From contig JAFSUI010000009.1 in NCBI GenBank assembly GCA_017445315.1, forward strand, positions 1 through 32,477: a stretch of DNA of 32,477 nt, written 5' to 3'. Under the pieces are notes generated by a model. It made no database searches. It saw nothing but the letters and a program-made list of their open reading frames with translations, and was not told the origin of the DNA. Shown piece by piece: positions 1-32,477 of the stretch; position 1 is the first letter of the stretch, and each line of letters begins with the position of its first letter. The stretch is from Bacillota bacterium. GTDB lineage: Bacteria; Bacillota; Clostridia; Peptostreptococcales; Anaerovoracaceae. The translations under genes were made by a program, and so were the position numbers.

Positions 1-801
1 ATGAGTGTTGGGCAGAACGTCGCCTTTGGATTAAAAATCAAAGGAAATGACGATGCATATATCAGAGATAAGATCAAGTATGCACTCAAGCTTGTGAACC
101 TTGACGGATATGAGAATAGAAAAATAGATTCGCTTTCCGGTGGTCAGCAGCAAAGAATAGCCATGGCAAGAGCTATAGTTAACGAGCCAAAGGTTCTTCT
201 TCTTGATGAGCCGCTTGGAGCTCTTGATCTTAAGCTTCGTCAGGAGATGCAGTACGAGCTCATAAGGCTCAAGAACGAACTTGGAATTACATTCCTTTAC
301 GTAACGCACGACCAAGAAGAAGCGCTCACGATGAGCGATAAGGTTGTAGTTATGAACGGTGGATATATCCAGCAGATGGGAACTCCGGAGGAAATCTATA
401 ATGAACCGGAGAACGCCTTTGTTGCAGACTTTATCGGAGACAGCAATATCTTTGATGCAGTCATGCTAGAGGATAGGCTTGTAAAAATAGGCGATACCGT
501 ATTTGACTGCGTTGACGAAGGCTTTGGCGTAAATCACCCTGTCGATGTAATGATAAGGCCTGAGGACATTATCATTAAGGGAAAAGGTCAGGGAAGAGTT
601 GACGGAGTGGTTACCCATAATATTTTTATCGGAGTCCACTACGAGATGGAAATCGAAGCGGGCGGAGTTACCTGGCTAGCCCAGAACACGACGAGTTATC
701 CTGTTGGTACGGAAGTCGGAATCGACGTCATTCCGTTCAACATCCAAATAATGAAGAAGCCGCAGACCAAGGAGCAGGAGGCTATAGAGGTAGATGTATA
801 A
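1..801 (+). CDS. potA: Spermidine/putrescine ABC transporter ATPase (5' end outside window)
   Basis: This is the ATP-hydrolysing subunit of the polyamine importer, which sits on the cytoplasmic face and drives PotB/PotC. Visible residues number 266. The ABC signature LSGGQ is at about 45-49, the Walker B segment VLLLDEP at about 65-71 and the H-loop VTHDQ at about 101-105. A TOBE-like region follows in the last 130 residues. The Walker A P-loop is absent because it lies upstream of base 1. The ATG at base 1 therefore looks like an internal methionine and not the true start, since family members run about 350 residues. The 3' end overlaps potB by 8 bases, which suggests translational coupling. 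The family call is firm. The specificity (polyamine rather than another Pot-like substrate) rests on the linked potBCD genes. Confidence 0.93.
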   Translation: MSVGQNVAFGLKIKGNDDAYIRDKIKYALKLVNLDGYENRKIDSLSGGQQQRIAMARAIVNEPKVLLLDEPLGALDLKLRQEMQYELIRLKNELGITFLYVTHDQEEALTMSDKVVVMNGGYIQQMGTPEEIYNEPENAFVADFIGDSNIFDAVMLEDRLVKIGDTVFDCVDEGFGVNHPVDVMIRPEDIIIKGKGQGRVDGVVTHNIFIGVHYEMEIEAGGVTWLAQNTTSYPVGTEVGIDVIPFNIQIMKKPQTKEQEAIEVDV

Positions 802-1606
802 AAAGCCCTTTGCCATTCCTTTTTCGCTCTGCATAGTAGCGGGGACTCTAATCCCCATGGCTGTAATTATCTTTTACGGTCTTACGGATAGGAGTGGCGC
901 ATTCACATTTAATAATATCAAAGCCATGTTCGGCCATGAGCACGCAAAAGCGCTCATGCTGTCTTTAGGTTTAGCATTTATAAGCACGTTTATCTGTCTT
1001 CTGCTTGCGACTCCTCTTGCGCTGATACTCAGAAATTCCAATTTTGGAAGACGTGGCTTCATGGTATTTATCTTTATTCTTCCGATGTGGATGAACTTCC
1101 TTCTTAGAACCATGGCGTGGAGAGTGCTCCTTGAAAGAGGCGGACTCATTAACGATGTACTTTCGTTTTTACATCTTCCCGCGCTTGAAATAATAAACAC
1201 TCCCGTTGCAGTAGTGCTCGGTATGGTCTATGACTTCCTTCCGTTCATGGTGCTTCCAATTTACAATGCCATGCTTAAGATAGATAATGCCGTGATAGAA
1301 GCCGCATACGATCTCGGAGCAAACAAAGCAAGGGTTCTCTGGAGCGTAATTCTTCCGCTATCCGTTCCCGGTATTGCAAGCGGAATTACAATGGTATTTG
1401 TTCCTTCGCTTACCACCTTTGCTATTTCCAATATGCTGGGTGGAGGTAAGATCAACCTAATAGGAAATATTATTGAGCAGGAGTTCACAACCGCAGGTAA
1501 CTGGCATCTCGGATCGGGACTTTCTCTCGTAATGATGATATTCATACTTGTAAGCATGGCGCTCCTAAGCAAGATAGATAAGGACGGGGAGGGCACTTTG
1601 ATATGA
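794..1606 (+). CDS. potB: Spermidine/putrescine ABC transporter permease PotB
   Basis: This inner-membrane permease of the polyamine importer has 270 residues, close to the family norm, and about six hydrophobic helices. The cytoplasmic EAA loop that docks on the ATPase is seen as EAAYDLGANKARVLW followed by PLSVPGIASG, at about 162-190. The start codon overlaps the potA stop by 8 bases. The stop overlaps the potC start in an ATGA arrangement. Such tight packing implies one mRNA and coupled translation. Nothing is unusual in the sequence. Confidence 0.93.
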   Translation: MYKKPFAIPFSLCIVAGTLIPMAVIIFYGLTDRSGAFTFNNIKAMFGHEHAKALMLSLGLAFISTFICLLLATPLALILRNSNFGRRGFMVFIFILPMWMNFLLRTMAWRVLLERGGLINDVLSFLHLPALEIINTPVAVVLGMVYDFLPFMVLPIYNAMLKIDNAVIEAAYDLGANKARVLWSVILPLSVPGIASGITMVFVPSLTTFAISNMLGGGKINLIGNIIEQEFTTAGNWHLGSGLSLVMMIFILVSMALLSKIDKDGEGTLI

Positions 1607-2427
1607 CAAAAACAAAGTCAAAGCGCGCCGTAACCGGCGGAAAGACATTTGGAAAAGTGCTTAAGGTACTTTATCTAATACTGATTCTTGTTTTCCTCTA
1701 TCTTCCGATAGGAACGCTTATGGTGCTCTCGTTCAACAAGAGTAAATCCATGTCGGTTTGGACAGGATTCACTACGGATTGGTATTCCAAGATGTTCGCA
1801 AACGAACAAATCATGGAAGCAATCTGGAATACGTTTACGATAGCCATTGTAGCGGCGATAATCTCTACGATAATAGGAACCCTTGCCTGCATGGGTATCA
1901 TGGCCTTAAGAAACAGAACCAAAAACATCCTCATGGGATTAAACAATATTCCGCTACTTAATGCGGATATCGTTATCGGAATTTCTCTTATGATGACATT
2001 CCTGGTGTTTGGGATATCTCTTTCATGGGGGACGGTTCTACTTGCGCATGTATCGTTCTGCATCCCTTATGTGGTGCTCTCCGTAATGCCAAAGTTCACA
2101 CAGCTTACTCCAAATGCCTATGAAGCTGCGCTTGATCTTGGGGCGACGCCTGCATACGCATTCAGAAAAGTTGTTTTCCCGGATATCAGACCGGGAATCG
2201 TGTCGGGATTCCTTCTTGCGTTTACGATGTCGGTTGATGACTTTGTTGTCACGCACTTTACAAGAGGCGCGGGAATCAATACAATCTCGACGCTTATTTA
2301 CAGTCAGGTGAAAGTAGGAATAAGGCCGACACTATTTGCCTTATCCACAATCATATTCGTTATTGTTCTCATTGTTTTGGTGATCTCGAACATCGTATCG
2401 GGACGCAAGGGAGGAGACCAACTATGA
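1603..2427 (+). CDS. potC: Spermidine/putrescine ABC transporter permease PotC
   Basis: This is the second permease of the polyamine importer, 274 residues. A positively charged N-terminus (about 20 residues) precedes the first membrane helix. The EAA loop is visible as EAALDLGATPAYAFRKVVFP followed by DIRPGIVSG in the C-terminal half. It overlaps potB upstream and potD downstream by ATGA quadruplets, so all four pot genes are probably translated from one message. PotB and PotC form the heterodimeric channel in the known E. coli system, and the same is inferred here. Confidence 0.93.
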   Translation: MTKTKSKRAVTGGKTFGKVLKVLYLILILVFLYLPIGTLMVLSFNKSKSMSVWTGFTTDWYSKMFANEQIMEAIWNTFTIAIVAAIISTIIGTLACMGIMALRNRTKNILMGLNNIPLLNADIVIGISLMMTFLVFGISLSWGTVLLAHVSFCIPYVVLSVMPKFTQLTPNAYEAALDLGATPAYAFRKVVFPDIRPGIVSGFLLAFTMSVDDFVVTHFTRGAGINTISTLIYSQVKVGIRPTLFALSTIIFVIVLIVLVISNIVSGRKGGDQL

Positions 2428-3497
2428 AGAAAAACATCAAAAAAATTGGGGCAGTTATCTTAATCGTTACAATGCTCGTTTCAGCTATGAGCTTGCTTTC
2501 CGCATGTGGAAAGGGTTCTACAGGCGAGAACGGCGAGGTGAGAGTGTATTCGCTTGGCGATTATATCGATCCCGATTTAGTTGGTGCATTTGAAAAAGCA
2601 ACCGGAATTAAAGTAGTTCTTGACACCTTTGATACCAACGAGGAAATGTACCCCGTAATTTCAAAGGGCTCTGTAGATTATGACGTAATCTGCACATCGG
2701 ATTATATGGTGCAGAGACTCATAGCAGAAGGACTTCTTCAGGAAATAGAATTCGGAAACGTAGAGAATATCTCTGCCATAGACGATAAATACCTAAAAAT
2801 GGCAGAGGCATACGATCCGGGAAATAAATATGCTGTACCGCATACCTTTGGTACTCTCGGAATTATGTATAACACAGAAAAAATCGCTGAAGGCGAGATT
2901 ACTTCATGGAAAGATCTTTGGAAAGAAGATTATTCTCAGCAGATTGTTATGCCTGACAGCATGAGAGATAATTATGCAATCGCGCTTAAGGCTCTCGGTT
3001 ATTCTATTAATACAATGAATGAGTCCGAGATTCAGGCTGCGACAGACTATATGAAGGAACAAAAGCCGCTCGTATATACATACGCCAACGACTCCGCTAG
3101 AGACCTTGCAATCGGCGGCTCTGCGGATATCGCTGTTGTATGGAGTGGAGAAATTCTCTATTCACAAGAAGAGAACGAGAACCTTGAATATGTGGTTCCT
3201 AAAGAGGGAACAGAAATGTTCCTGGATATGTGGGCGATTCCTACCGCAGCAAAGAACAAAGAAAACGCAGAAGCATGGATTAATTTTATGCTGAGCGAGG
3301 AAGCTGCAATCGCAAACTACGAATATCTCACATATACAATTCCAAATAAGGCTGTAATAGATATGGTCTCCGACGACGAAAAGGTAATGAGTTATCTTTT
3401 CCCAGAGGACTTCACAAATTTTGAAATGCTAGTAAGCCTCGGTGCTGAGGGCGACGATATGTACAGCCAGTATTGGAAAGAGTTCAAGGCAAAATAA
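2424..3497 (+). CDS. potD: Spermidine/putrescine-binding lipoprotein PotD
   Basis: This extracytoplasmic substrate-binding protein of the polyamine importer has 357 residues. It begins with a basic stretch and hydrophobic core, then a lipobox LLSAC with the lipidated cysteine at residue 28, so it is predicted to be anchored to the outer face of the membrane. The mature part fits a type 2 periplasmic-binding fold, starting with EVRVYSLGDYIDPDLVGAFE and containing VPHTFGTLGIMYN, both typical of PotD/PotF proteins. It is last of the four overlapping pot genes. Whether it prefers spermidine or putrescine cannot be told from the sequence by eye. Confidence 0.93.
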   Translation: MKKNIKKIGAVILIVTMLVSAMSLLSACGKGSTGENGEVRVYSLGDYIDPDLVGAFEKATGIKVVLDTFDTNEEMYPVISKGSVDYDVICTSDYMVQRLIAEGLLQEIEFGNVENISAIDDKYLKMAEAYDPGNKYAVPHTFGTLGIMYNTEKIAEGEITSWKDLWKEDYSQQIVMPDSMRDNYAIALKALGYSINTMNESEIQAATDYMKEQKPLVYTYANDSARDLAIGGSADIAVVWSGEILYSQEENENLEYVVPKEGTEMFLDMWAIPTAAKNKENAEAWINFMLSEEAAIANYEYLTYTIPNKAVIDMVSDDEKVMSYLFPEDFTNFEMLVSLGAEGDDMYSQYWKEFKAK

Positions 3498-3512
3498 TAG
3501 GGCGTATAGACG

Positions 3513-4349
3513 ATGCTCGGCTATGTTACGGTTAATAGAGATGTACTTTCGGAAGAGGACCTAAGGGTTTATCGCGGTTATTACTGCGGTGTATGCAAGT
3601 CAATGGCGCGTTACGGGCAGTTTCCAAGATTTGCCCTTAGTTACGATTCTGCATTCCTTGCGATTGTTCTGGGGTCACTGGACGATAAGCCGGAAGAAAT
3701 AATGGACGAGCACTGCATCATTCATCATATAAAGAAAAACCCTGCCGTAAAAAACTCTCCTGCTGTAGATTATGCCGCCGATATGCTTCTTATCCTTGCA
3801 TATTACAATTTGCTGGACGATAAGAATGACGAGCATAAGCTGAGAGGATTTGCGGGAGAGCTCGCCTTAAGAAGAGCCTATCAGAAACTTGAAAAGAAAT
3901 ATCCCAAGGTCTGTAAGGACATTAAGGAAAGCCTGTCTGAACTTCAGGAAATAGAAAAGAATAAATCCGGAAACCTGGATATTGCATCAAGCGCTTTTGG
4001 AAAGACTCTTTCAGCGGTATTCTGCGGATATCTTGAGGACGAAAGAGAGAATAGAATTCTTGCAGAGCTTGCCGAAAACCTAGGTGGATGGATATATGTC
4101 ATGGACGCTATTGACGACTTTGATGACGACATAAAGACCAATTCATATAATCCTTTGATTTATCGAGAAGAGGGAAGAGATAACCTTGAGGACACGCTTT
4201 ATAATCATCTCGGGAGAGTCTTTATGGCGGTCGATATGCTTGATATAAGGAAAAATAAAGGTATAATAGATAACGTGATATTGTTCGGCCTTCGTGGTCG
4301 CACGGATAGCATGCTTAACAAAGACGAAAGTGTAAAAAGTGAGGAGTAG
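3513..4349 (+). CDS. DUF5685 family protein, function unknown
   Basis: This 278-residue soluble-looking, largely helical protein is recognised as the DUF5685 family from its N-terminus ([20 protein letters not shown], then YYCGVCKSM). That segment holds a C-x2-C pair at residues 25 and 28. Further cysteines are at 68, 134 and 171. Near 191-206 an aspartate-rich helix reads [16 protein letters not shown]. It resembles the acidic metal-binding helices of class I prenyl synthases, but that likeness is only visual. The gene begins 15 bases after potD and ends two bases before the J-domain gene, so the pair is likely co-translated. No function can be assigned with confidence. The start has only a weak upstream purine run. 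Confidence 0.8.
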
Positions 4350-4351
4350 AG

Positions 4352-4984
4352 ATGGATCCGTATAAGGTTCTGGGCATTTCTAGAAGCGCTTCGGAAGAAG
4401 AAATCAAAACTGCATATAGAGAGCTTGTGAAGAAATACCATCCCGATAGATATCATGATAATCCTTTGGCTGATTTGGCAGAGGAGAAGCTTAGGGAGGT
4501 AAATGAAGCATACGATATGCTTATGAAGCCAAGTACTACAACAAGTAGCTACTATGGATCTTCCACCTATGGTACAGGGTATGACGCTGGACAATCCGAT
4601 AGCGGCCCTACCTACGGCGCAGGATATAATACCAATTACGCAAACAGCGGTTCAAAGAACTATTATGATATCAGAGCGGCTCTCGACAGAAATGACCTTC
4701 GTAATGCTGCGAGACTCTTGTCTGCGAGAAGATCCAGAGACGCAGAATGGTATTTCTTATCCGGCGTATATAATTACAAGAGCGGATACTACGATACCGC
4801 TATGCAGCAGATAAGACATGCAATAAATGTGGACCCGGGTAACCAAGAATACCAGGATGTGTATAGAAGGATTTCGGGAACCGGCGCTATATATAAGACC
4901 ACGAGCACAGGCAGGGGTTACAGCTCACCATCATGCGTGGATTGCGCAATGTGTTATTGCCTTGGAAATACCTTCTGCTGCTAA
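4352..4984 (+). CDS. J-domain (DnaJ-like) protein with cysteine-rich C-terminus
   Basis: This 210-residue protein starts with a complete J-domain (residues 1-60), including the HPD triad at 30-32 that stimulates DnaK ATPase activity. It lacks the DnaJ zinc-finger and substrate domains, so it is a specialised co-chaperone and not DnaJ itself. Residues about 61-105 form a linker rich in Tyr, Ser, Gly and Asn. Residues about 105-170 look like paired helices of the TPR type ([20 protein letters not shown], then [17 protein letters not shown]). The last 16 residues hold six cysteines (195, 198, 201, 203, 209, 210). The gene lies two bases after the DUF5685 gene, with an SD-like GAGGAG just upstream. 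The client is unknown, and the DUF5685 product is the obvious candidate. Confidence 0.88.
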
Positions 4985-5000
4985 TCAAAAAAACTACTTG

Positions 5001-5024
5001 AGGCCTTTGATTAATCAAAGGCCT
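5001..5024. terminator. Perfect 24-bp palindrome after the J-domain gene, probable transcript end
   Basis: AGGCCTTTGATT is followed directly by its exact complement AATCAAAGGCCT, giving a stem of about 10 bp with a TTAA loop. It begins 16 bases after the stop codon. Downstream on the plus strand there is no uridine run (TAACTATTCTC). The A-run at 4987-4993 would give a U-run for minus-strand transcripts, but about seven bases from the stem. It is therefore an imperfect terminator candidate at the end of the pot-DUF5685-J-domain unit and may instead be a processing or protein-binding site. Confidence 0.45.
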
Positions 5025-5105
5025 TAACTATTCTCAAAGAATTGCTCATGGTAAGAGCGGTGACAGAGAAAACAGAATTGAAGAATTAAAAAGAGAAACA
5101 GTGTA

Positions 5106-6089
5106 ATGGAAAAGAAAAACGAAAACAGAATATGGGTGATAGGCGGAGCAAATATGGATATTATCGGGTCCTCGCATCATCCTTTAAAGGAACATGACTC
5201 CAATATAGGCTCCGTCAGGACCTATTTTGGTGGGGTTGGAAGGAATATTGCTCAGGCGTCATCAGAACTCGGAGAGAATGTAATCTTTATTACTTGCTTT
5301 GGTGGCGACGATTATGGTGATTTGATTGAAAAGCACTGCAAGGACCTTGGGATAGATACAAGCTTTTCCATCAAGAGCAGTAGATATCCGACTTCGACAT
5401 ATATTGCAATTCTGGATGAGAACAGGGATATGCATATTGCGATGAACGATATGGAGATCCTTGAAGAAATAACAAAAGAAGTTCTTGATAGAGCGCTTAA
5501 GAATATGACCGGCGATGACATAATGGTAATAGACAGTAATTTTAAGCCTGAGCTCATAGAATACCTCGTCAATAATTCTCCCGCCAGAATAGCTGCGGAT
5601 CCCGTGAGCGCAGCAAAGGTTCCAAAACTCGGACCCGTAATGGATAGGATAAATATATTTAAGCCCAATGCGATAGAAACAAAGGAACTAACAGGTATAG
5701 ACATCGTGGATGACAAGACCGCAAAGCAGGCTATAGAGTGGTTCCTAGAGAAAGGCGTTGAAGAAATACTCATAACACTCGGAAAGGATGGCGTTATTTG
5801 TGGAACAAGGGACCGTATATCCAGAATAAATCATAAGACAGTGGAAATGAACAGCGCAAACGGGGGCGGCGATGCAATGTTTGGGGCCTATCTAGCAAAG
5901 AGGCATAGAGGAGATAGCGTTGCGGAGGCGGTTGAGTTTGCGATAGCGGCAGCGGTTTTCAAAATCACTGAAGATAAGGAACTTGGACATATTCACGATA
6001 CCGGGGTGTCAAGAGAAGAACTGCGAGAAAAAGAAAAAGCCATTAATGAGTTAATAGATACACTTGAAATGAAGGAGATAGAATTATGA
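5106..6089 (+). CDS. psuK: Pseudouridine kinase (PfkB family)
   Basis: This enzyme phosphorylates pseudouridine to pseudouridine 5'-phosphate, the first cytosolic step of pseudouridine breakdown. The 327-residue protein shows the ribokinase/PfkB N-terminal pattern (GGANMDIIGSS, then YFGGVGRNIAQASSELG). The C-terminal signature NSANGGGDAMFGAYLA has the catalytic aspartate at residue 256. The usual anion-hole GAGD reads GGGD here, a conservative change. Assignment to pseudouridine rather than another sugar or nucleoside comes from the psuG gene that overlaps its stop by four bases. A 116-base gap precedes it, in which I see no convincing promoter. The start ATG is preceded by a weak purine-rich site (AAGAGAAA). 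Confidence 0.88.
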   Translation: MEKKNENRIWVIGGANMDIIGSSHHPLKEHDSNIGSVRTYFGGVGRNIAQASSELGENVIFITCFGGDDYGDLIEKHCKDLGIDTSFSIKSSRYPTSTYIAILDENRDMHIAMNDMEILEEITKEVLDRALKNMTGDDIMVIDSNFKPELIEYLVNNSPARIAADPVSAAKVPKLGPVMDRINIFKPNAIETKELTGIDIVDDKTAKQAIEWFLEKGVEEILITLGKDGVICGTRDRISRINHKTVEMNSANGGGDAMFGAYLAKRHRGDSVAEAVEFAIAAAVFKITEDKELGHIHDTGVSREELREKEKAINELIDTLEMKEIEL

Positions 6090-6997
6090 AGCTAAAAGTC
6101 AATCCTGAAGTGAAGCAGGCATTAAAAGAAGGAAAGCCAGTAGTTGCTCTTGAATCAACAATTATTTCTCACGGCATGCCATACCCAAATAACGTAGAGA
6201 CCGCGCTTAACGTAGAGAAGATTGTAAGAGAGCATGGCGGTGTTCCTGCAACGATTGGAATAATCGACGGCGTTGGAATAGTCGGAATGAATGCCGAAGA
6301 GATAGAGGCATTCGGAAAGAAAGGTCAGGAAATCCCAAAGGTTTCTAGACGCGACCTCGCTACTATTATGGCAACAGGTTCATGGGGCGCAACAACGGTT
6401 GCTACAACCATGATTCTTGCCAACCTGGCCGGAGTTGAATTCTTTGTAACAGGAGGAATCGGCGGTGTTCACAGGGGTGCAGAGCTTACGTTTGATATCT
6501 CCGCAGACCTTGAGGAACTTGCGCGCACCAACGTAAGCGTAATCTGCGCGGGCGCAAAGGCAATTCTTGACCTTCCAAAGACCCTTGAGGTTTTGGAAAC
6601 AAAAGGTGTACCTGTTCTCGGATACGGAACCGATGAGCTTCCGGCTTTTTATACAAGAAAATCGGGACTTGCTGTTGACTACAACGTAAAATCTTCTGAA
6701 GAAGCTGCTAGAATAATCAAGGAAAAAAGAGAGCTTAAACTAGATGGAGGAGTACTTATTACCAATCCAATCCCTGAAGAAGATTCAATGGATGCAGACG
6801 CAATAAATGCCGTAATAGATAAGGCTCTCGCAGAGATGGACGAGAAAGGAATCAAGGGAAAGGAATGCACACCCTTCCTTCTCGCAAAGGTTGCCGAGAT
6901 TACAGGAGGAGACTCCCTTGCGGCTAACATAAAGCTCGTCTATAACAATGCAGCAGTAGGAACCGAGATTGCAAAGGCATACAGCAAGCTTAGATAG
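6086..6997 (+). CDS. psuG: Pseudouridine-5'-phosphate glycosidase
   Basis: This enzyme cleaves the C-glycosidic bond of pseudouridine 5'-phosphate to uracil and ribose 5-phosphate, feeding uracil to salvage. The 303-residue length matches the family. Typical segments are ALESTIISHGMPYP near residue 22, ATIMATGSWGATTVATTM, the glycine-rich TGGIGGVHRGAELT, and CAGAK, whose Lys158 is the likely Schiff-base lysine (the equivalent of E. coli Lys166, by my reading). SD GAAGGAGATAG lies inside psuK, and the start overlaps the psuK stop by ATGA. The last codons (AGA TAG) form the outer end of the long inverted repeat at 6991-7226. Confidence 0.95.
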   Translation: MKLKVNPEVKQALKEGKPVVALESTIISHGMPYPNNVETALNVEKIVREHGGVPATIGIIDGVGIVGMNAEEIEAFGKKGQEIPKVSRRDLATIMATGSWGATTVATTMILANLAGVEFFVTGGIGGVHRGAELTFDISADLEELARTNVSVICAGAKAILDLPKTLEVLETKGVPVLGYGTDELPAFYTRKSGLAVDYNVKSSEEAARIIKEKRELKLDGGVLITNPIPEEDSMDADAINAVIDKALAEMDEKGIKGKECTPFLLAKVAEITGGDSLAANIKLVYNNAAVGTEIAKAYSKLR

Positions 6998-7226
6998 AGT
7001 ACTTTCACGAACCTAAGGTGCGTGATGTTTGTGATGTTCCTTCCGCAGGAATGGTAACAATTGACCGATGATAAAAGACGAACCTCTGTGAGGTTGGCAG
7101 CGGGCCAGCGGCCTTCGATGCAACCCTCCAGAGGTTCAATTTTATCGAGGATTCAATTGTCCATTCCGAGGACTAAAATATCACAAATATTATGCCCTTA
7201 GGGAATCCGTGAAAGTGCTCTATCTG
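6991..7226 (+). repeat. About 236-nt near-continuous imperfect inverted repeat (possible structured RNA)
   Basis: The whole psuG-nupQ gap, with both stop codons, folds back on itself. Arms paired by hand: 6991-7009 with 7208-7226 (19 bp), 7012-7018 with 7196-7202, 7020-7038 with 7077-7095 (19 bp), 7048-7054 with 7061-7067 in the 7100s (7161-7167), 7057-7064 with 7153-7160, 7069-7076 with 7140-7147, 7080-7088 with 7129-7137, 7090-7096 with 7121-7128. The 7020-7038 arm pairs with 7177-7195. The apex is GGCC at 7103-7106 with 7110-7113 around an AGC loop. About 98 pairs are formed, with only small loops and bulges. At least seven G-T pairs are wobble-competent on the plus strand, against one A-C that would wobble on the minus strand. 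There is no U-run at either end, no ORF and no recognised RNA family. It could be a 3'-UTR element, an antisense-processing structure or a palindromic mobile repeat. Confidence 0.8.
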
Positions 7227-8203
7227 CTTCCCTTATCGTACGGTACACCTTCAGCCTTTGGAGCTCTTGATTTTCCTGCGGAGAAGGCGAGTACTACGAG
7301 TACTGCGACGTATGGGATTAAGTTGTAGAAATACATCGGTAAGCCAAGTTCCTTGGTAAATGGGAACTGGCTATAAACTACGCTCAAGCATTTTAGGAAT
7401 CCAAACATGAGAGCGCCTAGCGCTATTCCGAGTGGTTTCCAGTTACCAAATATCATGATGGCGAGTGCAAGGAATCCCATGCCTGCGACTGCGCCTGATG
7501 CGGTTCCGTTAGCTACTGTTGCGATATATACGTAGCCGCCGAGACCTGCGAGTGCACCGGATATTGTTGTTCCGAGATATCTCATCTTATAGACGTTTAT
7601 TCCTACGGAATCTGCAGCGTGCGGGTTTTCACCGCATGCACGGAGTCTAAGTCCTGTCTTTGTTTTATAGATAAATATGGACAGAATTATAAATAGTGCA
7701 ATGCAGACAAAGGTAGATATATATGTCTTATCAAAGAACACCTGGAGTGCTGCTGGAAGGTCTTTATTTTTGATTACGTAAGAGAAATCTACAACATTTC
7801 CTTCGGTATTTCTTGCTGTTCCCATCTCCAGCTGATCCTTGGTGGTGAAAACCTTGATGAGGAAGAGAGAGATTGCAGGAGCAAGAAGGTTAAGTGCTGT
7901 TCCTCCGATTGTCTGGTCTGCGTTGAATTTTACAGCAGATATAGAGAGGAGGAGGGAGAATATAGCTCCCGCCAGCGCTGCGGATAGCATACACAGCAAG
8001 AACAGTAACTGAGGATGTTCAACAAATACCATAAAATGCTGTCTTGCGTTTAATGCTACGACTGCTCCGATAAATGCACCAAAGATCATGATACCGTCAA
8101 GAGCGATATTGATGATACCGCTTCGCTCTGCAAACATTCCTGCGAGTGCTACGATAAGAAGCGGGATAGCGAATATTAGTGTCTTCTGTAATATGAATAC
8201 CAT
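7220..8203 (-). CDS. nupQ: Nucleoside ABC transporter permease (NupQ/YufQ type)
   Basis: This is the second membrane subunit of a BMP-type nucleoside importer, of the family of B. subtilis NupQ (YufQ). It has 327 residues, mostly hydrophobic, with about eight to ten membrane helices. Family segments include AGMFAERSGIINIALDGIM at the N-terminus and LRACGENPHAADSVGINVYK in a cytoplasmic loop. It starts three bases after the nupP stop behind a strong SD (GAAGGAGGAA), so it is last in the operon. Its stop codon and the preceding AGA codon lie in the outer stem of the long inverted repeat. Substrate is inferred: uridine, guanosine or pseudouridine are all plausible given the neighbours. Confidence 0.9.
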   Translation of the reverse strand: MVFILQKTLIFAIPLLIVALAGMFAERSGIINIALDGIMIFGAFIGAVVALNARQHFMVFVEHPQLLFLLCMLSAALAGAIFSLLLSISAVKFNADQTIGGTALNLLAPAISLFLIKVFTTKDQLEMGTARNTEGNVVDFSYVIKNKDLPAALQVFFDKTYISTFVCIALFIILSIFIYKTKTGLRLRACGENPHAADSVGINVYKMRYLGTTISGALAGLGGYVYIATVANGTASGAVAGMGFLALAIMIFGNWKPLGIALGALMFGFLKCLSVVYSQFPFTKELGLPMYFYNLIPYVAVLVVLAFSAGKSRAPKAEGVPYDKGSR

Positions 8204-8206
8204 TTT

Positions 8207-9493
8207 CTATTCCTCCTTCTTATCATTTAACTCGTCGGTTGGCGAATCTTCGTTTACTGACTCATCGTTTACTGAGTCTTCGGTTATATCGCTTTTAGCA
8301 TCCGTTACATCTTTTGCGATGTCGCCTTTATCGTTGGGCCTTCCTTTAAGTCTCTCTCCGGATTTACGTCTTGAGAGGAATGTTGTTATATAGCTTGCAA
8401 ATCCTGAGAAGTAAACGATCATTGCGATGATTAGCTGTGATACGTATTCGTTGAAAGCGGTATTGGCTGCAAGGTTTGCGCCGCTTACGTTCAGATACTT
8501 TAGGAATAAGGAACTGAATATTACACCAATCGGGTTATTAACCGCAAGGAGCGCAGCTACGATTCCGTTAAATCCATCGGCAGGGAGTGTCTGATATGTT
8601 TCCCATTTAAAATCCTGTTGTCCGTTTATGCACCAAAGAGCGGCACCGGCTCCGGCAAGTGCACCGGCTATTGCCATGGAGAGAATAATATTTCTCTTTT
8701 CGTTCATACCTGCATATTTGGAAGCATTTTTATTGTAACCGCAGGCTTTTAATTCATAACCAAAAGTTGTTTTGTTCATCATTATATAGAGAAGTATTGC
8801 AACAGCAATGGCTATGAAAATACCGATATCTACGTATGATCTTACGGATCCTCCGGAGAAGAGCTTATCTAACCCAAGGGTAGGGGTTGCGATATTGTTG
8901 GTCTTTGTTTTTACAATGAAGTTAACCTTGGTTTCGGCGTAGTTTATAAATTTGGAATCTTTGAAGATCCAACTTACAATATTTGCTGCAATCCAGTTTG
9001 ACATGATGCAAACGATAACTTCATTAACGTTCAGTATGGCTTTGAACATTCCCGGGATAGCTCCCCATAGAGCACCGGCAATGGCGCCTGCCAGGAGCGC
9101 AAGTATCCAGATGATTGCAGGTGGCACGCTTGTGCTCGGAATTGAAAGAGCGACCACAAGACTTGCCATTGCGCCCATAAGGTATTGTCCCGGAGCACCG
9201 ATGTTAAATAGTCCTGTTTTAAATGCTATTGCAACGGATAGACCTGTGAAGATGAGGGGAGTTGCAGAGAACAGCATATTTCCAAGCTGGAAGAGCATAT
9301 TCTTTCCACTCGTAAAAGGTCCACCAAGGATAAGCCTTATGCCTTTAAATGCTTCAGCAAAGGATATATTATCCGTGAATGCTGCCATGAGTAGGAGAAC
9401 TATAAAGCCGATAAGCACTCCGCCCAAAATGCAGAGAAGGGAAGAGATAATCTTCTTTGTTGATTCCTTCTGGAAGAAACTCTGTTTTCCCAT
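8207..9493 (-). CDS. nupP: Nucleoside ABC transporter permease (NupP/YufP type) with acidic C-terminal tail
   Basis: This membrane subunit of the nucleoside importer is 428 residues long, against about 350 for B. subtilis NupP (YufP). The core carries family segments such as KTGLFNIGAPGQYLMGA, LKACGYNKNASKYAGMNEKR and LPADGFNGIVAALLAVNNP. The extra length is a hydrophilic, Asp/Glu/Ser-rich tail of about 55 residues after ITTFLSRRKSGERLKGRP. It is encoded in part by an 11-bp direct repeat with a 15-bp (five-codon) period (8250-8260 and 8265-8275). The ATG overlaps the nupO stop by one base and has a near-perfect SD (AAGGAGGT). A cytoplasmic location of the tail is expected but not proven. Confidence 0.9.
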   Translation of the reverse strand: MGKQSFFQKESTKKIISSLLCILGGVLIGFIVLLLMAAFTDNISFAEAFKGIRLILGGPFTSGKNMLFQLGNMLFSATPLIFTGLSVAIAFKTGLFNIGAPGQYLMGAMASLVVALSIPSTSVPPAIIWILALLAGAIAGALWGAIPGMFKAILNVNEVIVCIMSNWIAANIVSWIFKDSKFINYAETKVNFIVKTKTNNIATPTLGLDKLFSGGSVRSYVDIGIFIAIAVAILLYIMMNKTTFGYELKACGYNKNASKYAGMNEKRNIILSMAIAGALAGAGAALWCINGQQDFKWETYQTLPADGFNGIVAALLAVNNPIGVIFSSLFLKYLNVSGANLAANTAFNEYVSQLIIAMIVYFSGFASYITTFLSRRKSGERLKGRPNDKGDIAKDVTDAKSDITEDSVNDESVNEDSPTDELNDKKEE

Positions 9494-11058
9494 TATGCCT
9501 TACCTCCTTCCTGGCGCTTAGCTCCGGCCATGTATAGACCGAGTTCCTGAACGTCGATTTCCTTTGGATTAAACTCTCCGACTATTTCGCCTTCGTACAT
9601 TACCAGGATTCTGTCAGAGAGGTTCATTACTTCTTCAAGTTCCAGAGAGACCAGAAGAACCGCAACGCCTTCGTCGCGTTTCTTTACTATCTCGGAATGG
9701 ATAAATTCTATAGCGCCAACGTCTAGACCTCTTGTAGGCTGAACTGCGATAAGAAGACGATGGTCGCGGTCAAGTTCTCTTGCGATTATTGCCTTCTGCT
9801 GGTTTCCGCCTGACATAGATCTTGCAGTGGTAATTGGACCTTGTCCGCTTCTTACGTCAAACTGATCAATCAAGGCTTCGCTATAGTTTCTTACTTCATC
9901 AAATTTGATGAATCCATTGTTTTGGAATTTGGGTTCAAAATAACGCTGGAGCACAAGGTTTTGTTCAAGCGTATAGTCAAGAACAAGACCGTGCTTATGT
10001 CTGTCTTCAGGAATATGGCTTATGCCGTGCGTATTTTTGTATCTGATGGACTTATGCGTTATATCTTCCAACTTATCGTCAATCAAAAGCTTTACGGAGC
10101 CGCTGTCGATAGGGAGAAGACCTGTAAGTCCATGAACAAATTCTGTCTGTCCATTCCCGTCGATACCGGCTATACAAACGATTTCACCGGCTCTAACATC
10201 AATTGAAACATTGTGGACCGCGTCCTTTTTATGGACAGTATCCTTTACGCACATATCGCGTATCTCAAGAACAGTTTCCTTTGGCTGAGCCTCTTCTTTA
10301 TCTACGGCAAATTTTACATCTCTTCCAACCATCATATTGGAGAGTTCTTCCTTTGTCGTATTTTTTATATCGACGGTTCCGATATATTTTCCTTTTCTAA
10401 GTACGCTGCAGCGGTCTGCAACCTCCATGATCTCGTTCAGCTTATGAGAGATAAAGAGAATGGACTTTCCTTCTTCTGCGAGGCCCTTCATGATGTCCAT
10501 GAGCTCGTCGATTTCCTGCGGAGTTAGGACTGCAGTAGGCTCATCAAAGATAAGAATCTCGTTATCTCTATAGAGCATCTTGAGAATTTCGGTACGCTGC
10601 TGCATACCTACTGTAATATTTTCAACCAAGGCGTCCGGATCAATATTAAGTCCGTATTCCTTGGAAAGTTTCATAACTTTTTCTTTAGCTTCCTTTTTAC
10701 TTAGGAAGCCATTCTTGGTTGTTTCAACACCAAGAATAATATTTTCCAAAACGGTAAATACTTCTACGAGTTTAAAATGTTGATGGACCATTCCAATTCC
10801 AAAATCGTTTGCATCGTTGGGGTTATTGATTTTGACTGGCTGTCCATTCTTATAGATTTGTCCTTCTTCGGGCTGGTAGAGTCCAAAGAGAACGCTCATC
10901 AAAGTGGATTTTCCGGCACCGTTTTCACCGAGTAGGGCGTGTATTTCGCCTCTTCTAAGCTGGAGATTAATATGGTCATTAGCGATTATTCCCGGAAAGA
11001 CTTTGGTTATGTCTCTTAATTCTATAATATATTCGTGATCGCCTTTTTGTTTGTCCAT
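9493..11058 (-). CDS. nupO: Nucleoside ABC transporter ATPase with two ABC domains (NupO/YufO type)
   Basis: This 521-residue tandem ATPase of the RbsA/NupO kind energises NupP/NupQ. The first domain has a full Walker A (GENGAGKST) and DEPTAVLTP Walker B. The second has a degenerate Walker A (GIDGNGQT, with Gln for Lys) and VQPTRGLD in place of DEPT, but keeps SGGNQQK. One competent and one degenerate site is usual for this family. I chose the ATG at 11058, with AAGGA seven bases upstream, over the in-frame TTG at 11076. The latter abuts the 11077-11112 hairpin and has no SD. The gene ends overlapping nupP by one base. Confidence 0.92.
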
Positions 11059-11076
11059 TTTTTTGTCCTTATACAA

Positions 11077-11112
11077 TTATAGGAATGGCAGATTTCTCCA
11101 CCATTCCTATAA
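11077..11112 (-). promoter_or_regulatory. Intercistronic hairpin between nupN and nupO
   Basis: TTATAGGAATGG and its exact complement CCATTCCTATAA form a perfect 12-bp stem with a 12-base loop, 18 bases after the nupN stop and just before the nupO ribosome site. No U-run follows, so it is not a simple intrinsic terminator. In binding-protein operons such hairpins protect the upstream message from 3' decay, so the lipoprotein is made in excess over the membrane subunits. That role is inferred here from position. Confidence 0.65.
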
Positions 11113-11130
11113 CATAAAACAATTTACTTA

Positions 11131-12300
11131 TTATTCGTAAATAACGGTTACATTGTCAAGTGAAAGAGTAGCAGGATCTGCTGGATACTCAGCATCCGGA
11201 GTAACTTCTCCGTTTGCAATCTTGCCAAGAAGTTCCTTATACTGCTCAAGAGTGAAGTTCTCCATTGACCATGTATCTTCAGGAAGTCCTGTAGCATTCT
11301 CAGCAGCACCTAGGTTCTGAGCTACGTTAGCAAGCTCAGCATCCCATTTGCCATCATAGAACTGACCAAGAACCTGCTCTACGGAAGCGGAGAGGCCCTT
11401 AACAGCACTTGTGATAACCTTGGAGGATTCTCCACTCTGGTCAACGTCAACGCCGATGATCTTTGCATCTTCGTATTCAGCAGCAGCTGAAAGTACGGAC
11501 TGGAACATTGATCCTCCGCAGGAGAATACTACTTCTGTGCCATCAGCATACCAACCAGCAATCTGTGTCTGGAGCTCTGTGGAAGCACTGAATGTATCGC
11601 CGTATTTAAATGAATACTTAAGTTCTACATCTGTGCCGAGTTCCTTAGCAGCTGCGGAAGCACCCTGTGCAAATCCATAACCGAAACGGTTAACTGCTGG
11701 GTTACCGCCACCACCACCGCCGGTGAATCCGAGCTTGGTGTAGCCTTCTTTAACAGCAGCGTAACCAGCGAGATATCCGGATTCCTGCTCTTTGTAAACG
11801 ATAGCTGTTACATTGTCAAATCCCATTGCCCAACCATCAACAAAGATGAATTTTACGTCCGGGTTCTCTGTAGCAACAGCTTCGATAGCTGCAGCCTGGA
11901 GGAATCCAGGAGTAACGATGATTTCTGCACCGTTCTCGATAGCCTGCTTCATAGCGTCGATACGATCGTTATCTGTCGCATCTGCGCCGCCGGCTGGCTG
12001 ATAATACTTCATGGTGATACCATGAGCATTTGCATAAGCTTCAGCACCTTCGTATGTTCCCTGGTTGAAGCCCTTGTCCATAAGCTGACCTACGTCTGTA
12101 ACAACAGCGATTTTTGCTGCGTCTGCGTTAGCTTCTTCGCCAGCTTCTTCGCCAGCTTCTTCTTCGCCGGCTTCTTCTTCGCCAGCTTCTTCATTAGCTT
12201 CCTGACTCTCTTCTGGCTTTGGATCTTCCTTCTTTGCGCAAGCAAACATTGAGAATGCCAGTGTAAGAATCAGGGCAACAATAATGAGTTTCTTTTTCAT
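11131..12300 (-). CDS. nupN: BMP-family nucleoside-binding lipoprotein (NupN/BmpA type)
   Basis: This substrate-binding component of the nucleoside importer has 389 residues. The signal peptide ends in the lipobox FSMFAC with Cys21 as the lipid anchor. A linker at about 25-60 is almost entirely Glu, Ala and Gly with the repeat EEAGE, which probably spaces the domain from the membrane. The BMP domain starts at KIAVVTDVGQLMDKGFNQGT, with the family motif around GFNQ, and continues with VTPGFLQ and FVDGWA. SD AAGGAGG lies eight bases before ATG. A promoter (TTGATA-16-TAGAAT) sits about 40-70 bases upstream. It is first gene of the nupNOPQ operon. The purine versus pyrimidine preference of the binding pocket cannot be judged by eye. 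Confidence 0.93.
   Translation of the reverse strand: MKKKLIIVALILTLAFSMFACAKKEDPKPEESQEANEEAGEEEAGEEEAGEEAGEEANADAAKIAVVTDVGQLMDKGFNQGTYEGAEAYANAHGITMKYYQPAGGADATDNDRIDAMKQAIENGAEIIVTPGFLQAAAIEAVATENPDVKFIFVDGWAMGFDNVTAIVYKEQESGYLAGYAAVKEGYTKLGFTGGGGGGNPAVNRFGYGFAQGASAAAKELGTDVELKYSFKYGDTFSASTELQTQIAGWYADGTEVVFSCGGSMFQSVLSAAAEYEDAKIIGVDVDQSGESSKVITSAVKGLSASVEQVLGQFYDGKWDAELANVAQNLGAAENATGLPEDTWSMENFTLEQYKELLGKIANGEVTPDAEYPADPATLSLDNVTVIYE
12130..12192 (-). repeat. Short tandem repeat encoding the acidic linker of the nucleoside-binding lipoprotein
   Basis: On the plus strand, units of AGCTTCTTCGCC (12, 12, 15, 15 and 9 bases) follow one another, differing by one TTC and a single A/G change. 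They encode the Glu-Ala-Gly linker. All unit lengths are multiples of three, so slippage changes linker length without a frameshift. Confidence 0.8.
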
Positions 12301-12341
12301 GTAACTTGCCTCCTTATAGCTTACATTTCGTTAATACATAT

Positions 12342-12369
12342 ATTCTATCAAAAGTAGGACTTTTATCAA
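12342..12369 (-). promoter_or_regulatory. Probable sigma-A promoter of nupNOPQ with a palindrome in its spacer
   Basis: Read on the minus strand, TTGATA (12364-12369) and TAGAAT (12342-12347) are 16 bases apart. The spacer contains the inverted repeat AAAAGT-AGG-ACTTTT (12350-12364), a possible operator that a bound repressor would use to block polymerase. It diverges from the pyrR promoter about 35 bases away. Confidence 0.6.
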
Positions 12370-12403
12370 TATAGTTTTTTAAGAGATTTTAAGAAATAAG
12401 TCT

Positions 12404-12432
12404 TTGACTTACGGCCCACTTTAGTATATTAT
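12404..12432 (+). promoter_or_regulatory. Sigma-A promoter of the pyrR-uraA unit
   Basis: TTGACT at 12404-12409 and TATTAT at 12427-12432 are separated by 17 bases. Transcription should start near 12439, about 120 bases before pyrR. That gives room for the PyrR-binding loop and terminator seen downstream. Confidence 0.75.
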
Positions 12433-12445
12433 ATCTGGGAAAGTT

Positions 12446-12480
12446 AATCTTTAATTCGGCACAGAGAGGCCGGCAAGATT
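12446..12480 (+). promoter_or_regulatory. PyrR-binding loop (anti-antiterminator) in the pyrR leader
   Basis: AATCTT (12446-12451) pairs with AAGATT (12475-12480). An asymmetric bulge follows, then CGGC (12457-12460) pairs with GCCG (12469-12472) around the loop ACAGAGAG. This matches the known PyrR recognition hairpin, with its bulged stem and conserved CAGAGAGGC. When UMP is high, PyrR binding should favour the terminator at 12529-12558. The gene product encoded next is the regulator itself, so the circuit is autogenous. Confidence 0.85.
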
Positions 12481-12528
12481 GTATAATAAAGCGAGGGCAC
12501 CAGTTTTGGGTGTTTTGTGAGGTTATAT

Positions 12529-12558
12529 AATCCTATCCGGCTTCGGATAGGATTTTTT
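12529..12558 (+). terminator. Attenuator terminator directly before the pyrR start codon
   Basis: AATCCTATCC and GGATAGGATT form a perfect 10-bp stem with a GGCTTC loop, followed by a run of six T (12553-12558). The pyrR ATG comes immediately after the T-run. The only SD-like sequence for that ATG (GGATAGGA, 12545-12552) is the 3' arm of the terminator, so opening the stem would free both transcription and translation. Confidence 0.88.
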
Positions 12559-13104
12559 ATGAATAAGAAGCATAAATCCGAGATAATGAATGCCCAGGAA
12601 GTAATAAGGGCACTAAAGAGAATAGCACACCAGATTGCTGAGAAGAACGACGGGGTTGAAAACGTCGTTCTTATGGGAATTGCCAATGGAGGAATCCCAA
12701 TAGCAAAAGAACTGGGTGCTTTTTTATATGCCTTTGAGGGAACAGAGGTTCCATGCGGGACTCTGGATATAAGTGCACATAGGGACGATAGGAAGGGGCA
12801 TGGTTTTGTGGAAAAGGAGACGGTCCCGACCGAAATGCCATGCGATATAGATGGAAAAGATGTTGTCCTTGTTGATGATGTTCTCTATACGGGAAGAACT
12901 GCTAGGGCGGCCTTTGATGCGTTATCTGATTATGGGAGAGCAGGTACGATACAGCTTGCCGTTCTCGTGGATAGGGGCCATAGGGAGCTTCCGATCAGAG
13001 CGGATTATGTCGGAAAGAATGTTCCTACCTCACATACGGAAATGGTTGGGGTAGATCCTTGTGATGAAGGCTTTACCGTGAACATCTACGATGTAATTGA
13101 TTGA
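12559..13104 (+). CDS. pyrR: Pyrimidine operon attenuator / uracil phosphoribosyltransferase
   Basis: PyrR binds pyr mRNA hairpins in a UMP-dependent way to cause early termination, and also converts uracil plus PRPP to UMP. From ATG 12559 the protein has 181 residues, matching the family (about 180). The PRPP-binding loop VVLVDDVLYTGRT spans 102-114, and DISAHRDD lies upstream of it. An earlier in-frame ATG at 12517 would encode 14 extra residues across the terminator hairpin and has no SD, so I rejected it. ATG 12589 is a possible alternative start. The leader carries the hairpin that its own product recognises. Only a uracil permease gene follows, not the pyr biosynthetic operon. Confidence 0.93.
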   Translation: MNKKHKSEIMNAQEVIRALKRIAHQIAEKNDGVENVVLMGIANGGIPIAKELGAFLYAFEGTEVPCGTLDISAHRDDRKGHGFVEKETVPTEMPCDIDGKDVVLVDDVLYTGRTARAAFDALSDYGRAGTIQLAVLVDRGHRELPIRADYVGKNVPTSHTEMVGVDPCDEGFTVNIYDVID

Positions 13105-13153
13105 ATGAGTTAATTATATTGAATGCTATATATAAAAGAAAAAGGAGAAGAAA

Positions 13154-14539
13154 ATGAGCGAGAAGAATGAAAACAAAAATGTAGCAGCCGAGACCTACGG
13201 CGAAGGCATCTATGATGCAAGGACACTCGGCACACCAAAGATGCTGATTCTTGGACTTCAGCACCTGTTTGCGATGTTTGGTGCAACAGTACTTGTTCCG
13301 ATTATCACAGGATTAAGCGTATCAACGACACTCCTGTTTGCGGGACTAGCGACTTTGTTCATGCATCTTGTAACAAATGGAAAGATTCCGGTATTCTTGG
13401 GATCATCCTTTGCTTTCCTCGGTGGATATGCTGCAGTAAAGGCTGCGGGTGTAGCCATGGGTTATACCGAAGAAGTTTCGCTGACATATGCCTGCATAGG
13501 CGTTGCATGCGCTGGGCTTGTATATCTGGTCCTCGCTCTAATTTGTAAGTCTGTAGGATCAAAGAAGGTAATGGGATTTTTCCCGCCGGTTGTTACTGGA
13601 CCTATAATCATTTCAATAGGACTTATACTTGCGCCGTCCGCACTAAACAACTGCGCTACCAATTGGCCAATAGCTCTTGTTGCAATATTGGTAGTAATTA
13701 TCTGTAACATCTGGGGAAAGGGAATGATTAAGATAGTTCCGATTCTCCTTGGTGTAATAGCATCATATATAGTTGCGGCGGTAACGGGTAATGTTGATTT
13801 TACAATCGTAAAAGAAGCTGCATGGATTGGCTTTCCGGTTGAATGGGAAAGAACAGGTCTTTCAGCACTTACAGGTGGTGCAGATGTAAGCCTTCTCATT
13901 ACGGCAATCGTAACAATCGTACCAATCGCCTTTGCCACAATGATGGAGCATATTGGAGATATCAGCGCAATTAGTGGAACAGTAGGAAGAAACTTTATTG
14001 AGGATCCAGGTCTTCACAGAACACTTATCGGTGACGGCATAGGAACAGCTATAGCATCACTCTTTGGTGCTCCTGCCAATACAACATACGGCGAAAACAC
14101 CGGAGTGCTTGCTCTCACAAAGGTCTATGATCCAAGAGTTATAAGATTTGCTGCAATCTATGCGGTAATCCTTTCCTTCTGCCCAAAGTTTGCAGGCATT
14201 ATAGAAGCAATGCCTGCTGCAACAATCGGTGGAGTATCGATAATACTTTATGGAATGATTTCTGCTATCGGAATCAGGAATATGGTTGAGAACAAAACAG
14301 ACTTCCAGCAGTCCAGAAACGTAATAATTGCAGCCCTCATAATCGGACTTGCAATAGGAATCAATTTCAGCGAAGCCGGCGGAGTAGGCTTTGCAATCGG
14401 CTCAATGAATATAAATCTCTCCGGACTTGCTGTAGCTTCAATCGTAGGTATTATTCTTAACGCAGTCCTTCCGGGAAGAGATAAAGCATTCGGTGAGAAT
14501 CCGGATGAGACACTCGCTTCATCACTTGGAAAATATTGA
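13154..14539 (+). CDS. uraA: Uracil permease (NCS2 nucleobase:cation symporter)
   Basis: This 461-residue membrane protein of the UraA/PyrP branch of NCS2 carriers imports uracil with a cation. It is almost entirely hydrophobic, in line with 14 helices. Family segments visible are LGLQHLFAMFGATVLVPI near the N-terminus, PVFLGSSFAFLGG, and TMMEHIGDISAISGTVG, whose acidic residue is important in the family. It lies 49 bases after pyrR with a strong SD (AAAGGAG). No second attenuator is seen in the gap, so PyrR presumably controls both genes from the shared leader. The last 18 bases overlap the convergent pxpBC gene. Confidence 0.93.
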   Translation: MSEKNENKNVAAETYGEGIYDARTLGTPKMLILGLQHLFAMFGATVLVPIITGLSVSTTLLFAGLATLFMHLVTNGKIPVFLGSSFAFLGGYAAVKAAGVAMGYTEEVSLTYACIGVACAGLVYLVLALICKSVGSKKVMGFFPPVVTGPIIISIGLILAPSALNNCATNWPIALVAILVVIICNIWGKGMIKIVPILLGVIASYIVAAVTGNVDFTIVKEAAWIGFPVEWERTGLSALTGGADVSLLITAIVTIVPIAFATMMEHIGDISAISGTVGRNFIEDPGLHRTLIGDGIGTAIASLFGAPANTTYGENTGVLALTKVYDPRVIRFAAIYAVILSFCPKFAGIIEAMPAATIGGVSIILYGMISAIGIRNMVENKTDFQQSRNVIIAALIIGLAIGINFSEAGGVGFAIGSMNINLSGLAVASIVGIILNAVLPGRDKAFGENPDETLASSLGKY

Positions 14540-16186
14540 TGAGAATTCTTCTCTATAGAGTGAGACGGCATCAGCTGTCTTTATAAGAACAAATTTAACT
14601 TTGTCGCCCGGTCTTAGCTGGGCGACTTTTTGTTTTGAAATAGAAGCAAGGTAAAATGGCTTGGAATAACCGCCCGTCGTCTGAGCGTCAACATTCATCA
14701 GGATTGGCTGACCTGAAGGTGTAATCTGAATAGCACCCGGCGCAAGGCCGTCAGTTAGAATATTTCCGTCCTTACCCGAAGTAAATGAAAGAGAGGGCCC
14801 ATCAAAACGGATGCCCATCCTGTCGGATGACGATGAAACCTTGTATTCGCTATTTAGAAAGCTTTTTATACCATCTTCAGATATATCGCTATACTGAGGT
14901 CCCGAAGTTATATATAAGGTGATAGGGGATTCATCGGAAAAAGCCTTGATACTTATATCGGAAATCGGCTTAACATCGGAAAAGTCCGTAGGGGCGGCAT
15001 CAGAAATAATGAGTTCATCTCCCGAAGCGAGCTTTTTTCCATTAAGGCCGCCGATACCATTTTTGATATCCGTGGATTTACTTCCTAGGACAGGCTTAAC
15101 ATCGATACCTCCCGCAAATGCAAAATAGGTACGTATTCCATGAGGCATGGTAAAACTCTCAAAGACATCTCCGGCCTTTGCTTTGATTGGATAATCAAAT
15201 CCTGACACTGCAAAAACGGTGTCCTTTAGGAATTCTATCCTCGGAGTAATAAAGGTCGCTTCAAGGCCCGCTTCCCAAGGTTCGTTTCCGAGCATGACAT
15301 TTAACCTTGAAAGCTCAAGTTTATCGATCGCACCACAGATGGAGAGACCCTTATCCATATAACCTCGTCTTCCGAGATCCTGAATGGTTGTTAAGGGACC
15401 GGAGGAGGCGATTCTTATGGACGCTTCACCGGGCTTTGTTTTAGCGGCCTGTTTCTCCCTCGAATCCAAGCTCGCATCGTTAAGCGGCATATATGAATCA
15501 AACGCAGCTTTATCTATGGGAATAAACTTGATATGGTCCCCGGGTGATAGAAGGAAGGGTGAACTGCTCTCGGGGTCATACAGCTTGATCGGGGTCCTTC
15601 CGATTATCTGCCATCCGCCGGGGGAATCTATGGGATAGATTCCTGTTTGGAGTCCTGCTATTCCGACGCTTCCTTCGGGAACGGAAAGACGCGGCGTATC
15701 AAGCCTAGGGGTTGCGATAGAAGGGTTCATTCCACCGAGGTATGGGAAGCCTGCAAGAAAGCCAATCATATAGACAGGATAGAGTGGCTCAGAGTGTAGC
15801 TTGATTATCTCTTCCTGCGATAAGCCAGTGTGTTTTGAAACATTTTCAAGATCGGGGCCGTACTCGCCGCCGTACATAACGGGAATCTCAATTATATTTT
15901 TATCATGAGAAAGGAGTTCCTTGGAGAAGTTGTTTAGGATTATTTCTTCCACTTCGTTTTTTATCGTTTCTCCATCTGTGACTAGTGGATCAAAGCATAA
16001 AAGTATTGCCGCATAGGAAGGAATAACGTCAAATACACCGGAGAGCTTTCCTTCTGCCATTTCGGATTTGATGCAATCAAGATAATAAATGACTTCTCTA
16101 TTTACTTGTTCTGAGATTTCCTCGGGGAATCTAATGGAAACAGCGCTGTCTCCGGCATCCACGAGGGTTAATTTGTATTTTTCCAT
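14522..16186 (-). CDS. pxpBC: 5-oxoprolinase subunits B and C fused in one protein
   Basis: With PxpA this forms the ATP-dependent 5-oxoprolinase that opens 5-oxoproline (pyroglutamate) to glutamate. The 554-residue protein joins a PxpB/KipI domain (about 1-235) to a PxpC/KipA domain (about 250-545). The PxpB domain shows YPVYMIGFLAGFPYLGGM and the PxpC domain shows GPLTTIQDLGRRGY. In many bacteria these are two genes (kipI, kipA). Older annotation calls such fusions allophanate hydrolase or urea amidolyase-like, but the linked pxpA favours 5-oxoprolinase. The start is 16 bases after the pxpA stop. The 3' end runs 18 bases into uraA on the other strand. Confidence 0.9.
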   Translation of the reverse strand: MEKYKLTLVDAGDSAVSIRFPEEISEQVNREVIYYLDCIKSEMAEGKLSGVFDVIPSYAAILLCFDPLVTDGETIKNEVEEIILNNFSKELLSHDKNIIEIPVMYGGEYGPDLENVSKHTGLSQEEIIKLHSEPLYPVYMIGFLAGFPYLGGMNPSIATPRLDTPRLSVPEGSVGIAGLQTGIYPIDSPGGWQIIGRTPIKLYDPESSSPFLLSPGDHIKFIPIDKAAFDSYMPLNDASLDSREKQAAKTKPGEASIRIASSGPLTTIQDLGRRGYMDKGLSICGAIDKLELSRLNVMLGNEPWEAGLEATFITPRIEFLKDTVFAVSGFDYPIKAKAGDVFESFTMPHGIRTYFAFAGGIDVKPVLGSKSTDIKNGIGGLNGKKLASGDELIISDAAPTDFSDVKPISDISIKAFSDESPITLYITSGPQYSDISEDGIKSFLNSEYKVSSSSDRMGIRFDGPSLSFTSGKDGNILTDGLAPGAIQITPSGQPILMNVDAQTTGGYSKPFYLASISKQKVAQLRPGDKVKFVLIKTADAVSLYREEFSSIFSK

Positions 16187-16202
16187 CTAATTATTCTTTG
16201 TT

Positions 16203-16976
16203 TTACTCTTTTGTGATAGGAACTACGGATATTCCGGCATCCTCAAGTGCGGCTCTTATTTTTCCTGCAAAAATTGTAGCGTGTTCTCCGTCGCCGTGGA
16301 GGCAGAGCGTGTCCGCCTGAAGAGGGACGACATTTCCATCTATCGCGACAACTTCTTTATCTTTAACCATGCGGATTACTCTTTCCATGATTTCATCTTC
16401 ATCGTGCACGAGAGCTCCGTCCTGACTTCTTGGAACTAGGCTTCCGTCCGGCATATAGCCTCTGTCTGAAAACACTTCGCCCGCAAAGACTAGCCCAAGA
16501 CCTTCAGCGGCTTCCTTGGTCTTGCTTCCTGAGAGTCCAAAGATGATAGGGGCATCGTATGCATCATAAATGTCCAGCACGCCTTCGCATACTGCAAGGG
16601 AAATGTCGTAATCCTTTGCTGCCATATTATAAAGTGCGCCGTACGGCTTTACGTGCTTTATCGTTTCTCCGTATTTGTCACAGATGGTTTTTAAATCCAT
16701 CAGCTGATTTCTTACAATCCTTCGGATTTCCTCGTGACTAAGCATCATTTCGGTTCGGCCAAAGTTTTCTCTATCCGGAAATCCCGGATGTGCTCCGATA
16801 TTACAGCCGAGTTTAAGAGCAGAAGAGACCGTGCGCTCCATGATTTCTTTGCTTCCCGCATGGTATCCGCAGGCTATGTTTATGGAAGTGACAAAAGGGA
16901 GAATACGTGAGTCGGAGAGACCCCCGTCCTCAAGCTCACCAAGGTCACAGTTGAAATCGATGTATAATTTATCCAT
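16203..16976 (-). CDS. pxpA: 5-oxoprolinase subunit A (LamB/YcsF family)
   Basis: PxpA is the YcsF-family subunit that works with PxpB and PxpC to hydrolyse 5-oxoproline. It has 257 residues, the usual length. Family motifs are all present: FNCDLGE at the N-terminus, NIACGYHAGS, GAHPGFPDRENFGR, HVKPYGALYN, EVFSDRGYMPDGSLVPRS and LCLHGDGEHA near the end. SD GAGGAGA lies seven bases before the ATG. It is first of a two-gene operon transcribed away from the YgjV-like gene. A short inverted repeat at 17017-17029 lies in the divergent promoter region and may bind a regulator. Confidence 0.95.
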   Translation of the reverse strand: MDKLYIDFNCDLGELEDGGLSDSRILPFVTSINIACGYHAGSKEIMERTVSSALKLGCNIGAHPGFPDRENFGRTEMMLSHEEIRRIVRNQLMDLKTICDKYGETIKHVKPYGALYNMAAKDYDISLAVCEGVLDIYDAYDAPIIFGLSGSKTKEAAEGLGLVFAGEVFSDRGYMPDGSLVPRSQDGALVHDEDEIMERVIRMVKDKEVVAIDGNVVPLQADTLCLHGDGEHATIFAGKIRAALEDAGISVVPITKE

Positions 16977-17016
16977 CGCGAATTTCTCCTCGCTTTGATT
17001 AAAGTAGTTTGTTTAT

Positions 17017-17029
17017 ATACATAGTGTAT
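17017..17029. promoter_or_regulatory. Possible operator in the pxpA / YgjV-like divergent region
   Basis: ATACA-TAG-TGTAT is a 5-3-5 inverted repeat about 40 bases upstream of pxpA, in an AT-rich stretch where its promoter should lie. The TATACA/TGTATA flavour recalls operators of some GntR-type repressors. No regulator gene is adjacent, so this is a weak call. Confidence 0.25.
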
Positions 17030-17057
17030 CACAAAGAAATGCGTTTTGTTTATATCC

Positions 17058-17086
17058 TTGCAATTCAAGACTTACAACTGTATTAT
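17058..17086 (+). promoter_or_regulatory. Sigma-A promoter placed so the transcript starts at the ATG
   Basis: TTGCAA (17058-17063), a 17-base spacer and TATTAT (17081-17086) make a good promoter. The expected start point seven bases after the -10 is 17093, exactly the A of the next gene's ATG. That gene has no SD in front of it. Confidence 0.6.
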
Positions 17087-17092
17087 GATGGC

Positions 17093-17710
17093 ATGGATAA
17101 ACAAGTAATAATTGAATTAGTCGGATATTTGGGCTCTTTCTTGGTACTGGTGTCGTTCCTTATGACATCGGTGTTTAAGCTTAGAATAATCAACACAATC
17201 GGAAGCGTAATATTTATGATTTATGCGCTTATCATCCACTCGTATCCGACCGCAGTGATGAATTTCTGTTTGGTTCTCATCAATATCAGATTTCTCTGGA
17301 AGATGCGCAATACGGGGCATCATTACGACCTCCTTAAGGTAGAGAAGGATGACATGTATCTTCAGTATATTCTCAAGAGGCAGTATGAAGATATAAAAAG
17401 CTGTTTCCCCGGAATCGATATCAGTGATAAGGAGAACTTAGCTGACGTAAACAGAACATATATCGTGACATGTGGCGGAAATCCCGCCGGAATAGTTGTT
17501 GGGAAAGAAGATGAAGGCATAATGAAGCTTATTCTTGATTATTCTTTTCCGGAGTATAGGGATTTTTCCATAGGACAGTTCCTCTTAAGAAGGCTAAAGG
17601 CAGAGGGGATAAACAAACTTGTTTATGACGGCCCAACGGAGAATCATATGCAATATCTGAACAAGATGGGCTTTGAAAAGGTAGGAGAGCATTACGAAAG
17701 AAAAATATAA
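17093..17710 (+). CDS. YgjV-like membrane protein with GNAT-like C-terminal domain
   Basis: This 205-residue protein, counted from ATG 17093, has three predicted membrane helices (about 5-28, 31-48 and 52-69) resembling the YgjV family. A soluble region follows. Its end (FSIGQFLLRRL at about 158-168, NHMQYLNKMGFEKVG at 184-198) looks like the acetyl-CoA-binding and closing motifs of GNAT acetyltransferases. A longer in-frame reading from 17009 would cross the promoter, so it is rejected. No SD precedes 17093, and the gene may be read from a leaderless mRNA. Substrate and role are unknown. The LexA box of the next gene starts one base after its stop. Confidence 0.75.
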   Translation: MDKQVIIELVGYLGSFLVLVSFLMTSVFKLRIINTIGSVIFMIYALIIHSYPTAVMNFCLVLINIRFLWKMRNTGHHYDLLKVEKDDMYLQYILKRQYEDIKSCFPGIDISDKENLADVNRTYIVTCGGNPAGIVVGKEDEGIMKLILDYSFPEYRDFSIGQFLLRRLKAEGINKLVYDGPTENHMQYLNKMGFEKVGEHYERKI

Positions 17711-17722
17711 GAACTTATGTTT
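17711..17722. promoter_or_regulatory. LexA (DinR-type) operator upstream of lexA
   Basis: GAACTTATGTTT fits the Firmicute LexA box GAAC-N4-GTTC/T, with one mismatch at the last base. It overlaps the -35 of the lexA promoter, as expected for autorepression. Confidence 0.7.
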
Positions 17723-17748
17723 ACTTTTTGTTCGCTTTATGGTATAAT
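17720..17748 (+). promoter_or_regulatory. Sigma-A promoter of lexA
   Basis: TTTACT (17720-17725), 17 bases, then a consensus TATAAT (17743-17748). The leader to the lexA start is about 65 bases. Confidence 0.7.
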
Positions 17749-17819
17749 TTCCCCCAGAAAGTAGAGCGGAGCGCATCAGGCGTAAGGATAAGCAATAAGC
17801 TATCTTGAAAGGAGTATAT

Positions 17820-18473
17820 ATGTCAAAGGCAAAGGATAAAGCAAGAGCAAGAGAACAAAGAATTCTCGAGTTCATGCAGGCAGAGGTCAGAAGAAAAGGC
17901 TATGCGCCAACAGTTAGAGAAATTGGCTCAGCCCTTAATATCAAATCCACCTCTACGGTTCATAAAGATATAGCAAGCCTCGTAGCCCAAGGATTTATAA
18001 GAAAAGACCCTGCAAAGCCAAGAGCCCTTGTTTTAACCGAAAAGGGTGGCGGAAAGCAGGATTCCAATATAAGCAATGTCTCATTTGAGAACACTGTAGA
18101 GATTCCGGTAATCGGAAATATCGCTGCAGGAACTCCTATTTTGGCCGAGCAGAACATAGAGGATACATTCCCAATGCCTTCGCGCTATGTAGAGGGAACC
18201 AATTTTATGCTCAAGGTTAGAGGCGAGAGCATGATAAATGCCGGCATCTTTGATGGCGATCTTATTTTGGTTGAGCAGAGAGAAACCGCTAGAAATGGCG
18301 ATATAGTGGTTGCTATGGTTGATGGTTTTGAGAGTGAAGCAACAGTCAAGACCTTCTATAAAGAGGAGGATCATATCAGACTTCAGCCGGAGAACGATAC
18401 TATGAGCCCGATAATTGTCAAGGATGCCAAGATTCTGGGGCTTGTTAAGGGTGTATTCAGATACTATAACTAG
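17820..18473 (+). CDS. lexA: SOS response repressor LexA
   Basis: LexA represses DNA-damage genes and cleaves itself when RecA filaments form. The protein from ATG 17820 has 217 residues. A winged-helix DNA-binding domain occupies about 1-75, with YAPTVREIGSALNIKSTSTVHK containing the recognition helix. The self-cleavage site is Ala103-Gly104 in NIAAGTP, the catalytic serine is Ser137 (RGESM) and the lysine is Lys177 (EATVK). SD AAAGGAG lies six bases upstream. The in-frame TTG at 17805 contains the SD and is rejected. A LexA box covers its own promoter. Confidence 0.97.
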   Translation: MSKAKDKARAREQRILEFMQAEVRRKGYAPTVREIGSALNIKSTSTVHKDIASLVAQGFIRKDPAKPRALVLTEKGGGKQDSNISNVSFENTVEIPVIGNIAAGTPILAEQNIEDTFPMPSRYVEGTNFMLKVRGESMINAGIFDGDLILVEQRETARNGDIVVAMVDGFESEATVKTFYKEEDHIRLQPENDTMSPIIVKDAKILGLVKGVFRYYN

Positions 18474-18495
18474 AAAAAACCCATAATTCCGCAGA

Positions 18496-18525
18496 TTGAC
18501 AGTTCCTACTATAATATGTTATAGT
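18496..18525 (+). promoter_or_regulatory. Promoter of rpsO with an inverted repeat over the -10
   Basis: TTGACA (18496-18501) and TATAGT (18520-18525) are 18 bases apart. ACTATAA-TATG-TTATAGT (18508-18525) is a perfect 7-4-7 inverted repeat covering the spacer and the -10. It may be chance in AT-rich DNA or a regulator site. Confidence 0.65.
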
Positions 18526-18531
18526 ATCACG

Positions 18532-18626
18532 GTTGATTTACTTCTACTTGGTTTTACGCTGCTCCGGCGGAAACTCGGTAGGAGCATACGGAAATGCCAG
18601 GATTGGCGTAGGAGAAAGGAAAAATC
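18532..18626 (+). promoter_or_regulatory. Structured rpsO leader, candidate S15 autoregulatory element
   Basis: Three helices can be drawn. TTTTACG (18552-18558) pairs with CGTAGGA (18607-18613), allowing G-U. TGCTCC (18560-18565) pairs with GGAGCA (18581-18586). CCA (18597-18599) pairs with TGG (18604-18606). Together they form a three-way junction, the kind of RNA that ribosomal protein S15 binds. The closing helix covers the GGAG of the ribosome binding site. Autoregulation by S15 is known in several bacteria with unrelated leaders. It is inferred here. Confidence 0.45.
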
Positions 18627-18893
18627 ATGATTACAAAGGAAATGAAAGAAGCTATTATCAAAGAGTATGAAACCAAAGCCGGCGACACAGGTTCCCCGGA
18701 AGTACAGGTAGCAGTACTCACAGCAAGAATCAATGACCTGAATGAGCACCTCAAGGTTCACAAGAAGGACCATCATTCGAGACGTGGTCTTCTGAAGATG
18801 GTAGGTAAGAGAAAGAACCTTCTCAACTATCTCAGAGAGAAGGACATCGAAAGATACAGAAATCTTATCACTCGTTTAGGATTGAGAAAGTAA
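18627..18893 (+). CDS. rpsO: 30S ribosomal protein S15
   Basis: This is a primary 16S rRNA-binding protein of the small subunit, 88 residues, the usual length. The sequence has the hallmark segments [35 protein letters not shown] and the LNYLREKD region near the end. Purine-rich SD GGAGAAAGGA precedes the ATG. It has its own promoter and a terminator after it, and is followed by pnp as in many bacteria. Confidence 0.99.
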
Positions 18894-18899
18894 TTTTAG

Positions 18900-18924
18900 C
18901 GGGGTCAATGGCCCCGTTTTTATT
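18900..18924 (+). terminator. Intrinsic terminator after rpsO
   Basis: CGGGGTC and GGCCCCG form a 7-bp stem (one G-U) with an AAT loop, followed by TTTTTATT. It lies seven bases after the rpsO stop. pnp must be transcribed by read-through or from a promoter I could not identify in the next 55 bases. Confidence 0.85.
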
Positions 18925-18980
18925 AAATAAGCTATTGCCAAAAGAGAGTATGAATAAACAGGAAGGAGTTGTTTATTATA

Positions 18981-21116
18981 ATGGCAAGATTTACAGATTA
19001 CAGAACTTTTAAGACAGCAATTGGAGGAAGACTCCTTGAATTGCAAATCGGAAACCTGGCAGAACAGGCTAATGGTCAGTGCATGGTTAGATACGGAGAA
19101 TCCGTTGTTAACGTAACAGCATGCGCATCCAAGGAGCCGCGAGGAGATGTAGATTTTCTTCCTCTATCCTGCGAGTACGAAGAAAAGATGTATGCCATGG
19201 GAAAAATCCCGGGCGGATTCATCAAGAGAGAAGGTCGTCCAAGTGAAAAAGCTACGCTTTGTTCAAGACTTATGGATAGACCGCTTAGACCGCTATTTCC
19301 AAAAGCATATCATAATGACATCGTAGTTGTTGCCACAGTTCTTTCGGTCGATTTGGACTGCGAGACAGATATTATGGCTATGATAGGTTCATCCGTAGCT
19401 CTCGCTACATCGGACATTCCTTGGGAAGGACCAACAGGTTCCGTTCGTGTAGGTAGAGTAGATGGACGCCTTGTGATTAACCCAACACTTGAGCAGAGAG
19501 AGAAGTCTGACATTAACCTCACAGTTGCAGGAACAAAGGAAGCAATCATGATGGTAGAGGCAGGCGCTCTTGAGGTTCCTGAAGAGGAAATGCTTGATGC
19601 AATTCTCTTTGGTCACGAGGAAATAAAGAAAATCGTTGAATTCATAGAGGAAGTTGTTTCTGAAATCGGTAAGCCAAAGCAGGAAATTCCTGAAAAGGTT
19701 CTTCCGGAAGGAATGGAAGAGGCAGTTAAGGCTTATGGCGAGCAGAAGATGATTGATGCTATTCACACAGTCGAAAAGCAGGAGAGACTTGCCAATATGG
19801 AAGCTGTTGAGAAGGACGTTCAAGAGCATTTTGCAGAAGAATATCCTGACAATGTCGGCGATATCTCCGGAATCATGTACACAATCAAGAAAGAAAACGT
19901 ACGCAAGATGATTCTTGACGAAGGCATCCGTCCCGACAACCGTAAGGTTACAGAAATCAGACCTATTTGGTGTGAGACAGGGCTTCTTCCAAGAGTTCAC
20001 GGTACAGGCCTCTTTAAGAGAGGACAGACACAGGTTCTTTCCGCTTGTACAATTGCTCCGCTTTCCGAGACACAGACTATTGACGGAATTACTGAGCAGA
20101 CAGAAAAGCGTTACATGCATCACTATAACTTCCCGGGATACTGCACGGGTGAAGCAAAGGCTCCAAGATCAGCAAGCCGTCGTGAGATAGGTCACGGTGC
20201 ACTTGCTGAGCGTGCACTTCTTCCGGTACTGCCAAGCGAGGAAGAATTCCCATATGCAATCAGAGTTGTCTCTGAGGTTATGAGCTCCAATGGTTCATCC
20301 TCAATGGCTTCAACTTGCGGATCATGCCTTGCACTCATGGATGCAGGTGTTCCGATTAAGCGTCCGGTTTCCGGAATTGCAATGGGTCTCATAGAGAGAG
20401 TTAACGAAGACGGAACAAGTGATATGGTAGTCCTCTCTGATATTCAGGGAATGGAAGACTTCCTGGGCGACATGGACTTTAAGGTAACCGGTACAGAAGT
20501 AGGCGTAACAGCTCTTCAGATGGATATCAAGGTTCATGGACTCTCAAGAGAGATTCTCCACCAGGCCCTCACACAGGCAAAGGAAGGCCGTATGCATATC
20601 ATGAATATCATGCTTGAAGAAATTGCTGAGCCGAGAAAAGAACTTAGCAAATACGCTCCAAGAAGCGAGAGCATGATGATAGATCCTGATAAGATCAGAA
20701 TAGTCATCGGCAAAGGCGGCGAAACAATTAACCGCATCATTGCTGAAACAGGTGCCAAGATTGACATCAATGACGATGGTCTTGTTACAATCTATAGCTC
20801 CGATGTCAATGGCGTAGAGGCTGCAAAGAACGAGATTATTCTTCTCACAAAAGTTCCTGAGGTAGGAGAAGTTTACGAAGGAACAGTTACAAGAATTCTC
20901 ACAAATGCAAAAGGACAGTCCGTTGGTGCGTTCATTGAACTCATCCCCGGAAGAGGAAAGGACTGGGAAGGACTTCTTCACATCTCAAAGATGGCAAAGC
21001 ATAGAGTTGAGAAGGTTGAAGACGTAATGAATATAGGCGATACGGTTTCCGTAAAAATCAGTGAAATCGATAGCCAGAACAGAATCAACCTTGTAAGAAC
21101 AGAACTTCCTGAATAA
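18981..21116 (+). CDS. pnp: Polyribonucleotide nucleotidyltransferase (PNPase)
   Basis: PNPase degrades RNA 3' to 5' with phosphate and acts as a trimer in mRNA turnover. The 711-residue protein has two RNase PH domains, the first at about 10-230 and the second at about 310-550. A KH domain follows (IRIVIGKGGETINRII near 572-587) and an S1 domain from about 628 to 705. Length and order match the family. The start at ATG 18981 gives MARFTDYRTFK. The SD GGAAGGAG ends 12 bases upstream, rather far, and a TTG directly after the SD is in frame but an unlikely start. The stop is 12 bases before pepF. Confidence 0.98.
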   Translation: MARFTDYRTFKTAIGGRLLELQIGNLAEQANGQCMVRYGESVVNVTACASKEPRGDVDFLPLSCEYEEKMYAMGKIPGGFIKREGRPSEKATLCSRLMDRPLRPLFPKAYHNDIVVVATVLSVDLDCETDIMAMIGSSVALATSDIPWEGPTGSVRVGRVDGRLVINPTLEQREKSDINLTVAGTKEAIMMVEAGALEVPEEEMLDAILFGHEEIKKIVEFIEEVVSEIGKPKQEIPEKVLPEGMEEAVKAYGEQKMIDAIHTVEKQERLANMEAVEKDVQEHFAEEYPDNVGDISGIMYTIKKENVRKMILDEGIRPDNRKVTEIRPIWCETGLLPRVHGTGLFKRGQTQVLSACTIAPLSETQTIDGITEQTEKRYMHHYNFPGYCTGEAKAPRSASRREIGHGALAERALLPVLPSEEEFPYAIRVVSEVMSSNGSSSMASTCGSCLALMDAGVPIKRPVSGIAMGLIERVNEDGTSDMVVLSDIQGMEDFLGDMDFKVTGTEVGVTALQMDIKVHGLSREILHQALTQAKEGRMHIMNIMLEEIAEPRKELSKYAPRSESMMIDPDKIRIVIGKGGETINRIIAETGAKIDINDDGLVTIYSSDVNGVEAAKNEIILLTKVPEVGEVYEGTVTRILTNAKGQSVGAFIELIPGRGKDWEGLLHISKMAKHRVEKVEDVMNIGDTVSVKISEIDSQNRINLVRTELPE

Positions 21117-21128
21117 GAAGAGGATATT

Positions 21129-22934
21129 ATGGCAAGAGAGTTAAGAGAAAGAAAAGATATACCTGAAAAATATAAATGGAATCTGGAAGCCATTTATAGT
21201 GACGATAGCCTCTGGGAGGAGGACTATAACAAAGTAGCTCCACTCCTTGAGAAGATAAAAACCTATGAAGGAAGACTAACAGAGAGCGCCGATACTCTTT
21301 ATGAAACATTGGCGCTCATAGATGAACTTGAAAGAATAGTAAGCAAGCTTGCTTCCTATGCTCATATGCATAATGATGAAGATACTTCCGTAGGTAAATA
21401 TCAGTCTATGTTTGGTCGCATCATCTCACTTTCGGCGCAGGCATCCGCAGCGACGAGCTTTATAAAGCCTGAGCTTCTTAGCAAGGATTCCGATAAGATT
21501 AGAGGATTCATCAAAAACCACGAGAAGCTTGGTCTATACGAGTTTGCCCTTGAAAGGGAACTTAGAATGAAAGCTCACGTACTCAGTGCGCAGGAAGAAA
21601 AAATCATTGCTGAGCTCTCTGAGGTTACGGGATCATCCGGCCGAGCATTCTCTATGCTGAACAACGCCGACATATCTTTTGGAACACTTAAAGACGAGAA
21701 TGGAAACGATGTAGAACTTACCCACGGTAACTATACATCAATGCTTGAATCCAAGGATAGACGCGTAAGAGAGGACGCCTTCAATCTCATGTATGAGGCG
21801 TTTAAAAACCATATAAACACCATAGCGTCTCTCATGGACAGCAACGTAAAATCAAACGTGATAAAGTCGCGCATAAGAGGATTCTCATCTGCTCGCGAAG
21901 GCAAGCTTTATCCAAACGATATTTCGGAAATGGTATATGACAATCTTATCAAGACCATAAACGAAAGCCTGCCACTACTTCATAGATATCTCGCTATCAA
22001 GAAAAAGCTCTTGGGCGTAGATGAACTAAAAATGTATGACGTCTATGTTCCGATTGTTGATGTTCCTGACGACGAATTTTCGTTTGAGAAGGGCGTAGAG
22101 CTAATGTTTGAAGCCATAAAGCCTCTCGGAGAAGACTATACAAATACAGTTAGACAGGGTATAGAAAATAGATGGATTGACGTCTATGAGAACAAAGGAA
22201 AGAGAAGCGGCGCATATAGCTCCGGATGCTACGACACAGATCCGTTTATTCTTCTGAATTATGATGGCAAGCTTAGTGACGTCCAGACCCTGGTTCACGA
22301 GATGGGTCACTCCATGCATTCGTATTATACGAGAAAGAGCCAACCTCCTGTTTATGGCGACTATACAATCTTTGTTGCTGAGGTTGCTTCTACGGTAAAC
22401 GAGAACCTGCTTCTGAGGCATCTTCTTAACACAGAGACCGATAAGGGCATGAGACGTTATCTGATCAATAGATTCCTGGAGTCGTTCAGAGCAACTGTAT
22501 TTAGACAGACTATGTTCGCGGAGTTTGAGTTAATGACGCATAGATATGTAGAGGGTGGAGGCACACTCACCGCAGATTGGCTATGCAAGACATATGACGA
22601 ACTAAATTCTAAGTATTTTGGTCCGGATATGACTCATGATGATATGATTCAGTACGAATGGGCAAGAATTCCGCATTTCTATACTCCGTTCTACGTATAT
22701 CAATATGCTACGGGATTTTCAGCTGCTGTTGCAATCTCGACCAGAATTCTTTCTGAGGGTGAGAAGGCAGTAGAAGACTATAAGAAATTCCTCTCAACAG
22801 GCGGAAGTATGTATCCTGTAGATGAACTCAAAATCGCCGGAGTTGATATGACGAGTCCAAAGCCCGTTGAAGATGCGATGAAGGTATTTGAAGAGCTCAT
22901 TGATGAGTTTGAAGCCTTGGTATTATCGGAGTAG
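21129..22934 (+). CDS. pepF: Oligoendopeptidase F (M3 family metallopeptidase)
   Basis: This is a cytosolic zinc peptidase of the M3B family that degrades short peptides. It has 601 residues, the normal size. The zinc site is HEMGH at 390-394 (LVHEMGHSMHSYY), with the third ligand Glu expected in the following helix (VAEVASTVNE). The N-terminal region ELRERKDIPEKYKWNLEAIY is typical of PepF. The SD-like AGAAGAGG precedes the ATG. It is probably co-transcribed with pnp, since only 12 bases separate them. A weak GGCC-TTG-GGCC hairpin follows the stop, without a U-run. Confidence 0.97.
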   Translation: MARELRERKDIPEKYKWNLEAIYSDDSLWEEDYNKVAPLLEKIKTYEGRLTESADTLYETLALIDELERIVSKLASYAHMHNDEDTSVGKYQSMFGRIISLSAQASAATSFIKPELLSKDSDKIRGFIKNHEKLGLYEFALERELRMKAHVLSAQEEKIIAELSEVTGSSGRAFSMLNNADISFGTLKDENGNDVELTHGNYTSMLESKDRRVREDAFNLMYEAFKNHINTIASLMDSNVKSNVIKSRIRGFSSAREGKLYPNDISEMVYDNLIKTINESLPLLHRYLAIKKKLLGVDELKMYDVYVPIVDVPDDEFSFEKGVELMFEAIKPLGEDYTNTVRQGIENRWIDVYENKGKRSGAYSSGCYDTDPFILLNYDGKLSDVQTLVHEMGHSMHSYYTRKSQPPVYGDYTIFVAEVASTVNENLLLRHLLNTETDKGMRRYLINRFLESFRATVFRQTMFAEFELMTHRYVEGGGTLTADWLCKTYDELNSKYFGPDMTHDDMIQYEWARIPHFYTPFYVYQYATGFSAAVAISTRILSEGEKAVEDYKKFLSTGGSMYPVDELKIAGVDMTSPKPVEDAMKVFEELIDEFEALVLSE

Positions 22935-22961
22935 TAGGGCCTTGGGCCATTAATAAAACCG

Positions 22962-22990
22962 TTGATAATGCCTAGCTTATGTGTTAAACT
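22962..22990 (+). promoter_or_regulatory. Probable promoter of the T-box-ileS unit
   Basis: TTGATA (22962-22967) and TAAACT (22985-22990) are 17 bases apart. Transcription from near 22997 would include the whole T-box leader. Confidence 0.55.
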
Positions 22991-22996
22991 AGCAAG

Positions 22997-23254
22997 GTAC
23001 AATTATTTTGGCTAAACCAAATATATATGGGCTATGAAGGAGACAAAGTAGCGGCAGAGTAAGATCCTTACAGAGAGCCAATCCTAGGCTGAGAGATTGG
23101 TGGTGAGACTGCGACAGGCGAATATCACTCCGGAGTCCAACATTCCAAAGAGAGGCACAGTATGTATTGCGCGACGGAGAAAGTGTATGCAGGCTGTATG
23201 CAACTGGGGTGGTACCGCGGTTAATAATAATCGTCCCCAAGTCAATTTTGGGGA
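22997..23254 (+). promoter_or_regulatory. T-box leader (tRNA-Ile sensing) of ileS
   Basis: This stretch accounts for the 384-base gap between pepF and ileS. Stem I carries the AGTA element (23047-23050 region) opposite GAAT-ATC-A. ATC at 23124-23126 is the likely isoleucine specifier codon. The T-box itself, AACTGGGGTGGTACCGCG, is at 23202-23219. Its TGGT can pair with the ACCA end of uncharged tRNA-Ile. When tRNA is charged, the terminator at 23234-23266 should form. Confidence 0.93.
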
Positions 23255-23266
23255 TTTTTGTTTTTT
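23234..23266 (+). terminator. T-box attenuator terminator before ileS
   Basis: TCCCCAA (23234-23240) pairs with TTGGGGA (23248-23254) around a 7-base loop, followed by TTTTTGTTTTTT. It competes with the T-box antiterminator just upstream. Confidence 0.92.
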
Positions 23267-23318
23267 GAAAAAACCCAAATGCACAATTAATGAATTGTAG
23301 TTTGAAAGGGAGAAAGCA

Positions 23319-26300
23319 ATGTTTGAAAAGTTATCGGACCTTCCTGTAGCGGAGGTCCAGAACCAGCAGGTAGCAAAATGGAAAGAGGAAGACCTCCTAA
23401 GAAAATGCGTGGAGGAGAGAGATGGACGGCCCAAATGGGTATTCTATGAGGGACCTCCGACGGCTAACGGAATGCCGGGAATTCACCATGTAATGGCAAG
23501 AACCTTAAAAGACTCCGTCTGCCGCTATTGGACCATGAAGGGCTATCAGGTAAACAGAAAGGCCGGATGGGATACACACGGACTTCCTGTTGAAATTGAA
23601 GTTGAAAAGCAGCTCGGTATGAACGGCAAGCAGGATATCGAAAAATACGGTATCAAAGAGTTCAACCAGAAATGCCGCGAATCTGTATTTACATATACGG
23701 ACAAATGGCGTGAAATGACTGAGAGAATGGCTTATCTTGTTGATCTTGATAATCCATATATTACGCTTGATAACAATTATATTGAGTCCGGCTGGTGGAT
23801 ACTTAAGAAGTTCTTTGACGAAGGACTTATCTATGAAGGTCACAAGATTCTTCCCTATTGCCCGCGCTGTGGAACAGGACTTGCTTCTCACGAGGTTGCG
23901 CAAGGATATAAAGAAGTAAAGGTTATAACTCTAACCGTTAAGTTCAAGAAAAAGGGAACGGATAACGAATACTTCCTCGCATGGACCACGACCGCATGGA
24001 CTCTTGCATCAAATACTGCGCTCACAGTTGGTGCCGATATCGACTACGTAAAAGTTAAGATGCTTACGGGAGACGACGAGGGTAATTATTTCTATCTCGC
24101 AAAGGGTCTTGCGGACAAGATTCTCGGTGAAGGGAATTATGAAATCGTAGAAGAGATGAAGGGTAAAGACCTTGAGTATATGGAGTATGAGCCAATCATG
24201 CCATTCTTAAGAGAATCTCTCGGCAATGACGTAAAAGCCTTCTTTGTAACATGCATGGACTATGTATCAACTGAAGATGGTACCGGAATCGTCCATACTG
24301 CTCCTGCCTTTGGTGAAGACGACTATAACTGCGGAGTAAAATATGGACTTCCTGTATTCCAGCCTGTTGATGAAAGCGGTAAATATACAACGACTCCCTG
24401 GGTGGGTCGCTTCATAATGGAAGAAGGACTGGACGTAGATATAATCAAATGGCTCGGAGAAAAGGTCTTTGCAAAGCAGAAGATAGAGCATAACTATCCG
24501 CATTGCTGGCGCTGCGGAACGCCGCTTGTTTACTATGCAAGAAAGAGCTGGTATATCAAGATGAGCGCTCTTAAGGATCAGCTCGTTGCAAATAACAATA
24601 CCGTTAATTGGTATCCTGAATTTGTCGGCGAGAAGCGTTTTGGAAACTGGCTGGAAGAGGTTAAGGACTGGGCTATATCAAGATCCCGTTATTGGGGAAC
24701 TCCGATTCCAATCTGGCGATGCGACTGCGGAGAAATAGACTGCGTTGGAAGTAGGGCAGAACTCGCGGAGCGAGCAATTGAGGATATAGATGAGAGCATT
24801 GAACTACATAGACCTTATGTAGATGACGTTCATATCACTTGTCCAAAATGCGGAAAGCCAATGACTCGTATAACGGAAGTTATGGACTGCTGGTTTGATT
24901 CCGGCGCCATGCCTTTTGCCCAGTGGCATTATCCGTTTGAAAACAAAGAAGCTGTTGATAACGGAGAATTATTCCCGGCGGACTTTATCTGCGAAGGAAT
25001 AGATCAGACAAGAGGCTGGTTCTATTCACTGATGGCTATCTCCACATTTATCAAGGGTGCTGCACCATATAAGAATGTTCTTGTTAACGACCTCATTCTG
25101 GACAAAGACGGAAAGAAGATGAGTAAGTCCAGAGGAAATACCGTTAATCCGTTTGAACTCTTTGATAAATATGGTGCCGACGCGACAAGATGGTATTTGC
25201 TTTCTGTATCACCGGCATGGACTCCGACAAAGTTCGACGAGGAAGGTCTTAAGGATGTAGTTAGCAAATTCTTTGGTACATTCAAGAATGTATATAATTT
25301 CTTTGTCCTCTATGCCGATCAGGATAAGGTTGGAAAAGAAAGTATTGAGTCTCTCTTTGTACCTTATGAAGAAAGACCTGAACTCGACCGCTGGATTATA
25401 TCCAAATACAATAAGCTCGTAAGAGATGTAAGAGATAATATGGACGCTTACGATCATATGAAGACGGTTAGGGCACTTACGGAATTTGTAAGTGAAGATC
25501 TTTCTAACTGGTATATAAGACGTGCTCGCCGCCGCTATTATGGCTCAGAGATGACCGCTGACAAGAAGGCCGTTTATTCAACAACATACGAAGTACTTGT
25601 TGGAGTATCAAAACTTATGGCTCCGTTTGCGCCATTCCTCTCGGATGAGATCTATACAAAGCTTACAGGAGAGTACAGCGTCCACACAGCTTATCTTCCT
25701 GAGACGGTAGAGTCTCTGATTGACGAGCAGGTTGAAGAAAGAATGGACCTCGTAAGAACGCTTGTAACACTTGGACGTGGAACTCGTGAAAAGGAAAAGA
25801 TTAAGGTTAGACAGCCGCTCTCCGAGATTCTCGTTGACGGTAAGTACAAGGCTACAATAGAGGATCTTGTACCGCTTATCCAGGAAGAACTCAATGTAAA
25901 GAATGTGGTATTTGCCGACGACCTTGATACATATATGGACTTCAGCCTGAAGCCAAATTTCAAGGAGGCAGGTCCGGTTCTCGGCGGTAAGATAAAAGCA
26001 TTCGGACAGGCATTAAGCCAGGCCGATCCAAAGGTCTTTGTTTCCGAACTTGAGGCAAATGAAAAGGCTGTCCTTTCTCTGGATGGTGAAGAAACCGAAA
26101 TCACAAAGGATCTCGTAGATGTAAGAATCAGCGCAAAGGAAGGCTTTGCAGTTGCGATGGAGAATAATGTATTTACAATTCTCGATACGACTCTTACGGA
26201 TGAACTCATAAACGAGGGCTTTGCAAGAGAACTCATCTCCAAGGTACAGCAGCTGAGAAAACAGGAGAACTTTGATATGATGGATAGAATCTGTATCTAT

Positions 26301-26453
26301 GTTGATGCGGACGACGAAATCAAAAATGCGATTTCAATTCATGAGGCATATATCAAAGACGAGACACTTGCTGACGAGATAAAAGAAAAGCAAGGACTTG
26401 AAACCTATGATCTGAACGGTCATAAGACAGGAATCGCTGTAGAACGTAAATAG
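23319..26453 (+). CDS. ileS: Isoleucyl-tRNA synthetase, type 2
   Basis: This class I synthetase charges tRNA-Ile with isoleucine. It has 1044 residues. The ATP-binding HIGH equivalent is in NGMPGIHHVMART (GIHH at 54-57), and KMSKS is at 600-604. GWDTHGLPVE and CDCGEIDC are also present. Several C-x2-C knuckles (YCPRCGT, HCWRCGT, CPKCGKP) suggest bound zinc. Length and the GIHH form fit the type 2 group (eukaryote-like, also in Bacteroidetes and some Clostridia), not the shorter B. subtilis-type enzyme. Type 2 enzymes are generally poorly inhibited by mupirocin, so tolerance is inferred. SD GAAAGGGAG lies before ATG. Expression is controlled by the T-box leader. Confidence 0.97.
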   Translation: MFEKLSDLPVAEVQNQQVAKWKEEDLLRKCVEERDGRPKWVFYEGPPTANGMPGIHHVMARTLKDSVCRYWTMKGYQVNRKAGWDTHGLPVEIEVEKQLGMNGKQDIEKYGIKEFNQKCRESVFTYTDKWREMTERMAYLVDLDNPYITLDNNYIESGWWILKKFFDEGLIYEGHKILPYCPRCGTGLASHEVAQGYKEVKVITLTVKFKKKGTDNEYFLAWTTTAWTLASNTALTVGADIDYVKVKMLTGDDEGNYFYLAKGLADKILGEGNYEIVEEMKGKDLEYMEYEPIMPFLRESLGNDVKAFFVTCMDYVSTEDGTGIVHTAPAFGEDDYNCGVKYGLPVFQPVDESGKYTTTPWVGRFIMEEGLDVDIIKWLGEKVFAKQKIEHNYPHCWRCGTPLVYYARKSWYIKMSALKDQLVANNNTVNWYPEFVGEKRFGNWLEEVKDWAISRSRYWGTPIPIWRCDCGEIDCVGSRAELAERAIEDIDESIELHRPYVDDVHITCPKCGKPMTRITEVMDCWFDSGAMPFAQWHYPFENKEAVDNGELFPADFICEGIDQTRGWFYSLMAISTFIKGAAPYKNVLVNDLILDKDGKKMSKSRGNTVNPFELFDKYGADATRWYLLSVSPAWTPTKFDEEGLKDVVSKFFGTFKNVYNFFVLYADQDKVGKESIESLFVPYEERPELDRWIISKYNKLVRDVRDNMDAYDHMKTVRALTEFVSEDLSNWYIRRARRRYYGSEMTADKKAVYSTTYEVLVGVSKLMAPFAPFLSDEIYTKLTGEYSVHTAYLPETVESLIDEQVEERMDLVRTLVTLGRGTREKEKIKVRQPLSEILVDGKYKATIEDLVPLIQEELNVKNVVFADDLDTYMDFSLKPNFKEAGPVLGGKIKAFGQALSQADPKVFVSELEANEKAVLSLDGEETEITKDLVDVRISAKEGFAVAMENNVFTILDTTLTDELINEGFARELISKVQQLRKQENFDMMDRICIYVDADDEIKNAISIHEAYIKDETLADEIKEKQGLETYDLNGHKTGIAVERK

Positions 26454-26458
26454 AATTC

Positions 26459-27481
26459 ATGAATGATTTACGCAGTTTGACAATTGAAGAACTGGAAACG
26501 TTTATCAAGGAACTTGGTGAGCCTAAATATAGAGCTCACCAGGTTTTTTCGTGGATTCATAAGGGTGCGCATTTTGACGAAATGTTAAACCTTCCGAAAA
26601 CGCTTAGAAGTAAGCTGGCCGAAGTATCTCATATTGGGCGTCTTGAAATTTTAAACGTTCAGGAATCCAAGACTGATGGAACAAAGAAGTTTTTGTTCGG
26701 CCTGGAGGATGGAGATGCCGTGGAAGCAGTATTTATGAAGTATAAATACGGAAATTCTATCTGCATATCTTCACAGGCGGGATGCCGTATGGGTTGCAAG
26801 TTCTGCGCATCTACAAGAAATGGATTATCCAGAAATCTAACGGCAGGTGAGATGCTGTCTCAGGTCCTTGAAGCAATTAGCGAGACCGGTGAACCCATAG
26901 GTCATATTGTTGTCATGGGAACGGGCGAGCCATTTGATAACTATGAGAACCTTTCTAAATTTCTTAAACTAGTCCACTGTGAAGAAGGACTTAATATAAG
27001 CAATAGAAATATTACAGTATCTACTTGCGGTATCGTTCCAAAGATTTATGAGTTTTCAAAGGATCATCCAAAGGTAAATCTTGCGATTTCTCTTCATGCT
27101 GCCACAGATGAGAAGAGAAGCGCCATGATGCCAATAAACAATAAATATCCGATAGAGGAGATAATGAAGGCTGTTAAGCATTATACGGAGGAGAGTGGAA
27201 GGCGCATCACCTTTGAATATACGATGGTAAGTGGAGTAAACGATGGCGATGACGACCTGGCGCTCCTAAAAACGCTTCTCAAGGGAAAACTCTGCCATGT
27301 AAACCTTATACCGCTTAACAAGGTGGAAGGGACGGGATTTGACCCTGCGAGCAGGAAAAGGGCGGAGGAATTCTGTGCGCAGCTTGAAAATAGCGGTATT
27401 CCGGCCACTGTGAGAAGAGAACTTGGTTCTGATATAGACGCCGCTTGCGGTCAGCTCCGTCTAAAGTCAAAGGCCCGGTAA
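26459..27481 (+). CDS. rlmN: 23S rRNA (A2503-C2) / tRNA (A37-C2) methyltransferase RlmN
   Basis: This radical-SAM enzyme methylates C2 of A2503 in 23S rRNA and A37 of some tRNAs. It has 340 residues. The iron-sulfur cluster motif C-x3-C-x2-C is at Cys109, Cys113 and Cys116 (GCRMGCKFCAST). The second conserved reaction cysteine is Cys330 in DIDAACGQL near the C-terminus. It begins five bases after ileS with no clear SD, so translation is probably coupled to ileS. Having both cysteines near the expected places supports activity. RlmN is favoured over Cfr by the housekeeping context. Confidence 0.95.
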   Translation: MNDLRSLTIEELETFIKELGEPKYRAHQVFSWIHKGAHFDEMLNLPKTLRSKLAEVSHIGRLEILNVQESKTDGTKKFLFGLEDGDAVEAVFMKYKYGNSICISSQAGCRMGCKFCASTRNGLSRNLTAGEMLSQVLEAISETGEPIGHIVVMGTGEPFDNYENLSKFLKLVHCEEGLNISNRNITVSTCGIVPKIYEFSKDHPKVNLAISLHAATDEKRSAMMPINNKYPIEEIMKAVKHYTEESGRRITFEYTMVSGVNDGDDDLALLKTLLKGKLCHVNLIPLNKVEGTGFDPASRKRAEEFCAQLENSGIPATVRRELGSDIDAACGQLRLKSKAR

Positions 27482-27523
27482 AACGAGAAAATTGGCGGTT
27501 TAGACCGTATTGGGAATTTGACG

Positions 27524-27552
27524 TTGAACGGTAGAATGCCTTGTGGTAGAAT
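27524..27552 (+). promoter_or_regulatory. Probable promoter of the small P-loop gene
   Basis: TTGAAC (27524-27529), 17 bases, then TAGAAT (27547-27552). Expected start is near 27559, about 33 bases before the ATG. Confidence 0.6.
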
Positions 27553-27591
27553 ATTTGAAATAGATAATTAAAATTACGGAGGAATATTGCC

Positions 27592-28014
27592 ATGGTTAAA
27601 TTATTGATCGGACACAAAGGTACGGGCAAAACAAAGATGATGGTTGAGATGGCCAACGAGGAAGTGCAGAATAGCCACGGAAGCATAATTTTTATCAACA
27701 AGAACGCTCGCCTTATGTACGATTTGAAATACAGAATTAGAGTCGTATGCATGGAGGACTTTGAGCACATCACAAACAGCGATGAGTATATCGGGTTCAT
27801 CTATGGAATTATTAGTTCCGATCATGATATTGAAACGATTTATATAGATAGCATCCTGAAGCACGCAGACTTCACCCTGGGAGATCTTCCCGAGTTCCTA
27901 ACAAGACTCAAGAATATCTCCAAGAACTACGGAATGGACTTTGTGGTAAGCCTTTCCGCAGAGCAAGAAGAAATGATTGGTGTTGACTTCAGCGATTACG
28001 AAATCGTAAATTAA
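27592..28014 (+). CDS. Small P-loop NTP-binding protein, function unknown
   Basis: This 140-residue protein opens almost at once with a Walker A motif, GHKGTGKT (residues 7-14). TIYIDSIL near 83-90 may be a Walker B strand, though it has only one acidic residue. No signal peptide or membrane segment is seen. Similar short P-loop proteins of Clostridia are sometimes labelled PilT-like, but I see no PilT domain here and would not use that name. SD GGAGGA lies before the ATG. It has its own promoter and ends before a strong hairpin, so it is probably monocistronic. Function is unknown. Confidence 0.75.
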   Translation: MVKLLIGHKGTGKTKMMVEMANEEVQNSHGSIIFINKNARLMYDLKYRIRVVCMEDFEHITNSDEYIGFIYGIISSDHDIETIYIDSILKHADFTLGDLPEFLTRLKNISKNYGMDFVVSLSAEQEEMIGVDFSDYEIVN

Positions 28015-28036
28015 CGAATTGTCTATGAATTACAAA

Positions 28037-28068
28037 AGCCGGCTTCCCAAATAGGGAGCCGGCTCTTT
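28037..28068. terminator. Strong hairpin between convergent genes, probable bidirectional terminator
   Basis: AGCCGGCT and CCC (28037-28048) pair with GGGAGCCGGCT (28054-28064), an 11-bp GC-rich stem with one bulged T and an AAATA loop. CTTTATA follows on the plus strand, and TTTTG follows on the minus strand. It can serve both the P-loop gene and the DUF885 gene. Confidence 0.8.
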
Positions 28069-28079
28069 ATACTACTTCT

Positions 28080-29993
28080 TTACATATTTTCGCTTATATA
28101 CTCTGCGACAGACTTCTCGATAATTGAGAAGGGTACTGCACCCGGTTTTAATAGTGCAGTGTTGAAATCCAAAGCGCTAAACTTTGATCCGAGCTGATCC
28201 TCTGCATTGTCTCTGATATCGGCTATTCTGAGGTAACCATATCCATAGGAGGCATATGTGCAAGGCGTGCAACGCAGATAATCAAAGATTTCCTGTGCAC
28301 CCGCATCATCGACACTGTATCCGATATCGGTGAAGAATTTCTTGGTTCTTTCCTTGTCCCAGCCATAATAGTTAATTCCTATATCTGCTAAGGTGTAGTC
28401 TGCATATGAAAGCGCTGTAGATATTCTTATAAGCTCTTTAAATCCCATCTTTACATCAGTGAGATAGTTTAGTGACTCAAGCTCTGCATATACAGCATAG
28501 CCTTCTATAAAGGCATTTATGCCAAGAGTCTTTATATAATTTGAGTCAATATTGTTATAGAGATATGCATAGTGATACATATGTCCGGGGAATCCTTCGT
28601 GGGATACGGTTATATATGTATCTAATGATTCAACATCTCTGCCGGATGGTTCTACGCGCATCTGTTGAATTCTATCGCCGTCAAGAGGCGGAATAAGGAA
28701 GTATGCAGCTATATTCTTTTCTGCAAGCTTTTCCTCGGGGTCAGCATCCTCTATATGATAACTAAGATTCTTTACCTCAGGGTGATCCTGAAGCAGGGCG
28801 GTTTTGTTTGCTTCGAGGATTTCCTCATATGATTTAAACCCGCTTGATGGTTCATTATCTCCGTAATACGCATCAACCTCGTCGGGGTATTTGCTATAAA
28901 CGCGGAACAGATCTGAAAGCAGTGTGTCATTTTTCTCTTCGAGATAGCTGTTGATATCCTCAATTGAGTCAAGCGTACCCGTTGTGTACATCATATTTGC
29001 TTCAAAATATTCTTTTCCGTGAGGGAAGGAAGCAAAACCTTGAGTATTGTTATATCCGCCGCGCATGGATTCCATAGCGTCGATTATCTTCTGGAATGAA
29101 GGCAGGTAAGCATCTTTGAAAGCAGTTGTAATTCCATTCTTGTACTCATCCTTTAGGGACTGTTCTATCTCAAGCTTATCCACCTTTTCAAGGAGTTTCA
29201 GAAGAACAGAACTTTCCATACCCTTGTCTAGAACGTCCTTGCATCCCTCTATAACAACATCAAAGTTAGTCATGAGGAGCTCTCTCTTCTGCTGCTCTTT
29301 TGCATATTCTATGGTGCTATCAACATATGCAGGGATAGAATTAATCAAGGTGACCATATTCTTTGCATCTGTTTCGTGCCTAATATCCCATGTTGAGAGA
29401 TAGCTTACAAGGTTTGCGTCCAGACTGTTTGGAGGTGCAAAGAACTGCTGATAAAAGTCAAACTTCTCGTCGCTAAGCCTTTTTACGATAGTGATTTCCC
29501 ATTGCATTGCATCGTATTCAATTTGCTGCTCCGGTGTGAGAAGGCCTCTGTTGAATGCTGCGAATTCATTTCCGAGCTCTTCATATGCTTCTCTGTTATC
29601 ATTATAGTCGGCTTCCGTAGGGGCAAGACCAAAGCCAATCTCTACGTTGGACATATCTATTCCAGCATCTTCGGGATTAATATAGTAAATATGCGTGGAA
29701 AGATAGCTACTCTCAATAGATTCCTTGAAGGATTTATCCATAAAGGTGGCAAATTTTTCTTGCTCGGCTTTTTTATCTTCCTCGGAAACATTGGCGCTTC
29801 CGTCATCATCTCTTTTAGTGGCTGGCTTTACGCTTTCACCTTCTAGTTCACCAGTTTCCGAAATCTCCTGACCAGGGTCTGATTGAGGAGGGGTGACTGG
29901 CTGGGAAGTAATAAAACAGCCCGCTAGACTAGTTGACATAATGACAACTATCGCCAAAATCAATACTTTTTTAATTAGTCTTCCTTCTTTCAT
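28080..29993 (-). CDS. DUF885 family lipoprotein, putative metallopeptidase
   Basis: This 637-residue extracytoplasmic protein has a signal peptide ending in the lipobox TSLAGC, with Cys26 as lipid anchor. A low-complexity Pro/Ser/Glu region follows to about residue 70. The DUF885 hallmark HEGFPGH lies at 465-471 (a variant of the HExxH zinc site), with a further ENPFIEGYAVY-like segment, here NAFIEGYAVYAELE, supplying a likely third ligand. Members are thought to be carboxypeptidase-like metallopeptidases, and the substrate here is unknown. The gene stands alone between a bidirectional terminator and a divergent Nudix gene. Weak SD AAAAGG precedes the ATG. Confidence 0.88.
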   Translation of the reverse strand: MKEGRLIKKVLILAIVVIMSTSLAGCFITSQPVTPPQSDPGQEISETGELEGESVKPATKRDDDGSANVSEEDKKAEQEKFATFMDKSFKESIESSYLSTHIYYINPEDAGIDMSNVEIGFGLAPTEADYNDNREAYEELGNEFAAFNRGLLTPEQQIEYDAMQWEITIVKRLSDEKFDFYQQFFAPPNSLDANLVSYLSTWDIRHETDAKNMVTLINSIPAYVDSTIEYAKEQQKRELLMTNFDVVIEGCKDVLDKGMESSVLLKLLEKVDKLEIEQSLKDEYKNGITTAFKDAYLPSFQKIIDAMESMRGGYNNTQGFASFPHGKEYFEANMMYTTGTLDSIEDINSYLEEKNDTLLSDLFRVYSKYPDEVDAYYGDNEPSSGFKSYEEILEANKTALLQDHPEVKNLSYHIEDADPEEKLAEKNIAAYFLIPPLDGDRIQQMRVEPSGRDVESLDTYITVSHEGFPGHMYHYAYLYNNIDSNYIKTLGINAFIEGYAVYAELESLNYLTDVKMGFKELIRISTALSYADYTLADIGINYYGWDKERTKKFFTDIGYSVDDAGAQEIFDYLRCTPCTYASYGYGYLRIADIRDNAEDQLGSKFSALDFNTALLKPGAVPFSIIEKSVAEYISENM

Positions 29994-30035
29994 GTAATAT
30001 TACCTTTTCATATATAACTATAAAATACTTTGACT

Positions 30036-30041
30036 ATTATA
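30036..30041 (-). promoter_or_regulatory. Consensus -10 element for the DUF885 gene
   Basis: On the minus strand this reads TATAAT, about 43 bases before the start codon. The matching -35 is poor (ATTATT or similar at 16-17 bases), so only the -10 is called. Confidence 0.45.
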
Positions 30042-30083
30042 CCTCAAGATATGCTCCAATAATATGAATTTTTTCTTACACTA

Positions 30084-30092
30084 TGGTAAAAT
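30084..30092 (+). promoter_or_regulatory. Extended -10 promoter close to the Nudix start codon
   Basis: TGG-TAAAAT (30084-30092) is an extended -10 with no good -35. A start point near 30099 would leave only about five bases before the ATG at 30104, and no SD is present. Confidence 0.5.
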
Positions 30093-30103
30093 ATAAATGA
30101 ATT

Positions 30104-30754
30104 ATGAGTATTAAATTGCATGATATAAGTGAATATTTTGAACTCAACAGCGGAAAGCCTATCGGTATAAATAGGTCCTATTCTGTTTTGATGCCTTTTC
30201 TTGAAAAGGATGGAAAGGTATTTTTGCTTTTGGAAAAAAGAGCGAGCGATATGGAGGATGCACCCGGCGAGATTTGTTTTCCCGGAGGCCAGATGGAGGA
30301 GGGAGAAAGTCCTACACGGACGGCTATAAGGGAAACCGAGGAAGAACTGGGAATAGGTAGGGAAAGAATAGAAATAATCGGTGACCCGAGTGTTCTCTAT
30401 ACCATTTCTTCTTCTGTGATACATGTAGTTCCGGGAATTGTAGATTGCGACCTGGATAAAGACGTAACGCTTAACCCTTCGGAGGTAGAAGAAGTATTCC
30501 TTGCGCCTCTAGATTTTTTTGTTTCAAATCCACCGTATATTCATAAGAGCATATTAGAGGCCGACAGGACTGATTTTCCCTATGAACTCGCAGGAATAGA
30601 CGAAAGCTACCCATGGGCAAAGGGAAGAGCGGAGGTCCCTGTATATAATGCGCTCCCCGATGGTAAAATCGTATGGGGACTCACCGCAAATATAATCAGG
30701 CATTTTGTTATGGATTTATTAAGCCAAGTAGAAGGCTCTTCGTCGGAGGAATAA
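30104..30754 (+). CDS. Nudix hydrolase, CoA pyrophosphatase-like
   Basis: This 216-residue hydrolase splits a nucleoside diphosphate linked to another group. The Nudix box spans 62-84, with Gly62, Glu68, Arg76-Glu77, Glu80-Glu81 and Gly83 in the right spacing (the hydrophobic position after RE is Thr78). Upstream, LLLEKRASDMEDAPGEICFP resembles the extra motif of the CoA pyrophosphatase group (NudL/YeaB), so coenzyme A or a derivative is the likely substrate. There is no SD upstream of the ATG, and the promoter lies very close. The stop is three bases before mnmA, so the two are probably co-transcribed. Confidence 0.88.
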   Translation: MSIKLHDISEYFELNSGKPIGINRSYSVLMPFLEKDGKVFLLLEKRASDMEDAPGEICFPGGQMEEGESPTRTAIRETEEELGIGRERIEIIGDPSVLYTISSSVIHVVPGIVDCDLDKDVTLNPSEVEEVFLAPLDFFVSNPPYIHKSILEADRTDFPYELAGIDESYPWAKGRAEVPVYNALPDGKIVWGLTANIIRHFVMDLLSQVEGSSSEE

Positions 30755-30757
30755 TAG

Positions 30758-31852
30758 ATGGCCGAATCAAATGGCAAAAAAGCGATGATTGCAATGAGTG
30801 GAGGCGTGGATAGTTCCGTCGCTGCTTTTCTGATTAAGGACCGTGGCTATGAGACTATAGGCGTCACCATGAAACTCTTTGACGATAATCTTATAGGGAA
30901 AGAAATCGATAGTTCATGCTGCAGCCTCTCAGATGTGGAGGATGCGCGTTTTGTTGCAAATAGACTTGGGATTAATCATTATGTGTTCAATTTCCAGGAT
31001 GATTTTAAGTCCTGCGTTGTAGATAGATTTGTTAATGCATATGAGCTCGGGTTAACACCAAACCCATGTATTGATTGTAATAGATATATCAAGTTTAAAC
31101 GCCTTCTTGCTAGAGCCAAGGAACTTGAGCAGGACTATGTGGTGACCGGTCATTATGTGAGACTAAAAGAGGATTCAGCAGGAAGGTTTTTACTGATGCG
31201 CGGACTTGATAGGTCAAAGGATCAGAGCTATGTTCTATATTCTCTTACTCAGGAAGAGCTTGCACACACTCTCTTTCCGCTCGGCGAACTCACAAAGGAA
31301 GAGACAAGAGCGATAGCCGAGAAGCAAGGATTTCTGAATGCAAAAAAGAAGGATAGCCAGGATATATGCTTTGTTCCGGATGGAGACTATGAAAACTTTA
31401 TTCGTACATATACCGGAAAGATCTATCCTGAGGGTGATTTCGTTTCTACTGATGGAACTGTCCTTGGAACGCATAAAGGGATGGTAAATTATACGATAGG
31501 TCAGAGGAAGGGACTAGGTCTTGCGCTTCCGGAACCGCTATACGTAAAATCGCTTGATTTGGAAAACAATAGAGTAATCCTTGCGAGAAATGATGAACTC
31601 TTTAGTAAGCGAGCAAGGGTGAAGGATCTTAATTGGATTTCTATTGATTCACCGGATGGCGATATCAAATGTACGGCAAAGGTAAGGTATAGCCAAGTTG
31701 ACCACGAGGCAAGGATTATCCCGGTCTCAGGTAGCGAGGTGATAATAGAGTTTGACGAGCCCGAAAGAGCGATAACTCCGGGGCAGGCAGCTGTTTTCTA
31801 TGACGGAGATATAGTTATAGGTGGCGGAACTATAGTTTCGGCACTTGATTGA
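30758..31852 (+). CDS. mnmA: tRNA-specific 2-thiouridylase MnmA
   Basis: MnmA adds sulfur to U34 of tRNA-Lys, -Glu and -Gln, using ATP to activate the uridine. It has 364 residues, the usual size. The PP-loop SGGVDSS is at 14-20. The catalytic cysteines are Cys104 (in NPCIDCN) and Cys204 (SQDICFVPDGDY). The tail segment NYTIGQRKGLGLA and the C-terminal beta-barrel fit the family. SD GGAGGA lies nine bases before ATG. The sulfur donor (a IscS-type desulfurase) is not in the window. Confidence 0.97.
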   Translation: MAESNGKKAMIAMSGGVDSSVAAFLIKDRGYETIGVTMKLFDDNLIGKEIDSSCCSLSDVEDARFVANRLGINHYVFNFQDDFKSCVVDRFVNAYELGLTPNPCIDCNRYIKFKRLLARAKELEQDYVVTGHYVRLKEDSAGRFLLMRGLDRSKDQSYVLYSLTQEELAHTLFPLGELTKEETRAIAEKQGFLNAKKKDSQDICFVPDGDYENFIRTYTGKIYPEGDFVSTDGTVLGTHKGMVNYTIGQRKGLGLALPEPLYVKSLDLENNRVILARNDELFSKRARVKDLNWISIDSPDGDIKCTAKVRYSQVDHEARIIPVSGSEVIIEFDEPERAITPGQAAVFYDGDIVIGGGTIVSALD

Positions 31853-31863
31853 TAGGAGTAGGT

Positions 31864-32477
31864 ATGCAAAAGGAAAGCGCTATAGTTCAGATAGATAATG
31901 CCCTTCTTGGTGCGCAGACGGACTACGAGGAAATTACGAGAATACTTAAGCCCTTTGACATGAATAAAGAAGGGCTAGAGCAGATAAACGAGAATCTTCT
32001 TTTTCACGGAGACAATATAGATATTCTTACAGGCCTTAGGAGGAGTGAAAGGTTCTCGATGATTTATATCGATCCGCCTTTCTTTACAGGTTCCGACAAG
32101 GAAGCAAATATGAATAGAGAAGGTTCCCTCGTAAAGGAAACTGCTTATAAAGATAATTGGAATACCCTTGAAGAGTATCTTAGGGCGCTTACCTTAAGAA
32201 TAATGCTGATGAGGGATTTGTTAAGAGATGATGGCCTTTTCTTTCTTCACGTTGATTGGCATGCAATTCATTATGCAAGGCTGATTATGGACGAGGTTTT
32301 TGGAGCCGACCGCTTTATAAACGAGATAATATGGCAGTATAAATCCGGAGGAAGCAGCAAAACAAGATTTGCAAGAAAGCACGATAATATTTTGATGTAT
32401 TCCAAAACTGTTAAGTATAAATTCTTTGTGCCAAAGGAAAAATCGTATAATAGGGGCTTAAAGCCATATAGATTTAA
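31864..32477 (+). CDS. DNA N6-adenine methyltransferase, beta class (3' end outside window)
   Basis: The reading frame is open from ATG 31864 to the window edge (204 codons). SD ATAGGAG lies before the ATG, 11 bases after mnmA. LLFHGDNIDIL is followed by motif IV DPPF at 70-73 (MIYIDPPFFTG), the catalytic motif of adenine N6-methylases. FFLHVDWHAIHYARLIMDEV and EIIWQYKSGGSSK follow. Motif IV before the SAM-binding motif I marks the beta class, which includes type III Mod subunits and some type II enzymes. Motif I should lie beyond the edge. Whether a restriction partner follows is not visible, so restriction-modification, solitary methylase or phage-type roles all remain open. Confidence 0.88.
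   Translation, partial: MQKESAIVQIDNALLGAQTDYEEITRILKPFDMNKEGLEQINENLLFHGDNIDILTGLRRSERFSMIYIDPPFFTGSDKEANMNREGSLVKETAYKDNWNTLEEYLRALTLRIMLMRDLLRDDGLFFLHVDWHAIHYARLIMDEVFGADRFINEIIWQYKSGGSSKTRFARKHDNILMYSKTVKYKFFVPKEKSYNRGLKPYRF

Follow-up and report, generated by a model that had tools for sequence, protein, structure and literature searches.

The psuG-nup intergenic region forms a single long hairpin

The stretch of DNA analysed here (the window) comprises 32,477 nucleotides of contig JAFSUI010000009.1, from a Bacillota bacterium of the Anaerovoracaceae. Within it, the genes psuG and nup are transcribed towards each other. A preliminary description of the window had proposed that a long imperfect hairpin with about 98 hand-counted pairs fills the gap between them and includes both stop codons. 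Folding bore this out on both strands: positions 6991-7226 form a single unbranched hairpin on each, with the two stop codons in the basal stem. The + strand fold has 94 pairs and -129.7 kcal/mol (z -14.97; outermost pair 6991-7226), and none of 200 dinucleotide shuffles matched it. The - strand fold has 92 pairs and -110.0 kcal/mol (z -12.39), and was likewise equalled by none of 200 shuffles.

From the outside inwards, this rod consists of a locus-specific outer stem, an internal loop (loop A), a middle stem, an asymmetric loop, an A/T stem, a GC stem and an apex (Table 1). Positions 6991-7024 of the 5' outer arm have no other match within the host genome.

Table 1. Features of the psuG-nup region, in window coordinates.
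Feature	Position	Strand	Basis
Flanking gene psuG	6086..6997	+	Pfam Indigoidine_A PF04227
Whole rod hairpin, core orientation +	6991..7226	+	Fold z -14.97; R1 core match 7039-7175
5' outer arm, locus-specific, with psuG stop 6995-6997	6991..7040	+	Pairs with 7174-7226
Loop A, 5' strand, TTCCGCAG	7041..7048	+	Sequence and fold
Middle stem 5' strand and adjoining loop 5' strand	7048..7069	+	A1/A2 alignments, pair counts
A-tract on +, the T-tract GTCTTTTATC of the putative - strand terminator	7070..7079	-	Tract count, fold
Apical GC stem, 5' half, GAACCTCTG	7080..7088	+	Fold, tract count
Apex, type I; swapped for other apices elsewhere, including the orthologous G003 copy	7089..7128	+	Copy comparison
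Apical GC stem, 3' half, CAGAGGTTC	7129..7137	+	Fold, tract count
T-tract AATTTTATCG of the putative + strand terminator	7138..7147	+	Tract count, fold
Loop A, 3' strand, CGAGGAC	7167..7173	+	Sequence and fold
3' outer arm, locus-specific, with nup stop (7222-7220 on -)	7174..7226	+	Fold
Flanking convergent gene nup, branched-chain/nucleoside-type ABC permease	7220..8203	-	PF02653

The rod belongs to a multicopy family

BLAST against the host genome (G000) returned 16 matches including the window copy, some being the two halves of a single copy. Among 61 genomes, matches occurred in three (G000, G003 and G012), all of one genus. A covariance model built from 23 copies (R1) gave 31 rows in the host genome, or at least 19 distinct copies after 12 opposite-strand rows were merged, and 47 rows, or at least 31 copies, in the congener G003; these counts are lower bounds because 150 candidates were scored per genome. 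A separate R1 search added a weak twentieth copy in the host genome, and at least 8 of the 13 genomes of the genus contain an R1 match. The model scored the window copy at 146.6 bits on the + strand against 39.4 bits on the - strand, and the core of the rod is therefore oriented. A palindromic repeat was among the options raised in the preliminary description, according to which many copies elsewhere would make the hairpin a repeat element rather than a unique RNA; the number of copies in the host genome and its relatives favours that option.

A second model (R2), built from 18 distant copies, was run on 349 genomes of the window's bacterial family and matched 38 of them, in 9 of 92 genera; the distribution among genomes is patchy. 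Wider R2 searches, run with stricter filters at which weak matches were lost, matched 15 of 297 genomes in a sample of the order and 2 of 398 in a sample of the phylum, all within the same bacterial family. The exact core pattern did not occur in IMG/VR, and blastn against phages and plasmids gave no rod match. In a collection of named genomes, from which records of the host's own genome were possibly omitted, the pattern was confined to the rumen MAGs RGIG8396 (9 contigs) and RUG12197 (2 contigs).

The window contains no match to any known Rfam family at the gathering threshold, and positions 6950-7270 have none at E values up to 1; loci of eight relatives gave one chance-level miRNA match. 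A literature search, for which subscription papers lay mostly out of reach, returned no publication describing the rod. The family is absent from Rfam 15 and, in the samples searched, restricted to one bacterial family.

Structure is conserved while sequence turns over

In a plain MAFFT alignment of 23 copies (A1), 94.9% of cells pair and 25 of 47 pairs have changed on both sides. The covariation score is 0.289, against 0.110 in shuffles; none of 500 shuffles reached any of five measures, and slid partners pair in 27-51%. Changes are two-sided in 105 cells and one-sided in 17 to 18, and G-U intermediates are rare in the core. A further alignment (A4), of 18 copies from G006, G007, G008, G011, G126, G142 and G161, was fitted to the model and is hence biased towards it; 95.1% of its cells pair, 40 of 41 pairs have changed on both sides, and slid partners pair in 40-49%. 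It takes 18 of 25 sources, L055, L078, L111, L117, L118, L130 and L132 having been omitted because they matched on the opposite strand, had very long apices or scored weakly. Seven orthologous pairs aligned by sequence only were too noisy in the outer arms, with many broken pairs, and are not counted as support; in that alignment, the window copy and its orthologue L022 differ by 14 double Watson-Crick changes, with 22 pairs broken. What is conserved in the rod is structure rather than sequence. A fold no better than that of shuffled sequences and a lack of covariation in relatives had been named beforehand as arguments against a functional RNA; neither applies, as the fold surpasses its shuffles and the pairing does covary in relatives.

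The rod is modular, and its apex is exchangeable. A second apex (apex II, TGTTTGAGCCC..GGGCGAGTT) sits on a similar middle stem in the same genome, and the apices of the window copy and L022 differ. Loop A (UUCCGCAG/CGAGGAC) recurs across genera, from G000 and G003 to G142, G126 and G161. The idea that it is nearly invariant was rejected: just 38 of 80 copies have both of its halves, CCGCA and GAGGA, 14 have a single half and 28 have neither, and copies that lack it carry other modules there, such as TTTCTGAGGAG/CGAAGAG. Among 25 further copies, both halves were found in 10 of 11 from G239, 3 of 3 from G329, 2 of 2 from G337, 0 of 2 from G195 and 0 of 7 from G365. A 62-nt apex II sequence is also repeated at about 80% identity on host contigs C9, C7, C22, C20 and C18 (L094-L101), several of these repeats lying at contig ends.

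Copies lie at gene ends and carry a terminator signature

Neighbouring genes were called with a crude longest-ORF script, which left one side uncalled in 7 of 80 copies. In the remainder, the flanking genes are convergent for 44 copies, ++ for 14, -- for 11 and -+ for 4. Convergent placement thus accounts for 44 of 73 classifiable copies, compared with 30 of 257 gaps in sampled stretches of the host genome. Thirty-nine convergent copies have their two stops no more than 110 nt away. In these, core and stop are separated by a median of 39 nt on each side, with a correlation between the sides (rho 0.55), and the palindrome stops short of the stop codon by a median of 5 nt on the left and on the right alike. 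The palindrome reaches the stop on the left in 25 of these 39 copies and on the right in 28; in 16, neither end is further than 12 nt from its stop. The stop-to-stop extent is a tendency, not a rule. A special tie to two functionally linked operons, as first suggested for the window, did not hold up, since the element adjoins many other genes too.

The initial observation that the hairpin lacks a U-run is correct for its base. Inside, however, the apical GC stem is followed by AATTTTATCG on the + strand and GTCTTTTATC on the - strand, and in the window copy 6 of the 10 nt preceding this stem are A and 5 of the 10 nt following it are T. At least five A before and five T after the chosen stem, again within 10 nt, were counted in 66 of 80 copies, an upper estimate because stems were chosen partly by their A/T-tracts. 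By this count, a GC stem with a T-tract on both strands has the make-up of a bidirectional intrinsic terminator. The view that the hairpin is not a simple terminator is therefore right in that the rod is far more than one, but its heart bears the signature of one. A dedicated terminator scan, which permits loops of 3-8 only, reported one site, on the - strand, and no promoter-like site was found in the region. The rod probably stops transcription from both sides, and the window copy would most likely end both the psuG and the nup transcripts. Loss of Rho was rejected as a reason for long terminators, Rho being present in 13 of 13 genomes of the genus.

Outer arms are locus-specific and self-complementary

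Outer arms differ from locus to locus, and the window family has no shared terminal inverted repeats. Scored for self-complementarity, the outer 45 nt exceed the 99th percentile obtained for cross-locus pairs in 75 of 78 copies (the exceptions being L031, L161 and L110), with a median score of 44 versus 12 between loci. The longest exact complementary run has a median of 11 in 79 copies and is at least 16 in 13 of them, the cross-locus 99th percentile being 8; L132 has an exact run of 45.

The psuG-nup gap was compared between relatives. In G003 (psuG 94.7% and nup 89.9% identical), the inner part of the rod is kept, and the outermost arm is different yet paired. In G012 (nup 92%), the corresponding convergent genes have just a short terminator hairpin between them. 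At this one locus, presence of the element in G000 and G003 can thus be set against its absence in G012.

Another host locus, L058, has the core within a different palindrome, of which L060 is a core-free relative. L060 reads GGTATATATTTGCC followed by AACG; L058 reads GGTATATATTTGCC, core, GGCAAATATGTGCC and AACG, which places an inverted duplicate of the flanking loop next to the inserted core. We regard this pair as the single clear case of inverted copying. Such an arrangement is predicted by fold-back template switching, a process argued in the accessible part of one study (PMC8794818) to create and maintain RNA hairpins.

Mismatches point to one folded strand

Mismatches in the outer arms of 78 copies were taken from an alignment with a strand-symmetric score and read on the core strand. 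G.U mismatches outnumbered A.C mismatches by 159 to 48. By genome, the ratios were 43:5 in G000, 68:22 in G003, 15:0 in G012 and 33:21 in other species, the last not significant (p 0.13). By gene context, they were 94:29 for +-, 28:8 for ++, 19:5 for -- and 12:4 for -+ (p 0.08). Copies in ++ and -- contexts are biased alike, and the bias is therefore independent of gene direction. No G/T bias was seen elsewhere, either in same-base mismatches (37 GG+TT versus 31 AA+CC) or in unpaired bases (95:93). A strand mutation bias is an unlikely cause of the G.U excess, given the same direction in ++ and -- copies and the lack of G/T bias in other mismatches.

The + fold is more stable than the - fold in 75 of 80 copies, and in 12 of 14 further copies from G195, G365, G329 and G337; in G239, the - strand is the more stable in 8 of 11. 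The excess of G.U over A.C shows selection on one folded strand in the close relatives of the window, not everywhere. The selected strand would be RNA or single-stranded DNA, which this bias does not distinguish. A structured RNA, another of the options considered at the outset, is thus supported in respect of conserved pairing and strand-specific selection only; it is compatible with a palindromic repeat, and the two are not mutually exclusive.

Persistence at orthologous sites and apparent recent spread

At several orthologous gene pairs, the element is retained in 2 to 4 species. Its orientation is the same in the window copy and L022, L133 and L037, L135, L027 and L019, L142 and L028, L091 and L148, and L117 and L130. 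It is flipped in L136 and L035 against L021 and L132, and between L137 and L149, L140 and L147, and L073 and L154. These flips would be compatible with recombination between the arms, and persistence at orthologous gene pairs appears to fit old, stable features better than active transposons. In G239, near-identical rod copies stand in tandem and nested (L202, L203, L204 and L205) in a repeat-rich setting; two 300-nt copies, for example, lie 312 nt apart with 97% identity. The G239 copies have common ends, AAACACGGG..CCCGTGTTT, which the window copy lacks. This arrangement looks like recent spread.

Searches of these incomplete genomes for a Y1 transposase or a reverse transcriptase revealed no motor. 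Y1 transposase was found in 4 of 13 genomes of the genus (G005, G009, G010 and G001), the carriers G001 and G010 included, and not in G000, G003, G012, G006, G007, G008, G011 or G004; the reverse transcriptase RVT_1 was found in one of 13 (G008). Neither tracks the element, and both were rejected as the motor. The near-complete congeners G005 and G009, which have no R1 or R2 match, gave 11 and 5 Y1 transposase matches; no such match came from 8 of the 10 rod-bearing genomes of the genus.

Comparison with known repeats and terminators

Among known systems, the rod family seems to resemble the EFAR (Efa-1) elements of Enterococcus faecalis most. EFAR is modular in build and inserts into stem-loops, keeping parts of the target stem at its ends. 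Like the rod family, it is a dispersed palindromic repeat that prefers gene 3' ends; it measures about 163 nt in one study and is listed among MITEs (accessible text of PMC1590033, PMC2267715 and PMC3733652). The rod family differs in forming one rod of up to about 100 pairs with arms that exceed the terminator stem, a distinction drawn from descriptions only. Efa-1 is predicted, in the text available, to form two adjacent hairpins (PMC2267715), whereas the window sequence forms a single rod on both strands. Because the double hairpin is lacking and the comparison is by description only, we do not file the family as EFAR. Its many dispersed non-coding copies (at least 19 in G000 and at least 31 in G003, each a hairpin without a gene) agree with MITEs, and it is not filed as a strict MITE because the window copy lacks shared ends.

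REP/RAYT, ERIC, NEMIS and RPE are likewise palindromic interspersed repeats. The arms of ERIC and NEMIS belong to the repeat and are not known to be locus-specific, in contrast to the outer arms of the rod. No Y1 (RAYT-type) transposase was found in G000 or most rod carriers, which sets the family apart from REP/RAYT. In the accessible sections of the sources, ERIC is described as one long stem-loop (PMC2267715), and REPs as 20-40 bp sequences with GTAG or CGTC tags, often with RAYT genes (PMC3733652). In low-GC Firmicutes, terminators whose stem is preceded by an A-tract and followed by a T-tract, suggested in part of one paper to act bidirectionally near convergent genes (PMC1590033), share the 4A/4T flanks of the rod's GC stem; they are heterogeneous and 30-50 nt long, whereas the rod carries this signature inside a conserved element of about 230 nt. 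Paired uptake signal sequences of Neisseria and Pasteurellaceae are also repeated, form terminator hairpins and are enriched between convergent genes, according to the available text of PMC1852404, but they are 9-11 nt sequences in pairs, in other bacteria, and have no rod or locus-specific arms. The accessible part of PMC8040213 describes 250 palindromic candidate RNAs from human microbiomes, 230 of them with predicted terminators; the rod may be one of these candidates.

Interpretation of the rod

We consider it probable that the gap holds one copy of a palindromic, MITE-like multicopy family with a terminator at its heart, which would be mobile and would have gained its arms by inverted copying of flanking sequence. 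The rod, of about 230 nt, is built on an oriented core whose usual parts are an internal loop, a middle stem, a GC stem with A/T flanks and an apex that can be exchanged. Copies would settle in or beside stem-loops, mostly at convergent gene ends. Flanking DNA would be copied inverted into the outer arms, either by fold-back template switching or by retention and lengthening of target stems, and the arms would grow until they meet coding ends, so that the rod tends to span the distance between the stops. The window rod occupies the place taken by an ordinary short terminator in a close relative.

The strand-specific findings raise a possible, if rather doubtful, alternative, namely a functional class of structured RNA or single-stranded DNA in which a protein recognises the rod of one strand, the repeats are gene copies and the terminator tracts a by-product. 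The strong covariation (25 of 47 and 40 of 41 pairs two-sided), the 159:48 excess of G.U in every gene context with no G/T bias otherwise, the greater stability of the + strand in 75 of 80 copies and the orthologous persistence all speak for it, but the bias falls short of significance elsewhere (33:21 in other species, p 0.13), the - strand is favoured in 8 of 11 G239 copies, both strands of loop A are present in only 38 of 80 copies and 0 of 7 in G365, the region has no promoter-like site and the distribution is patchy. Somewhat less probable, and unlikely in our estimation, is a mobile structured element acting through one folded strand (RNA or single-stranded DNA), for which inverted copying would turn host sequence up to the stops into an outer stem that selection then keeps paired; its odds are lowered because loop A is counted in just 38 of 80 copies.

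An RNase III processing or mRNA-stability element common to both convergent mRNAs, like NEMIS or ERIC RNA, would suit a long double-stranded stem running from stop to stop and has precedent in the accessible parts of PMC2229807 and PMC1590033. It is nevertheless decidedly unlikely, as copies also occur in ++, -- and, in a few cases, -+ contexts, with their strand bias in the same direction. To be given just as little weight is the proposal that there is no mobile element, and that ordinary bidirectional terminators have grown by template switching while gene conversion kept their cores alike. Template switching is able to create and maintain hairpins, according to the available text of PMC8794818, and the 105 two-sided against 17 to 18 one-sided changes in A1, the orientation flips at orthologous loci and the long exact complementary runs agree with it. 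Against it stand the oriented core kept across nine genera and the near-identical dispersed copies of G239, which call for copying between sites. Chance or an assembly artefact deserves practically no credence: some copies do lie at contig ends (L011/L138 at C7 position 69), but none of 200 shuffles folded as well, and copies occur inside contigs of many independent genomes.

The rod adds a large, strongly covarying hairpin family that is new to Rfam 15. Its copies form a natural series for studying how long palindromes arise and stay paired during sequence turnover, by template switching or by selection, and how repeats come to serve convergent genes as bidirectional terminators. The mismatch bias towards one strand offers a handle for identifying any reader of the fold.

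Other palindromes and copies at contig ends

Some copies lie at the ends of contigs, as at the start of C7 (L138:69-261) and the end of C33 (L016). An arm of the C7 copy contains an inverted stretch of the apparent last codons of the neighbouring gene, presumably a rubredoxin gene, which may be real or an assembly effect. The host genome also contains palindromes with GGGACGGTTCTACTTGCAAAT-type ends (L060:5919-6338, L058:17544-17946, L060:15775-16083 and L073:12538-12918), some of which have a rod core nested in their apex.
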